64,000 nt of DNA. Source: an uncultured Bacillota bacterium (lineage in GTDB: Bacteria > Bacillota > Dehalobacteriia > UBA7702). Shown one piece after another: positions 1-64,000 of the stretch. Made by a program: the position numbers and the translations under genes. Where the stretch lies: contig CADBQN010000012.1 of the NCBI GenBank assembly GCA_902796855.1, positions 1 through 64,000 on the forward strand, written 5' to 3'. Position 1 is the stretch's first letter. Each line of letters begins with the position of its first letter. The notes beneath the pieces are model-generated. The model did no database searches and had not been told where the DNA came from. It saw nothing but the letters and a program-made list of their open reading frames with translations.

Positions 1-612
1 CTGAACGCCTTCGCCGCTGACGTCTCTGGTGATGGAGACGTTTTCCGATTTTTTGGAGATCTTGTCGATCTCGTCGATGTAGATGATCCCCCGGGAGGCG
101 GCGTCCACATCAAAATCGGCGGCCTGGAGCAGCTTTAAGAGGATGTTTTCCACATCCTCGCCGACGTAGCCGGCTTCGGTCAGCGTCGTGGCGTCGGCCA
201 CGGCGAAGGGTACGTGGAGGAAGCGGGCCAGCGTCTGGGCGAGGAGCGTTTTCCCGGTGCCCGTGGGGCCCACCAGCAGGATATTGGACTTTTGCAGTTC
301 CACATCGTCGCCGAGGCGGACGCCGATGCGCTTATAGTGATTGTAGACGGCGACGGAGAGGACTTTTTTCGCCTCGTCCTGGCCGATGACGTACTGATCG
401 AGACATTCCGTCAGCTCCCGCGGTTTCGGCAGTTCGCCGAGGTCCAGCTCGGGCTCGTCAAAACCGACGGAATCATCAACGATCTGGACGCAGAGACCGA
501 CGCACTCGTCGCAGATATTGACGTTGGGGCCGGCGATGAGCTTCTTCACCTCATCGGCGCTTTTGCCGCAGAAGGAGCAGACCGGCACGTCCGGATGGTT
601 GTTTTTTGGCAT
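1..612 (-). CDS. clpX: ATP-dependent Clp protease ATPase subunit ClpX (3' end cut by window edge)
   Basis: AAA+ unfoldase that recognises tagged proteins and threads them into ClpP. Only the first 204 residues are in the window. The N-terminus carries the zinc-binding domain (first cysteine pair as CSFCGK near residues 12-17, second as CDECVGLC near 34-41). It is followed by the AAA+ module with Walker A GPTGTGKT and Walker B IIYIDEID. The start ATG at 612 follows a GGAGGA ribosome site. It lies 20 bp downstream of clpP in the same direction, and the order tig-clpP-clpX is the classical one. Identification is secure; the C-terminus lies beyond base 1. Confidence 0.97.
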
Positions 613-632
613 GAAATCGTCCTCCGCTTGGC

Positions 633-1223
633 TCAGCGGCGCTCGATGACACGGTCGATGAGGCCGTAAGCCTTGGCTTCCTCGGCGGTCATAAAGTGAT
701 CCCGTTCGGTATCGAGGGTCACCTGTTCCAGGGATTTCCCGGTGCGTTCGGCGAGGATGGTGTTGAGTTTTTTCTTGGTCGCCAGGATGTGGTTGGCGTG
801 GATCTGGACGTCGGTGGCCTGGCCCTGAGCGCCGCCGAGGACCTGATGGATCATGATATCGGCGTTGGGAAGGGCAAAGCGCTTGCCGTCGGCGCCGGCG
901 GCGAGGAGAAACGCGCCCATGCTGGCGGCCATGCCGACGCAGATCGTCTGCACGTCGCAGCGGATGTAGTTCATCGTGTCGTAGATGGCGAGGCCCGCCG
1001 AGACGGAGCCGCCGGGACTGTTGATGTAGAAGCAGATATCCTTTTGGGGATCGTCGGCTTCGAGGAACAGCATCTGCGCGATGATCAGGTTGGCGACGGT
1101 ATCATCGACGGCGGAGCCGAGAAAGATGATGCGGTCTTTCAGCAGGCGGGAATAAATGTCGTAGCTTCTTTCCCCTCTGCCGGTCTGTTCAATGACATAA
1201 GGTATCGTATAATTATACGCCAT
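633..1223 (-). CDS. clpP: ATP-dependent Clp protease proteolytic subunit ClpP
   Basis: Serine peptidase that forms the tetradecameric Clp chamber. The catalytic Ser lies in GMAASMGAF, the His in MIHQVLGG and the Asp in the DTERDHFM segment. I chose the ATG at 1223 (protein begins [12 protein letters not shown], 196 residues) because an AAAGGAGGA ribosome site precedes it at good spacing. An upstream in-frame ATG at 1250 would add nine non-conserved residues and lacks such a site. The gene sits between tig and clpX and is probably cotranscribed with clpX. Confidence 0.97.
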
Positions 1224-1314
1224 GGTTCCTCCTTTATTACATTTGTTCACTGAGCCCGGGGCAGAATCAAAACCCCGAGCTCAACAACGATATTCTATTC
1301 CTTTGACGGCGGAA

Positions 1315-2664
1315 TTATTCAGCGTCCGCCGCTTTTTCTTCCGTTTCTTCTTTTTCTTCCGCTTTTTCGGTTTCGGTGATGTCGGCGTTGGCCACGAGGA
1401 AGTCAATGGCCTTCTTCAGCAGGATCGTGAAGATCAAAACACTGTACTGGCCGTTTTCCATCAGGCGGGCTTTGATGTCGTCGGGCTGGGAGTTGGTCAT
1501 CAGCGCCACTTTGGTGATTTCGGCGTCGACGTCCACTTCCTCGGCCTCAATGTTTTCTCTCTTGGCGACTTCCAAAAGGGAGACTTCGGTCTTCACCGAG
1601 CGTTCGGCGGCGGGGCGGTTCTCTTCTTTCAGCTCGTCCATGGTCTTGCCGACATACTGGAGATACTGATCGAGGTCAAGGCCCTGCTGGCTCAAGCGGG
1701 TGTTCATATCGGTGATGAAGCTGTCCACTTTTTCATCGATCATCACGTCGGGAATGGTGACTTCGGTGATGTCGAGGAGAGCGTCGATGGCCTGGTCGCG
1801 CAGGGCTTCGTTGGCGCTGCGTTCCGCCTGATCCTTCAATTCGTCCTCGACGTGCTCACGATAGGCGGCGACGGTTTCCGCCGGGGAGATCAGCTGGACA
1901 AAATCGTCGGTGAGTTCCGGCAGTTCCTTGCGGCGGATCTCATTGACATGGACGGCGAAGACGGCGTCTTTGCCTTGGAGATTTTCGGAATGATAATCTT
2001 CGGGGAAGGTCACTTTGACATCGACGTCGTCGCCGACTTTGTGGCCTTTGAGCTGTTCCTCAAAGCCGGGGATAAAGGTGTCGCTGCCGATGCCCAGAGG
2101 ATATTTTTCCGCGGAGCCGCCGGGGAATTCCTCCCCGTCGATGGTGCCTTTATAGTCGATGGTGACGAGGTCGCTTTCTTCCACGACGGCGTCTTCGTCA
2201 ACGGAGACCATTTTGCTGTGGCGGTCCAGGGTGCGTTCGATCTGGGCTTCCACGTCCGCTTCGGTGACGGCGGTCTTGGTCTTTGTCAGTTTCAGGCCCT
2301 TATATTCGCCGAGTTCCGGTTCGGGATGAAGGATGGTCTTGGCTTTGAAGATGAATTCCTCATCCTCGCCGATCTGGACGATCTCCACTTCGGGGCTGGC
2401 GACGGGATCGAGGCCCTCTTCGGAGATAGCTTCGGCGTAGGCCGGGCTCATCATGATTTCGGCGGCTTCTTCCAGGATGGCGCCTTTGCCGATTCTCTGT
2501 TCCAGAACGAATTTGGGGACTTTCCCTTTGCGGAAACCGGGGATATCGACCTGTTTGGCGATTTTCAGATAGCCTTTGTTCACGGCTTTGGCAACGGTTT
2601 CCTTATCGACGGTGATGGTAAGTTCCGCTTCGTTGACGACATCTCTCTTCACTTCATACTTCAT
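1315..2664 (-). CDS. tig: Trigger factor, ribosome-associated chaperone and peptidyl-prolyl isomerase
   Basis: 449-residue chaperone that docks at the ribosomal exit tunnel and shields nascent chains. The ribosome-binding signature GFRKGKVPK is near residues 43-51. The central FKBP-like PPIase domain starts around ESDLVTIDYKG (about residue 163). A long helical C-terminal substrate-binding domain ends in a Glu-rich tail (EKAEEKEETEEKAADAE). It heads the tig-clpP-clpX group; about 90 bp separate it from clpP. A good sigma-A promoter lies upstream at 2835-2863, giving a leader of roughly 160 nt. Confidence 0.97.
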   Translation of the reverse strand: MKYEVKRDVVNEAELTITVDKETVAKAVNKGYLKIAKQVDIPGFRKGKVPKFVLEQRIGKGAILEEAAEIMMSPAYAEAISEEGLDPVASPEVEIVQIGEDEEFIFKAKTILHPEPELGEYKGLKLTKTKTAVTEADVEAQIERTLDRHSKMVSVDEDAVVEESDLVTIDYKGTIDGEEFPGGSAEKYPLGIGSDTFIPGFEEQLKGHKVGDDVDVKVTFPEDYHSENLQGKDAVFAVHVNEIRRKELPELTDDFVQLISPAETVAAYREHVEDELKDQAERSANEALRDQAIDALLDITEVTIPDVMIDEKVDSFITDMNTRLSQQGLDLDQYLQYVGKTMDELKEENRPAAERSVKTEVSLLEVAKRENIEAEEVDVDAEITKVALMTNSQPDDIKARLMENGQYSVLIFTILLKKAIDFLVANADITETEKAEEKEETEEKAADAE

Positions 2665-2834
2665 GATTACAGCTCCTCTTATAGATCTTATAAAAATGGT
2701 GTGACACGCCGTTCAGCGGACGGCGGTGCCGAAAGGACGGTTTTTTGCTCCCCGCCGGCGCGCCGGGCGCTCACGGCGGCGAGGGAAAACGATCAAGTTG
2801 GCAGACAACTCCATTTTAATGATATATTCGATTT

Positions 2835-2863
2835 ATTCTATCACGCCCGCCCGCAGAAATCAA
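2835..2863 (-). promoter_or_regulatory. Sigma-A promoter of tig
   Basis: Read on the minus strand: -35 TTGATT (2858-2863), 17-bp spacer, -10 TAGAAT (2835-2840). It is the best promoter in the 470-bp gap upstream of tig. Confidence 0.7.
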
Positions 2864-3136
2864 GGAAAATTATTACCATAATAAGGGAAATCCTTTCAAA
2901 ACGGTTTTTTTGAGGAGCGGAGCTTACAGCGTATCCGCATTTTTAAAACATCCCTTTTAATAAAAGTGTCCTTCATCAAACCCCCCATAAATATTTATCA
3001 AACTTATATAGATAAAATACAGACACTCAAAGACGATTATATTATACTATTATTGGGATGTTTTATACAACAAAGTCTTCTTTTTCACATCCCGTCAGCA
3101 TTTTTCTTTTTTCATGGTTTCTAAGGAGAGAATTAA
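2864..3136. other. AT-rich gene-free stretch upstream of the small membrane-protein cluster
   Basis: No convincing gene on either strand. It is much richer in A+T than its surroundings. A weak plus-strand promoter candidate (CAGACA at 3020-3025, 17-bp spacer, TATACT at 3043-3048) could serve the gene at 3137. The base-composition shift continues into that gene. Confidence 0.4.
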
Positions 3137-3622
3137 ATGAACCTCTTAAAAAAATGTCTAAAATATATGACCATTATTTTAATTCCCCTGCTCTGCCTAA
3201 AAATGGCAAATCATTACATTTTAGGACAATCATACCATTTCGTAATCAAAATGATTCCCGTCTATTTCATCACCGCTCTTTTGCTCTTTATCGTCCTTCG
3301 CCCACGATACAAAAAATGGGAACCGTTCCTGTTTTTGCTGCCGCTGATTTATATATTCCCCTTTTGTCTGTATGCGACGACATATAATGATATATCCAAC
3401 TCTCAGCATCCCGCTGTTTTGTTTTTTTGGACAAAGATATTTATTCAGTTTTGGAGCAGTCAGCATTTCAGCTGTATGCTCTTTGCCGCGTATCTCGCCA
3501 AGTTCTGCGTTGATATTTGCCTGAACCTCCGCGACGCCGTCCGCGGGAAGAAGATCATCGACACCGCGGAAGAGGATGCGCCGCCGGTGACAGACACACA
3601 AAAAAAGGAGATTACACCATGA
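3137..3622 (+). CDS. Small membrane protein, paralogue 1 of 3 (function unknown)
   Basis: 161 residues, no family recognised. The N-terminus is a short Lys-rich start (MNLLKKCLKY) followed by a hydrophobic helix. Further hydrophobic segments lie at about residues 37-53, 61-80 and 95-120. The cytoplasmic-looking tail holds the motif LNLRDAVRGKK shared with the next two genes. The first two thirds are strikingly AT-rich for this genome. The stop overlaps the start of the next gene (ATGA at 3619-3622), indicating translational coupling. No signal for a particular function is visible. Confidence 0.75.
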   Translation: MNLLKKCLKYMTIILIPLLCLKMANHYILGQSYHFVIKMIPVYFITALLLFIVLRPRYKKWEPFLFLLPLIYIFPFCLYATTYNDISNSQHPAVLFFWTKIFIQFWSSQHFSCMLFAAYLAKFCVDICLNLRDAVRGKKIIDTAEEDAPPVTDTQKKEITP

Positions 3623-4095
3623 ACGCATTGAAACGCTGTCTCAGGTACCTGCTGATCGTTTTCGCGCCGCTGATCTGTTTAAAACTGGCCGCCGTTTTCA
3701 TCTCCGGGGCATATGACCGCACCGCGGTGCGGATGATCCTCATCTACAGCGTCATCCTTCTGCTGACGCTCCTCGTCGGACAGTGGCGGCTGAGGAAATT
3801 CGAGCTGCTGCTGCCGCTGATTCCGATGGCGGCCCTTTCCGTCCTCTGCGTCACGCCGCAGACGTTCAATACCTGGACGCTGGCCCCCTCCCCCTTCGGC
3901 TCCTACGTGATTTTTATGTTCACCCATTTTTGGGCCGGTCAGGGCCTGGCCTGCATGCTCTTTGCCGCCGGCCTCGTCAAGATCCTTCTTGACCTCGGCC
4001 TGAATCTCCGCGACGCCGCCCAAAAGGGGAAAGACGCGGAAACCGCCGCGGACGGCGGCGGGGAGGAAGAAACGGACGCGCCGGACATGGGTTAA
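3619..4095 (+). CDS. Small membrane protein, paralogue 2 of 3 (function unknown)
   Basis: 158 residues from the ATG at 3619, which follows AAAAAAGGAG and overlaps the previous stop. Same plan as its neighbours: MNALKRCLRY start, about four hydrophobic segments, then CMLFAAGLVK and LNLRDAAQKGKDAET. The acidic tail ends EETDAPDMG. The tail and the following non-coding DNA are nearly identical to those of the third copy, so copies 2 and 3 come from a recent duplication or a gene-conversion event. Confidence 0.8.
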   Translation: MNALKRCLRYLLIVFAPLICLKLAAVFISGAYDRTAVRMILIYSVILLLTLLVGQWRLRKFELLLPLIPMAALSVLCVTPQTFNTWTLAPSPFGSYVIFMFTHFWAGQGLACMLFAAGLVKILLDLGLNLRDAAQKGKDAETAADGGGEEETDAPDMG

Positions 4096-4173
4096 AGGAG
4101 CGTTTTCCCCGCGGAGCGGTATGTCGGCGATTGGCCGTGCCGTTAACGATTCACCGTACCGCGCGGGCAGGCC
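4000..4173 (+). repeat. Direct repeat unit, copy A (gene tail plus downstream DNA)
   Basis: About 170 bp covering the last ~30 codons of the second paralogue and ~78 bp of following non-coding DNA. It is matched by copy B at 4618-4787 with few differences. Similarity fades on into ttgcgg/cacctgttca remnants a little further downstream in both copies. Confidence 0.85.
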
Positions 4174-4254
4174 GAAAAGCCCCTGCATAAAAAAAGAGCT
4201 CTTTGCGGGAAAAGACCTGTTCAAACGATTTTCTATATAAAGAGAGGTTTTGTC

Positions 4255-4713
4255 ATGTCCGTTTTCAAACGCTGTCTCAAATACGCGGTCACGCTGTTAA
4301 CGCCTCTCGTGTTCCTGCTGGCGTCGGACGCCGTCTGCCGCAGTCACGGCGTCGTCATCCGGCTCACGCCGCTGATTTCCTTTTACGTCGCGACGTTTCT
4401 GGTTCTGTCCCTGATTTACCGCTGGCGGTTCAGGGGATGGGAGCTGATCATCCTCTTTCTGCCCCTGCCCTTTCTCCAGCTGTTCTGCGTGACGACGGAT
4501 TTTCACGATGCCCATGAGGCGCTCTATTCGTTCTTATACATCCATTTCGGGTTCTACCCATATAATTTCTGCATGATTTACGGCGCTTACCTGGGGAAAT
4601 TCCTCCTTGAAATCGTGCTGAACCTCCGCGACGCCGCCCGAAAGGGGAAAGACGCGGAAACCGCCGCAGACGGCGGAGAAGAGGAAGAAGCGGACGCGCC
4701 GGACATGGGTTAA
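4255..4713 (+). CDS. Small membrane protein, paralogue 3 of 3 (function unknown)
   Basis: 152 residues. It begins MSVFKRCLKYAV after an AGAGAGG ribosome site. Several hydrophobic segments precede the family tail LNLRDAARKGKDAET and the terminal DAPDMG. The gene is separated from paralogue 2 by 159 bp, unlike the overlapping first pair. No catalytic motif is visible. The hydrophobic middle differs strongly between the three copies while the ends are conserved, which suggests that the tail interacts with a common partner. That is inference only. Confidence 0.78.
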   Translation: MSVFKRCLKYAVTLLTPLVFLLASDAVCRSHGVVIRLTPLISFYVATFLVLSLIYRWRFRGWELIILFLPLPFLQLFCVTTDFHDAHEALYSFLYIHFGFYPYNFCMIYGAYLGKFLLEIVLNLRDAARKGKDAETAADGGEEEEADAPDMG

Positions 4714-4787
4714 AGGAGCGTTTTCCCCGCGGAGCGGTACGTCGGCGATTGGCCGTGCAACGATTCGCCGTACCGCGCGGGCAGGCC
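4618..4787 (+). repeat. Direct repeat unit, copy B
   Basis: Matches copy A (4000-4173): the DNA from the LNLRDAA codons through the stop and on to gcgggcaggcc. A few bases are deleted around 4758. Confidence 0.85.
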
Positions 4788-4880
4788 TTCCGGTCTGCCT
4801 CCGCGCGAAAGAAGGAACTATTTGCGGTAAATCACCTGTTCAGCGCGGTTTATCACGGGTCATTCCGACCATATACAAAA

Positions 4881-4910
4881 GGGATCGCGGGCCTCCGGGC
4901 CTACGATCTC
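4881..4910 (-). terminator. Intrinsic terminator at the end of the aro operon
   Basis: Stem pairing gggatcg with cgatctc and an inner ggcct/ccgggcc helix, overlapping the aroQ stop. On the minus strand it is followed by CTTTTGT. On the plus strand a cttttt run also follows, so it may work both ways. Confidence 0.6.
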
Positions 4911-5353
4911 TTTTTGGTTTCCTTTTCCAAATACGCTTTCAAATACAGAATCGCTTCGCGATAGCCTTCAAAGCCCATGCCCTTGAACGTTTTGATACAG
5001 GCCATGCCGGGGTAGGAGACGCGTCGGAAGGGCTCCCTGGCGTCAACGTCGGAGAGATGCACCTCCACGGCGGGAAGGGCGACAGCTTTCAGCGCGTCCA
5101 GCAGGGCGATACTGGTGTGGGTGTAGGCGGCGGGGTTGATGACGATGCCGTCGCAGACGCCGTAAGCCGCCTGGATCTCGTCGACGAGGGCGCCTTCGTA
5201 ATTGGACTGGAAGATCTCGCATTCCAGCTCCTCCGCGGCGCAGACCGACTCGATGAAGCGGCAGAGCGCGCCGTAGCTCTCACCGCCGTAGATATCCGGC
5301 TCCCGAAGGCCGAGGAGGTTCAGGTTGGGGCCATTGAGGATCAGCAGTTTCAT
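4901..5353 (-). CDS. aroQ: 3-Dehydroquinate dehydratase, type II
   Basis: 150-residue enzyme converting 3-dehydroquinate to 3-dehydroshikimate. The type II start motif LLILNGPNLNLLG is present, with the active-site Tyr in the mobile loop (REPDIYGG), an Asn/His site in INPAAYTHTSIALLDAL, and EVHLSDVDAREPFR. It is the last gene of the aromatic operon and its start overlaps the stop of the aroE-aroK fusion (ATGA). Length is normal for the family. Confidence 0.97.
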   Translation of the reverse strand: MKLLILNGPNLNLLGLREPDIYGGESYGALCRFIESVCAAEELECEIFQSNYEGALVDEIQAAYGVCDGIVINPAAYTHTSIALLDALKAVALPAVEVHLSDVDAREPFRRVSYPGMACIKTFKGMGFEGYREAILYLKAYLEKETKKRS

Positions 5354-6579
5354 TCGATCACCTCCAGAATTTTAGCGACGGTCTCGGCCACATCGCCGTC
5401 GTTGGCGACGGTGACGTCGGCGAACCGCCGATACAGCGGTTCCCGGTACCGGGCGATGGCCGCCAGGTCACCGCTCTGCGAAAGGGGGCGTCCCGCCGTG
5501 GAGAGCCGTTCCAGCGGCCGGGTGACACGGATCAGCAGGCCGTTTTGGCTCAGGGAAGCCAGGTTCTCTTCACGAAGGACGGCGCCGCCGCCGGTGGCGA
5601 TGACAAGCCCCCGCTCCTTGCCGAGGGAGGCCAAAACGGCGCTTTCACGGTCGCGAAAGGCTTCTTCCCCCTCGGCGAGGAGTTCGCCGACGGCGCGGCC
5701 CGTCCGCCGTTCCAGTTCCGCGTCGCTGTCGCGGAAGGGGCGTCCCGTCGCCGCCGCCAGTTCCCGGCCGACGGCGGTCTTGCCGCAGCCGGGCATGCCG
5801 ATGAGGATCAGGTTCCGGTTACGGCGGCGAAGGGTCGCCACGATTTCCCCGATCCGTCCGCTCCGCGTCCCCGGCGGCTCCCCGTGAAATAGCTCCGAAG
5901 CGCGGACGGCCTGAGCCGCCAGCATCGTCAGGCCGCCGAAGACCGGGACGTTCCGTTCTTCCGCGGCCAGCATCAGCGATGTTCGCGCCGGGTTGCAGAT
6001 CAGGTCGAACACCGCCTCAAGGCCGGGGAAATCCGCCGGATCAACGAGGGTCGCCCCGTTGTTCGGGTACATCCCCACCGGCGTGGCGTTGACGAGAATC
6101 GCCGCGTCCCGCTGGGACGAGAGGTCCTTCAGGGAGACGGGGCCGCCGCGGGAGGCCATCGTCACCGACGCCGCGCCGAGATCGGCCAGGACGGCGGCGG
6201 CGGTCTTCGCCGCGCCGCCGGCGCCGAGGATCAGCGCCTTTTTGCCGGCGATGTCGACGCCGCTCTCATCGACCAGCCGGCGAAAGCCGAAAGCGTCGGT
6301 GTTGTCGCCATAGAGGGTGCCGTCCTCCCGGCGGAGGACGGTGTTGACGTTCCTCAGCCGCGCCGCCAGCGGCGAAACCTCGTCGCAGAGGGCAAAGGCC
6401 GTCTCTTTATAGGGAATCGTGACATTGACGCCTTTGAACGCGGCGTTTTTGAAAAAATCTTTCACCTCGTCCTCGTCGGCCAGCTCAAAAAGAGCGTAAT
6501 CAGCGTCGCCGAGGAGGGCGTGGATCGCCGGGGAATCGCTGTGGCCCAGCTTTTTGCCGACGAGGCCGAACCGCGCCAT
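5350..6579 (-). CDS. Bifunctional shikimate dehydrogenase / shikimate kinase (AroE-AroK fusion)
   Basis: 409 residues carrying two consecutive shikimate-pathway steps in one chain. Residues ~1-250 are AroE: substrate motif GHSDSPAIH, catalytic Lys in VTIPYKE, NTDAFGF, and the NADP-binding loop GAGGAAK. Residues ~255-409 are shikimate kinase: Walker A GMPGCGKT, DSDAELE, GGGAVLRE and GRPLSQSG. All key residues look intact in both halves. Two adjacent ATGs exist at 6582 and 6579; the second is better spaced from the AGGTGAT ribosome site. The gene overlaps pheA upstream and aroQ downstream. Confidence 0.95.
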   Translation of the reverse strand: MARFGLVGKKLGHSDSPAIHALLGDADYALFELADEDEVKDFFKNAAFKGVNVTIPYKETAFALCDEVSPLAARLRNVNTVLRREDGTLYGDNTDAFGFRRLVDESGVDIAGKKALILGAGGAAKTAAAVLADLGAASVTMASRGGPVSLKDLSSQRDAAILVNATPVGMYPNNGATLVDPADFPGLEAVFDLICNPARTSLMLAAEERNVPVFGGLTMLAAQAVRASELFHGEPPGTRSGRIGEIVATLRRRNRNLILIGMPGCGKTAVGRELAAATGRPFRDSDAELERRTGRAVGELLAEGEEAFRDRESAVLASLGKERGLVIATGGGAVLREENLASLSQNGLLIRVTRPLERLSTAGRPLSQSGDLAAIARYREPLYRRFADVTVANDGDVAETVAKILEVIE

Positions 6580-7721
6580 CATATCACCTCGCTGTAGCTG
6601 CCCAGATAGGCAAAGGTCTCGCAGTCGCGGCGAATCTCCCGCATCAGCCGCAGGAACCGCGGGGAATAGACGGAAGTTTCCAGATCAAAATAGAACATGA
6701 ACTCAAAATCGCGGTCGGGAATGGGGCGGCTTTCCAGCTTAATGAGGTTGATCCCCAGGACGTAGAGGCGAGAAAGCACCTTATAGAGGGCGCCGGGACG
6801 ATGGGGCAGCGTCAGCATGAGGCTGGTCTTGTCGGCGCCGGGGTAGATCTCCAGCTCCTTCGCGACGCAGATAAAGCGGGTGTAGTTGTTGTCCCGGTCC
6901 TGTACCGAATCGGCGAGACGGCAGAGACCGTACAGCGCGGCGCAGGCGCGGGAGGAGAGGGCGGCGACGTCGGTACGGCCGCTTTCCGCCACCATCTTCG
7001 CGGCGGCGGCGGTGTTGGCGCAGGGGATCACCTTGACTTCGGGGAACCGGCGCAGAAAATCGCCGCACTGGCTGATGGCCTGCTCGTGGGAATAGATCTC
7101 CCGCAGGCCGCCGAGGTCGGCGCCGGGGTTCGCCAAAAGGCTGTGGTCGACTTTGAGCCGGACGGCGCGGACGACGCGGAACCCCCCTTTGGCCATCAGG
7201 TCGTAAACGCGGTTCACCGAACCGGCGGCGCTGTTTTCCAGGGGCACGACGCCGTAGCGGCAGAGCCCCTTGGCCACGGCGGTGAACACCGCCTCAAAAT
7301 CGTCGAACCAGAGCACGTTGGGGGCGCGGAACAGCCGCTCGCAGGCAAGCTGGGAATAGGCTCCCTCCACGCCCTGGCAGGCGACGGAGGCGCTTTCCGG
7401 GAAGAGCGGCGGCGTCTTTTCGATGGCGCGGCGGATCTCGTCGGTGAGGGCCGTATCGCCGTCCAAAAGGACGCTCTGATAGCCGGAGCTGAGGTCGAAG
7501 AGAGACGAAAACAGCGTCATCGCGTATTCCCGCAGCTCCCCTTCGGTCTTTTCGCCGATCTCCGCCAAAATCTGCCGCTCCCGGGCGGCGTCGCGAACGG
7601 GGAGACCCTGTTCCCGCTTGACCCGGGCGATCTCGGCGGAGACCTCCATGCGCTCGGCAAAGACCGAGAGCAGCTCTTCGTCGATGTCGTCGATGCGCTC
7701 ACGCAGTTCCTGTAATTCCAT
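6579..7721 (-). CDS. pheA: Bifunctional chorismate mutase / prephenate dehydratase (P-protein)
   Basis: 380 residues directing chorismate to phenylpyruvate. Residues ~1-85 form an AroQ-type chorismate mutase (RERIDDIDEELL, AERMEVSAEIARVK). Residues ~110-280 are prephenate dehydratase: start CQGVEGAYSQLA, then VPLENSAAGSVN and the catalytic Thr region DRDNNYTRFICV. The C-terminal ACT domain carries LTLPHRPGALYKVL and the Phe-binding-type motif NLIKLESRPI, so phenylalanine feedback is expected. It lies 6 bp downstream of aroC. Confidence 0.96.
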   Translation of the reverse strand: MELQELRERIDDIDEELLSVFAERMEVSAEIARVKREQGLPVRDAARERQILAEIGEKTEGELREYAMTLFSSLFDLSSGYQSVLLDGDTALTDEIRRAIEKTPPLFPESASVACQGVEGAYSQLACERLFRAPNVLWFDDFEAVFTAVAKGLCRYGVVPLENSAAGSVNRVYDLMAKGGFRVVRAVRLKVDHSLLANPGADLGGLREIYSHEQAISQCGDFLRRFPEVKVIPCANTAAAAKMVAESGRTDVAALSSRACAALYGLCRLADSVQDRDNNYTRFICVAKELEIYPGADKTSLMLTLPHRPGALYKVLSRLYVLGINLIKLESRPIPDRDFEFMFYFDLETSVYSPRFLRLMREIRRDCETFAYLGSYSEVI

Positions 7722-7727
7722 AGGTTC

Positions 7728-8723
7728 TCATCCCTTCTTTTCCATTGACGCCAAAACGTCGTATACAGCCACCGCCGCCGCCGCTTCCACGCAGGGCACG
7801 GCCCGCGGCACGATACAGGGATCGTGGCGGCCGGCGACGGAGATCACCGTTTCTTTCATCGTTTCCAGGTCAACGCTCCGCTGTTCCGCGGCGATGGAGG
7901 GCGTCGGCTTGAACGCCGCCCGCAGGACGACGGCTTCACCGTCGGTCTTTCCCTCGCTGAAGCCGTTCTCCCGCGCCTTGCTGCCCTTGGAGACAGCGTC
8001 GCCGCCAAAGGACACGCCGCGGACGGCGGGGATGGCGAAGACCGCGTCGGCAACGCGGCTTTTAAGGTCGGGGAGACCGGCGGGAAGTCCGCTGAGGACG
8101 CACTCGACGACGCCGCCGACGGAATCCCCGGCAAGGCGGGCTTCGTCGATGACCGCCTTCATCGCCTCGGCCGCTCCGTCATCGACAGCGGGGAAATCCT
8201 TCGCCGCGACGGAACCGTCGAAGGCCGCGCCATCGGCGACGGCGCCGACGGAGAGGATCCGGCCGCGGACCGAGACGCCCCGCCGCTCCAAAAGCTGAAG
8301 GCAGACGCCGCCGGCGACACAGAGCGCCGCGGTGAGCCGCCCGGAAAAGTGACCGCCGCCGGCACTGTCCTGAAAGCCGCCGTACTTCAAAGCGGCGGTG
8401 TAATCGGCGTGACCGGGCCGGGGGATCCGGGCGTAGGGCGCGTAATCGGCGGAGCGGGTGTTCGTGTTGAGCAAAATCGCCGTCAGCGGCGCGCCGGTGG
8501 TAACATCGCCGCGGAGACCGGAGAGGAACTCCGGCCGGTCATCCTCCCGCCGCGGCGTGGAAAAGCGGTTCCGCCCCGGGGCCCGGCGCTCCATGAACCG
8601 CGCCAGCGCCGCCATATCCAGCGTCTCCCCGGCGGGGAGCCCCGCAAGTGTCATGCCGACGGCCCTGCCGTGGGACTGACCGAAGATCGTCAGGCGGATC
8701 CGTTCACCGTAGGTACCGCTCAT
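7728..8723 (-). CDS. aroC: Chorismate synthase (short form lacking a conserved loop)
   Basis: 331 residues, about 30-60 shorter than most AroC proteins. It should convert EPSP to chorismate with reduced FMN. The N-terminal signature ([11 protein letters not shown]), the central [10 protein letters not shown] and the C-terminal [17 protein letters not shown] are present, as is AAFKPTPSI. The stretch before AAFKPTPSI, where relatives carry a TN-x-AGGI-x-GG loop, is replaced by a shorter sequence without that motif ([13 protein letters not shown]). The reading frame is open, so this is not a frameshift. Activity is likely but worth testing. It is positioned between tyrA and pheA. Confidence 0.9.
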
Positions 8724-8762
8724 CAGCGCGCCTCCTTTCCGAAATCGCGAAAAATGATCCGT

Positions 8763-9596
8763 TCATTGTCCGTCCACTTCCTCTTTGCGCCGCCGTCCCT
8801 CGTCCAGCAGGGCGGCGAGACCGTCGCGGTCTTCCGCCCGCAGCGCGGCACGGTAGCGTTCCATCTGCTCCATAAAGGCGTCCAGCTCCGTAAGGAGACA
8901 GTCGCGGTTATCGAGAAAGAGCTCCGCCCACATATCCGGGTTCAGCCAGGCAACGCGGGTCATATCCTTGTAGCTTCCGGCGGAAAAGCCCTTGTGGCCC
9001 CGGGCGGCGGGGCTCTTGATATAAGCGTTGGAGACGACGTGAGCCATCTGGGAGGTGAAAGCGATCATCGCGTCGTGGGACGCGGCGTCGGTCACCGAGA
9101 CCCGGCCGAACCCGGCGGGGGCCAGCAGCGTCTTCACCCGGTCCAGCAGGCGGATGTCGTCAAAATCCGGCGGCACCAGCACCATCGGCGCGCCGCGGAA
9201 GAGATCGGCCCGGGCGTGCTTGAAACCGGCGTGATGGGTGCCGGCCATGGGGTGGCCGCCGACGAAAGTAAAGCCATACGCCTCCGCCAGGGGAAAGGCC
9301 TCCCCGCAGACGGCCCGTTTCGTGCCGCAGCAGTCGACGACCACGGGCTTTGGACCGAACCGGGGCGCCGTCTTTTTCAGGTAGTCCACGGCGGCGGCGG
9401 GGCAGACGGCGATGAGGACGAGGTCGCACCCGGCGACGTTCTCTTCATCCAAAACGCCGTCGATGCCGCCGCTGAGCAGGGCGAAATCGAGCATTTCTTT
9501 GTCGATGTCAAAAGCCAGCACCTTCGCTCCCGCCGCCTTGTAGGCCAGGGCGAAGGAACCGCCGATGAGACCGATGCCGACGATACCGATGTTCAT
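8763..9596 (-). CDS. tyrA: Prephenate dehydrogenase
   Basis: 277-residue NAD(P)-dependent enzyme committing prephenate to tyrosine. The Rossmann motif [13 protein letters not shown] is at the N-terminus, the catalytic His region is [12 protein letters not shown], and the helical C-terminal domain includes [15 protein letters not shown] and the SYKDMTRVA segment. No ACT domain is attached. The start overlaps the aroF stop by four bases. It belongs to the aro operon. Confidence 0.95.
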
Positions 9597-10597
9597 TGGT
9601 TCACGACCCCCCTGACGACGGCGACGTCCCTGGCGAGGGCGTCATATTCCTCGGGACGCAGCGACTGGGCGCCGTCACAGAGGGCGTGGAGCGGGTCGTT
9701 GTGCACCTCGATGATGAGGCCGTCGGAGCCGCAGGCCGCCGCCGCCAGCGCCATGGGACGGACGAGACGGGCGATGCCCGTGGCGTGGCTGGGGTCGACG
9801 ATGACCGGCAGATGGGTCAGCTCGTGGAGCATCGGCACGGCGGCGAGATCCAGCGTGTTGCGGGTGTAGTCGTCAAAGGTGCGGATGCCCCGTTCGCAGA
9901 GAATGACCTGCTCGTTGCCGCCGGCCATGATGTATTCGGCGCTCATCAGCAGTTCTTTCAGGGTGTTGGCGAGGCCCCGCTTGAGGAGGATCGGCTTGCG
10001 GATCTTCCCCAGTTCCCGGAGGAGGTCAAAGTTCTGCATGTTCCTGGCGCCGACCTGGATGACGTCGACGTCCTCAAAAAGGGGCAGATGGCTGACGCTC
10101 ATGATCTCGGTGACGATGGGCAGGCCGGTCTCGGCCCGGGCCAGTTTCAGGAGCTCGATACCGGTGGCCTTGAGGCCCTGGAAGTCGTAAGGCGACGTCC
10201 GCGGCTTGAAAGCGCCGCCCCGCATCATGTCGGCGCCGGAGGCCTTGACGGCCTTGGCCACGGCGACGATCTGTTCCTCGGACTCCACCGAGCAGGGCCC
10301 GGCGATCATCGCGAAATGGCCGCCGCCGACTTTGACGCCGCCGACCTCGACGACGGTATCTTCGGGATGGAACTTGCGGTTGCAGCACTTAAAGGACTCC
10401 GAGACCCGCTTCACCGAATCGACGATGCCCAGGGAGCCGATGAGCTCCATATCGACGTTGCTGACGTCGCCGATGAGGCCGAGGACGGTCTGGAACTCCC
10501 CTTCGGAAACGTGGATGCCGAGGCCCTGTTCCTTCAGCCAGTCGACGAGCTGATCTCTCTTTTCGCGCTGTACTCCGTTTTTCAAAATGACGATCAT
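9593..10597 (-). CDS. aroF: 3-Deoxy-7-phosphoheptulonate (DAHP) synthase, type I-beta with N-terminal regulatory domain
   Basis: 334 residues, the first committed step of the shikimate pathway. An N-terminal ferredoxin-like regulatory domain (about residues 1-70) precedes the catalytic barrel. Barrel motifs include [49 protein letters not shown] and DPSHATG. The ATG at 10597 follows GGAGGTG. The frame is open further upstream but runs through the attenuator, so a longer protein is rejected. It is the first structural gene of the operon. aroA and aroB are not in this operon. Confidence 0.96.
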
Positions 10598-10673
10598 GCT
10601 ATCGCACCTCCGTAGAAAATGGTAAAGGGTGAAAAACAAACAAATCGGTTCGCGGCGACAAATGCCGCCTATG

Positions 10674-10706
10674 AAAAAACGGCACAAGTTACAGTAACTT
10701 GTGCCG
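10674..10706 (-). terminator. Attenuator terminator in the aro operon leader
   Basis: Perfect 13-bp inverted repeat (cggcacaagttac / gtaacttgtgccg, 10680-10706) followed on the minus strand by TTTTTT. It lies between the leader peptide and aroF. Its 5' arm (10694-10703) can instead pair with 10738-10747 (GTAATTTGTG against CACAAGTTAC, ten pairs including one G-U). That would be the antiterminator. Confidence 0.9.
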
Positions 10707-10736
10707 CAATCATCATTTCTGACTCTTATTTCCGCA

Positions 10737-10811
10737 TCACAAATTACCCTTACCAAGACGTGTGGTAAAGTAATAATCATACAGGCTGTCAAAAATAAGA
10801 GTACGTGTCAT
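10737..10811 (-). CDS. Aromatic leader peptide for attenuation of the aro operon
   Basis: 24-codon open frame, too short for usual gene calling: start at 10811, stop TGA at 10737-10739. Residues 11-15 read Tyr-Asp-Tyr-Tyr-Phe and residue 7 is Phe, giving five aromatic codons in 24. A GAGGA ribosome site precedes it and a perfect sigma-A promoter lies about 35 bp upstream. The stop codon sits inside the antiterminator strand (10738-10747). A ribosome finishing the peptide would block antitermination, whereas one stalled at the Tyr/Phe codons would leave it free. This is the logic of trp/phe-type ribosome-mediated attenuation; the mechanism is inferred from sequence. Confidence 0.85.
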   Translation of the reverse strand: MTRTLIFDSLYDYYFTTRLGKGNL

Positions 10812-10845
10812 CAGATGTTCCTCATCCGCTCAGAATTTTCATATT

Positions 10846-10874
10846 ATTATAGTCGATTCTGCCGATGTTGTCAA
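10846..10874 (-). promoter_or_regulatory. Consensus sigma-A promoter of the aro operon
   Basis: Minus strand: TTGACA (10869-10874), 17-bp spacer, TATAAT (10846-10851). Both hexamers match consensus exactly. Predicted start is near 10839, 28 nt before the leader peptide. Confidence 0.92.
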
Positions 10875-10953
10875 TAGGTTTTTTCCCGGAAACGTGAAAT
10901 ATTTTCCAAACGGTTCGGCGCGCCGCGAAACAGAACGGGTTTAAACAGGTACT

Positions 10954-11613
10954 TTATTGTGACACACGCTTTTTCCGCCTGTCGACGGAGGCGATCATAT
11001 CGCCGATCTCGCCGATGTCTCCGCAGGTGCCGTCGGCGCCGACGGTGAAGCAGAAATCCGAGGTAACGGGATTGCCGCCGATGATGACTTTCACCGAGGA
11101 ACGGAGGTTTTCGGCTTCGAGGGCGTCGAGAATACTGCCGATTTCATTGATGGTCGTCGTCAGCATCGCCGAGATGGCGACGTATTCCGGGCGGCAGCGC
11201 TTGACGGCGGCGACAAAATCCTCGGGGTAGACATCGATGCCGAGGTCGACGACATTCCAGCCGAGGCTCGTCAGCGTCATCGCCACAAGGTTTTTGCCGA
11301 TATCGTGGAGATCCCCGGCGACGGTGCCGATGACCACGGTGCCGCGCTTTCCCGCCTCACCGTCGCTCAAACAGGGTTCCAGGACATGGAGCCCGGCGTG
11401 GACAGCCCGGGATATAATGATGACATCGGCGATGAACACCTCGTTGTTCCGGAGCTTCTCGCCGATGATGGTGAGAGGCGGCAGCAGCCCTTCGTGAAGG
11501 ATTTTTTTCGGGTCGGTGCCGTTGCTCAGCGCCATTTCCGTCAAAAAACGGACTTTGTTGGCTTCCCCTTTGAGGACCGACTGAACAATCATTTCGATGG
11601 CGTGGTCTTCCAT
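10954..11613 (-). CDS. Corrinoid protein of a methyltransferase system (MtaC/MttC family)
   Basis: 219-residue methyl carrier. A helical cap domain (about residues 1-85) is followed by the cobalamin-binding Rossmann domain. That domain holds the base-off motif GDLHDIGKNLV, whose His is the lower cobalt ligand, plus AISAMLTTT and VIIGGNPVT. It receives a methyl group from a substrate-specific MtxB enzyme and passes it to an MtxA enzyme. Fourteen bp separate it from the PocR/AraC regulator, and mtaB lies upstream in the same direction, so methanol is the likely methyl donor. The ATG at 11613 follows AAAGGAGAAAAC. Confidence 0.9.
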   Translation of the reverse strand: MEDHAIEMIVQSVLKGEANKVRFLTEMALSNGTDPKKILHEGLLPPLTIIGEKLRNNEVFIADVIIISRAVHAGLHVLEPCLSDGEAGKRGTVVIGTVAGDLHDIGKNLVAMTLTSLGWNVVDLGIDVYPEDFVAAVKRCRPEYVAISAMLTTTINEIGSILDALEAENLRSSVKVIIGGNPVTSDFCFTVGADGTCGDIGEIGDMIASVDRRKKRVSQ

Positions 11614-11626
11614 AGCGTTTTCTCCT

Positions 11627-12937
11627 TTATTCCGCCGGGATCTGTTTCTTTTTATAATCCCTGGGGGTAATCCCTTCCGATTTCTTAAACACCCGCGAAA
11701 AATAGCTGACATCCTCAAATCCGGAATCCAGAGCCACTTCACTGATGGAAAGCCCCTGCTTTGCCAGAAGGGACTTGGCGTATTCAATGCGGATGGAGGT
11801 CAGGTACTCGGTGATGGTGCGGCCGAAAGTCTCGCTGAAGATATGGCTCAGATAACTGTCACTGAGGTGGACACTCTCGCCGATGTCGTGAACGGAAATG
11901 CGCTCCTTAAAGTGAGCGCGGATGTATTCCGCCGCGGCGTAGGCCGCCTGGAAATTATCTTTGTTGGCGGCGGCGCGGACTTCCTCGGTGTAGATGCCGA
12001 CCACCTTTTTTGTCCAGTAACAGATTTCCTCGGTGGTCTCCTTTTGATAGAGCTCCTCGTAAAAGCGGCTGTTGAGCCGGGCCATATCCTCCTCGTTCAA
12101 TCCGCCGTCCACCGCCGCCCGGGAGAGGGCGACGAGGAGCTCCACGACGCGGCCTTTGACGTCGGGGACGCTGCCGCCGCTGTGGAGGATGTCGATAAGG
12201 AGGTCGTCGAGGCGGGAACCGACGGTTTCCGCGTCGCCGCCGCGTATTCCTGAAATCAGGGCCCGTTCCTTATCGCGGACAACGCTGTGGCGGCCATCGC
12301 CGCCGACGGGGAAAAAGCCGCGGAGCTTTTTCCTGGCGGCGATGCTGTCGGAGAGAGCCGCCTGATAGGCGGACATGCTTTTCTGCTCCGAAAAAACACT
12401 CCCTTCCTCATTCATGATCTGATTGGCGATAACGAACAGCAGCTCGGAGATGGCCTGCACCTTGTCGCCGGAGAGGTAGTTCAGTTCCAGCGCCGCCTGT
12501 TTCACGGCGCTGAGATCGACATCGAGGCCGTGGACCATCATCGTGATCTCATCGAGGAAATAATCCTCAATCTCCCACATCAGCACCTGCCCGCAGATGA
12601 TGGCGCAGCGGTGATTCTGAATCATGATCGGCACCGCCCAGGCCACAAGACCGGCGTGACAGCGAAAAACATAGGGCTCGCCGTATTTGGCGGCTTCCCG
12701 GTTGGCCCGGGCGTAGGAACGGCAGCATTTGCGCCGGCCGATGGGGTCTTTTTTGATCAGGCGGCAGAAAGCGCAGTCTTTCACCTGGTTTTCCGTGGAA
12801 ACCAGGGTCACGCCGCAGTCGTCGACGAGCTCCGCTTTGAGACCGCTGACAACGGAAAAATAACGGAGCGTTTTTTCCAGGGAGGTCTTCTCATCACCAC
12901 TGTCCAGCCAGGCGGGACGGTATAACACATCTGTCAT
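11627..12937 (-). CDS. AraC-family regulator with PocR sensory domain
   Basis: 436 residues. The N-terminal PocR domain (about residues 15-170) has its characteristic cysteines (KDCAFC, RKCCRSYA, FRCHAGL). In characterised relatives such domains respond to small organic ligands. The C-terminal two helix-turn-helix units of AraC type are at about 335-432 (ISVHDIGESVHLSDSYLSHIF, split here by family convention into two helices, and SEVALDSGFEDVSYFSR). It sits between mtaB and the corrinoid gene, so it most likely controls this methylotrophy operon. The ligand could be methanol or a related compound; that is inference. Confidence 0.9.
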   Translation of the reverse strand: MTDVLYRPAWLDSGDEKTSLEKTLRYFSVVSGLKAELVDDCGVTLVSTENQVKDCAFCRLIKKDPIGRRKCCRSYARANREAAKYGEPYVFRCHAGLVAWAVPIMIQNHRCAIICGQVLMWEIEDYFLDEITMMVHGLDVDLSAVKQAALELNYLSGDKVQAISELLFVIANQIMNEEGSVFSEQKSMSAYQAALSDSIAARKKLRGFFPVGGDGRHSVVRDKERALISGIRGGDAETVGSRLDDLLIDILHSGGSVPDVKGRVVELLVALSRAAVDGGLNEEDMARLNSRFYEELYQKETTEEICYWTKKVVGIYTEEVRAAANKDNFQAAYAAAEYIRAHFKERISVHDIGESVHLSDSYLSHIFSETFGRTITEYLTSIRIEYAKSLLAKQGLSISEVALDSGFEDVSYFSRVFKKSEGITPRDYKKKQIPAE

Positions 12938-12972
12938 CGGAATCCACCTCTTTTCGGCTCCTTTTCTAACCG

Positions 12973-13093
12973 CGTTTAGGAAGGCACGCGAAAGCGCGCC
13001 TTCCTAAACGTATGGAGGGATTTTTGGAGCGGCGCGAAACGCGCCGTGGTTTATGGAAGCGGCTCGGGGAGAGTCTTCCGCACGCGAAGCGTG
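12973..13093. repeat. Three consecutive GC-rich hairpins between mtaB and the regulator gene
   Basis: 12973-13010 has 12-bp arms (cgtttaggaagg / ccttcctaaacg). 13030-13046 has cggcgcg-aaa-cgcgccg. 13081-13093 has cacgc-gaa-gcgtg. None is followed by a U-run on the minus strand, so they are more likely RNA-stability or processing elements than terminators. Confidence 0.6.
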
Positions 13094-13115
13094 TCAGAAA
13101 GCCGGGCCTTTTCAA

Positions 13116-14492
13116 TTACATATCGTACTGTTCGGGAACAAACGCCGCCGTGGTGTTGTTTTTGATCATTTCGGCGGTAAAGGCTTCCTCATCGTCGGTG
13201 ACGGAGAGCATCTGCTGTTCCATGATATCGAGATAGGCGGCGTCGCGGTCGCTGAGCGCGACTTCTTTGGCGGCATAGGCTTTTTTCAGCGCTTCGATGG
13301 CGGCCAGCGCCGCCGTCTTTGTTCTTTGGAAATGGCCTTTTTCGGCGACGATTTTACCGGCGATGTCCACGACGACCTTGGGATCGAGGATATAGGCGTG
13401 GGGATCCAAAGCGGCGTCGGAAGCGACAAAGATTTCCTTCAGCTCCTTCGCCTTCCCCAGTTTTTTGGCGGTGTTCATCATGCGGCAGTCATAAATCAGC
13501 TGTTCGGCGTAAACCGTTGGCGCCATCCCGCCGAGCATGCGTGTATTCTCGACGCTCTCGTTGCTCCACATATCGCACATGGCGCCGACGATGTTGCCGA
13601 CGGTGGAGCTGTGGGCGCAGGCCGAGGTGCGGCCTTCCATGGAGATCGGCGTACCGGTGATGGCCTTAACGTAGACGCCCTCATAGCCGCAGTCCTTGTC
13701 GGGACCGGTGGCGCCGGCTTCCACCGCGGTCATGGTGCGGACGGCGGTCATTACGCGGTCCACGGCGGCAAAGGAACGGGGGATCAGGCCGCGGTTGGCC
13801 AGCACCATGCCGGTGTTGGAAAAGCCGCAGGCGGTGTCGCCGGCGGAAATGGAGCCGGTTTCCTCGGCGATGTTGGTAATGGCTTCCCAGAGAATCCCCA
13901 TATCGCGGCAGCCTACCACACCGAGAGCAAAAAGGATTTTCGGCAGATCGCACATCATCAATGCGTCGTCGTGGAGGTGCTTGCCGCCGATGGACTCAAT
14001 GGCAAGGAAATCCGCGCCGGTCTCACCGGCGCCGCGGAACGTTTCCATCACCGCTTCCCACTGTTTGCCGTGATACATATGTTCCAGGTCGCGTCCCTCA
14101 CGGATATCGACGGGGGTAAGACGGACGACGGTTTTAATGCCGTATTTGGCCTCGTATTCCTTGACGATGTCGACGACGGTTCTGTTGACGTCGATGCCCC
14201 ATTGGGGGTTCATCGTACAGGGGGGAAGGATCTCAATTTCAAAGCCCATGGCCGGAGCGCCGAGCTCCACGGCTTTTTCGCAGGCGCCGGTGGCGATATC
14301 CTTATAGTGCGCCAGCACCTTGGGCATGGTGGCGTCGGAGATGGTCATCATCGGCAGCGTGAAATTCAGCTCGGGGACGACGTCGCCGCCGCCGATGACG
14401 AGGCCGTTTTTGCAGGTGACGGGGTGAAGGGCTTCACCAAAGATCAGCTCGTCAGCGTTTTTGAAGGCCAATTCGTTAAACTCTCTTCTCAT
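13116..14492 (-). CDS. mtaB: Methanol:corrinoid methyltransferase
   Basis: 458 residues, close to the ~460 of MtaB. The enzyme uses zinc to activate methanol and methylates its cognate corrinoid protein. The candidate zinc ligands are Glu in AIESIGGKH, Cys in VVGCRDMG and Cys in GDTACGFSN. The ATG at 14492 follows GAAAGGAG. The next genes are a PocR/AraC regulator and a corrinoid protein, which fits the MtaBC module. No MtaA (methylcobamide:carrier methyltransferase) is in the window. It is preceded by an unusual structured leader. Confidence 0.88.
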   Translation of the reverse strand: MRREFNELAFKNADELIFGEALHPVTCKNGLVIGGGDVVPELNFTLPMMTISDATMPKVLAHYKDIATGACEKAVELGAPAMGFEIEILPPCTMNPQWGIDVNRTVVDIVKEYEAKYGIKTVVRLTPVDIREGRDLEHMYHGKQWEAVMETFRGAGETGADFLAIESIGGKHLHDDALMMCDLPKILFALGVVGCRDMGILWEAITNIAEETGSISAGDTACGFSNTGMVLANRGLIPRSFAAVDRVMTAVRTMTAVEAGATGPDKDCGYEGVYVKAITGTPISMEGRTSACAHSSTVGNIVGAMCDMWSNESVENTRMLGGMAPTVYAEQLIYDCRMMNTAKKLGKAKELKEIFVASDAALDPHAYILDPKVVVDIAGKIVAEKGHFQRTKTAALAAIEALKKAYAAKEVALSDRDAAYLDIMEQQMLSVTDDEEAFTAEMIKNNTTAAFVPEQYDM

Positions 14493-14790
14493 TATAAAAA
14501 ATCTCCTTTCGGCCGCGCGGCCGAAAAACAAGGCGGCGCAGCGCTTTTTGTTTTTTCTCTCTCTTTTCCGTCCGAATCGCGGGAAATTCGCCTCTATGGG
14601 GACTTTTCTTTTTTCCGGAGATATGTTATAATGACGTATCTTCGGAAACAGGGGTACGGGAAAATCCTCCTTTCTGAAGATCGGGTAAAATTTTGCTGCA
14701 ACAAAATTTTACATGGGATAGAAGTTTTTTGGACTCCAAAGAACTTCTATTTTTTTTACCGTTTCCTCATGTTCTAAAAATATTATACCA
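14493..14790 (-). promoter_or_regulatory. Promoter and structured 5' leader of mtaB
   Basis: Minus strand: extended -10 TGGTATAAT (TATAAT at 14782-14787) with no clear -35, then a leader of about 280 nt. It holds hairpin 1 (arms 14718-14726 and 14742-14750, with a further inner helix) and hairpin 2 (11-bp arms 14685-14695 and 14702-14712). A longer-range ATCTTC/GAAGAT pairing and a GC-rich ggccgcgcggcc palindrome lie near the ribosome site. It does not match the cobalamin riboswitch as far as I can see. Confidence 0.5.
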
Positions 14791-14945
14791 GAGGTTTTTG
14801 AAAAAAGCTTGGAGAATCGTTCAAAAAATAGGATTCTTCTATTTATTTGAAAAATTCTTTTAAAGAAAAATCCTAAAAAACCATGATATTTAAAAAAACA
14901 GAATTTCTTCGGCGGAAAAGCTCCCGGCAACGTACACGCCCACGC

Positions 14946-14984
14946 GAAAAACCGCCTTTGGATCTGATACATCCAAAGGCGGTT
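14946..14984 (-). terminator. Intrinsic terminator of cobO
   Basis: 14-bp stem (aaccgcctttggat / atccaaaggcggtt) followed on the minus strand by TTTTTCG. It lies just past the cobO stop. Confidence 0.85.
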
Positions 14985-15002
14985 CTGTCTCATTTTTTTT
15001 CG

Positions 15003-15530
15003 TTAAAACTCGATGCCCTTGCGGAAGGGCGTGCCGTTGTCGTAGGGGTGCTTCACCTTGCCGATCTCCGAAACGTAGGCGGCCAGCTCCGTCAGCTCCG
15101 CCGCCGGTTCCCTGCCGGTGAGAACGACCTCAAGGTCTTCCCGTTTGTTCCGCAGAAACGCGAGGACGCGCTCACGGTCGATCATGTCGTAGTTGTAGGC
15201 CGAGATGATTTCATCAAAGACGATCATCCGGCACTGTTCTTCCTCGGCTTTGGCCACCGCCCGCTCGAACTGACGGGTATAGACCTCCTTGGCCTCGGCT
15301 TTTTCTTCCTCGGTCAGGTTCCAGGAAAAACCGAAGTTCTTCTCGGCGGGGATCACGAAAACACCGTCCAGATGTTCCAGCACGTTGCGCTCCGAGGAGT
15401 GGTTCCCCTTCATCAACTGGGTGAACACGACCTTTCTGCCGGAACCGGCGCAGCGGACGGCGAGCCCCACCGACGCCGTGGTCTTGCCCTTGCCGTTGCC
15501 GGTATAGATGTGGATCAATCCTTTTTCCAC
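15003..15530 (-). CDS. cobO: Cob(I)yrinic acid a,c-diamide adenosyltransferase (CobO/BtuR type)
   Basis: 175 residues. It adenosylates reduced corrinoids from ATP during cobalamin synthesis or salvage. P-loop YTGNGKGKTT is at the N-terminus, followed by GLAVRCAGSGRKV and the Walker B-like MIVFDEIISAYNY, with VVLTGREP near the end. It is a single gene, terminated by its own hairpin, about 120 bp downstream of the P-ATPase gene. A B12 enzyme fits the corrinoid-dependent metabolism seen elsewhere in the window. Confidence 0.94.
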   Translation of the reverse strand: MEKGLIHIYTGNGKGKTTASVGLAVRCAGSGRKVVFTQLMKGNHSSERNVLEHLDGVFVIPAEKNFGFSWNLTEEEKAEAKEVYTRQFERAVAKAEEEQCRMIVFDEIISAYNYDMIDRERVLAFLRNKREDLEVVLTGREPAAELTELAAYVSEIGKVKHPYDNGTPFRKGIEF

Positions 15531-15648
15531 GGATACGTCCTCCTTGTTTCCGAAACTGATTGGTTCATTCTTTCGTTGCCCGCGGGAAAAATCCTGTGTT
15601 TTATCATGCTGTTTTTTGTTGAGTTTTTTGACCTCGCCCCGAAAAACG

Positions 15649-18234
15649 TCAGCGGATCCTGCCGATGAGCACCCGGACGGCGTTGAGGACGCAGAGGATC
15701 GCCACGCCGGTATCGGCGAAAATGGCGAACCACATGTTGGCGTACCCGGCGAGGCCCAGGATCATCACGAGGAACTTCATCGCCAAAGCGAAAACGACGT
15801 TCTCCACGGCCACCCGCCCCACCTTCGCCGCGATGCGCAGGGAGAGGGGGACGGCGCTCATTTCGGAGTTCATAAAGACGACGTCGGCGGCTTCGATGGC
15901 GGCGTCGGCGCCGCTGCCCATGGCCGCGCCGACATCGGCGGCGGCGAGGACCGGGGCGTCGTTGATGCCGTCGCCGACGAACATCACCGCGCCGTGACGG
16001 CGGCGGATGTCGGTGAGCTCCGTCAGTTTATCCTGAGGCATCAGCCCGGCGCGGAAAGCGTCGATGCCGGCCTCTTTCGCCGCGGCGGCGGCGGTTTCTT
16101 CCCGGTCGCCGGTGAGCATCACGGTGGTGAGCCCCCGCTTCGCGAGGGCTTTCACGGCGTCGGCGGCGTCTGCCTTGATTTCGTCGGCGATGAGAATCCG
16201 CCCGGCGGCCGCGCCGTCAACGGCGACGCGGACTTCGGTGGCGGAGGTCTCGGCAAAATCCGGGAAGGGGATATTCTCTGCCGCCATCAGCGCGGCGCTG
16301 CCGCAGATCACCTTTCGGCCCTTTACCTTCGCCGCGACGCCGCGGCCGGCGATCTCCCGAACTTCCTCGGGGGAGGGAAGCGCCAGCCCCCGCTCACCGG
16401 CGGCGGCGAGGACGGAATGGCCGATGGGATGGGTGGACATCCGCTCCGCCGCGGCGGCAAAAGCGAGGACCTCGTTCTCATCCCGGCCCGCCGTCGTTTC
16501 CACGGCGGTCACGGCAAAGGTGCCCTTTGTCACGGTGCCGGTCTTATCCATCACCACGGCGCGGACCTTCCGCAGCGCTTCCAGGGAAACGCCGCCCTTA
16601 AAGAGGATGCCGTGGCGGGAACCGACGCCGATGCCGGAAAAATAGGCCAGGGGCACGCTGAGCACGAGGGCGCAGGGGCAGCTGATGACGAGGAAGGTCA
16701 GGGCGGTGTGGATCCAGTAGTACCAGCTCCCGCCGAGGAGCGGCGGCACCAGCGCCGTCAGCGCCGCCAGAACGACGACGCAGGGCGTGTAGTACCGGGC
16801 AAAGCGGGTGATGAAGCGGTCGATCTTCGGTTTGCCGGCGGCGGCCTGCTCCACGGAGTGGAGGATCCGGGTGACCATCGACTCCGTCAGCGGTTTTTCC
16901 ACCCGCAGCTTCAGCGTACCGCCAATGTTGACACAGCCCGAAAGAGCCTCGTCGCCGAAGGCGACGGCCACGGGCAGCGGCTCCCCGGTCAGCGGCGACG
17001 TGTCGAGGCGGCTTTCACCGTCGATGACGACGCCGTCCAGGGGCACGCGGTCGCCGGGGCGGACGACGACGATGTCGCCGACGACTGCGTCGGCGGCGGG
17101 AATTTCCGTCGTTTCCTCGCCGACGAGGAGCAGCACCGTTTCGGGACGGAGATCGACGGCCTCCATGATCTGACCGCGGCTTTTGGCCACGGCCTGATCC
17201 TCGAAGAGCTCGCCGACGAAGAAGAACAGCACGACGGCGACGGCCTCGCTGTACTCACCGATGGCGAAGGCGCCGAGGGACGCGACGGACATCAGGAAAT
17301 GCTCGTCGAAGACGCGGCCTTTCAGCATGTTCCGCCCGGCGGTGAGGAGAACGTCCTTGGCTAAAAGCAGATAGGCGGCGATGAAGAGGATCAGCGACAC
17401 CGCGCCGCTCTGCCGCGTCAGCACGCCGCCGAGGAAGAGGGCGGCGCCGACGGCGAGGATCACTAACTTTTTCTTCCCCTCCCCGTTGAAGAAGGAAGCG
17501 GAGGCGGCAGCGGGTGTTTCGTCGGCGGCCTCGGTGAGGGTGATTTCTTTTCCAAAGCCGCGGCAGACGGCCTCCAGCCGCGGTTTCAGCCGGTGGGGCG
17601 AAGGCGAAGTCACCGTCAGCCGCGCCGTTTTCGGCTCCAGAACGGCGTTGGTGACGCCGGGCAGGGCGCGGATCGCCGCTTCCGCCGCCGCGGCGTTTTC
17701 CGCGCTCAGCCCCGATACGATCCAGGAGACGGTCTTCACGGCGCCGAGGGGGCGCTCTCTGGGGACGACGCGGACGTCGGACTCGATGGCGGTACAGATG
17801 TCCCGGATCTTCGGGAGCAGCGCCGCCTGGCCGTCGGCGGCGAGGCGCAGCTGCTTTGTGGCGAAGGTGACCGAGGCGTAGCGGACGCCGGGGAGTTCCT
17901 TGATTTTCCGCTCCATTTTGGCGGCGCAGTTGGCGCAGCCGAGGTTTTCCAGGATATAGACGGCTTTTTCCACGCCGTCGTCGGGCATGGCGCAGACGCA
18001 GTTGGCGAGGCTTTCGCCGCAGACGTCGCAGTATTCCGCGTGGGGATGACAGCGGGGGCAGTCGCAGTCCGGCCCGTGGCTGTGGTCATGATGGTGCTCT
18101 TCACCGCAGCCGCAGGTATCGTGGTCGTGATGATGCTCTTCGCCGCAGCCGCAGGTATCGTGGTCGTGATGATGCTCTTCACCGCAGCCGCAGCCGTCGT
18201 GATCGTGATGATAAAAGGGTCGCCGAAAACCCAT
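15649..18234 (-). CDS. Heavy-metal P1B-type ATPase, probable Zn2+/Cd2+ exporter with His-rich N-terminus
   Basis: 861 residues. Residues ~5-60 hold a metal-binding tail with three to four near-perfect 13-residue repeats of HDHDTCGCGEEHH type. Next comes a heavy-metal-associated domain (GCANCAAK) and a second one that has lost its cysteine pair. The transport core has the CPC motif (SCPCALVLS), the phosphorylation site DKTGTVTKG, the HP motif STHPIGHSV, MLTGDREE and GDGINDAPVLAAAD. The CPC motif with an SmtB-like neighbour points to zinc or cadmium rather than copper. It is cotranscribed with the repressor 12 bp upstream. Confidence 0.93.
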   Translation of the reverse strand: MGFRRPFYHHDHDGCGCGEEHHHDHDTCGCGEEHHHDHDTCGCGEEHHHDHSHGPDCDCPRCHPHAEYCDVCGESLANCVCAMPDDGVEKAVYILENLGCANCAAKMERKIKELPGVRYASVTFATKQLRLAADGQAALLPKIRDICTAIESDVRVVPRERPLGAVKTVSWIVSGLSAENAAAAEAAIRALPGVTNAVLEPKTARLTVTSPSPHRLKPRLEAVCRGFGKEITLTEAADETPAAASASFFNGEGKKKLVILAVGAALFLGGVLTRQSGAVSLILFIAAYLLLAKDVLLTAGRNMLKGRVFDEHFLMSVASLGAFAIGEYSEAVAVVLFFFVGELFEDQAVAKSRGQIMEAVDLRPETVLLLVGEETTEIPAADAVVGDIVVVRPGDRVPLDGVVIDGESRLDTSPLTGEPLPVAVAFGDEALSGCVNIGGTLKLRVEKPLTESMVTRILHSVEQAAAGKPKIDRFITRFARYYTPCVVVLAALTALVPPLLGGSWYYWIHTALTFLVISCPCALVLSVPLAYFSGIGVGSRHGILFKGGVSLEALRKVRAVVMDKTGTVTKGTFAVTAVETTAGRDENEVLAFAAAAERMSTHPIGHSVLAAAGERGLALPSPEEVREIAGRGVAAKVKGRKVICGSAALMAAENIPFPDFAETSATEVRVAVDGAAAGRILIADEIKADAADAVKALAKRGLTTVMLTGDREETAAAAAKEAGIDAFRAGLMPQDKLTELTDIRRRHGAVMFVGDGINDAPVLAAADVGAAMGSGADAAIEAADVVFMNSEMSAVPLSLRIAAKVGRVAVENVVFALAMKFLVMILGLAGYANMWFAIFADTGVAILCVLNAVRVLIGRIR
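18086..18210 (-). repeat. 39-bp tandem repeats encoding the His/Cys-rich metal-binding tail
   Basis: Three to four copies of a 39-bp unit inside the P-ATPase gene. Each encodes His-Asp-His-Asp-x-Cys-Gly-Cys-Gly-Glu-Glu-His-His. The DNA copies are nearly identical, which suggests recent expansion. Confidence 0.85.
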
Positions 18235-18246
18235 GATTCCGCCTCC

Positions 18247-18573
18247 TTACTCTCTGATGTGTTCCAGTCCCTGGCCGAGGATGGTCTCGATGTGGCTGTC
18301 GGCCGGGGCGTAAAAGACCATTTTCCCCTCGCGCCGGGCCGAAACGAGTTTCAGCTGTTTCAGCGTCCGCAGCTGGTGGGAAACGGCGGAGGGCGTCAGA
18401 TCCAGCGCCTTGGCGATGTCGATGACGCACCGCTCCTCCCGCCGCAGGAAAAAGAGGATCCGCAGCCGGGTGGAGTCGCCGAAGATCTTGAAAAAATCGG
18501 CGAGATCAAAGATCTCCTCATCGGCCGGGGCCGGTTCCGCTTCCAAAAGGCGCTCTTCACGCTGTTCCATCAA
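18247..18573 (-). CDS. ArsR/SmtB-family zinc-responsive repressor (CzrA/SmtB-like)
   Basis: 108-residue winged-helix repressor. The DNA-recognition helix is LTPSAVSHQLRTLKQ. Near the C-terminus Asp-Ser-His, then ten residues, then His-Ile-Arg-Glu reproduces the alpha-5 metal site (Asp, His, His, Glu) known from SmtB. This supports sensing of Zn2+ or a similar ion. An alpha-3 Cys site is not obvious. It directly precedes the exporter, and a palindrome overlaps the -10 of its own promoter. Confidence 0.93.
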   Translation of the reverse strand: MMEQREERLLEAEPAPADEEIFDLADFFKIFGDSTRLRILFFLRREERCVIDIAKALDLTPSAVSHQLRTLKQLKLVSARREGKMVFYAPADSHIETILGQGLEHIRE

Positions 18574-18611
18574 AAATCAACTCCTTTGCCGGGCCTTGCC
18601 CGGAATAACAA

Positions 18612-18661
18612 ATGAATACTTGCTCATGTGTTCATTATATCATTCTTTCCATGCCTGTAAA
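18612..18661 (-). promoter_or_regulatory. Promoter and repressor operator of the zinc-export operon
   Basis: Minus strand: TTTACA (18656-18661), 16-bp spacer, TATAAT (18634-18639). An imperfect inverted repeat ATGAACA...TATTCAT (18612-18635) overlaps the -10 and start site. It resembles known ArsR/SmtB operators. Confidence 0.75.
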
Positions 18662-18824
18662 GGGGAAATTTTTGTCACGGCCTTTTTCCCGCGCCGTACG
18701 CGGAAAAAAGCGGATCGTTCCACGGAACATACATCGTTTCCCTCCCCTTGCCGTGCTATGCTGAACACGGGCGGAATCTGCCCCCGCCGCGGCGGGGAGA
18801 TTCGGTCTCAAAGGAGGCGCGGCG

Positions 18825-19256
18825 ATGATTTTCAAAAAGCTCTTTTATTACTATATCCTGTCGATCCCGGATCATCCCGCGGCGCTGATCTATTTTTTCA
18901 CCGCCTTTGGGAGCTGGACGTGTATTCTGGTTTGCTGCGTCATCGCGGCGGTCTCCCGCGCCCTTTTCGCCAAGACCTTCGCTCACCCGGTCTGGAAGGG
19001 CTGTTTTTTCCTGTTCGCCGTGGTCTACGCGGTGTTTTTCATCGCCAACGGCGCCGCCCTCACCGTGGCGTCCTTCGCCGCCTTCGGCGATGAAGCGCTC
19101 GAAGGTGAGGAGCTCATGAGGTACGGTCTGATTCAGTTGCTGTACGGTCCGATCCTGTTCCTCTTCACCGTCGCGTATTGCGGTGATTTTCTCCGCCGCC
19201 TGTTCCGCCGCGGCGTCAGAAAAAAGAAAGCGGACATCGCCGGACCGACGGAATAA
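18825..19256 (+). CDS. Small membrane protein of unknown function
   Basis: 143 residues starting after AAGGAGGCGC. About three to four hydrophobic segments (roughly residues 22-45, 62-85 and 100-120) are followed by an Arg/Lys-rich cytoplasmic tail (RRLFRRGVRKKK). No family was recognised. It is followed 15 bp later by another small membrane protein in the same direction, so the two are probably cotranscribed. Confidence 0.75.
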   Translation: MIFKKLFYYYILSIPDHPAALIYFFTAFGSWTCILVCCVIAAVSRALFAKTFAHPVWKGCFFLFAVVYAVFFIANGAALTVASFAAFGDEALEGEELMRYGLIQLLYGPILFLFTVAYCGDFLRRLFRRGVRKKKADIAGPTE

Positions 19257-19271
19257 GAAAGGAGAACGTTT

Positions 19272-19676
19272 ATGATATGGCACACCTGGCTGTTCTGGGA
19301 AGCCGTCCGGGACATCCCGGTCCTGGGCTGGTGGGCGACGACCCCGGCGGCGCTGACCTGCGGCAGCCTCTTTTGGAATTTCCTCTCTCTGCTGACGCTG
19401 GCCCCGCGCAGGGCCGCCGAGGGAAAGGCCTTTGCCTCCCGGCGGCAAAGGCGGCTGTTTTTCCTCTGCGTCGGCGCCACCACCGGGATACAGCTGCTGA
19501 TCTATCTTTATGTCGGTCTGATTTACGTCAGCGGTCTCACGCTGAAACCCTATGGCTTCCCCGTCATCTATTTTCTTTCCCTCGCTCTGATCCTCGTCAC
19601 CGCGGCGTATTTCTGCTGTCGATTGGTGCTTTTCACCGCCGAGACCGTCCGCGCGGTACGGCGCAAAGAAATATAA
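19272..19676 (+). CDS. Small membrane protein of unknown function
   Basis: 134 residues after GAAAGGAGAACG. There are three predicted membrane segments (about residues 22-42, 64-88 and 98-122) and a basic tail. The partner gene lies immediately upstream. No family was recognised and no catalytic motif is visible. Confidence 0.75.
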   Translation: MIWHTWLFWEAVRDIPVLGWWATTPAALTCGSLFWNFLSLLTLAPRRAAEGKAFASRRQRRLFFLCVGATTGIQLLIYLYVGLIYVSGLTLKPYGFPVIYFLSLALILVTAAYFCCRLVLFTAETVRAVRRKEI

Positions 19677-19713
19677 AAAAACAAACCGATCCGGGTTTTT
19701 CCTCGGATCGGTT
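19674..19713 (-). terminator. Intrinsic terminator of htpG (possibly bidirectional)
   Basis: Stem aaccgatccg / cggatcggtt (19684-19713). On the minus strand it is followed by TTTGTTTTTTTATA. It also ends the two small membrane genes on the plus strand. Confidence 0.8.
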
Positions 19714-19744
19714 CTCTCTTCGCGGTTTTTCGCGCCGCGATTCC

Positions 19745-21625
19745 TCACAGCAGTTTGCAGATCATTTCCGTCAGCGCCACGGGGTCGTCCACGGACATGC
19801 CGCCGATGAGGCGGGCCTGGGCGTAGAGGATCCGGGCGTAGTCGGCGACGGTGTCCTTATCGGTTTCGTAGGCTTTTTTCAGCTTTTCGGCGACGGGATG
19901 GTCGCCGTTGATGTCGAGGTAGACCTCGGCTTTGACATCGCTGTCGGTGGGCATGGCTTTCAGCACCCGTTCCATTTCCAGGGAGATCTTCCCTTCGGAG
20001 GTGAGGCAGACGGCGTGGTTCTTCAGCTTGCCGGTGAAGCGCACGCCTTTGATTTCGGGGCCGATGGCTTCCTTCATGAAGTCGAGAAGCTCCTTTGCGG
20101 ATTCGTTTTCCGCCCGCAGCGCTTCCTTTTCCTCGTCACTGACGAGGTCAGCGTCGTCGGCGCTGACGTTGACAAAGCGCTTGTCCTCGTATTCCAGCAG
20201 AATCTGGAGGACGAACTCGTCGATGTTGTCGGTGCAGTAGAGGATCTCATAGCCCTTGGCCTTGGCGGCGTCGGTCTGGGGGAGCAGATCGATCTTTTCC
20301 GGCGAGGCGCCGCAGGCGTAGTAGATCTTTTCCTGATCCTCTTTCATGCGGTCACGGTATTCCTTCAGCGTCACCATCTTCTTTTCCGTGGAGGAATAGA
20401 AGAGCAGCAGATCCTTGAGCTCTTCCTTGTGGACGCCGAACTCGTCGTAGACGCCGAATTTCAGCTGGACGCCGAAGATGGAGAAGAATTTTTCGTAGGT
20501 CTCCCGATCCTTTTTCAGCATCGTTTTCAGCTCGCTCGTGATCTTCTTGTCGATGGCCTTGGCGATGACCTTGAGCTGGTGATCGTGCTGGAGCATTTCC
20601 CTGGAGATGTTCAGGGAGAGGTCGGCGCTGTCCACCAGCCCCTTGACAAAGCTGTAGTAGTCGGGGAGGAGGTCGGCGCATTTTTCGGTGATGAGCACGC
20701 CACTGGCGTAGAGGGCCAGGCCCTTTTCGTAATCTTTGGTATAGAAGTCGTAGGGGGCGCGGCCGGGGATGTAGAGCAGGGCGTCGTAGGTGGCCAGCCC
20801 TTCGGTCTTGCTGTGGATCACCTTCAAAGGCTCGGTGTAGTCATAGAATTTATCCTGATAGAACTGTTGATATTCCTCTTTGGTGATCTCGCTCTTGTTC
20901 TTGCGCCAAAGGGGGATCATGCTGTTCAGCGTTTCGGTCTCGATGACGGTCTCCGTTTCGCCTTCCTCGCCGCCTTCCACCGGGCGGACGCGACTGACGT
21001 CCATGCGGATGGGGTAGCGGACGTAGTCGGAATACTTCTTCACCAGGTTTTCCACGCGGAAAGCGGTAACGTAGTCGCTGTATTTTTCCTCCTCGTCGTC
21101 TTCCTTCAGCCAAAGGGTGATGACGGTGCCGGCGGTTTCCTTTGCGCAGGGCTCCACGGTGTAACCGTCGGCCCCTTCGGAGGTCCAGCGAAAGGCGCTG
21201 TCGCTGCCGAAAGCGCGGCTTTCGACGGTGATCTTGTCGCTGACCATAAAGGCGGAGTAGAAGCCGACGCCGAACTGACCGATGATATCGATGTCCTCGG
21301 CTTCGCCGTTTTCGTTCTTAAAGGCCTGGGAGCCGCTTTGGGCGATGGTGCCGAGGTTGTTTTCCAGCTCTTCCTCGGTCATGCCGATACCGTTGTCAGA
21401 GATTTTGAAAATCCTGTTTTCCTCATCGAGATCGATGCGGATCTCAAAATCGTCTTTGCCGAGGCCGACGCTGTCGTCGGTGAGGGAGCGGAAATAGAGC
21501 TTGTCGATGGCGTCGGAGGCGTTGGAGATCAGCTCCCGCAGAAAGATTTCTTTATGGGTATAGATCGAGTTGATCATCAGATCCAGCAGTTTTTTGGATT
21601 CGGCCTTAAATTGTTTCTTTTGCAA
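19745..21625 (-). CDS. htpG: Hsp90-family molecular chaperone HtpG
   Basis: About 626 residues. The GHKL ATPase domain has the family motifs ELISNASDAIDKL, KISDNGIGM and GQFGVGFYSAFMV. The middle domain and C-terminal dimerisation domain follow. The start is most likely the TTG at 21625: the protein then begins (M)QKKQFKAESKKLL, as relatives do, and AAGGTGAT is correctly spaced. The GTG at 21634 lies within that ribosome site. A CIRCE operator sits 27 bp upstream, so HrcA control of heat induction is expected. Confidence 0.96.
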   Translation of the reverse strand: MQKKQFKAESKKLLDLMINSIYTHKEIFLRELISNASDAIDKLYFRSLTDDSVGLGKDDFEIRIDLDEENRIFKISDNGIGMTEEELENNLGTIAQSGSQAFKNENGEAEDIDIIGQFGVGFYSAFMVSDKITVESRAFGSDSAFRWTSEGADGYTVEPCAKETAGTVITLWLKEDDEEEKYSDYVTAFRVENLVKKYSDYVRYPIRMDVSRVRPVEGGEEGETETVIETETLNSMIPLWRKNKSEITKEEYQQFYQDKFYDYTEPLKVIHSKTEGLATYDALLYIPGRAPYDFYTKDYEKGLALYASGVLITEKCADLLPDYYSFVKGLVDSADLSLNISREMLQHDHQLKVIAKAIDKKITSELKTMLKKDRETYEKFFSIFGVQLKFGVYDEFGVHKEELKDLLLFYSSTEKKMVTLKEYRDRMKEDQEKIYYACGASPEKIDLLPQTDAAKAKGYEILYCTDNIDEFVLQILLEYEDKRFVNVSADDADLVSDEEKEALRAENESAKELLDFMKEAIGPEIKGVRFTGKLKNHAVCLTSEGKISLEMERVLKAMPTDSDVKAEVYLDINGDHPVAEKLKKAYETDKDTVADYARILYAQARLIGGMSVDDPVALTEMICKLL

Positions 21626-21651
21626 TGCAATCACCTTATTTTCCCGTTATT

Positions 21652-21678
21652 TTAGCACTCTCAAAGGAGGAGTGCTAA
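21652..21678 (-). promoter_or_regulatory. CIRCE element (HrcA operator) upstream of htpG
   Basis: TTAGCACTC, nine bases, GAGTGCTAA: an exact match to the CIRCE consensus. It places htpG in the HrcA (class I) heat-shock regulon. Confidence 0.97.
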
Positions 21679-21718
21679 AATAATGATACCACCTTTTGCC
21701 CGCCGTGTCAACCGCCGT

Positions 21719-21748
21719 CAAAAAAAGGCCCGCCAAGGGACGGGCCTT
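21719..21748 (-). terminator. Intrinsic terminator of the SLH/leucine-rich-repeat gene
   Basis: Minus strand: aaggcccg / cgggcctt-type stem followed by TTTTTTT. It lies 24 bp past the stop. Confidence 0.85.
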
Positions 21749-21771
21749 TCGTTATGGCCGCGGCGTTTCGC

Positions 21772-23880
21772 TCAGACGTCGCCGGTCATGCCGCGGTAAA
21801 GGAAGGTCACGATCTGACCGCGGGTGCAGGTGTCGTTGGGGGAGAACGTCGTCGCGCCGGTGCCGTTGGTGATCTTCTTCTCCACGGCCCAGATGACGGC
21901 GGTACGGTAAAAACCGTCACGCTTCACATCGGTGAAGGGCATGGCCGTGCCGGCGGGGCTCGGTTCGCCCTCGGCCCGGTGGAGGAAGGTCACGACCTGA
22001 CCGCGGGTACAGCCCGCCGCCGGGCTGAACGTCGTCGCGCCGGTGCCCTTGGTCACGTCGTTTTCCACGGCCCAGAGCACCGCTTTATAGAAGTAATCCG
22101 TCTCCTTCACGTCGGTGAAGGGGCAGGAGGACGATGTCGGCTCCGGTTCGCCCTTGGCCCGCCAGAGGAAGGTCACGACCTGGCCCCGGGTGCAGGTGGC
22201 GCCGGGGGAGAACGTCGTCTCGCCGGTGCCCTTGGTAATCTGCGGTTCGTGGCTCACCGCCCAGGATACGGCCTTGGCGTAATAGGCGCCGGCGGCGACA
22301 TCCTTAAAGGGCATTTTGGCCGTATCGTCAGTAGGCTGATCCGTGGGATCGTCCTTCGGATCGTCTGTGGGATCGTCCTTCGGGTCATCGGTGGGATCGT
22401 CCTTGGGGTCATCGGTGGGATCGTCTGTGGGGTCATCGGTGGGATCGTCTGTGGGATCGTCCGTGGCTTCCGGCGGAATCACGCTGTTGTAATGGATCCT
22501 GGCCTTGGTCAGCGCCGAGTTGCCTTTGTCAAAGGTAATTTTCTTCCATTCCGCCTCGGTACCTTCGTAGTAGACGTCGCCGATGGCGCCGCACTCGGCA
22601 AAGGCGTCGCTGAACACGGCGTTGAGGCTCTTCGGCAGCGTCACCTTTTCCATGGCCGACAGGGTGTGGAAGGCGTTGAAGCTGATGACCGTGGTGCCGC
22701 TCTCAATGATGAGTTCGCTGACGCTTTTCCGCAGGTCGAACCAGGGGGAGGTCACATAGTAGGATTTTTGGTAGTTCATCACCACGGCGTTGGTGACGGT
22801 GCCCTCGCCGCTGATCCGAAGTACGCCGTTATCGCTCAGTTTCCATCTCAGGTCGTCGGTCCAGTACGCTTCCCAGGGCCGCGCGGCGAAACCGGCGGAG
22901 AGATCTCCGCCCCAGCTGGAAGCGCCACGGCCGCAGATGCCGCTCCTGATTTCAACAGGCGTCGGGTTCACGTCGCCGCCGCCGCTGCCGCCGCTGTAGC
23001 TGAAAGCGGCGTTGAGCAGGGGCGCGTTGTTGTCGCTGATCTCAATGAGCCCCCACTGGGCCTTGGTGCCGGCGTAGTTGACTTTGGCCAGTTTGGGACA
23101 TTCGTTAAAGGCGTGATCCTCAATGTATTTCATCGTCGAACCGATGTTGACCACGGCCAGGACGGGGCAGGCGACAAACGCGCCTTTGCCGATGGATTTG
23201 ACGCCCTCGGCGAAGGTGACGGCGCGAAGGTTCGGGCAGCTGTCAAAGGCGTAGCGGCCGACGCCCAGCACGTTGCCGCCGACGGTGACGTCGGTCAGGG
23301 CTTTGATGCCGCAGTAGGCGCCGTCGCCGATCTCGGAGATGAAGTTCGGCACGGTGTAGTCGGCGGCGATGGCCTTGGCCGCCGGGTAGCGCACCAGCGT
23401 TTCCTTATCCTTGGAGTAGAGAATGCCTTCCTCGCTGAGGAAATTCTGGTTGGCGCTGTCCACGCTGAAGGATTTCAGGCTGTCGCACCAGTCAAAAGCG
23501 TAGCTGCCGATGGAGACGACGCTCTTGGGGATCTTGATCTCCTTCAGGGAGCGGCAGCTCATAAAGGCGTAGCCGCCGATTTCGGTGACGCCGTTGGGGA
23601 TGGTCAGCGAAGTGAGGCCGGAGCACTCGTTAAAGGCGCCCTCGCCGATGATCCGGACGGTGCCGGGGATGGTGACCGAGGTGATGTCGCCGCGTTGATG
23701 AAAGACGCCTTCGCCGATTTCGGTGACGGTGTTGGGGATCACGACGGCGCCGCCGGGTCCGGTGTATTCGGTGAGCAAGCCGCCTTCGACGGTAAAATCC
23801 GTATCGGCGGCGGCAAGGGGCGCCGAAAAGACCAGCAGCAGCAGGCAGATGATGAGTGTCAGCGCGTTGCGGTGTTTCAT
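21772..23880 (-). CDS. Secreted BspA-like leucine-rich-repeat protein with three SLH domains
   Basis: 702 residues. A signal peptide (MKHRNALTLI... to about AAADT, residue 26) is followed by BspA/LRR_5-type repeats with IPxxVxxIGxxAF units (residues ~45-290). A second domain with further repeat-like segments follows to about 465. A Thr/Asp/Pro linker made of DDPT/DDPK units spans ~470-515. Three SLH domains occupy ~520-702 (each with FxDV..., YxKAVxWAV, FxPxxxCTRGQVVTFLxR). It is thus an S-layer-anchored surface protein, perhaps adhesive. It is monocistronic with its own terminator. Confidence 0.92.
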   Translation of the reverse strand: MKHRNALTLIICLLLLVFSAPLAAADTDFTVEGGLLTEYTGPGGAVVIPNTVTEIGEGVFHQRGDITSVTIPGTVRIIGEGAFNECSGLTSLTIPNGVTEIGGYAFMSCRSLKEIKIPKSVVSIGSYAFDWCDSLKSFSVDSANQNFLSEEGILYSKDKETLVRYPAAKAIAADYTVPNFISEIGDGAYCGIKALTDVTVGGNVLGVGRYAFDSCPNLRAVTFAEGVKSIGKGAFVACPVLAVVNIGSTMKYIEDHAFNECPKLAKVNYAGTKAQWGLIEISDNNAPLLNAAFSYSGGSGGGDVNPTPVEIRSGICGRGASSWGGDLSAGFAARPWEAYWTDDLRWKLSDNGVLRISGEGTVTNAVVMNYQKSYYVTSPWFDLRKSVSELIIESGTTVISFNAFHTLSAMEKVTLPKSLNAVFSDAFAECGAIGDVYYEGTEAEWKKITFDKGNSALTKARIHYNSVIPPEATDDPTDDPTDDPTDDPTDDPKDDPTDDPKDDPTDDPKDDPTDQPTDDTAKMPFKDVAAGAYYAKAVSWAVSHEPQITKGTGETTFSPGATCTRGQVVTFLWRAKGEPEPTSSSCPFTDVKETDYFYKAVLWAVENDVTKGTGATTFSPAAGCTRGQVVTFLHRAEGEPSPAGTAMPFTDVKRDGFYRTAVIWAVEKKITNGTGATTFSPNDTCTRGQIVTFLYRGMTGDV
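22322..22467 (-). repeat. 12-bp tandem repeat coding the Asp-Asp-Pro-Thr linker
   Basis: About twelve 12-bp units (gatcc/gtgg variants) in frame within the SLH gene. Copy number is likely to vary between strains. Confidence 0.9.
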
Positions 23881-24170
23881 GGTGTTACCTCCGTTCTGTT
23901 TCGCGGTAGGGTAAAAGTGTTTCTTTTCCTTTCATTTTATCACCGGAACGTCTCTTTTCCCGCTTGGTTCGCCATTGTTTTCGGGTTTTTTCGGTGATGT
24001 CGCTCCCGGCGGCAAATATCGATATTATACAGCGGATTTAACAAAAAAGAACGCGCCGCCGATGGCGCTTTCGCGGTGAAACGGAGGCGAAACCGCCGCC
24101 ATCGTGACGCCCCGAGGGGAAAACACCGTCCGAACGGTGACGGTTTTCCGTCCCGACGCCGCGGACGGAT

Positions 24171-24200
24171 TTTACTTTTTCGCCGCCGCCGTGATATAAT
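24171..24200 (+). promoter_or_regulatory. Sigma-A promoter of rplY
   Basis: TTTACT (24171-24176), 18-bp spacer, TATAAT (24195-24200). It leaves a leader of about 120 nt before the start codon. The rest of the 447-bp gap between 23881 and 24327 holds no gene. Confidence 0.65.
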
Positions 24201-24230
24201 CGGAGCAACAGGAAGGGAGTATTTCCGAAG

Positions 24231-24279
24231 AAGGGTTTTCGTCTCCCCGCGGTCGGCGGGTCAGGGGGCGAAGACCCTT
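24231..24279 (+). promoter_or_regulatory. Stable hairpin in the rplY 5' leader
   Basis: aagggt...acccctt-type outer helix with inner ttcg/cgaa and ctcccc/gggg pairing and a GC-rich loop, 49 bp before the start codon. No U-run follows. It could be a binding site for autoregulation by the ribosomal protein; this is speculative. Confidence 0.45.
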
Positions 24280-24327
24280 GTTTCATAAGTCACCCAACGC
24301 GAATCCATCCATTTAGGAGGTATGAAA

Positions 24328-24906
24328 ATGAATGTTGTGGAAGTCACCCCGCGGGATATGAAAATCAAAGCCAAGCGGCTCCGCCGTTCGGGACTGGTTC
24401 CCGGCGTGATCCGCGGCGCCGGATTCGGCGAGGGTCTCCCCGTCCAGCTCCCGGTCCGCGCCGCCGGGAGGCTGCGGCGGACAAAGCGGGCCGGCAGCGT
24501 CGTCGACGTCCAAATCGGGGAAAAGCGGTTCCCCGCCCTCATCCGGGAGCTGGAATACGACAGCGCGAGAGACGAGATCGTACAGATCAGTTTTGAGACT
24601 TTGGCGGAGGGGAAAAAGGTCAACGGCGCCGCCGAGGTCATCCTGATCAACCGGGACAAGGCCCGCGGCAGCGCCGAACTGACGCTCCGGAGCGTCCCCC
24701 ACGCCGCGGAGCCGGCGTTCCTTCTCGACACGGTGAAGCTGGATCTGGCGGGGCTCGCCCCCGGCACCGTCCTCACCGTCGGGGAGCTGCCGGCGTTCCA
24801 AAGCGACCGTATCGAACTCCGGGTCGATCCCGATACCATCATCCTGCGCGTCAAAGAGCGGAAGCGGGCCTTTGCCGCCGCCGAAAGTGAGGAAGACGAG
24901 GAATGA
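24328..24906 (+). CDS. rplY: Large-subunit ribosomal protein L25/Ctc (TL5 family)
   Basis: 192 residues, the longer two-domain form that binds 5S rRNA; in some Bacillota it is a general-stress protein (Ctc). The N-terminal beta-barrel domain spans about residues 1-90 (RRSGLVPGVIRG, PALIRELEYD). The C-terminal TL5 domain and an acidic tail (SEEDEE) follow. Of two ATGs (24322 and 24328) the second is correctly spaced from AGGAGG. The stop overlaps the next gene (ATGA). Confidence 0.9.
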   Translation: MNVVEVTPRDMKIKAKRLRRSGLVPGVIRGAGFGEGLPVQLPVRAAGRLRRTKRAGSVVDVQIGEKRFPALIRELEYDSARDEIVQISFETLAEGKKVNGAAEVILINRDKARGSAELTLRSVPHAAEPAFLLDTVKLDLAGLAPGTVLTVGELPAFQSDRIELRVDPDTIILRVKERKRAFAAAESEEDEE

Positions 24907-26144
24907 GCGGCCCGCCAAGGCTCGGCATCGGCTTCGCCACCGGCCGCCGCTCCTTCAAAAAGGTGCTGTTCTCCCATCTCAGCGTCTGGAAGGAGAGCCG
25001 CGAAACGCTGCCGCCGGAGCAGACGCCGCGGCTGAGCCTCTTCGTCTCCTACGATCTCGATTATCAGAATACCCGTCCGGCGGATTTTACAAACCTCGGC
25101 CCGGAGATCACCGAGCACTTTGACGAGATCGTCTTCATGGGGGCGAAGAACGCCGCCCGCTCCCTCGGCCGGAGCGCCCTCTCCGCCGAGGGGCGAAAGG
25201 CCGTGTTCGGCCCGGGCTACGCCGGCAAACGCAACGCCGTTCTGCTCTCCGCCATTGAACACCAAATGGATTACCTGCTCTTTCTCGACGACGACGAGTA
25301 CCCGATGGCGGTGACCAACGCCGGGGGCTTCTGCCTTTGCAGCGGTCAGCAGGTCTTTTTGGCGCACTTAAAGGAAATCGCCGCCGCCGACTACACCAAC
25401 GGCCGCCACTGCGGCTACATCTCGCCGATCCCTCAGATCGACTTTGACGCGGTCTTCGGCGAGGACGACCTCCGCCGCTTCATCGAGGCCATCAGCAACG
25501 ACATCCTCTCCTGGGAGAGCGTGCGGGACCTGGCCCGCTCCGGCGGCGTGACCTACGCTTCCGCCGCGGTGCTGGCCGACGGCGACACCGACGAGGTCCC
25601 CTGGGAAAAGGGCTGCCGCTTTATCTCCGGGGCGAATCTCTGTGTCAACCTGAAAGACCCGGCGCGGACGTTCCCCTTTTACAACCCGCCGGGAGCCCGG
25701 GGTGAGGACACGTTCCTCTCCACGCTGCTCCACGAACGCAGGGTCGTTAAAATCCCCTGCTACACCTTTCACGACGGCTTTTCCTACTACCCCCGCGTCC
25801 TCGACGGCGCCCTGCCCATTCGCCTGCGGCCCATCCGGGCGACATCGCCGCGGATCGTCTCCCGGTTCTTCAGCGCCTGCGTCGGCTGGACGCGCTATAA
25901 GCCGCTGCTGCTCTACATCACGGAGCGGGAGACCTTTGCCGAGCGGACGGAAGCGATCCGCGCCGCCCTCGAAGAAACCGCGCCCAAACTCGCGGCGCGC
26001 TTTGGGGACGGGCGCTTTCTGACGATTCCCGGGGAATTTGAGAAGTACCACCGCAACGCCGCGAAGCACTGCGGCCAGTTCGCGCTGGCGCGGAACGCCT
26101 GGCGGGAGATCGTCAGCACCGCCGGGAAAACCGAGAAAGGATAA
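24903..26144 (+). CDS. Putative GT-A-type glycosyltransferase
   Basis: 413 residues, family not certain. A central segment reads GKRNAVLLSAIEHQMDYLL and then FLDDDEYP. This resembles the nucleotide-sugar-binding strand and DxD metal motif of GT-A glycosyltransferases. A later SGANLCVNL and GEDTFLS fit the acceptor/ED(E) region of that fold. There are no signal peptide and no clear membrane helix. It is translationally coupled to rplY by an ATGA overlap, an unusual partnership. With two SLH surface proteins nearby, modification of a surface polymer or glycoprotein is possible but unproven. Confidence 0.6.
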   Translation: MSGPPRLGIGFATGRRSFKKVLFSHLSVWKESRETLPPEQTPRLSLFVSYDLDYQNTRPADFTNLGPEITEHFDEIVFMGAKNAARSLGRSALSAEGRKAVFGPGYAGKRNAVLLSAIEHQMDYLLFLDDDEYPMAVTNAGGFCLCSGQQVFLAHLKEIAAADYTNGRHCGYISPIPQIDFDAVFGEDDLRRFIEAISNDILSWESVRDLARSGGVTYASAAVLADGDTDEVPWEKGCRFISGANLCVNLKDPARTFPFYNPPGARGEDTFLSTLLHERRVVKIPCYTFHDGFSYYPRVLDGALPIRLRPIRATSPRIVSRFFSACVGWTRYKPLLLYITERETFAERTEAIRAALEETAPKLAARFGDGRFLTIPGEFEKYHRNAAKHCGQFALARNAWREIVSTAGKTEKG

Positions 26145-26172
26145 AGAAAACGCCCCGGATTTCCGGGGCGTT
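26145..26172. terminator. Bidirectional terminator between the glycosyltransferase and subtilase genes
   Basis: 10-bp stem aacgccccgg / ccggggcgtt (26149-26158 / 26163-26172). On the minus strand TTTTCTTT follows; the plus-strand gene stops at 26144. Confidence 0.8.
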
Positions 26173-26193
26173 CGTTATGAATCAAAGGGAATC

Positions 26194-27993
26194 TCACGGC
26201 GTCAGCTTGGAAAGGCCGCTGATGATCTGAGCCGCCTCCGCCCGGGTCGCCGTGTTCTGCGGGCGGAAGGAATGGGTGCCGTCGCCGTTGTCGTAGCCGC
26301 GGAGGACGCCGGCGTCGGTCATCACCTTCACCGCCGCCGCGGCCCAGCCGGCGATATCGCCGCTGTCCTTAAAAGAAACGCTCTTGCTCTCGGCGGCAAG
26401 GGCCTTTTTCTCGTAGTCGTGATAGTAGCGGTAGAGCATCGTCACCAGCTCCTGGCGGCTGATGTCCTTGTCCGGAGCGAAGACGCCGTTGCCGAGGCCC
26501 TGGGCGATCTTGTTCTTTTCGCCCCAGATCACCGCCGGTTCGTACCAGCTCCCCTTCGCGACGTCGGTAAAGGGAGCGCTCCCCTTCACCTCCGGCTCAC
26601 CGGCAAGACGGTAGAGGATCGTCACGAACATCGCCCGGGTGAGCTTCATCGCGGGGGCGAATTCCGTCTCTTTGACGCCGACCATCAGCTTTTTGTTGTA
26701 GACGTCGACGACAGCGCCGTAGAACCAGTTCTGTTTGGAAACGTCGGTAAAGACGTTGCCGTCCTTCTTGTTAAACAGCGTCTTCATGGCGTTCTCATAA
26801 TCGACGAGGCCGTAGCCGTAGGTGGTGTCGTAGCCCTTGCCCCCTAAGTCCACGCAGGTCTCCGAAAGCAGGATCATAAAATCGCCGGAGGAATACTCTT
26901 TGTCGACGGACCGCGCCATGACGGCGAGACCGGCGACGAAGGGCGTCGCCAGGGAGGTGCCGCCGACGCTGCGGTAGAGCGGCGTGTGCTCATCCTCCTT
27001 GCTGGCGGGGTTCCCCAGCGTCAGGACGCTGACCCCCGGGGCGCAGCAGAAGACGGCCCGGTTCCGGGCGGAAAAGGAAGCGGGCTGGAATTTGCTGTCC
27101 ACGGCGCCGACGCCGATGACGCAGTCGTAATAAGCGGGGTAACAGTAGTCGTCCCGTCCGGAGAGGGACTGATGGTTGTTGCCGGCGGCGGCGACGAGGA
27201 TCGCGCCGTTTTCGTCGGCGTAACGGCAGGCGGCCTCAAGGAGGTCGACGTTGCCGTCTTTTTCCAGATCGTCCTTGGAAAAGAGGAAGCTCATGCTGAT
27301 GACGTCGGCGTGATACTCGTCGACGGCGTCTTTGATGGCCTCGGCGATGACGCCGGTGGTGGCGATTTTCGTTTTGGAGCCTTCGTCCCAGTAAAAGGCG
27401 CGCTGAGAAACGACGGTCACATCGGCGCAGAGGCCGGTGATGCCCTCGTTGTTGTTGGTGGTGGCGCCGATGACGCCGGCACAGGAGGTACCGTGGGAGG
27501 TATCGTCGTGATCGTTGACGCCGCCGTCAACATAGTCCTTCCCGGCGACGAAGTTCCTGCCCGCGTCGGGGTGCTCATAGAAAAAGCCGGAGTCAATGAC
27601 GCAGACCACCACATCCTTGGAACCCTTGGTATAGTAGCGCCAGCAGTTTTCAATGTTCACGGCGCGGAGGCCCCACTGGTCTTTCGATTCCGTGTCGTTG
27701 TAAACGGGGGTATAGGTCACGTTTTCGCAGAGTTCGGCCTTCCCCGAGGGGAAAACTTCCGCCACGAGGGCGCTGTCCTTCAGGGCGGCGGCGGTTTCCG
27801 CCGTCGTCCGGTAATAGCCGTCGATGACGTGGCGCAGGCCGTAATCGGCCGCGGTCTCTTCTATTTCGTTCGCGGGGGCCGCCGCGTCAAAGGCGACGAT
27901 CCATTCTTCCGTTTCCCCGGCGCTGATGCCGGCGGACCAGACCAGCGGCAGCAGGAGCGCGAAGAGGCCCCACAGGAGAAGCTTTTTTTTCAT
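26194..27993 (-). CDS. Secreted subtilisin-like serine protease (S8) with three SLH domains
   Basis: 599 residues: signal peptide (to about residue 26), a propeptide-like region to ~95, and the S8 catalytic domain ~100-400. The Asp is in VCVIDSGF, the His in DTSHGTSCAG and the Ser in GGTSLATPFVAG, with the oxyanion Asn in VAAAGNNH. Three SLH repeats occupy ~415-599. All catalytic residues are intact, so a wall- or S-layer-bound active protease is expected. It is a single gene; the glycosyltransferase gene converges on it. Confidence 0.94.
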   Translation of the reverse strand: MKKKLLLWGLFALLLPLVWSAGISAGETEEWIVAFDAAAPANEIEETAADYGLRHVIDGYYRTTAETAAALKDSALVAEVFPSGKAELCENVTYTPVYNDTESKDQWGLRAVNIENCWRYYTKGSKDVVVCVIDSGFFYEHPDAGRNFVAGKDYVDGGVNDHDDTSHGTSCAGVIGATTNNNEGITGLCADVTVVSQRAFYWDEGSKTKIATTGVIAEAIKDAVDEYHADVISMSFLFSKDDLEKDGNVDLLEAACRYADENGAILVAAAGNNHQSLSGRDDYCYPAYYDCVIGVGAVDSKFQPASFSARNRAVFCCAPGVSVLTLGNPASKEDEHTPLYRSVGGTSLATPFVAGLAVMARSVDKEYSSGDFMILLSETCVDLGGKGYDTTYGYGLVDYENAMKTLFNKKDGNVFTDVSKQNWFYGAVVDVYNKKLMVGVKETEFAPAMKLTRAMFVTILYRLAGEPEVKGSAPFTDVAKGSWYEPAVIWGEKNKIAQGLGNGVFAPDKDISRQELVTMLYRYYHDYEKKALAAESKSVSFKDSGDIAGWAAAAVKVMTDAGVLRGYDNGDGTHSFRPQNTATRAEAAQIISGLSKLTP

Positions 27994-28136
27994 ATTCCGC
28001 CTCGATTCTCAATGAGAGTTCATCTTTATATTATAAATTACCGCTTTCACACTGTCAAGAACTCCCTCATAAAAACCGTTTATTACATCAAAAGCCCATC
28101 AAAAGCCCGCGTTTTCCCCGCGAAACCGCGGTGGTG

Positions 28137-28191
28137 AAAAAAGCGGCGGACCGCCGCGCGCCCCTGCCGGAGCCGCGCCGCTGTCCGCCGC
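28137..28191 (-). terminator. Intrinsic terminator of the purine-transport operon
   Basis: 9-bp stem gcggcggac / gtccgccgc (28143-28151 and 28183-28191) with a GC-rich loop, followed on the minus strand by TTTTTT. Confidence 0.75.
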
Positions 28192-28217
28192 GGGGCGTCT
28201 GTTCTGTTGTCCGCCGT

Positions 28218-29204
28218 TCAGCGTTCCTCGCGGTAGTAGTTCACGCTGAGGTAGCCCGGCTCGGCGCTGTTCTTCTTTTTCCGCGCCGACTCAATGGCCA
28301 GCACCAGCGCGGTGATGAGGAAGGGCAGCAGCTGATAAAACTCGTTGGGGATGGCGGAAAGCCAGCCCAGCACCGTCGGGAAGGCGTCGGAGAGATTCCC
28401 CTTCCAGGCCATCAGCACGTTGAACATGCCGAAGAAGAAGGAGCCGAAAATCGCTTTCAGCGGGTTCCAGTTGGCAAAGATGACCAGGGCCACGGCAATC
28501 CAGCCCATGCCGTTGATCCACGACTCGTTCCAGGCGCCGCCGTTGGTGACAAAGGCCATGTAGCAGCCGCCGAGGCCGCAGATGCCGCCGCCGACGACGA
28601 TGTTCAGATATTTGGCCCGGTTGACGTTGACGCCGACGGCGTCGGCAGCGGCGGGGTTCTCGCCCACCGCCCGGACCCTCAGGCCGACTTTCGTCCGCAG
28701 GATATAGGCCCAGGCCACAATCGCCACGGCGATGGCGATGTAAACAAAGATGTTGTAGGAGAACAGCAGTCTGCCGAGATAGGGGATGTCCCGCAGCAGC
28801 GGGATGCCGTTGTCGGCGACGATGCGTTTCAGATGGGCCGCGTCGGAAAGGGCCGGGAAGGAGCCGGTGTTCGTCAGCATGCGGCCGATGAAGAGGTAAA
28901 CACCGTTGCCGAAAATGGTCAGCGCCAGCCCGGTCACGGTTTGATTCGTCTGGAACGTCACCGTCAGCACGGCGTAGATCAGGGCGCAGAGCGCCGCCGA
29001 GAGGAAGGCCGCGGCCATGGCGACGAGAAGACTGTTGGTAAAGCAGCCCAGGCAGTAGCCGCAGATGGCGCCGACGGCCATCATCCCTTCCACACCGAGG
29101 TTGAGGTTGCCGGCGCGTTCCGAGAGGATTTCACCGGTGGTGGCAAAGAGCAGGGGTGTGCCCATGCGGACAGCGTAATAGAGAAAGCCGATCAAAACAG
29201 CCAT
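28218..29204 (-). CDS. ABC transporter permease, nucleoside/BMP type (NupQ-like)
   Basis: 328-residue integral membrane protein of the BPD_transp_2 family with about eight to ten helices. The segment AGNLNLGVEGMMAVGAICGY is the family's conserved stretch, and AVGENPAAADAVGVNV is also typical. It is the second permease partner of the fused ATPase-permease immediately upstream; the ATG follows that gene's TAA directly (TAAATG). Together with the BMP lipoprotein it should import purine nucleosides or related compounds. Confidence 0.9.
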   Translation of the reverse strand: MAVLIGFLYYAVRMGTPLLFATTGEILSERAGNLNLGVEGMMAVGAICGYCLGCFTNSLLVAMAAAFLSAALCALIYAVLTVTFQTNQTVTGLALTIFGNGVYLFIGRMLTNTGSFPALSDAAHLKRIVADNGIPLLRDIPYLGRLLFSYNIFVYIAIAVAIVAWAYILRTKVGLRVRAVGENPAAADAVGVNVNRAKYLNIVVGGGICGLGGCYMAFVTNGGAWNESWINGMGWIAVALVIFANWNPLKAIFGSFFFGMFNVLMAWKGNLSDAFPTVLGWLSAIPNEFYQLLPFLITALVLAIESARKKKNSAEPGYLSVNYYREER

Positions 29205-31931
29205 TTATTTTTCCCCCTTTCTCTTCGTATGGAAGGAAACGCGGTAGCGAATGAAGAAATCCGCCGCCAAGATCGTAAAGAGGATGACCCCTTCCAGGAT
29301 ATCCGAAGCCGAGGAGGAGATCGTAAAGGTGCTCTCGCAGACCGAGGCGCCCTTTTGCAGGATCCCCAGCATCAGGGAGACGATGAGGATGCCGAAAGCG
29401 TTGAGCTTGGCCAACCAGGCCACGATGATACCGGTAAAGCCCACGTTGGAGTCGATGCCGTCGCTGAGCATGTGGCCGGTGGCGGAGCCGGTGACCTGAA
29501 GCATGCCGGCGACGCCGATGACGGCGGCGGAGAGGAACATCGTCCGCAAAACGACGCGGTTGACGTTCATCCCGGCGTAGCGGGCGGTGTTTTTGCTGTC
29601 GCCGACGACGGCGATCTCAAATCCCTGCTTCGATTTAGCGAAATAGACCCAGGTGAAGACGACGAGGAGCAGCAGAATGAGGAGGGAAATATCCACATCG
29701 ACGCCGAAGAGGCTGAACTGGGGCTGCCAGGCGCCCTCGGGGAGGGTGCGGAAGTCCGGCCGCAGCACCGCGCCGGTCTCGCTCAGACGGCGGAAGAACA
29801 TCGTGTTCTTCAGGTAGGTCAAAAAGTAAAAGGCGATGTAGTTGAGCATCAGCGTCAGCAGCGTCTCGTTGGTGTTGAATTTCACCTTGAGCACCGCCGG
29901 GATCAGCCCGAAGAGGCCGCCGCAGAGGGCCCCGGCGAGGAACGCCAGGGGCAGCACGACGATGGCCGGAGCCACGTCGCCGAGGGCCAGACCGACGGTG
30001 GCGGCGCCGACGGCGCCCATGATGAACTGACCGTTGCCGCCGATGTTCCAGAACCGCATCTTAAAGGCGTAGGCGATCCCCAAAGACGTAATGGCCAAGG
30101 GGATGACGATGCGGATGAAGCCCCTGAGGTAGATGGCGTTGTCAAAGCAGCCGACGACCATCGTCTTATAGTAGGCGAAGGGATTCACGCCCATCAGGGC
30201 GACGAGAATGCCGCCGATGACGAGGGAGAGAGCCACCGCCGCCAGGTAGAAAAGGAAGTTCTGGGCGTGAGTCAGCGGGTCCCGCTTGGAGATATGGAGG
30301 AGCCGCTCCCGCCGGGGCTTTTGCTTCTTTTCCTGCTTTTTGGCCTGCTCAGCGTCGAAATCGACTTTGATATCGACGTGATCGAGGGCTTCGTAGTCCC
30401 GTTCCTCCTCGCTCTTTTCCGAGAGGGCGTCGGTCATCAGCAGGCCGAGATAGGCCTTGTCCACCTCTTTCGCGTCGACAATGCCGGTAACTTTGCCGTG
30501 ACAGAGCACCATGATCTTGTCGCAGAGCTCCAGCATGACGTCGAGGTCCTCACCGACAAAGAGGATGCCGACGCCCTTTGCCTTCTGATCGTTGAGGGTG
30601 TCGTAAATGACGTAGGAGGAGTTGATGTCGAGGCCGCGGACGGGATAGGCGGTGATGATCACCGAAGGGTCGGCGTCGATTTCCCGGCCGAGAAGCACTT
30701 TCTGGACGTTGCCGCCGGAGAGCTGGCGCACCGGGGTATCCGTTCCCGGCGTCACCACTTCTAAGTCGCGGATGACTTTTTCGGCGGTGCGTTTGGCCTT
30801 TTTGCGGTCGACGAGGGGGCCTTTGCCCTCGTTGTAGTTCTTCAGCATCATGTTGTCGGTGACGCTGAGGGAGGCGGCGAGCCCCATGCCGAGGCGGTCC
30901 TCGGGGATGAAGCTCATGCTGATGCCGCGCTCAATGATATCCTGAGGGGAGTGACCTTCGATGTGTTCCCCCCTGTATAAAATCGAACCGGACTCAATGG
31001 GGATCAAACCGGCGATGGCCTCGCAGAGCTCCTTTTGGCCGCAGCCGGCCACGCCGGCGACGCCGAGGATCTCGCCGCTGCGGATGGCGAAGGAGATATC
31101 GTCGATGGCCTTGGCGCCCTCGTCGTTTAAGATCGAGAGGTGTTCAATCTCCATGACGGTTTCGTCGTATTCAAATTCGGGGCGGTCGATGGCGAGTTCC
31201 ACGGCGCGGCCCACCATCAAGTTGGTCAGTTCCGCGGCGTTGGTCTCCGCCGTCACGACGGTGCCGACGGTCGTTCCCTTCCGCAGGATCGTGACGCGAT
31301 CGCTGAGTTCCAGCACCTCGTTGAGTTTGTGGGTGATGATGATGATGGAATACCCGGCGCGGCTCATTTTGCGCAAAATCGAAAAGAGCTTTTGGGTCTC
31401 CTGATGGGTCAGCACCGCCGTGGGTTCGTCGAGGACGAGGATGCCGGCGCCGTAACAGAGCACTTTTAAGATCTCAATGGTCTGTTTCTCGGAAACGGAC
31501 ATCTCGGAGACGGTCTTTTCCGGGTGGATCTCAAAGCCGAAATCGGCGCTGATGCGGCGGATCTTCTCGAACCGTTCCTTTTTCAGGAAGAACGACGTGT
31601 CCTCCTCGTTGCCGATCCAGATGTTATCGGCGGCGGTAAAGTTTTCCACCAGCTTAAAGTGCTGATGCACCATGCCGATGCCGAGGTTCTTGGCGTCTTC
31701 CGGGGAGTTGATGGAAACGACCTCGCCGTTGACGCGGATCTCGCCCTCGTCGGGCTTATAGATCCCGGAGAGCATGTTCATCAGCGTCGTTTTGCCGGCG
31801 CCGTTCTCACCCAAAAGCGCCAGGATCTCGCCGCGTCTCAGAGTGAGATCGACGCGGTCGTTGGCGACGACGGAGCCGAACCGTTTGGTGATCCCCGAAA
31901 GGGAAATCGCGATGCTTTCTTTATCTGCCAT
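29205..31931 (-). CDS. Fused ABC transporter ATPase-permease for nucleosides (NupO-NupP type)
   Basis: 908 residues joining two proteins that are normally separate. Residues ~1-510 are a double nucleotide-binding ATPase: the first Walker A is GENGAGKTTLM and the Walker B is LVLDEPTAVL. The second half has a degenerate Walker A (GVAGCGQKEL) and signature LSGGNVQKV. A charged linker (KKQEKKQKPRRERLL, about residue 545) leads into a BPD_transp_2 permease (~565-908) with NIGGNGQFIMGAVGAATVGL. The frame runs uninterrupted through the junction. The start ATG at 31931 has only a weak ribosome site. Confidence 0.93.
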   Translation of the reverse strand: MADKESIAISLSGITKRFGSVVANDRVDLTLRRGEILALLGENGAGKTTLMNMLSGIYKPDEGEIRVNGEVVSINSPEDAKNLGIGMVHQHFKLVENFTAADNIWIGNEEDTSFFLKKERFEKIRRISADFGFEIHPEKTVSEMSVSEKQTIEILKVLCYGAGILVLDEPTAVLTHQETQKLFSILRKMSRAGYSIIIITHKLNEVLELSDRVTILRKGTTVGTVVTAETNAAELTNLMVGRAVELAIDRPEFEYDETVMEIEHLSILNDEGAKAIDDISFAIRSGEILGVAGVAGCGQKELCEAIAGLIPIESGSILYRGEHIEGHSPQDIIERGISMSFIPEDRLGMGLAASLSVTDNMMLKNYNEGKGPLVDRKKAKRTAEKVIRDLEVVTPGTDTPVRQLSGGNVQKVLLGREIDADPSVIITAYPVRGLDINSSYVIYDTLNDQKAKGVGILFVGEDLDVMLELCDKIMVLCHGKVTGIVDAKEVDKAYLGLLMTDALSEKSEEERDYEALDHVDIKVDFDAEQAKKQEKKQKPRRERLLHISKRDPLTHAQNFLFYLAAVALSLVIGGILVALMGVNPFAYYKTMVVGCFDNAIYLRGFIRIVIPLAITSLGIAYAFKMRFWNIGGNGQFIMGAVGAATVGLALGDVAPAIVVLPLAFLAGALCGGLFGLIPAVLKVKFNTNETLLTLMLNYIAFYFLTYLKNTMFFRRLSETGAVLRPDFRTLPEGAWQPQFSLFGVDVDISLLILLLLVVFTWVYFAKSKQGFEIAVVGDSKNTARYAGMNVNRVVLRTMFLSAAVIGVAGMLQVTGSATGHMLSDGIDSNVGFTGIIVAWLAKLNAFGILIVSLMLGILQKGASVCESTFTISSSASDILEGVILFTILAADFFIRYRVSFHTKRKGEK

Positions 31932-31970
31932 AATATAATTGTTTACCCTTCCGAAAGTAATAAAGACGAA

Positions 31971-32007
31971 CTGAGGAGCGCCTTTTTTGCAAAAAGGCAC
32001 TCCTCAG
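31971..32007 (-). promoter_or_regulatory. Long intercistronic hairpin between the BMP lipoprotein and ATPase genes
   Basis: Stem ctgaggagcgcctttttt paired with aaaaaggcactcctcag, loop of two to four bases. There is no U-run after it on the minus strand. It is probably a stabiliser or partial attenuator that raises binding-protein expression over the transporter, as is common in ABC operons. Confidence 0.6.
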
Positions 32008-32020
32008 AATCAGACTTCAC

Positions 32021-33226
32021 TTATTTGAGTTCAACGCCTTTGACGAAGTAGTTCATTTCACCGGTGATGACTTTATCCTCAACGGAAGCGCCGCCGGCTT
32101 CAACGATGGTGTTGCCTTCACTGTCTTCCAGAGCGCCGTCGGTCTGAACGACCGCGCCGCTTTCATCAAAGGAGAGCTTCACGCCGGAGAACACGTCCCA
32201 GCTGCCGTCCATCAGGAGTTCCTTCACGGCGTCGATCTTTTCCTGGGTGCCTTCAACGCAGTTGGCGGTCAGCGGAGCGACGTCAACAAAGCCTTCTTTG
32301 ATGCCGCCGTAGTAGTTGCCCAGGTCGGCCCAGGTGCCGTCGATCACGGCCTGAACGGCGGTGGTGTAATAGACATCCCAGTTCCAGATCGCGGAGGTCA
32401 GTTCCGCGTCGGGAGCGTCGGCGGACATATCGGAGTTGTAGCCCACGCCGAAGACGCCGGCTTTTTCAGCGGCGATCTGGGGGTTGGCGCTGTCGCAGTG
32501 CTGGGCGATGACGTCGCAGCCCATTTCAATGAGGGCTTCGGCGTAAGCCGTTTCGTTGGTCGGGTCGGACCAGCTGCTCAGGGATTTCACATAGACGACG
32601 GCGTCGGGGTTCACCGACTGGACGCCGAGAGCGAAAGCGTTGATGCCGGAGCAGGTTTCAGCCAGTTCGGTGCCGTAGGCGGAGACATAACCGATCTTGT
32701 TGGTTTCGGTCTTAAGGCCGGCGGCGATGCCCGAGAGATAGCGGGCCTGATAGATGCGGCCGAAGTAGTTGTTGAAGTTGGTGTCGTTGGAGAGGTAGCC
32801 GGTGGCGTGGGAGAAATAGATGTCGGGATATTCAGCGGCCAGTTCCTCGGTGGTTTCCATATAACCGTAGCTGGTGGTAAAGATGATGTTGCAACCCTGG
32901 GCAACGCAGTCCTCGATGGCGGTGCGGATGGCGTTGGAGTCGGAGTCGGAAACGTTCAGCTCACGGACGATCTGGTCGTCGGAGAGACCGAGGTTTTCCT
33001 GCATACCGACGATGCCCTGATCGTGCATGTAGGAGTAGCCGGTGCCGTCGGCGGGGTCGCCGATGTGGACAACGCCGACTTTGATGTCTTCCACGGCGAT
33101 GCCGGCGGCGGCGCCGTCATCGGCGGTGGATTCCTCTTCGCCGCTGTTGCTGCTGCCGCAGGCGGCAAAGGAGAAGACGACGACGAGAGCGAGCAAAACT
33201 ACGAGAAGTGCTTTTGTCTTTTTCAT
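32021..33226 (-). CDS. BMP-family substrate-binding lipoprotein of an ABC transporter
   Basis: 401 residues. A lipoprotein signal peptide ends at SFAACGSS (lipid-modified Cys ~23), followed by a Ser/Glu/Asp-rich spacer. The Bmp/Med-type binding domain shows KVGVVHIGDPADGTG, IIFTTSYGYME, FSHATGYLS and GCDVIAQHCDS. Relatives bind purine nucleosides or other small molecules. It lies 56 bp downstream of xpt and upstream of the fused transporter. Confidence 0.92.
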   Translation of the reverse strand: MKKTKALLVVLLALVVVFSFAACGSSNSGEEESTADDGAAAGIAVEDIKVGVVHIGDPADGTGYSYMHDQGIVGMQENLGLSDDQIVRELNVSDSDSNAIRTAIEDCVAQGCNIIFTTSYGYMETTEELAAEYPDIYFSHATGYLSNDTNFNNYFGRIYQARYLSGIAAGLKTETNKIGYVSAYGTELAETCSGINAFALGVQSVNPDAVVYVKSLSSWSDPTNETAYAEALIEMGCDVIAQHCDSANPQIAAEKAGVFGVGYNSDMSADAPDAELTSAIWNWDVYYTTAVQAVIDGTWADLGNYYGGIKEGFVDVAPLTANCVEGTQEKIDAVKELLMDGSWDVFSGVKLSFDESGAVVQTDGALEDSEGNTIVEAGGASVEDKVITGEMNYFVKGVELK

Positions 33227-33282
33227 TTTTTCCTCCAGAAAAATTTTTATTTACAAGGTCTCATGACCTCATAGCCGAAACG

Positions 33283-33861
33283 TCAGTCCCGAAAGACGAT
33301 TTCACCGTCGACGGCGTCCATTTCATCGATGATCGCCATGGATTCCAGCCGGATACCGTCGTCGCGGAGTTTTTTGCCGCCGTCCTGGAAGCCCTTTTCA
33401 ATGGCGATGCCGACCCCGGCCAGGGTGGCGCCGGCCTGGGAAACGATGTCGATGAGGCCGCGGACGGCGTTGCCGTTGGCGAGGAAGTCGTCGACGATGA
33501 CGACGACGTCGTCATCATGGAGATATTCCTTGGCGACGCGGATGTCGTAAACGCAGCCGTGAGTGAAGGATTCCACCGGGGAAGAGTAGACCGAGGAACC
33601 GAGGTTCTTCGTCTGGGATTTCTTCGCGAAGATCATATCGCAGCCGAGGCTCTGGGCCACGGGGAAGGCGATGGCAATGCCGCTGGCCTCCACCGTCAGC
33701 ACTTTGGTGACGCCGTCGGAAGAAAAACGCCGGGCGATCTCCTCTCCGAGAGCCTCCATGAACGTCACGTCGATCTGATGGTTCAGGAAGCTGTCCACTT
33801 TCAGGATATTGCCGGCGAAAATTTTCCCGTCGCTGATGATTTTTTCATGAAGCAAGTCCAC
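33283..33861 (-). CDS. xpt: Xanthine phosphoribosyltransferase
   Basis: 192 residues; makes XMP from xanthine and PRPP. It shows LKVDSFLNHQID, EASGIAIA, the PRPP motif VVIVDDFLANGNAV, and GIAIEKGFQDG, all typical of Xpt. I chose the GTG at 33861, preceded by AGAGGTG; an upstream extension to 33882 has no ribosome site. As first gene of the operon with a BMP-type importer, it links purine uptake to salvage. No purine riboswitch is visible in the short leader. Confidence 0.93.
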   Translation of the reverse strand: MDLLHEKIISDGKIFAGNILKVDSFLNHQIDVTFMEALGEEIARRFSSDGVTKVLTVEASGIAIAFPVAQSLGCDMIFAKKSQTKNLGSSVYSSPVESFTHGCVYDIRVAKEYLHDDDVVVIVDDFLANGNAVRGLIDIVSQAGATLAGVGIAIEKGFQDGGKKLRDDGIRLESMAIIDEMDAVDGEIVFRD

Positions 33862-33911
33862 GTTAACACCTCTAAAAAACAAATGGATTCCGTACCTTTA
33901 TGTACTCTATC

Positions 33912-33940
33912 ATTTTACTATGAGCCCGGTCAAAATTCAA
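33912..33940 (-). promoter_or_regulatory. Sigma-A promoter of the xpt-transport operon
   Basis: Minus strand: TTGAAT (33935-33940), 17-bp spacer, TAAAAT (33912-33917). The leader of about 45 nt is too short for a purine riboswitch. Confidence 0.6.
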
Positions 33941-33968
33941 TACCATTCCGGCCTTTTCGGCAAAAAAA

Positions 33969-34748
33969 TCAAAGGCGCACCACGGTCAAAAGGCCGCTCC
34001 CCGTCACCGCGCCGCCGCCGTCGCCCCAAAGGCAGTCCCCGGGAGCGAAGGGCACGCCGCCCCAGACGCCGCAGGCGGAGCGGGAGATCACCGCCGCTTT
34101 TCCCGGGAGGGGAAAGCCGCCGCCGGCCAAAGCGACGCGGTCATATTGAAAAGGAAACGCTCCCCGCGCCTCCCGGCCGGTGAGATCCGCGGCGGCCAGC
34201 CCCGCTGACAGCCGCAGCCCGCGTCCCCTGCCGTAATCGAAAAGCCTGTACGTGACGTCGCTGTTCGTCTGTATTTCCAAAAAGACCGCCCCGGCGGCGG
34301 TGTGGACGGCGCCCCGGGGGATGAGGATCTCGCCGCCGACGGCGGCGGGAACGGGACGCAGCAGAGAGAGGATCGACCCGTCGCCGCAGCGGCGACGGCA
34401 CTCCGCGGCGGTGACCTCCCGGCGAAAGCCGACGTAAAAACCGGTCTCTCCGTAAACCTCCTCGATGAGCCAGAGTTCCTCCTTCTCCGGATGCACCTGA
34501 ACGGAGAGGGGCCGCGCGGCGTCGATGACCTTCACCAGCAGCGGGAAAGCGTCGGGATCCTCGCCCCGCTCCGCTAAAAAGCGGCGGAAGGAGACGCCGT
34601 TCGCCAGCGCGGCGGAGCGCCCCGGCACGGCGCTGAGGAGATAGGCCTCGCCGACGCCGCTCTCCCCGTATCGCTCCGCCAGCCGCGTCCCGGCCCAGGG
34701 CGTCTTTTTTAAATAGGGTCTCAGCTTCCAGACCGTCTCTTTCGCCAT
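33969..34748 (-). CDS. manA: Mannose-6-phosphate isomerase, class I (short form)
   Basis: 259 residues. It interconverts fructose-6-phosphate and mannose-6-phosphate. The metal ligands are visible: Gln and His in LSVQVHPEKEE, with the following Glu, and His in IPRGAVHTAAG. EIQTNSDVTYRLFDYGR is the second conserved segment. It is shorter than the Escherichia enzyme but normal for Bacillota. It stands alone; mannose-derived sugars could feed surface polysaccharide. Confidence 0.9.
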   Translation of the reverse strand: MAKETVWKLRPYLKKTPWAGTRLAERYGESGVGEAYLLSAVPGRSAALANGVSFRRFLAERGEDPDAFPLLVKVIDAARPLSVQVHPEKEELWLIEEVYGETGFYVGFRREVTAAECRRRCGDGSILSLLRPVPAAVGGEILIPRGAVHTAAGAVFLEIQTNSDVTYRLFDYGRGRGLRLSAGLAAADLTGREARGAFPFQYDRVALAGGGFPLPGKAAVISRSACGVWGGVPFAPGDCLWGDGGGAVTGSGLLTVVRL

Positions 34749-34816
34749 ATCCGTTCCTCCGCTTCTTTTTTCTAAAAAGCTATGAAGGGAGACCGGCGTT
34801 CATAACGGCGGCAACG

Positions 34817-34846
34817 AAAAAGGCCCCTCCTTTTTGGGGAGGGAGC
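34817..34846 (-). terminator. Intrinsic terminator of the LCP gene
   Basis: Minus strand: ggctccctcccc / ggaggggcc stem followed by TTTTT, about 30 bp past the stop. Confidence 0.85.
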
Positions 34847-34877
34847 CTGTCATTCTATGGGGTGTTCTTTCACCGCG

Positions 34878-36017
34878 TCAGTCGCCGTAGATGATCCGAT
34901 GGATCCGATCGGCGGCGCGGTCGAGGTCGTAATGCCAGTACCAGAGGCCGTCGCTGTCCTTATAGCCTTTCAGGTCGGTCTCATAGGCGATGTCCGGGAT
35001 CGTGTACCGCTCCGGCTCAAAGCCGCGGATCATCATCGGCGTCAGCCGGATCACGTCAAAAGAGCTGATCGACGTATCGACGATGGCGGAGAACTTATGG
35101 ACAAAGCGGGGATACCCCCAGGGGGGCATATGGCGCACCGAGGCGAAAATGCCGTTCAGAACTTCCTGCTGGCGGTCGGTGCGGGCGTTGTCGGAGTCGA
35201 TTTTGCGGATGCGGGAATAGCTGATGGCCTGATTGCCGTCGAGGGTGACGGTGCCGCTGTTTTCCAGATGGGGCGAACCGGGGAACTGCTCGTCGATCAG
35301 AGCGTTGATCTGTTCCCGCTCGGCCTCGTCCACGTCGAGGGTGACGCCGCCGACGGCGTCAACGATCCCCGCCAGCTGGTTGAAGTTGACAGTGGCGAAT
35401 TCCCGTATATCGGTGTGGTAGACCTGGTTGATGGTCTTTACCGCCAGTTCCGGGCCGCCGTAGGCGTAGGCGTGGTTCAGCTTTGTCTCGCCGTGGCCCT
35501 CCACCGGCACCTTGGAATCGCGCAGCAGCGAGATCATTTTCATCTCGCCGGAAAAGAGATCGACGGAGACGATCATCATGGCGTCGCTGCGCCCGGCGTC
35601 GCTGTCGTCCCTGGCGTCGACGCCGAAGAGGAGGATGTTGGTGACACCGGCTCTGCTGTCGGCGGAAATCCCCAGGGAAGCGTCGTCTTTGGGCAGCGGA
35701 TGGGAATTGAGGTTACCCATCGTGTAGATCCAGAGCCCGCCGAAAAAGAGCACGACAACGGCGACGGCGACGACGATTTTTTTGCGGCGTTCCCCGCCGC
35801 TTTCGTCCTCCTCGGAAAAGGAAAAGTTCCTGTTCCCCCGGGACGGTCCCGTTTCCGCCGGTTCCTCCCGGCGGGGCACGGCCCGGACGGATCTGCGCCG
35901 ATGGGACTGCGGAGCGTCCTGCGTCCGGGCGTCACCGTAGACCGAAGGTGTTTTGACCACCTTCGGACGGCTCTTTTTCCCGTCATCGCCGCGGTTATAA
36001 TCTTTTTCTCGGTACAT
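34878..36017 (-). CDS. LytR-CpsA-Psr (LCP) family cell-wall glycopolymer transferase
   Basis: 379 residues. A ~75-residue basic cytoplasmic tail and one membrane helix (~residues 79-98) precede the extracellular LCP domain. LCP motifs include ILLFGVDARDDSDAGRSDAMM, split by the conserved Asp/Arg positions, MISLLRDSKV, and YSRIRKIDSDNARTDRQQ with the catalytic Arg residues. Relatives attach teichoic acids or capsule to peptidoglycan. It is a single gene with its own terminator. Confidence 0.93.
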   Translation of the reverse strand: MYREKDYNRGDDGKKSRPKVVKTPSVYGDARTQDAPQSHRRRSVRAVPRREEPAETGPSRGNRNFSFSEEDESGGERRKKIVVAVAVVVLFFGGLWIYTMGNLNSHPLPKDDASLGISADSRAGVTNILLFGVDARDDSDAGRSDAMMIVSVDLFSGEMKMISLLRDSKVPVEGHGETKLNHAYAYGGPELAVKTINQVYHTDIREFATVNFNQLAGIVDAVGGVTLDVDEAEREQINALIDEQFPGSPHLENSGTVTLDGNQAISYSRIRKIDSDNARTDRQQEVLNGIFASVRHMPPWGYPRFVHKFSAIVDTSISSFDVIRLTPMMIRGFEPERYTIPDIAYETDLKGYKDSDGLWYWHYDLDRAADRIHRIIYGD

Positions 36018-36156
36018 CGTCCGTCACCTGCCATCGGGCCGAAATTGTCGTTTCCGAGGGGCCCGCTTCATTATACCACAGGAAAAGCGCCGCGCCAATA
36101 CATCATTTTCCGAGGGACAGAAAAGGCCGCGGAGAGCCCCGTCCCCGACGAACCCT

Positions 36157-36705
36157 TTATTCCAGCATGGCGTCGACGGTCTCCCGGAGCCGCTGGCCGG
36201 AAATGGTGCCGGTCTGATCGGCGGCGACATTCCCCTCGCCGTCGATGAAGATCGTCCGGGGAATGGAGCTGACACCATAGGCGGCGGCGCCGTCCATTTC
36301 GGTGTCGAGATAGACCGGGAAGGTATAGCCGTTCTCTTTCATGAAAGCGGCGACGCTCTCGGCGGTCTCCTGCTGGCCGTCGGTGAGGTTCACCATCATA
36401 AAGCGGACGCGGTCGCCGTAAGCGGCGGCGGCCTCGTCAAAATCAGCCAGCTCCGAGCGGCAGGGCTGGCACCAGCTGGCCCAGAAATTGACGACGACGG
36501 GCGTCCCTTTCAGGTCCGAAAGGGAGACTTTGTTCCCGTCCATGTCGGTGACGGTGAAATCGGCGGCGGCTTCGCCGCCCTGTTCCGTCGGGGCCGACGT
36601 TTCCGGGGAATAGGTGCCCGAAAGGGCGCGGTAGGCGGTGACGCCGATGGCCAGCGCCAGCAGCAGAGCGAGCAGGAGCAGCAGCGTTTTGCGTTTTTGT
36701 TTCAT
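36157..36705 (-). CDS. Membrane-anchored thiol-disulfide oxidoreductase, TlpA/ResA type
   Basis: 182 residues: an N-terminal membrane anchor (~residues 8-27), then a thioredoxin fold with active site WASWCQPC and the cis-Pro segment VSSIPRTIFID. It works outside the membrane and is expected to receive electrons from CcdA, encoded 15 bp upstream. The ATG at 36705 follows TTTGGAGGT. Its target could be apocytochromes or secreted cysteine proteins; no cytochrome gene is in view. Confidence 0.92.
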   Translation of the reverse strand: MKQKRKTLLLLLALLLALAIGVTAYRALSGTYSPETSAPTEQGGEAAADFTVTDMDGNKVSLSDLKGTPVVVNFWASWCQPCRSELADFDEAAAAYGDRVRFMMVNLTDGQQETAESVAAFMKENGYTFPVYLDTEMDGAAAYGVSSIPRTIFIDGEGNVAADQTGTISGQRLRETVDAMLE

Positions 36706-36720
36706 GGATACCTCCAAAGA

Positions 36721-37380
36721 TCAGGAATTAAAGAGCGAGAGCAGCAGGGTGAGTTTCCCCGTGGCCATGGCGACGCCGACGGCGATGAGGAACAGGCCGC
36801 AGACGACGCGGATGGCCCGAAAGTGACGTTTGATGGCCTGAAAGGCGGCGGAGAGCTCATCGAGAAGCACCGCCGAGAGGAGAAAAGGCAGCCCCAGGCC
36901 GAGGGAATAGACGAAGAGCAGCAAAAAGCCTTCTCCTGCGTGGGCGGACACGGAAGCCATCATCAGCGCCGCGCCGAGGAACGCGCCGACACAGGGCGTC
37001 AGACTGACGGAATAGATGACGCCGAAGAGAAAGGACTGGAAAATCCCGGTCACGCTCCGCCCCTCCTTCATCCCCTTAAAAAAGGGCAGCGGCACGATCT
37101 CCAGATAGGAGAGGCCAAAGACGATAACGAGGACGCCGCAGACGAGCTCCACGGCGGCGCGGTGGTGGTTCAGCAGCGCCCCGGCGGTGCCGGCGAAGAC
37201 GCCGAGGATACAGAAAACGGCGCTGAAACCGAGGACAAAGGCGCCTGCCCGGGGCAGGACGACACGGCGGCCGACGTTCCCGCCGCCGGCAAAATAAGAA
37301 ATGTAGACCGGCAGCATCGGCAGGACACAGGGGGAGATGAAAGAGACCAGCCCTTCCAGAAAAGTAATGAGATACTGCAT
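36721..37380 (-). CDS. ccdA: CcdA-type transmembrane electron carrier
   Basis: 219 residues, six predicted helices. The two essential cysteines lie in FISPCVLPMLP and SLTPCVGAFLG. It carries reducing equivalents from cytoplasmic thioredoxin across the membrane to the TlpA-like protein encoded next. The pair forms a compact operon. Confidence 0.93.
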   Translation of the reverse strand: MQYLITFLEGLVSFISPCVLPMLPVYISYFAGGGNVGRRVVLPRAGAFVLGFSAVFCILGVFAGTAGALLNHHRAAVELVCGVLVIVFGLSYLEIVPLPFFKGMKEGRSVTGIFQSFLFGVIYSVSLTPCVGAFLGAALMMASVSAHAGEGFLLLFVYSLGLGLPFLLSAVLLDELSAAFQAIKRHFRAIRVVCGLFLIAVGVAMATGKLTLLLSLFNS

Positions 37381-37483
37381 AAAAACTCCGTTCCGTCCGA
37401 AGACGGTTTTTTAAAAAACAGGGACGGTGTGCAATTCCCGTTCATTTTACCGTCCGCAGGTGACCAACGACGTGTTCCTTCGG

Positions 37484-37513
37484 GAATAAATCGGCGTCCT
37501 TTGAGTTAAACTA
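37484..37513 (+). promoter_or_regulatory. Candidate forespore (sigma-F/G-like) promoter of spoVT
   Basis: GAATA (37484-37488), 14-bp gap, GAGTTAAACTA (37503-37513). This fits the forespore consensus in most positions. No sigma-A promoter stands out in the 217-bp gap. Confidence 0.35.
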
Positions 37514-37597
37514 TCATGGAAAAAACCGGCGGCGGCACGATCCCGGCGGCGCGAGCCGCCCCGCCGCCGAAAACGGCACAGAAAGGACTTCTTTGAT

Positions 37598-38155
37598 ATG
37601 AAAGCAACAGGAATCGTCCGGCGCATCGACGACCTCGGACGCGTCGTCATCCCCAAGGAGATCCGGCGAACGATGCGCATCCGGGAAGGCGACCCTCTCG
37701 AAATCTTCGTCGATCACGAAGGCGAAGTCGTCCTGAAAAAGTATTCCCCGATGACGGCGCTGAGCGACTTCGCCGCGGAATACGCCGCCTCCCTCAGCCA
37801 GGCGCTGAACACAACGGTGCTGATCACCGACAGGGACGAGGTCATCGCCGTCAGCGGCGGTTCCCGCCGGACCTATCTGCACCGCCCCGTCGGTCCCCTC
37901 GTCGAGAAGGTCATGAACGACCGCCGCGTCCTGCTGAAGAACCGTCCCGGCGGCGAAACGACGCTGACCGAAGGGAACGGGGAAGCGGAAGAGACCGGGC
38001 TCAGCTGCTACTGCGCCGCGCCGATCCTGCCCGGCGGCGACGTCGCCGGCAGCGTCGTCATCTGCTCCGCGGAGCCGGGAAGGACCATGGGCGAAGTCGA
38101 AAAAAAGCTGGCGGAAACGGCGGCGTCATTCCTCGCCCGCCAGCTGGAACAGTGA
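37598..38155 (+). CDS. spoVT: Stage V sporulation regulator SpoVT
   Basis: 185 residues. The AbrB-type DNA-binding domain spans residues 1-50 (GIVRRIDDLGRVVIPKEIRR). It is followed by a GAF-like domain with NTTVLITDRDEVIAV and CAAPILPGGDVAGSV. Architecture and length match SpoVT, which tunes forespore-specific genes and germination traits. It is strong evidence that the organism forms spores. It stands alone between ccdA (divergent) and the rhodanese gene. Confidence 0.95.
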   Translation: MKATGIVRRIDDLGRVVIPKEIRRTMRIREGDPLEIFVDHEGEVVLKKYSPMTALSDFAAEYAASLSQALNTTVLITDRDEVIAVSGGSRRTYLHRPVGPLVEKVMNDRRVLLKNRPGGETTLTEGNGEAEETGLSCYCAAPILPGGDVAGSVVICSAEPGRTMGEVEKKLAETAASFLARQLEQ

Positions 38156-38169
38156 GGGGCAAAAAAGGG

Positions 38170-38198
38170 TTGAACGCGCCGGGGGAACGCGGTACAAT
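38170..38198 (+). promoter_or_regulatory. Sigma-A promoter of the rhodanese gene
   Basis: TTGAAC (38170-38175), 17-bp spacer, TACAAT (38193-38198), about 50 bp before the start codon. Confidence 0.8.
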
Positions 38199-38251
38199 AT
38201 AGAAAACACGGATTATTCCCGTATTTTCCGAAAGCGAAGGAGGATCTCTCC

Positions 38252-38572
38252 ATGGGATTTTTTGACCGACTGAAAGGCGCCGACATCAACGAAGGCGTCA
38301 GACAATGCCGGGAGACGGAAAACGCCGTTCTCCTCGACGTCCGCGACGGTTCCGAGTACGCCGCGGGACACATCCCCGGCAGCGTGAACCTGCCCCTGGC
38401 CGGGATCGACGGCATCGCTGAAGTCGTCGCCGACAGGGAGCGCCCCATTTTCACCTACTGCCTCAGCGGCGGCCGCAGCGGCCGCGCGGCGGCGGCGCTG
38501 AAAGCCAAAGGCTACACCAGCGTCACCAACATCGGCGGTATCCGAGGCTATGAGGGAGAGCTGGAAAAGTAA
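38252..38572 (+). CDS. Single-domain rhodanese-like sulfurtransferase
   Basis: 106 residues with one rhodanese domain. It shows LLDVRDGSEYAAGHIPGSVN and the active-site loop YCLSGGRSGRA, where Cys is the sulfur carrier. It is cytoplasmic (no signal peptide). It has its own promoter and terminator. The role could be persulfide transfer; no partner is evident from the neighbours. Confidence 0.93.
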   Translation: MGFFDRLKGADINEGVRQCRETENAVLLDVRDGSEYAAGHIPGSVNLPLAGIDGIAEVVADRERPIFTYCLSGGRSGRAAAALKAKGYTSVTNIGGIRGYEGELEK

Positions 38573-38588
38573 CGCCCCACAAAACGAA

Positions 38589-38618
38589 AAACGCGGCTTT
38601 TGAGGGCCGCGTTTTTTT
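38589..38618. terminator. Bidirectional terminator between the rhodanese and MFS genes
   Basis: aacgcggc / gccgcgtt stem with T8 on the plus strand, and A-rich flank giving TTTTTCG on the minus strand. The two genes converge on it. Confidence 0.9.
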
Positions 38619-38624
38619 TAAAGC

Positions 38625-39812
38625 TCAGACACGGACGCCCCATTTCAGCAAAAACAGCCAGAGCCCCAAAGCCAGGGCGAGACAGGCAAAAAAGCACCAA
38701 AAAAGGCCGTCGATATAGTTTCCCCAATTCAGCGTCGCGACAACGGTACCCAAAGTGCCGATCATCGACGTGGCGAAGCTCGTCAGCGCCGAGGCGGCGC
38801 CGGAGGTGTCCTCGTGCTGATTGAGAAGCACCACCATCCCAAGGGGGCGGGAGATCCCTTCGGCGTAGGTATAAGGCAGCAGGACGAGGAGGAAGAGCAG
38901 AGGGCTGATTTTGGCGAAGAGGCCGATCCCGGCGACGGTGACCGCCAGCAGGCCAAAGCAGATCCACAGAACGACCTTTCCCCGCAGCCGTCTGTCGAGA
39001 AAGAGATAGACGAAAGGAGCCGTAAAGGAAACGACGCAGATGCCGCCGTAGAACAGGCTGTATTGATAATAGCTCATACCGAAATCGGTGATGCAGATAT
39101 AGGAGCAGACGGCGATAAAAGCGTAGAACGGCACGCAGATCAGAGAAATCACCGTCAGCATCACGCTGAAAGCGCGGTCTTTGCCCACCTCGACGAGGCC
39201 CCGCATGGCCGGGAGCACGCCGCCGCGGACGCGGCGTTCCGCCGGCAGCGTTTCCGGCAGCGCGCAGGCGAGGAGCAGCGCCACGGTGCCCAGAACGCCC
39301 AGCGCCGCCATAACCCAGCGCCAGCCGCCGAGGATCAGCAAAAAGGAGCCGAGGAACGGCGAGATCACCGGGCCCAGCACGACGACGGACTGAAGCACCG
39401 CCATGGCCTTCTGAAAGGTCTCGATGTCGAGGTAATCCTTGACCATGGCCATGGAAACGGCGGTGATGATGCCGGAGCCAAAGGCCGCGCCGCCGCGGCA
39501 AAAGATCAAAAAGGCGACGCTGGGAGCGACGGCGCAGCCATAACCGAAGACGGTGAAGAGCGCCACCCCCAGCAGCATCATTTTTTTGCGGCCGTATTCG
39601 TCGCTGAGGGGGCCGCCGATGAGGACGCTGAAAGCGCTGACGATGAAATAGACCGAAAGCGTGGCGTTGAGCGTCGCGGCGGTGGTGCCGAAATAGGCCA
39701 GAATATCCGGTTCCGCGGGCAGGAAGATGTCGCAGGCCATCCAGTCGATGGTAATCACAAAGATGATGATGGCGACAAAGACTTTATCGCTCATTTTTTT
39801 CGCTGCGTCCAT
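38625..39812 (-). CDS. MFS drug-efflux transporter, Bcr/CflA type
   Basis: 395 residues, about twelve membrane helices. The DHA1 motif GGPLSDEYGRKKMML (loop 2-3) and the Bcr/CflA-like N-terminal MACDIFLPAEPDI are visible. Relatives export drugs or small metabolites by proton antiport. It is monocistronic with GGGAGGG as ribosome site. The substrate cannot be predicted. Confidence 0.88.
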   Translation of the reverse strand: MDAAKKMSDKVFVAIIIFVITIDWMACDIFLPAEPDILAYFGTTAATLNATLSVYFIVSAFSVLIGGPLSDEYGRKKMMLLGVALFTVFGYGCAVAPSVAFLIFCRGGAAFGSGIITAVSMAMVKDYLDIETFQKAMAVLQSVVVLGPVISPFLGSFLLILGGWRWVMAALGVLGTVALLLACALPETLPAERRVRGGVLPAMRGLVEVGKDRAFSVMLTVISLICVPFYAFIAVCSYICITDFGMSYYQYSLFYGGICVVSFTAPFVYLFLDRRLRGKVVLWICFGLLAVTVAGIGLFAKISPLLFLLVLLPYTYAEGISRPLGMVVLLNQHEDTSGAASALTSFATSMIGTLGTVVATLNWGNYIDGLFWCFFACLALALGLWLFLLKWGVRV

Positions 39813-39937
39813 AAAACACCCTCCCGCTCAATCCCTATCATCTTAATATGATTCGCGGCGAATGTCAAGCCGAAACGCGGCGAAGGGCACGGCAAAAGAC
39901 CTGTGTACAATGGTTTGTATTCCTTTAAATTTTGTCC

Positions 39938-39966
39938 TTACATTTTTTTCGATTTTATGCTATAAT
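39938..39966 (+). promoter_or_regulatory. Sigma-A promoter of carD
   Basis: TTACAT (39938-39943), 17-bp spacer, TATAAT (39961-39966) with an extended -10 TGC. The leader is about 90 nt. Confidence 0.8.
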
Positions 39967-40064
39967 AGAGATATGAAATTACTGTGACCTTTCTATGGAA
40001 ACGGCAAAGACTTCACTGCGCGGCCGCAATTCAGAGGCGCCGGAAAAAGTAAAAGGGGAAAATC

Positions 40065-40574
40065 ATGTTTCATATCGATGACGTCGTCGTTTACGGTCTT
40101 CACGGCGTGTGCCGGATCACTGAGATCGAAAAAAGGGAATTCGCCGGAGAGGAGCAGCTCTATTATACGATGAAGCCGGTGTTCGATAAGCGGAGCACCT
40201 TTTTTGTCCCCGCCGAGAACGAGCTCGCCGGGAAAAAACTGCGGACGCTGCTGAGCGACGAGGAAGTCCGGTCGCTGATCCGTTCCCTTCCCGAACAGCA
40301 GCCCATCGGCGTCAGCGATGAAAAGCACCGCAAGGAAGCGTATCAGCGCATCATCGAGAGCGGCGACCGGGCGGAGATCATGCGCCTCGTCAAGACCCTT
40401 TACCACCGCCGTCTGAAACAGGAAAAAGCCGGAAAAAAGCCGCACCTCGTCGATGAGCGCTTTTTAAAGGAAGCCGAAGACGTCCTCTGCGACGAGTTCG
40501 CCTACGTCCTCCGCCTCGATAAAGACGAAGTCACCACCCGCATCCGCAAAGAGCTGAAAAAGACAAAAAAATGA
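40065..40574 (+). CDS. CarD-family RNA-polymerase-binding transcription factor
   Basis: 169 residues. The N-terminal Tudor-like RNAP-interaction domain (about 1-60: DDVVVYGLHGVCRITEI) is the same fold as the Mfd interaction domain. The C-terminal helical domain (about 65-169) carries the conserved DNA-contact region near YHRRLKQ. CarD proteins bind the RNAP beta subunit and stabilise open complexes. It is convergent with rpoN, and a terminator lies between them. Confidence 0.93.
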   Translation: MFHIDDVVVYGLHGVCRITEIEKREFAGEEQLYYTMKPVFDKRSTFFVPAENELAGKKLRTLLSDEEVRSLIRSLPEQQPIGVSDEKHRKEAYQRIIESGDRAEIMRLVKTLYHRRLKQEKAGKKPHLVDERFLKEAEDVLCDEFAYVLRLDKDEVTTRIRKELKKTKK

Positions 40575-40581
40575 GTTCCCT

Positions 40582-40606
40582 CCCCCGGCCGAACCGGGGG
40601 ATTTTT
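40582..40606 (+). terminator. Intrinsic terminator of carD
   Basis: cccccgg-ccgaa-ccggggg stem followed by ATTTTTC. Confidence 0.85.
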
Positions 40607-40629
40607 CACGCCGGAAGCACCGCACGCGG

Positions 40630-40657
40630 AAAGGCCGCCCTATCGGCGGCCTTTTAT
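40630..40657. terminator. Hairpin at the 3' end of rpoN
   Basis: aaggccgcc / ggcggcctt stem ending at the rpoN stop. On the minus strand only a short T stretch follows, so efficiency is uncertain. Confidence 0.5.
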
Positions 40658-40659
40658 AT

Positions 40660-42030
40660 TTAATTCGCTTTTTCCTTGTCGCCGACGTAGCGCTTGCGCT
40701 TGCCCGAGGTGGCAAAACCCATCTGCTCCCTGTATTTGGCGACGGTGCGGCGGGAGATCTCGATGTCCCGCTCTTTCAGCATTTCGGTGAGCTCGCCGTC
40801 TCTCAGCGGGTGCAGCGGATCCTCACCCTCGATGAGCTCCCGCAGGAGCTTTTTGATGTCGAGGACGTTTTTGTCGGAACCGGCGGAAACGCCCTTGGGG
40901 AAGAAATATTTAAAGGAGAACAGCCCCCGGGGCGTCTGAATGAACTTGTTGTTGATGGCCCGGGAGACCGTGGACTCGTGGACGCCGATGGCGTCGGAGA
41001 TATCCTTGAGCTTCAGCGGCGCGGGATATTCCGCCGCCTCCTCAAAGAAGCCGCGCTGATGGTCGATGATGGCGAGGACCGTATCGGTGATGGTCTTCCG
41101 CCGCTGCTCAATGGATTTCAGTACCCAGAGGGCGGCGTGGAATTTTTCCTTGAGATACGTCTCGGTGGCGTTATCCAGAGCGGCGCCGCCGCGGAGCAGG
41201 TTCTGATAATAGTCGCTGACGTAGAGTTTGGGCACGCCCCACTCGTTGAGGATCACCGTCCACTCGCCGTCGATCCGGCGGACGGTCACGTCGGGGGTGA
41301 TGTACTCGACGCGCTCGCTGCCGCTGTGGGAAAGGCCGGGACGGGGGTCGAGGGAACGGATCGTCTCCACGAGACGGTTCACCGTCGCCACCGGCAGCTT
41401 CATCTTTTTCGCGATCTGCGGGACGCGGTTGGAGGCCACCATATCGAGGTATTCGCCGATGATCTTCTGCAAATACTCATAGTCGGGGGATTCCCTGTCC
41501 AGCTGCAAAAGGAGACAATCTTCCAAACAGATGCAGCAGACCCCGGCGGGGTCGAAGCGGCGGATCATCGCCATGACCTCGGCCACCTCGGTGATGGGGA
41601 GCCCCATATCGGCGGAGATGTCCTCGGGGAGGGAAAGCAGATAGCCGTTATCGTCGACATAGGAGAGAATGAACTTGCCGATTTTCAGTTGGTGATCGGA
41701 AAGAGGCAGGATATTCAGCTGAAAGAGCAGGTATTCATAGAGATTGTTGAACGTCTCCGTCCGGGCCTCATAGGTGAAGGGCTCGTCCCGGTTGACCGTA
41801 AAACCGCTCTTGCCTCCTTCAAGATAATCCTTCCGCGCCGCGGCGAGGAGCTCCTCTTCCCGGGAAAAGGCGGTCTCGTCCTCATCGAGGACGGGATTGG
41901 TCTCCAGCTGTTCCCGGACAAACTGCTGCAGCTCCAAAAGCGGCATTGTCAGCAGATCGAGGGCCTGTTTCAGCTCGGTGGTCATCACCATTTTTTGAAG
42001 TTGTTTCAGCTCAAGATGAACGCCCGTCAT
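40660..42030 (-). CDS. rpoN: RNA polymerase sigma-54 factor
   Basis: 456 residues. The N-terminal region I is Gln/Leu-rich (LELKQLQKMVMTTELKQALD) and binds activators and core. Region II is acidic. The C-terminal helix-turn-helix (GVHESTVSRAI) and the diagnostic RpoN box (RRTVAKYREQMG) bind -12 and -24 elements. The ATG at 42030 lies just after AGGTGAT; the upstream GTG is less well placed. Its presence beside two activators and two -24/-12 promoters shows a local sigma-54 regulon. Confidence 0.97.
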   Translation of the reverse strand: MTGVHLELKQLQKMVMTTELKQALDLLTMPLLELQQFVREQLETNPVLDEDETAFSREEELLAAARKDYLEGGKSGFTVNRDEPFTYEARTETFNNLYEYLLFQLNILPLSDHQLKIGKFILSYVDDNGYLLSLPEDISADMGLPITEVAEVMAMIRRFDPAGVCCICLEDCLLLQLDRESPDYEYLQKIIGEYLDMVASNRVPQIAKKMKLPVATVNRLVETIRSLDPRPGLSHSGSERVEYITPDVTVRRIDGEWTVILNEWGVPKLYVSDYYQNLLRGGAALDNATETYLKEKFHAALWVLKSIEQRRKTITDTVLAIIDHQRGFFEEAAEYPAPLKLKDISDAIGVHESTVSRAINNKFIQTPRGLFSFKYFFPKGVSAGSDKNVLDIKKLLRELIEGEDPLHPLRDGELTEMLKERDIEISRRTVAKYREQMGFATSGKRKRYVGDKEKAN

Positions 42031-42231
42031 GAATATCACCTGATTTCAGTCAAAAAAAGAGGAACAAAAAAGCATTTTTCGTCAAAAAATCCCGCTACCG
42101 AGATAGTAAGGGGATCCGATAAACACCATGTAAAAGAGCGGAAAACGCGCCGACGTGACAATCTCTTTTCACTGTTTATTTTAACAAAATCCGCCCCGTC
42201 TGTCAATGAAGGGCCACGTACCGAACGGAGG

Positions 42232-42291
42232 AAAAACGTGTAAAAGCGGCGGCTTTCCGGAACCCTTCCCGGCGCGCCGCCGCTTTTACAC
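42232..42291 (-). terminator. Terminator of the BCCT-mttB-BCCT operon
   Basis: Perfect 16-bp arms (42238-42253 and 42276-42291, gtgtaaaagcggcggc and its complement) enclosing a small inner hairpin. On the minus strand TTTTT follows. The remaining DNA from 42031 to 42405 holds no gene. Confidence 0.85.
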
Positions 42292-42405
42292 GGATGGATA
42301 GAAAGAAGAGACCCTCGCTTTTGCCGCGGAAAAAGGGAAAAAGGGAGCAGGCGGCAAAAGCCATTCGGTCCGCGCTCCGAAAAGAGCGGGCAGGGAGACC
42401 CGGGC

Positions 42406-43920
42406 TCAGTCCGGAGCTTTCAATAACGTCTCCTCACGCAGGGTTTTCCCGAAGGAGGCGAGAAGCAAAAAGCAAACGAAGATCATCGGCAGCGCCGACA
42501 GAATCGACGCCGACTGCAGCGCCGTCAGACCGCCGACAAAGAGCAGGATCGCCGCGGAAGAGCTTTCCGCCAGGCCCCAAAAGATCTTTAAGAAGGCCGG
42601 CGGTTCCTGCACGCCCTTCGCCGTCATCATCGCGCAGACGAAGGTCGAGGAGTTCGCCGAGGTAATGAAGAACACGGAAATCAGCACCACGGTGACGAAG
42701 GAAGTCAGCTTCGTCAGGGGGAACTGCTCCAGCAGGGCAAAGGTGGCGTAAGAGATATTCTCATCCATCGCCGAGGCAATGGAGCTCACGCCGGCCATGT
42801 CGAAGCGGATGGCGCTGCCGCCCATCACGGTAATGAAAATGACGCTGAGGATCATCGGGCAGAGCAGCGTGCCGAAAACGAACTGCCGCACCGTCCTGCC
42901 GCGGGAGATCCGGGCGATAAAGCCGCCAACAAAGGGGCCCCATGAAATCCACCAGGCCCAGTAAAAGACCGTCCAGCTGTTCAGCCAGCCGTCGCTTTCA
43001 CCAAAGGGATCCGACCAGAAGCTGTCGGAGACCAGCGCCGCGAGGTACTGTCCAAAGGAATCGACAAAGAACCCCAGCACAAACAGGGTCGACCCGGCAA
43101 AGAGCACAAAGACCAAAAGGAGCAGCATCAAGGCGATGTTGATATCGCTGCACACTTTAATCCCCCGGTCGATCCCGGCGACGGAAGTGCTGATGAAGAG
43201 CACCGTCGTGACGGTGATGATGAGGAGCATCACGAAATGATGATAGGGAACACCGAACACATAGTATAGCCCGCTGTTGATCTGCATGGCGCCGAGCCCC
43301 AGGGAGGTCGCCACGCCAAAGACGGTGGCGAAGACCGCCAGAACGTCGATGACGCTGCCAAAGAGACCTTTGGCGTGTTTTTCGCCGATGATCGGAGCGA
43401 CACAGCTGCTCAAAAGCGCCGGCTTGCCCTTGCGGAACTGAAAATAGGCCAAAGGCAGGCCGATTACGCCGTAGCAGACCCAGGGATGGATGCCCCAATG
43501 GAGGAAGGAGTAACGCATGGCGTTCACCGCGGCGTCGGGCGTGGAACCCGCGCCCAGCGGCGGCGCCAGATAATGGCTCATCGGCTCGGCAACGCTCCAA
43601 AAGACGAGGCCGATCCCCATTCCGGCGGAAAAGAGCATGAAAAACCAGCTGAAGGTCGAATATTCCGGTTTTTCATCATCTTTCCCCAGCACGACATTGC
43701 CATAGCGGCCGAGAGCGAAGCAAAGCAGGATCAGGATAAACGCGGCGACGGCAAGCAGGTACAGCCAGGAAAAATCAGTGCAAAACACCGTCAGCAGCCA
43801 AGAAAAGAACGTTTCCGCCGCCGCGGGGTTCACCACCGCGAAGATCAGGATCAGCAGACAGACGAAACCGCCGATGAAGAATACTTTTTTATCGACCGTT
43901 TCGGAAAAACCGCTTCGCAT
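42406..43920 (-). CDS. BCCT-family quaternary-amine transporter (second of two)
   Basis: 504 residues, twelve predicted helices. BCCT signatures: GMGIGLVFWSVAEPM in TM3 and YWAWWISWGPFVGGFIARISRGR around TM8, whose Trp residues form the betaine-binding box in characterised members. Relatives move glycine betaine, carnitine, choline or butyrobetaine. It is the third gene of a sigma-54 operon with mttB and another BCCT. Whether it imports a substrate or exchanges it for the demethylated product cannot be told from sequence. Confidence 0.93.
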   Translation of the reverse strand: MRSGFSETVDKKVFFIGGFVCLLILIFAVVNPAAAETFFSWLLTVFCTDFSWLYLLAVAAFILILLCFALGRYGNVVLGKDDEKPEYSTFSWFFMLFSAGMGIGLVFWSVAEPMSHYLAPPLGAGSTPDAAVNAMRYSFLHWGIHPWVCYGVIGLPLAYFQFRKGKPALLSSCVAPIIGEKHAKGLFGSVIDVLAVFATVFGVATSLGLGAMQINSGLYYVFGVPYHHFVMLLIITVTTVLFISTSVAGIDRGIKVCSDINIALMLLLLVFVLFAGSTLFVLGFFVDSFGQYLAALVSDSFWSDPFGESDGWLNSWTVFYWAWWISWGPFVGGFIARISRGRTVRQFVFGTLLCPMILSVIFITVMGGSAIRFDMAGVSSIASAMDENISYATFALLEQFPLTKLTSFVTVVLISVFFITSANSSTFVCAMMTAKGVQEPPAFLKIFWGLAESSSAAILLFVGGLTALQSASILSALPMIFVCFLLLASFGKTLREETLLKAPD

Positions 43921-44004
43921 AGTTCACCAACTTCCTGAAGTGGGAGCGGAACGCGGCGGATGGAGATCCGCCGCATTTCCTTTTTTATGGAGAGTGTCGG
44001 AGAA

Positions 44005-45435
44005 TTACTTCGTCAGTTCGGCGGATCTCTTGGCAACAAAGTCGCAGAGCTCTTTATCGAGGGCTTCGTCCATTTCGGGCGCTTCATATTTGGTGAGGAG
44101 ATCCTGCCATTTGGCGCAGGCCGCTTCGGCGACGGTCTTCCGGCCGGCGGCGTCCCAATCCTGCCAGTTGCCGCGGTCGCTGACATAGACGTCGCGGAGT
44201 TCTTCACGGCAGAGAGCGAAGGTGGAGGGCTGATAGAGGAAGTGTCCGCCGGGGCCGACCTGAGAGATGTCGTCCATGAGGAATTTATCGTCGGCGAAGT
44301 CAAAGCCCTTCATGAATTTGCGGACGAGACCGGCGATTTCATCGTCGATGATGAATTTTTCATAGGAGAAGGAGGTGTAGTACTGCATGATGCCGGCGGC
44401 ATGGAGCACATAGTTGATGCCGGAGGAAGCGGCGGCAAAGAGGGTCAGCATCGATTCGTAACCGGCCTGGGCGTCAACGACTTTGGCGTCATTCAGACCG
44501 CCGCCGCCGCGGCTGGGCATGCCATAGTAACGGGCCATCTGAGCGGTAGCCGCGGTATAGAGGGCGGTTTCGGCGGAGCCGATGGAGAGAGACATGGCTC
44601 TCATATCGCAGGCGCCGGAAGTGGAACCCATGATGCAGGGGGTGCCGGGGTTGATGAGCTGCGCGAGGCAGACGCCGGCGAGGATTTCAGCCATCTGCAG
44701 GGCGATGGTGGCGGCCATGGCCACAGGGCCGGTGGAACCGCTCATGACCAGGGAGGAGATCAGGCAGGCCTGACCGGCTTCGGCATAGGTCATCAGAGCG
44801 CCGAGCATTCTGTCGTCGTATTTCAGCGGGGTGATGGAGTTGATCAGCGTAATCAGAACGGGGTTCTTTTTGATCTGTTCTCTGCCGCCGAAGATCATTT
44901 CCGCCATTTTCACGGAATCGGAAGCGCCGACCACGCCGTAGGCGCTGCCCATGAAAGGTTTGTCGGAATATTTGATGTGGCTGTAAAGCATTTTCAGGTG
45001 ACGGTATTCTTCGGGAACTTCGATGGGTTCGCAGACGTTGCCGCCGGTATGGTTGATGTTTTCGCTCATATGGGTGAGCTTGATGATGTTGTCATAATCT
45101 TCCATGCTGCTGTAACGGCGTTCGCCTTTGAGGTCGTAGATATAGGGAGGGCCGTAAGCCGGGGTGAGGTTGAGATTCACCTGGTTGCATTTGGCGGTCT
45201 TTTTGGGGTCACGGGCGGAAAGGGTGAATTCCGCGGGGGCTTTGGCGGCGAGGGCTTCAACGTCTTCGCGTTTGAAGAACACTTTGTGGCCTTCCACTTT
45301 AAAACCGGCGTCGGTGAAGACTTTGATCGCGGGATCATAGGTGAATTCCACGCCGACTTCTTCTAAAATTCTCATGGAATGGTCATGGATCTTGAGGACT
45401 TCTTCCTGGGTCAGGACATCATACTTTTGAGTCAT
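44005..45435 (-). CDS. MttB-superfamily corrinoid methyltransferase (non-pyrrolysine, MtgB-like)
   Basis: 476 residues, full length without an internal amber codon. It therefore belongs to the pyrrolysine-free branch of the trimethylamine methyltransferase family. Characterised members of that branch demethylate glycine betaine or related quaternary amines onto a corrinoid protein. Visible segments include DHSMRILEEVGVEF, NHTGGNVCEP and GPGGHFLYQ. It is sandwiched between two BCCT transporters in a sigma-54 operon, so a quaternary amine is the likely substrate. No cognate corrinoid protein or MtgA-type partner is adjacent. The ATG at 45435 follows AAAGGAG. Confidence 0.9.
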   Translation of the reverse strand: MTQKYDVLTQEEVLKIHDHSMRILEEVGVEFTYDPAIKVFTDAGFKVEGHKVFFKREDVEALAAKAPAEFTLSARDPKKTAKCNQVNLNLTPAYGPPYIYDLKGERRYSSMEDYDNIIKLTHMSENINHTGGNVCEPIEVPEEYRHLKMLYSHIKYSDKPFMGSAYGVVGASDSVKMAEMIFGGREQIKKNPVLITLINSITPLKYDDRMLGALMTYAEAGQACLISSLVMSGSTGPVAMAATIALQMAEILAGVCLAQLINPGTPCIMGSTSGACDMRAMSLSIGSAETALYTAATAQMARYYGMPSRGGGGLNDAKVVDAQAGYESMLTLFAAASSGINYVLHAAGIMQYYTSFSYEKFIIDDEIAGLVRKFMKGFDFADDKFLMDDISQVGPGGHFLYQPSTFALCREELRDVYVSDRGNWQDWDAAGRKTVAEAACAKWQDLLTKYEAPEMDEALDKELCDFVAKRSAELTK

Positions 45436-45489
45436 TTTAAATCTCCTTTTTTTCTCATATTTCAAAAAACATGGTTCGATCTTTTTTAT

Positions 45490-47016
45490 TTATTTCTTTT
45501 CCTTCTTGGCGGAAAAACTGAAATCGGGGTCAAATTCCTGCCGCAGCGCCTTGTAGATGGCAATGCACATGAAGATCATCACGAACATGTACGGAAAGGC
45601 GGCGACGATGGAAACGGTCTGCAGAATGTTCAGGATGGCCGTACCGCCGATGAGCACGCAGACGATGGTGACAGCGCCCTGGGCGATGCCCCAGCCGGCG
45701 CGGAGTTTTTTGCCGGGATCGACGTCGCCGTTGGAGGTCAGCATCGCCAGCACGTAGGTGGCGGAGTTGGCGGAGCCGAGGAAGCAGAAGACGATCAGGG
45801 CGATGGCCAGCGGCGCCGTGACGACGTAGGCCGGAAGCTGCTGCAGCAGAGCGAAGAGACCGGTGGTATAGTCGGTGCTGACGGCAGCCTGAATGGCGCC
45901 GGAGGTCAGCTCGTTGAGATGGAAGGCCGCGCCGCCGTAAATGGAGAGCCAGATGAAACCGAAACCGGCGGGAAGCAGCATGACGGCGAAAATATACTCA
46001 CGAATGGAACGCCCTTTGGAGACACGGGCCACGAACTGCCCGCAGAAGGGCGCCCAGGCGATCCACCAGGCCCAATAGAACACCGTCCAGCCGGAAACGA
46101 AATCTTTGTTTTCCATCCACAGGCTCTTGGTGATGAGGCCGCCGAGGTAGCCGCCGAAGGTATTGGTGAAGAGATCACAGATGAAGACAGCGCCGCCGAA
46201 GAGGAAGATAAAGACCATAAAAGCAATGGAAAGCCAAATCTTGATATCGGCCACCAGCTGGATCCCCTTTTGCAGGCCGGTCATTGTGGCGATGGTGAAC
46301 AGGACGGTGATGATGGCGATGATGACGCAGGTCAGCGCCGTGGTGGACTGGACGCCGTAGACATAGCCGAGACCGCCGACAATCTGCGCCGCGCCGAGGC
46401 CGAGGCTGGTGGCGACGCCGAAGATCGTGGCGAAGACCGCCAGGATATCGACGGCTTTGCCGAGAGGACCGCGAACCTTATCCCCGATCAGCGGTTCCAG
46501 GGCGGAGCTGATGAGGAAGGGACGGCCTTTGCGGAAAGCGAAGTAACCGAGGCCGAGGCCGCCGACGGCGAAAATCACCCAGGGGTGGAAGCCCCAGTGG
46601 AAGAACACGGTCTTCATCGATTCGTACATGGCCGCCGCCGTTTCCGGATCGGCGCCGGGCGGCGCCATGTAATCCATGATCGGTTCGGCAACGCTCCAGA
46701 AGACGAGACCGATGCCCATGCCGCCTCCGAACAGCATTGTGAACCATTGGAAATTGGAGAATTCCGGCCGGTCGTCATCCTTTCCCATTTTAACGGAGCC
46801 ATAACGGCTGACAGCGATGTAGAGAGCGAAAAGCAGCATCACAAAGACAGTGATGAGGTAGAACCAGCCAAAATCTTTGGTCAGCACGGCGAAGAGCCAA
46901 TCGGCGCCGGCTTTTAAAGCGCCGGGGAATACCGCGCCAAAGAGGACAAAGATGGCGACAATCACAGCGGAAATAATCAGAACGCCTTTGCCATCGTTGT
47001 TTTGAGCTTTGTTCAT
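45490..47016 (-). CDS. BCCT-family quaternary-amine transporter (first of two)
   Basis: 508 residues from the ATG at 47016 (ribosome site GAAAGGAGAG). TM3 GMGIGLVFWSVAEPI and the aromatic stretch YWAWWIAWAPFCGQFVARVSKGR identify the BCCT family. It is the first gene behind a sigma-54 promoter, with a leader of about 32 nt. It is clearly paralogous to the transporter at 42406-43920 but not a recent duplicate. Likely role: uptake of the betaine demethylated by the neighbouring MttB-like enzyme. Confidence 0.93.
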   Translation of the reverse strand: MNKAQNNDGKGVLIISAVIVAIFVLFGAVFPGALKAGADWLFAVLTKDFGWFYLITVFVMLLFALYIAVSRYGSVKMGKDDDRPEFSNFQWFTMLFGGGMGIGLVFWSVAEPIMDYMAPPGADPETAAAMYESMKTVFFHWGFHPWVIFAVGGLGLGYFAFRKGRPFLISSALEPLIGDKVRGPLGKAVDILAVFATIFGVATSLGLGAAQIVGGLGYVYGVQSTTALTCVIIAIITVLFTIATMTGLQKGIQLVADIKIWLSIAFMVFIFLFGGAVFICDLFTNTFGGYLGGLITKSLWMENKDFVSGWTVFYWAWWIAWAPFCGQFVARVSKGRSIREYIFAVMLLPAGFGFIWLSIYGGAAFHLNELTSGAIQAAVSTDYTTGLFALLQQLPAYVVTAPLAIALIVFCFLGSANSATYVLAMLTSNGDVDPGKKLRAGWGIAQGAVTIVCVLIGGTAILNILQTVSIVAAFPYMFVMIFMCIAIYKALRQEFDPDFSFSAKKEKK

Positions 47017-47058
47017 CGTGGTCTCTCCTTTCTTTCTTTCGGAATTGCCTTTTATTAT

Positions 47059-47075
47059 CGCAAGAACCGTGCCAA
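47059..47075 (-). promoter_or_regulatory. Sigma-54 (-24/-12) promoter of the BCCT-mttB-BCCT operon
   Basis: Minus strand reads TTGGCACGGTTCTTGCG: GG (47073-47072), ten bases, GC (47061-47060). This is an exact consensus match. It differs at one position from the promoter at 54628-54644. Confidence 0.95.
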
Positions 47076-47172
47076 AACAAAGGGATTGGCAAAAAACTTT
47101 TCTCGCATTCCTCAGCAGGCGTTTTCCTGTTCCGCGAAAAAACAGGGGAAACCAGCGGAAACGCGCGCGAAC

Positions 47173-47218
47173 AAAAAAATCACTCAAATTGATGCAAAAC
47201 GCAAAATTTGAGTGATTT
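47173..47218 (-). terminator. Intrinsic terminator of the first sigma-54 activator gene
   Basis: 14-bp perfect arms aaatcactcaaatt / aatttgagtgattt (47177-47190 and 47205-47218), followed on the minus strand by TTTTTTT. The candidate activator site 47186-47199 lies in its loop and arm. Confidence 0.85.
47186..47199 (-). promoter_or_regulatory. Candidate upstream activator site (UAS 1)
   Basis: TTTTGCATCAATTT on the minus strand, 113 bp upstream of the -24 element. It is nearly the same as ATTTGCATCATTTT at 54762-54775, which lies at an equivalent distance from the other promoter. Confidence 0.5.
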
Positions 47219-47265
47219 TTCACAAAGAACATCGAAGCCCGCGCCGGGCTCCGTTCTTTTATAAA

Positions 47266-48738
47266 TCAGTTGATCCGATGTTTTTTCATCCGGTAGACGA
47301 GGGTCTGCCGGGAGAGCCCCATGGCCCGGGCGGCCTTGCTGACGTTGCCGCCGGCTTCACGCAGGGCGGCGATGATGGCGTCCCGTTCCTCCCGGCGGAT
47401 ATCGGCGAGAACGCCGTTTTCCGCCCGCCGCGGAGTCGGTTCCACCAGGATCTCCTCCTTGACCTCTTCCTCTTCCCCGTCGGTATAGAGGGGCAGGATG
47501 TAGTCTTCCGGATTCGTTTTCTTCTCTCTTTCCAGCATATAGAAAGGCAGATGCTGCCATTTAATGGTGGTCTCGTCATCCCGCACCAGATTCATGGCGC
47601 ACTCGACGCAGTGCTTCAGCTGACGCACGTTGCCGGGCCACTCGTAATTCAGGAAAAAGATGGTAATGTCGTCGTCCATGCGGACGACCTTTTTGCCGTA
47701 TTTCTCGTTGAAATCGGCGATGAAATGATGGGCCAAGGTGAAGATATCGCTCTTTCGCTCGGAGAGCGGCGGGATCAGGATGTTGACGACGGCGAGGCGG
47801 TAAAAGAGGTCGGTCCGGATCTCCCCTTTTTCCAGAACGTCCTGGGGATAGGCGTTGCAGCTGCTGATGATCCGCGCGTCAACGGGAATCAGTTCCTTGC
47901 CGCCAAGGGGCTGGACGACTTTTTCTTCCAGCACCCGCAAAAGCTTGGCCTGGGAAGAGAGGGGCATGGAATTGACCTCGTCGAGGAAGAGCGTGCCGCC
48001 GCCGGCCTCCTCAAAGAGACCCTTGCGGTCGATGGCGCCGGTATAGACGCCCTTGACCGTGCCGAAGAGGATTCCCTCGATGAGGCTTTCGGGAATCGCC
48101 GCGCAGTTCACAGCCAAAAAAGGCTTGTTCCGGCGGGGGCTCGCGTCGTGGATGCTTCGGGCAAAGAGCTCCTTCCCGGTGCCGGTCAGCCCCGTCAGCA
48201 TCACCGACGAGTCGCTTTGGGCGGCGTTAAAGGCCTGCTCCTTGCATTTGACCAGGGAATCGTGGTCGCCGATGATGCGGTCGAAAACGGAGAGCTTGTT
48301 CTCCTCTTTGTCCTCCTGCTTCTCATCGAAGGCAAAGAGCTTCTTTTGCAGAGCGATGTTGCGGTCGATCCGCTTTTTCATCTCGGTAACGTCCCGCTGA
48401 ATGGAAATCGCCCCCCAGAAGCCGTCCTGCAGATGGACGGGAAAAGTGTTGCAGATCTGAAAGACCTCCCGATCGTTGATGAAATAATAGAAGAAAAAAT
48501 CGCGCAGGGGCTCGTGGTTGCAGACGACTTTCAGCAGCGGGCTTTCCGAAGGCGTGAGGTGATAGAGCTCCATCACCGTTTTGCCCTTTGCCTCCTCAAA
48601 GGAAATGCCGTCAAGCTTTTCCGCCGTTTTATTGAGATAGAGGATCCGCCCCTTCTGATCGACGAAATAGACGGCATCGCTGACGTGGTCAAAGATCTTT
48701 GTGATCGTCGTGTTCTGTTCAAAGAAATCCCGGTTCAT
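47266..48738 (-). CDS. Sigma-54-dependent transcriptional activator with PAS domain (first)
   Basis: 490 residues. An N-terminal PAS domain (about 15-120: DHVSDAVYFVDQKGRILYLN) is followed by the AAA+ activator domain: Walker A GLTGTGKE, Walker B GGGTLFLDEV and the sigma-54 contact loop as GVYTGA (usually GAFTGA). The Fis-type helix-turn-helix is at the C-terminus (VSKAARAMGLSRQTLVYRMKK). The ATG at 48738 follows GGGAGGG, and a good sigma-A promoter lies upstream. It is encoded just before the sigma-54 promoter at 47059 and very likely controls it. The PAS ligand is unknown. Confidence 0.95.
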   Translation of the reverse strand: MNRDFFEQNTTITKIFDHVSDAVYFVDQKGRILYLNKTAEKLDGISFEEAKGKTVMELYHLTPSESPLLKVVCNHEPLRDFFFYYFINDREVFQICNTFPVHLQDGFWGAISIQRDVTEMKKRIDRNIALQKKLFAFDEKQEDKEENKLSVFDRIIGDHDSLVKCKEQAFNAAQSDSSVMLTGLTGTGKELFARSIHDASPRRNKPFLAVNCAAIPESLIEGILFGTVKGVYTGAIDRKGLFEEAGGGTLFLDEVNSMPLSSQAKLLRVLEEKVVQPLGGKELIPVDARIISSCNAYPQDVLEKGEIRTDLFYRLAVVNILIPPLSERKSDIFTLAHHFIADFNEKYGKKVVRMDDDITIFFLNYEWPGNVRQLKHCVECAMNLVRDDETTIKWQHLPFYMLEREKKTNPEDYILPLYTDGEEEEVKEEILVEPTPRRAENGVLADIRREERDAIIAALREAGGNVSKAARAMGLSRQTLVYRMKKHRIN

Positions 48739-48780
48739 AAGCGCCCTCCCTTTTCGTCCGTCATTTCGCTCTCTATGATA

Positions 48781-48809
48781 ATGATAACAAGCATTTACCG
48801 TTCTGTCAA
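48781..48809 (-). promoter_or_regulatory. Sigma-A promoter of the first sigma-54 activator gene
   Basis: Minus strand: TTGACA (48804-48809), 17-bp spacer, TATCAT (48781-48786). Confidence 0.8.
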
Positions 48810-48811
48810 AC

Positions 48812-48850
48812 AAAAAAGCCTGTTTCCGCCGGCACAGCGGCGAAGCAGAC
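48812..48850 (-). terminator. Terminator of the HyuA/DUF1638 operon
   Basis: Imperfect GC-rich stem (gtctgcttcgccg against cggcggaaacaggc) followed on the minus strand by TTTTTT. It abuts the activator promoter. Confidence 0.65.
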
Positions 48851-48884
48851 TTCTTTCCTCTTATATACTTTTGTTTCGACTCGC

Positions 48885-49688
48885 TCAGGGGATCCGATAG
48901 GCGCAGGGTACGCCGACGACGCATTTGCCGCAGGTATTGCTGCCGGTCAGTGCCGATTCGCTGTTATCCAGCGTATAGGAGGGCGTTTCGCAGTAGCCCA
49001 CATGGACGGCGGCGTTCTCGTCGCAGAGGCCGCTGCATTTCACCCGATCGTAGCCTTCCTCGCTCAGCGCCCCAACAGGACACCGCCGGACGCAGGCGCC
49101 GCAGGAACCGTCCTTTTTATAGAGACAGTATTCCCCGGCGATCACGCCGTCGTGGGGAACGTCGAGATCGGTGACGACGGTGCTGATTCTGCCGCATTCC
49201 CCGGCGGCGGTGATCAGCATATTATTCCTGCCAAAGGTCCCCAGACCGCAGTAATAGGCCAGATGGCGCTGGGACCATTTGCTTTTCAGCAGATAGGGAT
49301 CGTAGGAGCCGGCCTCTTGGGAAACGGCGGCGCGGACGCCTTCCCCTTTCAGAAAATCGATCAGCGCGCCGTTGAGTTCCACGATAAAAGCGTTGGTCTT
49401 TTCGTAGGCCTTGGCCCACGCTGCGGAGCTCAGCCGCTCTTTGCGGTTGCCGTTGCCGATTTCCTTCGTGAAAGGCAGAAAATAGGCGATGAGGGTCTTT
49501 GCCCCGGGCAGAACGTTTTCGGGCAGGTCGTGTTCGGGGTGGACCAGCCGCCGCAGACCGGCGATTTCCTCCCGGCGGGCGTCGCCAAAGGCCACCAGCG
49601 GTTCCCTCCAAATATGGGGAATGATGCCTCCTTCATCCCCTTGGCGGACATACGCCGTGATAAAATCGGTGATTCTTTCTCGCATCAC
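48885..49688 (-). CDS. 4Fe-4S double-cluster protein related to epoxyqueuosine reductase (QueG-like)
   Basis: 267 residues. The C-terminal half carries a ferredoxin-type cluster motif CGACVRRCPVGAL, then further cysteines in KCSGLC and SNTCGKCVVGVPC, fitting two 4Fe-4S clusters. The N-terminal half (GAKTLIAYFLPF, LGTFGRNNMLIT) resembles QueG-type proteins, whose characterised member uses cobalamin. As last gene of a corrinoid-linked sigma-54 operon it is a plausible low-potential electron donor for corrinoid reactivation (inference). A GTG at 49688 or the ATG at 49685 may be the start; the GTG is better spaced from GGAG. Confidence 0.85.
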   Translation of the reverse strand: MMRERITDFITAYVRQGDEGGIIPHIWREPLVAFGDARREEIAGLRRLVHPEHDLPENVLPGAKTLIAYFLPFTKEIGNGNRKERLSSAAWAKAYEKTNAFIVELNGALIDFLKGEGVRAAVSQEAGSYDPYLLKSKWSQRHLAYYCGLGTFGRNNMLITAAGECGRISTVVTDLDVPHDGVIAGEYCLYKKDGSCGACVRRCPVGALSEEGYDRVKCSGLCDENAAVHVGYCETPSYTLDNSESALTGSNTCGKCVVGVPCAYRIP

Positions 49689-49703
49689 AATGTCCCGCTC
49701 CTT

Positions 49704-50405
49704 TCAGTTCGCCTGCCGGTAGATGAAGCGCGAGCCCCAATAAACGCGGCCGTCAAAGGCCTCCTTCCGGTCAAGGCATCCCTCTCTCGGGCAGTGGCGG
49801 CACTCCGAGGCGTTGTCTTCCACGCCGCAGCAGAGCCCCGCCGACGTTTTCAGCGGTGTCATCAGATAGTTTTCCCGCAGAGTAACGCCGGCCTCGGCGG
49901 CGGCGTCGCCAAAGAGCTCAAAGAGTTTCCTCAGCTCCCGGATATCCCAGTCATAAACGTCGCCTGGGGTGGCTTTGCTTACAAAAAGCCCCTTCGGCAG
50001 CCGCTTTAATACGGCGCACTCCACGGCGAAGGCGGCCTGTTTCTGATAGAAATTCATGATGGCGTCGAGAGCGAATTTCGACACCATGTCTCCCAGGCCC
50101 GAGGCGTATTCCTCCAGCTCCCGGCCGCAGGTGGCGACGTAGGGATAGACCGTTCCGGTACCTCGCAGCAGGCGGCACAGCGTCGGGCTGATAAACGTCC
50201 GTCCCTCAATGACGACGGCCTTTTCGGCGATGTCACCGACGACGCATTCCAAAAAGAACCCTTTCGGCGCCGCGATGTCTCTCGTCTTTTCCAACTGAGC
50301 GCGGATGGGCTCCCGGAAGTGATGATCCGGGGACATGCCGATGCTCTTCAAAATATCTGTTTCGTCAAAGGGCAAAAAGCCCTCTTTTACCATGATCCGT
50401 TTCAC
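49704..50405 (-). CDS. Free-standing MetH-activation-domain-like protein (second copy)
   Basis: 233 residues. It resembles the SAM-binding activation domain of cobalamin-dependent methionine synthase: TCGRELEEY, the DWDIRELRKLFELFG region and SGLCCG/LRENYLMTPLKTSAG near the end. The domain normally drives reductive methylation of oxidised cob(II)alamin. A terminal CxxCxxxxC cluster (ECRHCPREGC) is extra. It is clearly paralogous to the upstream gene. The GTG at 50405 follows GAGG; an ATG at 50393 is an alternative. Inferred role: corrinoid binding or reactivation in the methyltransferase system. Confidence 0.78.
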   Translation of the reverse strand: MKRIMVKEGFLPFDETDILKSIGMSPDHHFREPIRAQLEKTRDIAAPKGFFLECVVGDIAEKAVVIEGRTFISPTLCRLLRGTGTVYPYVATCGRELEEYASGLGDMVSKFALDAIMNFYQKQAAFAVECAVLKRLPKGLFVSKATPGDVYDWDIRELRKLFELFGDAAAEAGVTLRENYLMTPLKTSAGLCCGVEDNASECRHCPREGCLDRKEAFDGRVYWGSRFIYRQAN

Positions 50406-50426
50406 CTTGACGCCTCTTTTCCGGCA

Positions 50427-51119
50427 TTACATCTCCTCGTCCTTTGCCGCCAGGTAGGCCTTCATGCTGAACGGCGCCTTGCGGCCGGGGCAGTTCTCCT
50501 TCTGGCAGAGCTCGCAGTCGTGGCTGACGCCGCTGCCGCCAAAGGCGATCCCGGCGACGCTTTTCACCGGGAACATCAGGTAGTTCTCGTTCAGGACGAC
50601 GCCGCTTTTCTCCCCGGCCTCGCCAAAGAGATCAAAGAGCGTCCGCTGTTCCCGGATGTGCCAATCGATGAGGGAACCGGGGTTCGACGTGGAGACCACG
50701 GTCTTTTCCGGCAGCAGGTTCTCGATGGCGCCTTTCACCGCGGCGTCGATCTGACGGCGGTAAAATTCCATCACGGCGTCAAAGGCGAATTTATCCATCA
50801 TGTCGGTAAGTTCCAGGCCGTAGTCGGCCAGTTCTTTACCGCAGGTGGAAAGGTAGGGGTAAACGATTTTACAGTCCTTCAGCTTTTTGCAGAGGATCGG
50901 ACTGTGAAACGCGTGACCGTCCACGGTCACGACGCCGTTCTCTATTTTCTCCACGACGGATTCCATATAGAAAGCCTTTGGTGAGGCGATTTGATCGGTT
51001 TTGGCCAGCAGGGCGGCGATGCTTTCGCCAAAGGGATGATCCGCCGGCATGCGGATGCTCTTCAGAACATCCTTTTCGTCAAAATGACGTTCGTAACTGT
51101 CAATAAAGGTATATTTCAT
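50427..51119 (-). CDS. Free-standing MetH-activation-domain-like protein (first copy)
   Basis: 230 residues from the ATG at 51119 (the GTG at 51128 overlaps the ribosome site). It shares with its neighbour DEKDVLKSIRMPADHPF, YPYLSTCGKEL, DMMDKFAFDAVMEFY, NPGSLIDWHIREQRTLFDLF and NENYLMFPVKSVAGI. The last two correspond to the SAM/cobalamin-contact segments of the MetH activation domain. The end has CELCQKENC, a CxxCxxxxC motif that may bind metal or an Fe-S cluster. Two copies side by side suggest a heterodimer or two different corrinoid partners. Confidence 0.78.
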   Translation of the reverse strand: MKYTFIDSYERHFDEKDVLKSIRMPADHPFGESIAALLAKTDQIASPKAFYMESVVEKIENGVVTVDGHAFHSPILCKKLKDCKIVYPYLSTCGKELADYGLELTDMMDKFAFDAVMEFYRRQIDAAVKGAIENLLPEKTVVSTSNPGSLIDWHIREQRTLFDLFGEAGEKSGVVLNENYLMFPVKSVAGIAFGGSGVSHDCELCQKENCPGRKAPFSMKAYLAAKDEEM

Positions 51120-51170
51120 TCCACCCACTCCCCTCTTTTGGGAAATCCCGTTTCTGTTTTCCGCTTGTCG

Positions 51171-51830
51171 TTATTCCAGCGCCAGCATTTCCTCGGTAAC
51201 TTCCGTCCCCGGGGGCACGATGACAAAATCATCGCTGTCCAGCTCTAATTTGAGCATTCTTTTCAGAACGCCGTAGGGCGCTTCCAGCTCCTCAAAATCG
51301 ACGGAAGCCGCTTTGGCCACCGGCGACAGGATGCGCATGGCCTTCTCGATATCGAAAAGACCGGTGTTGAGGATGGCAAAATGACTGTAGCCGCTGTACA
51401 TCGACTGCATGATCATATCGGCGCTTTCCTTGCCGTACTTGCGGACACAGTCATCGTACTCATTGGGTGCCGCCCGGACGCTGCGCAGCCAGCCCTGGGT
51501 AAAAAACATGCGGCCTTTGGGGCGCTCCGCTTTCAGACCATCATCGGAAAGCAGCAGGTTGATACAGTCCTCGCACTTTGGCAAAACGAGAGAAAAGCGT
51601 TCGGAACGCAATCCTAAAGTGGAGTTTCCGCAGCGCCCCATCGGCAGCAGCAGGTATTCAATATCCGTCAGGGAATCAATCAGCGCCTGAAGCGTATCGT
51701 GGAGCTTCTTTGGCAGATCGTGCAGGCCCGACTGGAGATAGACAACGGGGTAATCCAAGTTGTTTTCCCTCATCACCGCGTCGATTTCATCTTCTATATT
51801 GCGGCAGGCAACCATCATGTACTTGTTCAT
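51171..51830 (-). CDS. DUF1638-family protein
   Basis: 219 residues. It resembles DUF1638 proteins, recurrent neighbours of corrinoid methyltransferases whose function is unknown. Features are an N-terminal MMVACRNIEDEI, VVYLQSGLHDLPKKL, LLLPMGRCGNST, LVLPKCEDCINLLL and a C-terminal hydrophobic/acidic stretch. Conserved Cys (CEDC) and His residues could bind a metal. No signal peptide or membrane segment. It lies in the middle of the sigma-54 operon, 51 bp before the MetH-activation-like genes. Confidence 0.8.
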   Translation of the reverse strand: MNKYMMVACRNIEDEIDAVMRENNLDYPVVYLQSGLHDLPKKLHDTLQALIDSLTDIEYLLLPMGRCGNSTLGLRSERFSLVLPKCEDCINLLLSDDGLKAERPKGRMFFTQGWLRSVRAAPNEYDDCVRKYGKESADMIMQSMYSGYSHFAILNTGLFDIEKAMRILSPVAKAASVDFEELEAPYGVLKRMLKLELDSDDFVIVPPGTEVTEEMLALE

Positions 51831-51860
51831 TCCTATCCTTCTGAAACCTCCAAAATTTTT

Positions 51861-52352
51861 TTACTCGGCGAGGGTCATTCCGTCATCGCTTCCTTCAAAA
51901 TGGGGCAGGCGAATGACGCGGGCCCGGCCCCGGCTCACCGCCGGAATCGTGATGGTCCTGACAATGAGCTGCGCCGTTTCGCCGGAAACGTCGTTTTCCC
52001 GGGAGAAAGCGGCTTTTCGCGACGATGTCCGGCGGTCTTTTCCCGCCAGAAGGGTGAAGCGCCGTTCCGGCGGCGTATCGTTTTTCGACACGTTCAGGCG
52101 GCGGTCACGGCCGGCCAGGAGCGTGAAGTTCCCGCCGGGGGACGCGGCCGGCGCGTCTTTTTGCGCGGAGCGTTTGTCAGCGGCCCAAAGGGAGAAGCGG
52201 TTGTCGGCGCGGCCTGACGCCGGAGCGTTCCGGACAGCGCCGTTTCTGGACGCCGTCGCGCCGAATCTGTTTCTGTCCCGGCGTTCCGCTTTTTTTGTGG
52301 CGACACGCCGTTCTTTTCCCGCGAGCATCGTATATTTCTTATCTTTCGTCAT
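51861..52352 (-). CDS. Unrecognised protein with five exact 23-residue repeats
   Basis: 163 residues, no family recognised. An aromatic residue recurs at positions 7, 30, 53, 76 and 99, i.e. an exact 23-residue period. Each unit starts Phe/Tyr-Thr-Leu-Leu-Ala-Gly-Lys/Arg-Asp/Glu-Arg-Arg (units 1, 4 and 5 nearly identical; unit 3 FSLWAADKRS; unit 2 degenerate) and continues with a variable basic linker. A distinct C-terminal 45 residues (GETAQLIVRTITIPAV..., RLPHFEGSDDGM) follow. The protein is strongly basic and lacks cysteine. A good AAAGGAGG ribosome site precedes the ATG. It lies between the HyuA-like and DUF1638 genes, so it belongs to the operon. RNA, nucleotide or protein scaffolding are guesses. 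Confidence 0.8.
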   Translation of the reverse strand: MTKDKKYTMLAGKERRVATKKAERRDRNRFGATASRNGAVRNAPASGRADNRFSLWAADKRSAQKDAPAASPGGNFTLLAGRDRRLNVSKNDTPPERRFTLLAGKDRRTSSRKAAFSRENDVSGETAQLIVRTITIPAVSRGRARVIRLPHFEGSDDGMTLAE

Positions 52353-52549
52353 TTGAATAACCTCCTTTGCGCCGCCGCGGAACGGCGGCCGGTTCAGCCT
52401 TGCGGCGCTCCCGCGGCGGCGGGAGCTTCGCGGTTCGTGTCCTGATTCATTGTTTTCCGCAAAACACCATAGGGAGTTTTCAATTTTGAAATCGACGAGC
52501 TGTTTTTACAGCTGTTTTAGAAGAGAAACTCACGTTTTTTCCTGTTTTC

Positions 52550-54559
52550 CTATACCCAGGCCGGCAGGCCGACGGCAATGACGTCGATCTTTGTCTCAAT
52601 ATACAGATTGACGCTGCAGTTGGCGCTTTCGCTGAGCCTGGAATCCCGGCGCTCGACGAGGATTTTGTAATCGGCAATGCCCTGAGCAGCCATGTTTTCT
52701 CTTAAATGGGCTTTGCCGTCCTCAATGGCCCGCAGGACGACGTCCTCGGCCAGATCCTCAATGGTCTGCGCCTCTTCCGGCGCGGCGTCGGGGTCGCGGG
52801 TCACGTCGGTCTTGCCCCAGGGGGCGTAGATCGAGAGGTATTCCCCGCTTTGGTTCTGAACGACGAGGGAATAGATCGTCATCACCTCACCGGCGGCGGC
52901 GCCGACGGCGTTGGCCACGCCGTGATGGGCGGAAATCACGGGCTCCACGGCGAATTTCTCCGCCGGCCGCGGCAGCCAGGCGGCGATGGGCGCGCCGATA
53001 CCGACGATCCGGGTGTTGATTTTAAAATCAACGCTGAATAAACCGTTCTTTCGTTTTCCCATGGCGTTCCGGAAGTAGTATTCCGCCAAACCTTCATTCT
53101 CGGCGGCGGCGCCGTCCTGTTCCAGAACGCAGGTCAGCAGCGAACGACACATTTTTTCTTCCACCAGCTCCACGCAGAGCCGGCAGAAATCCTTCGCGCT
53201 CCCGCCGCGGTCGTTGGCGATGAGCTGGGCGGCGACTTCCGCCGCCTCCCTGTCGCCGACGTCGTACCGTCCCATGACGCAGAGCACGTCGGTGGGGGTG
53301 AAGCCCACCAGACCGACGACGCCGTACTCGACCAGCCGTTCAAGGCGGATGAAGTTCGGATCCGTACCGATGCGGCGTCCCAGCTCACAGACGGTGTGGG
53401 GGCCGTCGGCCAAAGCCTCCAAGGCGCGGCTTTGGATCTCCGTCAGTTCCACGCCGTTTTCCGGTTCCCGCAGCAGCTGGAAACCGTCGGCGGGGGAATA
53501 ACGGAAGAGGCCGGCGGCGCGGTGGCGCAGCGCCATGAGCTCATCCTTGTAGTGGGGGTACTCCGCCGCGACGACGGAGACGGGGCGGCTGCGCCGGGGG
53601 CCGACCTCCCAGGCACCGGTCTCAGGATTCCGGGAGAAATAACTGTCGCCGCCGAGGCCGAAGGTAAAGGCGTTAACCGCCGAGACCCGCGTGCGCCAGC
53701 CGCCGACATCGGCGCCTTCCTTCGTCAGCCGGGGCTTCCCATTGGCGAGGATCGCCACGTCGGTGGTGGTGCCGCCCATATCGCAGACGAGGCCGTTCCT
53801 GACGTCGTTCAGATACGTGGCCCCGATGATGCTGGCGGCGGGACCGGAAAGAATCGTCTCAATGGGGCGTTCCAAGGCGATGGTCTCGTTCATCAGGCTG
53901 CCATCGCCTTTGACGATCATCAGCGGCGCCGCCATGTCCCGTTCCGCCATAGCCCGTTTCACGGCGGCCATCAGCTCGGCGATGACGGAAATCAGCTTGG
54001 CGTTGAGCACGGCGGTGTTCGTCCGCTCCCGCATGCCGATGGTGCCGGTGAGCTCATGGGCCATGATCACCGGCAGGTCGAGAATGGAGCCGAGGAGTTC
54101 CTTTGCCCTGTTCTCGTGGTCCGGGTTGCGGACACTGAAGATGCCGGAGATGGCCACGGCGTCGACTTGACCGCGAAGGGAACGCGCCGCGTCGGCGACG
54201 GCCTCTTCGTCCAGGGGCGTTTCTTCCCGGCCGGAGACGCCGATGGCGCCGGGGATCCGCCGCAGTTCGCAGGGGGGCAGATCGGAACCGTCGTCGTCAA
54301 AGCCGAGGAGCAGCAGGCCGACGCGGCAGCCGTTGTTTTCCACAATGGCGTTCGTCGCCAATGTCGTTGAGAGCGCCACGTAATCGACGCTTTTCAGCGC
54401 CTCACCGTCGAGCTTTGCCAAAACGCCGCGGATGCCGCGGATCAGATCCTCATGGGTCGTCATCGCTTTGGCCTCCGAAAGAATGCGCTTTGTTTCCCGC
54501 TCCAAGACGACGCCGTCGGTGTAGGTACCGCCGGTGTCGATGCCCAGTACCATTGTCAT
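52550..54559 (-). CDS. HyuA-like ASKHA-fold protein (hydantoinase/oxoprolinase family)
   Basis: 669 residues. The N-terminal actin-like ATP-binding motif GIDTGGTYTDGVV and the second phosphate motif CDMGGTTTDVAI are intact, with ALSTTLATNAIVE and GPAASIIGA between them. This is the HyuA/oxoprolinase A family, but no HyuB partner is present. Corrinoid activators of the RACo/RamA type also use an ASKHA ATPase. The operon context therefore suggests ATP-driven activation of a corrinoid protein rather than hydantoin hydrolysis (inference). The start ATG at 54559 follows GGGAGGAA. It is the first gene behind the sigma-54 promoter at 54628. Confidence 0.88.
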   Translation of the reverse strand: MTMVLGIDTGGTYTDGVVLERETKRILSEAKAMTTHEDLIRGIRGVLAKLDGEALKSVDYVALSTTLATNAIVENNGCRVGLLLLGFDDDGSDLPPCELRRIPGAIGVSGREETPLDEEAVADAARSLRGQVDAVAISGIFSVRNPDHENRAKELLGSILDLPVIMAHELTGTIGMRERTNTAVLNAKLISVIAELMAAVKRAMAERDMAAPLMIVKGDGSLMNETIALERPIETILSGPAASIIGATYLNDVRNGLVCDMGGTTTDVAILANGKPRLTKEGADVGGWRTRVSAVNAFTFGLGGDSYFSRNPETGAWEVGPRRSRPVSVVAAEYPHYKDELMALRHRAAGLFRYSPADGFQLLREPENGVELTEIQSRALEALADGPHTVCELGRRIGTDPNFIRLERLVEYGVVGLVGFTPTDVLCVMGRYDVGDREAAEVAAQLIANDRGGSAKDFCRLCVELVEEKMCRSLLTCVLEQDGAAAENEGLAEYYFRNAMGKRKNGLFSVDFKINTRIVGIGAPIAAWLPRPAEKFAVEPVISAHHGVANAVGAAAGEVMTIYSLVVQNQSGEYLSIYAPWGKTDVTRDPDAAPEEAQTIEDLAEDVVLRAIEDGKAHLRENMAAQGIADYKILVERRDSRLSESANCSVNLYIETKIDVIAVGLPAWV

Positions 54560-54627
54560 TGTTTGATTCCTCCCGTGGATCATGGTGGTGTGTCGTGTCC
54601 GATGCTGTTCTCTATACCTATATTCTT

Positions 54628-54644
54628 CGCAAGAACTGTGCCAA
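54628..54644 (-). promoter_or_regulatory. Sigma-54 (-24/-12) promoter of the HyuA/DUF1638 operon
   Basis: Minus strand reads TTGGCACAGTTCTTGCG: GG (54642-54641), ten bases, GC (54630-54629). Exact consensus spacing; it predicts a start near 54617 and a leader of about 58 nt. Confidence 0.95.
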
Positions 54645-54708
54645 AAACCGCGTTTTGAAAACATTTTTTATCGCGGTCTCAGACAGGGCTTTTTTTTAGT
54701 TCGACCCA

Positions 54709-54741
54709 AAAAAGAAAAAAGAGCGGAAGTCCCTTCCGCTC
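54709..54741 (-). terminator. Intrinsic terminator of the second sigma-54 activator gene
   Basis: gagcggaag-tcc-cttccgctc stem (54721-54741), followed on the minus strand by TTTTTTCTTTTTTGG. Confidence 0.9.
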
Positions 54742-54761
54742 AAAAATGATTTATTTGTACA

Positions 54762-54775
54762 AAAATGATGCAAAT
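54762..54775 (-). promoter_or_regulatory. Candidate upstream activator site (UAS 2)
   Basis: ATTTGCATCATTTT on the minus strand, 120 bp upstream of the -24 element, the twin of the site at 47186-47199. It lies between the activator gene end and its terminator. Confidence 0.5.
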
Positions 54776-54788
54776 GTATTATTTTGAT

Positions 54789-56183
54789 TCATTTTAATCC
54801 GTATTTTTTCACCCGGTACACCAGCGCCTGGCGCGTCATACCCAGCGCCCTGGCGGCGGCGGCCATGTTGCCTTTGGCCTCCCGCAGCGCCGCGGCGATT
54901 TCTTCCCGCTCCCGCTCGTGGATGTCCTCCATCACCGTCTTTGCCGCGGCGGCGGCGCGCGGCGGCGGTTCCACGGGCACCAACGGCGTCTCTTCCAGGG
55001 AACCGTCCTCAAAGAGGTACGTCGGCAGGGCGCTGAACCCGATGCCCTGACCGTTCTCGGTGAAATTCATCGCCGACTCAATGGCGTGCTTCAGCTGGCG
55101 CACGTTGCCGGGCCAGGGAAAGCTCTGGAAAAAGTCCATGACCTCGTCGGCCACGCCGATGACGTTTTTGTGGAAACGCCGGTTGTAGCGGGAAATGAAG
55201 TGGGAGACCAGCAGCGGGATGTCCTCCCGCCGCTCCATCAGGGAGGGGATGCGGATATAGACGACGGAAAGGCGGTAAAAGAGGTCGCGGCGGAGGATGC
55301 CCCGTTCCACGGCGGCCTGGGGCAGCTCGTTGCTGCTGCTGATGACGCGGACGTCGATGGGCTCCCCTTTGCCGGAGCCGAGCTTATAGACGGTCTTTTC
55401 TTCCAGCACCCGCAGGAGCTTCGCCTGGGAGGCAAGGGGCATCGAGTTCATCTCGTCGAGAAAGACCGTGCCGCCTTTGGCCTGGAGAAAAAGACCCTCC
55501 CGCTCCACGGCGCCGGTGTAAACGCCCTTTGTCGTGCCGAAGAGGATCCCTTCCAGCAGGTTTTCGGGGATGGCGGCGCAGTTCACCGCCAAAAAGGGGC
55601 CGTCCCGCCTGTCGCTGTGCTGGTGGATCGTCCTGGCGAAGACCTCCTTGCCGGTGCCGGTGGCGCCGACGAGCATCACGGCGGAATTGCTCTTTGCCGC
55701 TTTCAGCGCCGTGCGGCGGCAGTCGGCAAAAACGGGGCTTTCGCCGATGAGATCGAGATTGGCCGAGGATTTCACCGCCGTCCGCTTTTTCACCGCGGTC
55801 TCGGCGGCCTTTCGCGGCTCGGCGGCGGCCCGTTTCACGATGAGGTATGCGCCGACGACGCGGCCGTCCTCGACCAGCGGCGACGCGGCGCAGTCGCGGG
55901 TGACTTCCGTTTCGCCAAGGCGGTAAGTGAACCCCTCCCGGGTCACCGTCCGCCGCTCCCGGATCGCCCGCAGAATGGGGCTGTCCTGGGGATCGAAATC
56001 AAAGAGATCCATCCAAAAACTGCCGTAGAGCTGATCCCGCAAAAGGGCGTCACCGTCGGCCATGGCCCTGTTCATATAGACGATGCGCCCCTGGAGATCG
56101 CAGACGCAGACACCGTCGCCAATGGCGTCGAAGATCTCGGCGCTGACGTTGTCGATGGCAAACAGACCGTCGGAAAGACTCAC
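54789..56183 (-). CDS. Sigma-54-dependent transcriptional activator with PAS domain (second)
   Basis: 464 residues starting with GTG at 56183 after GGAGGG. The PAS domain (about 12-110: DAIGDGVCVCDLQGRIVYMN) is followed by the AAA+ domain with Walker A GATGTGKE, FLDEMNSMP and the loop GVYTGA. The C-terminal Fis-type HTH is MAAAARALGMTRQALVYRVKKYG. It is paralogous to the activator at 47266-48738 and shares its HTH almost residue for residue. That fits the matching candidate activator sites: both may recognise the same DNA while sensing different signals. Confidence 0.95.
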   Translation of the reverse strand: MSLSDGLFAIDNVSAEIFDAIGDGVCVCDLQGRIVYMNRAMADGDALLRDQLYGSFWMDLFDFDPQDSPILRAIRERRTVTREGFTYRLGETEVTRDCAASPLVEDGRVVGAYLIVKRAAAEPRKAAETAVKKRTAVKSSANLDLIGESPVFADCRRTALKAAKSNSAVMLVGATGTGKEVFARTIHQHSDRRDGPFLAVNCAAIPENLLEGILFGTTKGVYTGAVEREGLFLQAKGGTVFLDEMNSMPLASQAKLLRVLEEKTVYKLGSGKGEPIDVRVISSSNELPQAAVERGILRRDLFYRLSVVYIRIPSLMERREDIPLLVSHFISRYNRRFHKNVIGVADEVMDFFQSFPWPGNVRQLKHAIESAMNFTENGQGIGFSALPTYLFEDGSLEETPLVPVEPPPRAAAAAKTVMEDIHEREREEIAAALREAKGNMAAAARALGMTRQALVYRVKKYGLK

Positions 56184-56237
56184 GCTTAGCCCTCCTTTCC
56201 GAAAAAATCCTTTTGTTCCCCTTTGGGAAACGGTTCT

Positions 56238-56286
56238 AAAAAGCGCCGCTCCCGCCGGGAGGATCGCTCCCGGCGGCAGGCGGCGC
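56238..56286 (-). terminator. Intrinsic terminator of the PrsA-like gene
   Basis: Long GC-rich stem (gcgccgc... / ...gcggcgc, with an inner cgccgggag/ctcccggcg helix), followed on the minus strand by TTTTT. Confidence 0.9.
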
Positions 56287-56303
56287 CCGCGTTCAAAACA
56301 TCA

Positions 56304-57452
56304 TTACTCTTCCGTCGCTTCGCCGTCGTCCGCGGCATCATCGGCGCTGTCGTCACTGTCGGCGGCGGTACTGTCATCGCCTTCATCGGCGGCGGCGTCA
56401 TCGTCTTCGGCGGCAGCCTCATCATCAGTGGCGTCGGGACCGTAGTTGATGACGATTTCCGATTCTTCCTCAAACTGTTCCATATAATCGGAAACGAGGG
56501 TCTGCTTCTGTTCGTTGAGGAGATTCGTTTTGATCGTTTCCACCAGCTGGTCGAAGTCGTGATCGGCGTCCTGGAGGCCGGTGCAGAGGATGATGTGATA
56601 ACCGTAGCTGCTCTTGACCGGTTCCTTCGTATACTGGCCTTCCTCGGTGAGCTCAAAAGAAGCGGCGGTAAATTCTTCCACATAGGAGCTGGCCGCGGCG
56701 GTAAAGGAGCCGTCCAGAGCGCCGCCGTTGGCGGCGGAGGCGGTATCGTCGGAATGATCTTTGGCGAGTTCGGCAAAGTCAGCGCCGCCGTCCAGTTCCT
56801 TGATGAGTTCTTTGGCTTCCGCTTCGGCGGCGGCCCATTCCTCATCGGTATAGACGGCATTGCCGCTCTCATCGGTCTCCGGTTCCCGGCCGTCGGCGGC
56901 TTCGGGTGAGATCAAAATATGGGAAACGGTGCGGTTATCGTATTCTTCCGGCGCTTCCTCGTATTTGGCTTTGGCTTCGTCGTCGCTGACTTCCACGCCT
57001 TCCTTTTTGGCGAGGGCGTCGCCGAGTTTTTCCGAATAGAGATCGGAGGCGATGATCATCCGCAGCGTATCCTCGCTGAGACCGTATTGAGTCTGGATCG
57101 TAGAGACCGCTTCGGAATAGGCTTTTTTATCCTCGACGCCGAGCATTTCAAAGCAATATTCGTCGATTTCCTTCGCCGACGGGGCGCAGTTTTCCTTTTC
57201 GCAGGCCTGCTTCACCTCTTCCATATAGACCAGGGACTGAATGGCCTGGCTCTGGAGCATTTCGCCCATATCGCTGCTGAGGTCGTAGTCGGAGCCGATG
57301 CCGTACATCGACATCATGTAGGTCACGTATTCCTCATAGGATTCCCGGGAAATCTTTTCCCCGTTCACCGTCGCCACCGGTTCCGCGCCGCAGGCGGTCA
57401 GCGCCAGGGCAAAGACGGCGCAAAAAAACAGAGCGATCATTCTTCTTTTCAT
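56304..57452 (-). CDS. PrsA-like parvulin-type peptidyl-prolyl isomerase lipoprotein
   Basis: 382 residues. A lipoprotein signal ends at LALTACGAE (Cys ~20). SurA/PrsA-type N-terminal helices follow (VATVNGEKISRESYEEYV). The parvulin domain spans about 185-320 (VSHILISP, DFAELAKDHSDDTAS, SYGYHIILC). The C-terminal ~45 residues are almost only Asp, Glu and Ala, an unusual acidic tail. It is expected to help secreted proteins fold outside the membrane. The ATG at 57452 starts a proper signal peptide; the open frame upstream is ignored. Confidence 0.92.
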   Translation of the reverse strand: MKRRMIALFFCAVFALALTACGAEPVATVNGEKISRESYEEYVTYMMSMYGIGSDYDLSSDMGEMLQSQAIQSLVYMEEVKQACEKENCAPSAKEIDEYCFEMLGVEDKKAYSEAVSTIQTQYGLSEDTLRMIIASDLYSEKLGDALAKKEGVEVSDDEAKAKYEEAPEEYDNRTVSHILISPEAADGREPETDESGNAVYTDEEWAAAEAEAKELIKELDGGADFAELAKDHSDDTASAANGGALDGSFTAAASSYVEEFTAASFELTEEGQYTKEPVKSSYGYHIILCTGLQDADHDFDQLVETIKTNLLNEQKQTLVSDYMEQFEEESEIVINYGPDATDDEAAAEDDDAAADEGDDSTAADSDDSADDAADDGEATEE

Positions 57453-57604
57453 AAAGTTCGTTTCCACCTTTCCGGTTGATTCCGTATTATTATAATCCAT
57501 TTTCACCGATAATTCAACTGCCGCCGCGTCATTTCCCCGACTCCGCCGCAAAAGTTACCAAAGAGGCCCAAAAGCGGACAATCGGCGGACAAACGCGGCC
57601 GGGT

Positions 57605-60600
57605 TCATTTCTGCGCCGCCATTTTCTCCTCTTTCCGCTTCCGCTCCCGCTTCATTTCCTGATAGCGGGCAAGATAAGCCAGGACCTTGATGGTGAAAAG
57701 CAGGGCGTTATCGCAGGTCAGCCTCCCGGTGATGATCTTCATTTCCAGGGTGTTGCCCATGGAGAACTCAAAATGGCGGCCGAATTCCCGCATCAGCGTC
57801 ATCAGGTCGTCGCCGTCGACGTTGTTCAGGCCGTTGAAGGTCACGCGGAACTCGTGATAATTCTGGGACACCGAGGTGATGCCCAGCGGCGCCACGAGGA
57901 GCTTCAGCCGAATCACCAAAAAGAGATTGTAGACGGAATCCGGCACCGAGCCGAAGCGGTCTTCCAGCTCGTTCATGCACCGTTTCAGCTCCGCGGCGGT
58001 GTCGATCTCGGCGATCTGTTTATAGACGGCCAATTTCGTCTCGCCGTCGCCGACGTAGTCCTCGGGGAGATATGCGGAACTCAGGATATCGATGGGCACT
58101 TCCTCTTTGGGCTTTTTCGTCGGTTCGCCGCTGAGGCGGTGAACTTCCTCTTCGATGAGGCGGCAGTACATGTCGAAACCGACGGAAGCCATGTGCCCGT
58201 GCTGTTCCGAACCGAGGAGATTGCCGGTGCCGCGGATCTCCATATCCCGCATGGCGATCTTAAAGCCGCTGCCGAGATCGGTGTAGTCCCGAATGGCGGC
58301 GAGGCGCTTCTGCGCCGGGGTGTTCAGCAGTTTGCCCCGGGGATAGAAAAAATAGGCGAAGGCCTGCTGACGGCCGCGGCCCACCCGGCCCCTAAGCTGG
58401 TACATCTGGGAGAGGCCGTAGCGATCCGCCTCGTCGACGATGAGGGTGTTGACGTTGGAGAGGTCGATCCCCGATTCCACGATGGTGGTGCAGAGGAGGA
58501 TATCCCCTTTCCCTTCCATAAAATCCATCATCGTCGTTTCCAAAGCCCGTTCCCCCATGCGGCCGTGGGCCACCAGGACCCGCGCCTCGGGGACAAAGGA
58601 TTTGATCGTCGCGGCGACGCCCATCAGGTCGTCGATGCGGTTGTGAATGTAGTAAATCTGACCGCCGCGCTCGATCTCCCGGGAAAGGGCCTCTTTCAGC
58701 AGGAGGCTCTGATATTCCATCACATAGGTGCGGACGGGCCGCCGGTACCGCGGCGGCGTCTCGATGATGCTGATGTCCCTGATGCCGACGAGGGACATGT
58801 GGAGCGTCCGCGGGATCGGCGTCGCCGACATCGCCAGAATGTCGATGTTCTCCTTCAGGGATTTGAGCTTTTCCTTCTGACCGACGCCAAAGCGCTGTTC
58901 CTCGTCGATGACGAGAAGGCCAAGGTCTTTAAAAGCGATGTCCGCGTTGATGACCTTGTGGGTGCCGATGACGATATCGACGAGGCCCGAGGCGAGGCCC
59001 TCTTTGACCGCCTTCTGTTCCTCTTCGGTCTTAAAGCGGCTCAAAGCGCCGATCCTCACGCCGAAGCGGTCCAGCCGCTCGTGGAAGGTGCGCTCGTGCT
59101 GCTGGGCCAGAACCGTCGTGGGGACGAGAATGGCCACCTGCTTGCCGTCGAGGACGGCCTTAAAGGCGGCGCGGAGCGCCACCTCGGTCTTGCCGTAACC
59201 CACGTCACCGCAGAGCAGGCGATCCATGGGGCGGCCGCTTTCCATATCGGCTTTCACGGCGGCGATGGCCTCGGTCTGATCCGGCGTTTCCTCAAAGGGG
59301 AAGTCCGCTTCCATCTCCCGCTGCCATTCGCTGTCCGGGGAAAAGGCGTGGCCCCGGGCGGCGTTGCGGGCGGCGTAAAGGCGGATCAGTTCCTCGGCCA
59401 TTTCCCGGACGGAAGCGCGCACCTTCTCCTTGGTGTTCTTCCAGTCCCTGCCGCCGAGTTTGTTGACTTTCGGCGCGGCAGCGCCCTCGCTGCCGATGTA
59501 TTTTTGGATCAGATCCATCTGATCGGTGGGGATGTAGAGCTTGTCGGTGCCCTCGTAACGGATCAGCAGATAATCCCGCTCCGTCTCGTCGACGGCCAGC
59601 CGCTCGATCCCCATATAGCGGCCGATGCCGTGGGTATCGTGGACAACGTAATCGCCGACTTTTAAATCGACGAAGGAAGAGATGGGCTTCGACTTTTTCC
59701 GCCGCCGCGGCCCCTGTTTTTCCTTTTTCGCCGTCTGGCCGAGATCCCCCTCGGCCAGGAAAAAGGCGGGGGTCTCGTAGGATTCCACGCTCTTTTGCAG
59801 CGGGAACATCACCACGCGGCAGTTCTTCAGCTGCCGGGAGGCGACGAGCCCTTCCAGCTTCGTTTTGCCGTTTTCGTCGGCGGCGCAGAAATAGACGGGG
59901 CCCTTTTCGCAGAGGGCTTCCAATTCCTCGACGCGTTCCTCCACCGGGCGATAGAACGAAAATTCCCGCAGGGGAACGGTGTTCATTCGGGTCGTGCGGA
60001 AGCCTGTCGGCACCTGGATATAGGAAAAAATGAGGAGCCGGTGCTGATCCAGGGCGGCGAAGGTATGGGCTTTATTGCGGAACATTTCCCCGTAGCCCGA
60101 AAGAGTCTCCCCGGAGCGATACAGCTCATAGGTAATTTCCCGCATCTCCCGGTCGTCCTCTTCCATGGCTTTGCCGATGGCGGCGGGCTCCTCGATGAAG
60201 ATCATGCCGTCTTTGGGGAGGTAGTCCTCGAGATACGCTTCCTTATAAAAATAGGAGAGGAGCTGTTCCGTGATATCGGCGTAGGCGCCCTCGGCGACGT
60301 AGTCCAAAAGCCGCTCCGTCCGTTCGACGCAGCGCCGCTTACTGACGTCCCGCAGCTTGGCGGCGCGTTTGGCGCTGTCGCGCCGGATCCGCTCAACGCC
60401 GTTGGCCCGGATCTTTTCCGGGAGGAAAAAGGCGCTCCCCGGGCTGATGACGGCCTTTTTGATCTCACCCCTGGAGACCTGGGTCTCGGGATCGAAAAGG
60501 CGGATCGACTCGATCTCATCGTCAAAAAAATCAACGCGGCAGGGCCACGCCGAAGACGGCGGGAAAATATCCACGACACTGCCGCGGACGCTGAAGAACC

Positions 60601-61123
60601 CCCGCTCCTCGGTGAGGGATTCCCGAACGTAGCCGACCTCGACAAGGCGGGCGGCGAGAGCGGAAATCTCCATGACGTCGCCGACGCGCAGCTCGATCCG
60701 ACCGTTCCGCCAGTAGAACGGCGGGATCACCCGGCGGCTCAGCGCGTCCTTGGAAATAAAGGCGAGATAGGGCTTTTCCGCGGCGAGGCCTTCCATGGCC
60801 CGGATGCGCTCGATGCCCGGCTCGCCGTTGATGGCCACCGACTCGCAGGGCATGCGGTCCCGGGCCGGATAGTAACCGGTCTCCCCGGCAGACAGAAAAC
60901 GCCGGGCCATGATCCGCAGGCTCTTCGCCTTTTCTTCCGTCTCCGTAACGTACAGTACCTTTTTCTCTTTTTCCCTCACCGCCGAGACAGCGAAAAGAAG
61001 GCGCACTTCATCGCCGGCGCCGCATATTTCCCAGCTCCGGCTGACACCTTCTCCAAAGATCTTGTCATAGGCAGGAATGTATTGCCAAAGGAAATTCATG
61101 TTTTCCAATTCAATTTGTGCCAT
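57605..61123 (-). CDS. mfd: Transcription-repair coupling factor Mfd
   Basis: 1172 residues, normal length. The order is UvrB-homology region (1-~330), CarD-like RNAP-interaction domain (~495-560: VGDYVVHDTHGIGRYMGIE), and a RecG-type translocase with Walker A LLCGDVGYGKTEVA, VIDEEQRFGV, MSATPIPRTL and GRVGRGRQQAFAYFF. The C-terminal TRCF domain is at ~1000-1140. It removes stalled RNAP and recruits UvrA. It is in the usual pth-mfd arrangement, followed by a PrsA-like gene. Confidence 0.97.
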   Translation of the reverse strand: MAQIELENMNFLWQYIPAYDKIFGEGVSRSWEICGAGDEVRLLFAVSAVREKEKKVLYVTETEEKAKSLRIMARRFLSAGETGYYPARDRMPCESVAINGEPGIERIRAMEGLAAEKPYLAFISKDALSRRVIPPFYWRNGRIELRVGDVMEISALAARLVEVGYVRESLTEERGFFSVRGSVVDIFPPSSAWPCRVDFFDDEIESIRLFDPETQVSRGEIKKAVISPGSAFFLPEKIRANGVERIRRDSAKRAAKLRDVSKRRCVERTERLLDYVAEGAYADITEQLLSYFYKEAYLEDYLPKDGMIFIEEPAAIGKAMEEDDREMREITYELYRSGETLSGYGEMFRNKAHTFAALDQHRLLIFSYIQVPTGFRTTRMNTVPLREFSFYRPVEERVEELEALCEKGPVYFCAADENGKTKLEGLVASRQLKNCRVVMFPLQKSVESYETPAFFLAEGDLGQTAKKEKQGPRRRKKSKPISSFVDLKVGDYVVHDTHGIGRYMGIERLAVDETERDYLLIRYEGTDKLYIPTDQMDLIQKYIGSEGAAAPKVNKLGGRDWKNTKEKVRASVREMAEELIRLYAARNAARGHAFSPDSEWQREMEADFPFEETPDQTEAIAAVKADMESGRPMDRLLCGDVGYGKTEVALRAAFKAVLDGKQVAILVPTTVLAQQHERTFHERLDRFGVRIGALSRFKTEEEQKAVKEGLASGLVDIVIGTHKVINADIAFKDLGLLVIDEEQRFGVGQKEKLKSLKENIDILAMSATPIPRTLHMSLVGIRDISIIETPPRYRRPVRTYVMEYQSLLLKEALSREIERGGQIYYIHNRIDDLMGVAATIKSFVPEARVLVAHGRMGERALETTMMDFMEGKGDILLCTTIVESGIDLSNVNTLIVDEADRYGLSQMYQLRGRVGRGRQQAFAYFFYPRGKLLNTPAQKRLAAIRDYTDLGSGFKIAMRDMEIRGTGNLLGSEQHGHMASVGFDMYCRLIEEEVHRLSGEPTKKPKEEVPIDILSSAYLPEDYVGDGETKLAVYKQIAEIDTAAELKRCMNELEDRFGSVPDSVYNLFLVIRLKLLVAPLGITSVSQNYHEFRVTFNGLNNVDGDDLMTLMREFGRHFEFSMGNTLEMKIITGRLTCDNALLFTIKVLAYLARYQEMKRERKRKEEKMAAQK

Positions 61124-61255
61124 AGAACTCTCTATTCCTTTGTCCTGACGCCGCCTCCGCTTTCCCCCGGCGGCTCAAACGGTTCCTCCTGTTAAAAGTC
61201 TGTTTTTATTATATCTGAAACAAAAGAGAAAAACAATCTTTTCTTCCGCGTTTTC

Positions 61256-61921
61256 TCAGCGTTCCTCCGTCGCTTTTCCGTTCAGCGGGATCAGCGGCGG
61301 GACATCCTTTTTCGCGGTCTCCTTCCCGCCGTCGTCCGCTTCCTTTTTCTTCTTCGGCAGACGGGAATAGACATTGTAGCGGTTCATCACCGCCTCGCTG
61401 CCGCTTTCCAGCCACAGCTTCACGGCGTCGACGGAAAGCTCCAGCATTGAGGAGACCTTTTCCCATTCCTCTTTGGAAAAGCGGCCGAGGACGTGATCGA
61501 TGACGTCGCCGTCGGCGGCGCCGATGCCGATCTTCAGCCGCGGGAAATCATCGCCGCCGAGATGGGCGATGACGGATTTCAGGCCGTTATGGCCGCCGCT
61601 GCTCCCTTTGGGGCGAAAGCGCATCGTCCCCACGGGCAGGGAGAGATCGTCGGCGAGGATGAGGATGTCCTCGTTCTCTACCTTGTAATAGCGGGCCAGC
61701 TGACCGACGCACTCGCCGCTGAGGTTCATAAAGGTCTGCGGCTTCACGATCATCACCTTTTCCCCGCGAAAGCGCACGGTGTTGTAAAGACAGAGCGTCC
61801 CCTTGAGAGCGAGCTCCGCGCCGAAATCGTCGGCAAGGAGATCGGCGGCGATGAAGCCGACATTATGACGGGTGGTTTCGTATTTGACGCCGGGATTCCC
61901 CAGGCCGGCAATGATTTTCAT
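61256..61921 (-). CDS. pth: Peptidyl-tRNA hydrolase
   Basis: 221 residues; recycles peptidyl-tRNA released from ribosomes. The motifs are GLGNPGVKYETTRHNVGF (catalytic His ~20), KPQTFMNLSGE and ILADDLSLPVG with the conserved Asp, then GSSGGHNGLKS. A non-conserved ~35-residue C-terminal extension rich in Lys/Glu is present. It lies 132 bp upstream of mfd in the same direction. Confidence 0.96.
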   Translation of the reverse strand: MKIIAGLGNPGVKYETTRHNVGFIAADLLADDFGAELALKGTLCLYNTVRFRGEKVMIVKPQTFMNLSGECVGQLARYYKVENEDILILADDLSLPVGTMRFRPKGSSGGHNGLKSVIAHLGGDDFPRLKIGIGAADGDVIDHVLGRFSKEEWEKVSSMLELSVDAVKLWLESGSEAVMNRYNVYSRLPKKKKEADDGGKETAKKDVPPLIPLNGKATEER

Positions 61922-62030
61922 GGACGGTTCCTCGATTTCTTTCTTTCGGTCTGCCTCTATCTTATCATATTTTTGCCGAAATAGACATAGTTATTTTTAT
62001 AAAGATATTCAACCGGAAAGGATCATTCCC

Positions 62031-62675
62031 ATGGAAATTACCGCCAATCAACTCCTCGGCCTCCCCGTTTTCAGCCTGGAACGCGGCGAGCGGATCGGAC
62101 TGGTCAAAAGCTTTCTGCTGGACCCCGCGGAAAAGGAACTCATCGCCCTGATGATCGGCAGCAAAAAGATCATCAAGGACGAGTCCGTGCTCTGCCTCGC
62201 CGACGCCGCGGGCCTGAGTTTTGAGGTCATCACCGTGGACAGCCCCGCCGTTCTGCGCAAAAAGGCGGACTGCCCCCACCTGAAAGAACTGCTGAAGAAT
62301 CCGCCGAGCGTCGCCGGTCTCGCCGTCATCAAAAAGGACGGCGCTTTTCTGGGACGGGCCGATTCCTTTTACATCGACTCCGAAACGGGCAAAATCACCA
62401 AAATTGAGCTGGCCGCGTCTTTCCCCGGCTTTTTTAAGGAGCGGTCGTTCCTCCCCATCGACATGATCGAGATCATCGGCAGCGACATGATCCTCGCCAA
62501 AGACGGCGCCGCCGCGGAACGGGCCGGCGGCGAAAAGCGCGGCCTGCCGCCGAAGCGCCCCAAGGCGGAGCCGGGATGCGGCGAGCGGATCATGGCCCTC
62601 TCCCACCGGCAGTTCTTCCCCCGCCGCCGGGAAACGGTCTTCCCCGAGATCCCCCGGGAGGACGCGAAAGAATGA
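62031..62675 (+). CDS. PRC-barrel domain protein
   Basis: 214 residues with two PRC-barrel-like units: ITANQLLGLPVFSLERGERIG (about 2-80) and VAGLAVIKKDGAFLGRADSFYID (about 93-170). A basic tail follows. Such proteins occur as sporulation YlmC/YmxH-like or photosynthetic accessory factors; the precise role is unknown. It is divergent from pth and stands alone. Confidence 0.85.
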   Translation: MEITANQLLGLPVFSLERGERIGLVKSFLLDPAEKELIALMIGSKKIIKDESVLCLADAAGLSFEVITVDSPAVLRKKADCPHLKELLKNPPSVAGLAVIKKDGAFLGRADSFYIDSETGKITKIELAASFPGFFKERSFLPIDMIEIIGSDMILAKDGAAAERAGGEKRGLPPKRPKAEPGCGERIMALSHRQFFPRRRETVFPEIPREDAKE

Positions 62676-62715
62676 AAGGAGCCCTTTCCCCGCACAAGGG
62701 AAAGGGCTTCAGGCT

Positions 62716-62888
62716 GCAGACAAAGTACCCCAAAACGCAGAACGTATCAGAGGGTCGAGAAAGGCTTAGACGCGGTGAAACTCGCCCGGATTCGGCGATT
62801 CGCTATACAAAGCGGTATGCGAATCGTCGGAGATGGGCGATTTCGCCGTGTATCAGCCTCTCTCGGCACTCTGAGGGCTTTGTCCTGC
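62716..62888. repeat. Large imperfect hairpin of unknown origin
   Basis: A 173-nt segment folds on itself. The core arms 62747-62803 and 62819-62874 match at roughly 85 percent, closed by an 11-15 nt apex (ctatacaaagcggt region). Outer arms gcag-acaaag / ctttgtcctgc extend it. No U-run follows and no coding frame fits. It sits between convergent PRC-barrel and prs genes. Possible identities: a REP/MITE-like mobile palindrome or a structured RNA. Confidence 0.75.
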
Positions 62889-62894
62889 TTAAGC

Positions 62895-63848
62895 TCAGTC
62901 AAACAGTCTGCTGACGGAAAGGTTATTGTTGATGGAACGCATCGCTTCACCGAGGAGGGAGCCGACGGAGAGGATGCGAAATTTGTCGTTTTCCAAAACG
63001 GCGTTGCTCCGCTGGGGAATGGTGTTGGTAACAACGACTTCCTTGATGTTGGAATGGGTCAGCCGTTCCACGGCGGGGCCGCTGAACAGCGCGTGGGTGC
63101 AGCAAACATGGACTTCCTTCGCGCCCCGGGCCAGGATCGCCTCGGCGCCCAGGGTGATGGTGCCGGCGGAGTCGATGATATCGTCCACCATGATGCAGAT
63201 CTTGTCCGTCACGTCGCCGATGATATTCATAATTTCCGCCTCGCCGGGTTTGGGACGGCGCTTGTCCACAATGGCCATGCCGCAGTGGAGGCGTTCCGCC
63301 AGTTCCCTGGCGCGGACGACGCCGCCGATGTCAGGAGAGACGACGATGACATCATCTTTATTGTATTTTTTCTTTTTATAGTAGTTGGCCAGAATCGGCA
63401 TGGCGGAAAGATGCTCCATCGGGATATCGAAAAAGCCCTCGATGGCTTTGGCGTGGAGATCCATGCAGATAATGCGGTCGGCACCGGCGGCGGTGATCAG
63501 GTTGGCCACCAGCTTGGCACTGATCGGATCACGGGGCTTGCTCTTCCGCTCCTGCCGGGCGTAGCCGAAATAGGGCACCACGGCGGTGATATGACGGGCG
63601 GAAGCACGGCGCATCGCGTCGATCATCACAAGGAGCTCCATCAGATTGTCGTTGACCTGGGGACACGTCGGCTGGAGGATATAGACGTCGCAGCCGCGGA
63701 CGCTTTCATCGATGTAGGTGGCGATTTCGCCGTCGCGAAAACGCTGGACCATACAGTCGCCAAGGCTGATCTTCAGGTGTTCGGCCATTTCCTTCGCCAA
63801 GGTCGGGTTTGCGTTGCCGGCAAACAGTTTCAATGTCATCTCATTCAT
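62895..63848 (-). CDS. prs: Ribose-phosphate pyrophosphokinase (PRPP synthetase)
   Basis: 317 residues; makes PRPP from ribose-5-phosphate and ATP for purine, pyrimidine, His and Trp synthesis. The motifs are KLFAGNANPTLAKEMAEHL at the start, RQERKSKPRDPISAK (catalytic loop), ICMDLHAKAIEGFFDIP and the PRPP site IMVDDIIDSAGTI. It lies 60 bp downstream of glmU, the usual Bacillota pairing. Confidence 0.97.
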   Translation of the reverse strand: MNEMTLKLFAGNANPTLAKEMAEHLKISLGDCMVQRFRDGEIATYIDESVRGCDVYILQPTCPQVNDNLMELLVMIDAMRRASARHITAVVPYFGYARQERKSKPRDPISAKLVANLITAAGADRIICMDLHAKAIEGFFDIPMEHLSAMPILANYYKKKKYNKDDVIVVSPDIGGVVRARELAERLHCGMAIVDKRRPKPGEAEIMNIIGDVTDKICIMVDDIIDSAGTITLGAEAILARGAKEVHVCCTHALFSGPAVERLTHSNIKEVVVTNTIPQRSNAVLENDKFRILSVGSLLGEAMRSINNNLSVSRLFD

Positions 63849-63908
63849 CGTTTTTCCTCCGCTATGCTTATATTTTAAATGTCAAATGTTTTTCTCTTTT
63901 TCGGCGGA

Positions 63909-64000
63909 TCACTTTTTGTGCAGGGCCCGGAATTTTTCCGCCCAGCCCTCTTTGTTGATCTGCCGTTCCCTGGCGATGGCAAGACTCCCGCCGGGGACGC
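63909..64000 (-). CDS. glmU: C-terminal end of GlmU (N-acetylglucosamine-1-phosphate uridyltransferase), partial
   Basis: Only the last 29 codons are in the window. They read VPGGSLAIARERQINKEGWA and end RALHKK-stop. This is the typical GlmU C-terminus after the left-handed beta-helix. The position directly upstream of prs in the same direction supports the call. Confidence 0.85.
   Translation of the reverse strand, partial: VPGGSLAIARERQINKEGWAEKFRALHKK

Follow-up and report, generated by a model that had tools for sequence, protein, structure and literature searches.

Leader-peptide attenuators of the kind found at pheA, pheST, trp and his in Proteobacteria place a codon run over the first of four RNA strands, which can form the mutually exclusive pairings 1:2, 2:3 and 3:4, the last being an intrinsic terminator. 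For aromatic biosynthesis in Bacillota, T-box control has been described, e.g., in the tyrosine operon of the Bacillus cereus group (PMC2494555). Leader-peptide precedents in the phylum include hisS/hisZ of bacilli (PMC2965389) and a Leu-rich ribosome-type attenuator at ilv-leu in Staphylococcus aureus (PMC5794164), both on genes that bear T-boxes in other phylum members. The closest precedent is the uORFC-13-1 motif, which precedes aroF and has been described only from Acholeplasma and from environmental sequences (PMC8632094). Ribosome-mediated attenuation, which a sequence-only reading of the present DNA had called notable for Bacillota, is thus uncommon but not unprecedented in the phylum (PMC2965389, PMC5794164, PMC8632094).

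The locus analyzed here lies in a 64,000-nucleotide stretch (the window) of contig CADBQN010000012.1 from an uncultured Bacillota bacterium. Both strands of the region were read, and the aro operon, ordered aroF-tyrA-aroC-pheA-aroEK-aroQ by NCBIfam naming, and all of its leader elements are on the minus strand (Table 1). Judged by these elements, their conservation, the covariation seen in each of the two exclusive pairings and the folding predictions, all of which are evident from the sequences, the whole operon is very probably controlled by a ribosome-mediated transcription attenuator that senses charged tRNA-Tyr and tRNA-Phe. The logic is common to the Proteobacterial attenuators, from which the window leader differs in combining Tyr and Phe codons, in targeting the common pathway together with both branches and in belonging to another phylum; an Rfam search found no similarity to them. 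The hisS/hisZ and ilv-leu systems share with it the ribosome-type device but concern other amino acids, genes and lineages (PMC2965389, PMC5794164), while the T-box of aromatic genes likewise attenuates transcription in response to tRNA charging but involves neither ribosome nor leader peptide (PMC2494555). Rfam 15 gave no match here. The likeness to uORFC-13-1, compared by description, extends to an upstream ORF with at least one Phe codon, a terminator, a DAHP synthase target and an adjacent promoter; that motif differs in having a U run that gives Phe, with no Tyr run reported and no antiterminator switch demonstrated (PMC8632094).

Table 1. Features of the aro leader and operon in the window (positions in the window; SD, Shine-Dalgarno sequence)
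Feature	Position	Strand	Evidence or remark
Sigma-A-type promoter	10846..10874	-	-35 TTGACA 10869-10874, 17-nt spacer, -10 TATAAT 10846-10851
SD GAGGA of leader ORF, 7 nt upstream	10819..10823	-	Sequence
Leader ORF, 24 codons + UGA, MTRTLIFDSLYDYYFTTRLGKGNL	10737..10811	-	Sequence; sister genome has MKRDVIFGHWYGYFTARDGKGNL in equivalent place
Outer helix, 5' half (leader codons 4-7)	10793..10802	-	Exact 10-bp complement of 10722-10731; forms in no-ribosome fold
Codons 11-15 (Tyr Asp Tyr Tyr Phe), proposed stall site	10767..10781	-	Tyr-Phe core invariant at bases 1 and 2 in 24 aligned relatives
Strand 1 (protector 5' arm), overlaps aromatic codons	10762..10777	-	MFE fold; swap test 1:2
Strand 2, GGTAAGGGTAATTTGTGATGC	10734..10754	-	Pairs with strand 1, or via GTAATTTGTG(A)TGC with strand 3
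Outer helix, 3' half, lengthens 1:2 stem	10722..10731	-	Exact 10-bp complement; in untranslated fold
Strand 3, terminator 5' arm, GCGGCACAAGTTAC	10694..10707	-	Covaries with strand 2 and with strand 4
Strand 4 + U6 tract of intrinsic terminator	10674..10692	-	Terminator scan, -19.0 kcal/mol
SD GGAGG of aroF	10607..10611	-	Sequence
aroF, DAHP synthase (3-deoxy-7-phosphoheptulonate synthase), operon gene 1	9593..10597	-	NF006421, E 2e-142
tyrA, prephenate dehydrogenase	8763..9596	-	NCBIfam, E 6e-45
aroC, chorismate synthase	7728..8723	-	TIGR00033, above cut-off
pheA, chorismate mutase-prephenate dehydratase	6579..7721	-	NCBIfam, E 3e-63
aroE-aroK fusion, shikimate dehydrogenase/shikimate kinase	5350..6582	-	NCBIfam
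aroQ, type II 3-dehydroquinate dehydratase	4901..5353	-	NCBIfam

The promoter proposed in the sequence-only reading matches the consensus at 12 of 12 positions; promoter-like sites matching at 9/12 or better are expected 0.7 times in shuffles of the region. The 24-codon frame that it had described is also present. It is a short ORF preceded by a Shine-Dalgarno sequence and carrying codons for the very amino acids that the operon produces, and we infer that this ORF is translated.

Leaders of this type were sought at 80 AroF loci from named genomes (62 to 82% identical to the query) plus genus and class loci. The named relatives are mostly Bacillota-type metagenome-assembled genomes and isolates, among them Oscillospiraceae, Ruminococcaceae, Angelakisella, Sporobacter termitidis and Emergencia, with a few oddly named ones (Treponema, Lentisphaerae) that are possibly mis-binned; tyrA is downstream of aroF in 71 of the 80. 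ORFs in which six or more of nine residues are Tyr or Phe were found in 67 of 109 AroF-upstream regions versus 29 of 2180 shuffles, and when both a Shine-Dalgarno sequence and an ATG start were required the counts were 63 and 3, respectively. Among the named relatives, 66/79 have a Shine-Dalgarno-preceded leader with at least four Tyr/Phe in nine residues, and no leader was visible in 9/79. When the genus and class loci are counted too, there are 78 such Shine-Dalgarno-preceded leader peptides; Tyr and Phe occur together in every one of them (means of 3.8 and 4.5), and Trp is present in only seven. Conservation of the aromatic codons and of the stems in relatives, on which the earlier reading had staked its proposal, is borne out: the first two bases of each codon of the Tyr-Phe core, TAC-TTT, are invariant in an alignment of 24 members, and helices 2:3 and 3:4 both covary (see below). 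A second leader subtype was also observed upstream of AroF (L029, L031, L132, L134, L136 and L141), in which a segment like FYFFSAGxF comes after the Tyr/Phe run.

The end of the leader ORF varies. The UGA of the window leader does sit within the antiterminator strand, as had been pointed out, but this position is common only to the sister species and is not conserved beyond it. Most of the aligned subgroup stop at a UAA that precedes a UUUGUG motif by about 9 nt; in others the stop codon lies 11 to 35 nt downstream of this motif, so that strand 2 is translated. The strand 2 RNA, GUAA..GUGAUUYGUGCUGCA, is part of the reading frame in long leaders (L048, where it is read as ..VIRAA.., L070 and L093) and follows the UAA stop in short ones (L051, L069 and L075). 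By these stop positions, a single RNA strand is predicted to be translated in one of two different frames or not to be translated, and the switch persists in each case.

These comparisons bear on a different kind of sensor, namely a leader peptide that arrests the ribosome in a sequence-specific manner, as TnaC or Erm leaders do, and responds to a free amino acid or other ligand, the RNA switch that follows being unchanged. Contact of a Tyr/Phe-rich nascent chain with the exit tunnel is conceivable, and a Phe-Ala-Ala motif recurs in many of the leaders. The folds, however, account for the latter otherwise, because the GCNGC codons of the motif pair with GCUGC of strand 2. Moreover, the peptides vary freely except for Tyr and Phe, these two residues swap between relatives, and the peptide ends differ, to the point that one and the same RNA stretch is read in more than one frame. 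We therefore regard specific peptide arrest as unlikely, and stalling at Tyr and Phe codons for want of charged tRNA remains the preferred reading of the leader ORF.

Downstream of the leader ORF, and before the first structural gene, is the intrinsic terminator that had been claimed from the sequence, at 10707-10679 (-), with T6 directly after it. The two arms are perfect 13-mers that flank a single base, which as a physical hairpin amounts to 12 Watson-Crick pairs plus one G-U and a 3-nt loop, and it is presumably functional. The alternative helix pointed out previously, 10738-10747 with 10694-10703, is also there: ten pairs, nine of them Watson-Crick and one G-U, with three more possible past a mismatch, at -14.5 kcal/mol (p = 0.0015 versus shuffles of the spacer). 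This antiterminator (2:3) is exclusive with the terminator (3:4) and is conserved, the strand 2 motif GTAATTTGTGNTGC being retained and the strand 3 motif GC-GCACAGGTTAC recurring among relatives. A protector stem (1:2) overlaps the regulatory codons according to the folds and the swap test described below. The second 10-bp pairing of the sequence-only reading, between 10722-10731 and 10793-10802, is an exact match that is seen in the untranslated fold, but rather than having the separate scaffold role suggested there it appears to extend the 1:2 stem outward; a comparable helix, though not the same in sequence, exists in the sister species. The whole leader folds with a z score of -4.9 relative to dinucleotide shuffles.

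Both exclusive pairings are supported by covariation in the 24-sequence alignment. For the antiterminator, 89% of cells are paired (68% in the best slid version), and changes on both sides affect 5 pairs and 20 cells compared to shuffle means of 2.5 and 6.9; none of 500 shuffles reached that cell count. For the terminator, 92% are paired, both-side changes affect 7 pairs, and the cells so changed number 27 against 8.0 in the mean of the shuffles. Strand 3 hence covaries with two mutually exclusive partners, strands 2 and 4, which is what an attenuator predicts. Because the shuffle control leaves relatedness in, a swap test was added in which the strands of each locus were paired with those of other loci. 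Over 75 loci, this gave z values of -15.8 for 1:2, -3.7 for 2:3 (p = 2e-4) and -28 for 3:4, while the negative control, 1:3, was not significant (p = 0.13); the pattern also held in 30 non-redundant loci. The swap test is what supports 1:2, as this helix had no covariation excess in the 24-member alignment, probably due to the coding constraint on strand 1 and to shifts of the pairing register between subgroups. Shuffling the loci one by one was a weak test of 2:3 (12/78 below 0.05), since GC-rich arms pair with any long spacer.

The conserved leader ORF and pairings also weigh against a plain terminator for the upstream corrinoid-protein gene (10954-11787), after which the aro genes would be transcribed constitutively and the short ORF would be accidental. 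That gene indeed shares the strand of the operon, and about 250 nt separate its end from the terminator. The 12/12 promoter, however, lies between the two, and in the sister genome the leader is kept although the sequence upstream differs, making this explanation very improbable. Judged from sequence, the upstream genes at 10954-14531 (-) encode a corrinoid-binding protein, an AraC-type regulator and a methyltransferase-like product, and look like a methanol/methylamine-type methyl-transfer cluster.

No Rfam 15 family exceeded its gathering score in the window leader or in the leaders of 20 relatives, and no T-box (RF00230) was matched in 10560-10900 at E values up to 10. The T-box search does work, as it detected seven T-boxes elsewhere in the genome (contigs C30, C2, C53, C80, C37 and C31; loci L085-L091), none of them on the aro operon. 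Going by putative names from ORF reading, these precede a sodium/solute symporter, thrS, cysE, a homocitrate/isopropylmalate synthase-like gene, glyQ, an indolepyruvate oxidoreductase-like iorA and serS. It is thus hardly credible that the sensor is a T-box, a metabolite riboswitch or a TRAP-type RNA-binding protein, even though T-boxes exist in the genome and precede AroF in some phylum members, given the lack of any above-threshold family or low-stringency T-box match in the leader, the absence by eye of a TRAP-type repeat and a conserved part that consists of the coding run and the switch strands, with no aptamer-like domain. When 40 AroF loci were drawn from across the phylum, a T-box was present at five, all of which lack a strong Tyr/Phe leader; this small sample suggests that the two devices substitute for each other.

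Under ribosome-mediated attenuation, RNA polymerase would start about 30 nt upstream of the leader ORF. With Tyr-tRNA or Phe-tRNA in short supply, the ribosome would stall at codons 11-15 and cover strand 1, so that strand 2 is free to pair with strand 3 while strand 4 has yet to be synthesized; no terminator would form and the aro genes would be transcribed. With both tRNAs in the charged state, the ribosome would reach the UGA within strand 2 and cover this strand, allowing the 3:4 terminator to form. An untranslated leader would adopt 1:2 plus 3:4, so that transcription would stop in this case too. The signal in this scheme would be tRNA charging.

Folding the ribosome-free RNA of the window for each ribosome position reproduced these states. 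With codon 11, 13, 14 or 15 in the A site, the probability of 2:3 before strand 4 exists is 1.00, whereas with the ribosome at the stop codon it is 0.00 and the terminator forms; in the untranslated RNA the terminator likewise forms, with P(2:3) of 0.00 before strand 4. The earlier proposal that a finished peptide gives termination and a Tyr/Phe stall gives read-through is therefore matched at the level of the model, in which a stalled ribosome frees strand 2 and a terminating one covers it. At thermodynamic equilibrium the terminator always wins, meaning that antitermination would have to be kinetic, as it is in known attenuators. The relatives agree: sequestration of the terminator arm rises by more than 0.2 on going from the stop to the stalled state in 51/75 loci and falls in 2/75, part of this gain being trivial because more RNA is free, and the stalled state exceeds shuffled spacers in 67/75 loci (p = 2e-12). 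In many relatives, part of strand 2 would stay exposed when the ribosome is at the stop codon.

A covariance model searched over 399 phylum genomes found only six, indicating that the sequence-conserved form is confined to a subgroup; the leader type is broader. No description of the aro leader element was found in the open-access literature searched, and priority is uncertain. Overall, the element appears to be genuine and widespread among gut-type Bacillota, and to be an instance, apparently not yet described, of a classic type of control. It is somewhat more likely than not, in addition, that it belongs to a large attenuator family, itself undescribed, which in much of the Clostridia-type Bacillota serves as the main control of DAHP synthase-tyrA operons and alternates there with T-boxes, with strand 2 read in different frames or left untranslated according to lineage and the switch preserved. 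As the mechanism is a textbook one, the surprise is limited. What it would extend is the reach of leader-peptide attenuation, which would then include aromatic biosynthesis in a large set of gut and uncultured Bacillota for which T-box or protein control is usually assumed, and it would supply an RNA family new to Rfam together with numerous small leader genes. Among cultured relatives, Sporobacter termitidis, Angelakisella massiliensis and Emergencia are clear targets for finding out how ribosome attenuation and T-boxes replace each other.

The amino acid specificity of the leader fits the gene content of the host. No TrpE/PabB homologue was detected in the genome, which is 98.4% complete, while the same family was detected in 14/14 control genomes; this negative result suggests, by gene content, tryptophan auxotrophy beside a complete Tyr/Phe branch, in keeping with a leader that has Tyr and Phe codons and none for Trp. 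A check for a Trp-codon leader on trpE was void for the same reason. Elsewhere in the window, on the plus strand at 3137-4713, there are three tandem related ORFs resembling small membrane proteins (161, 192 and 152 amino acids), which have similar ends (..NLRDA..) and are apparently duplicated.
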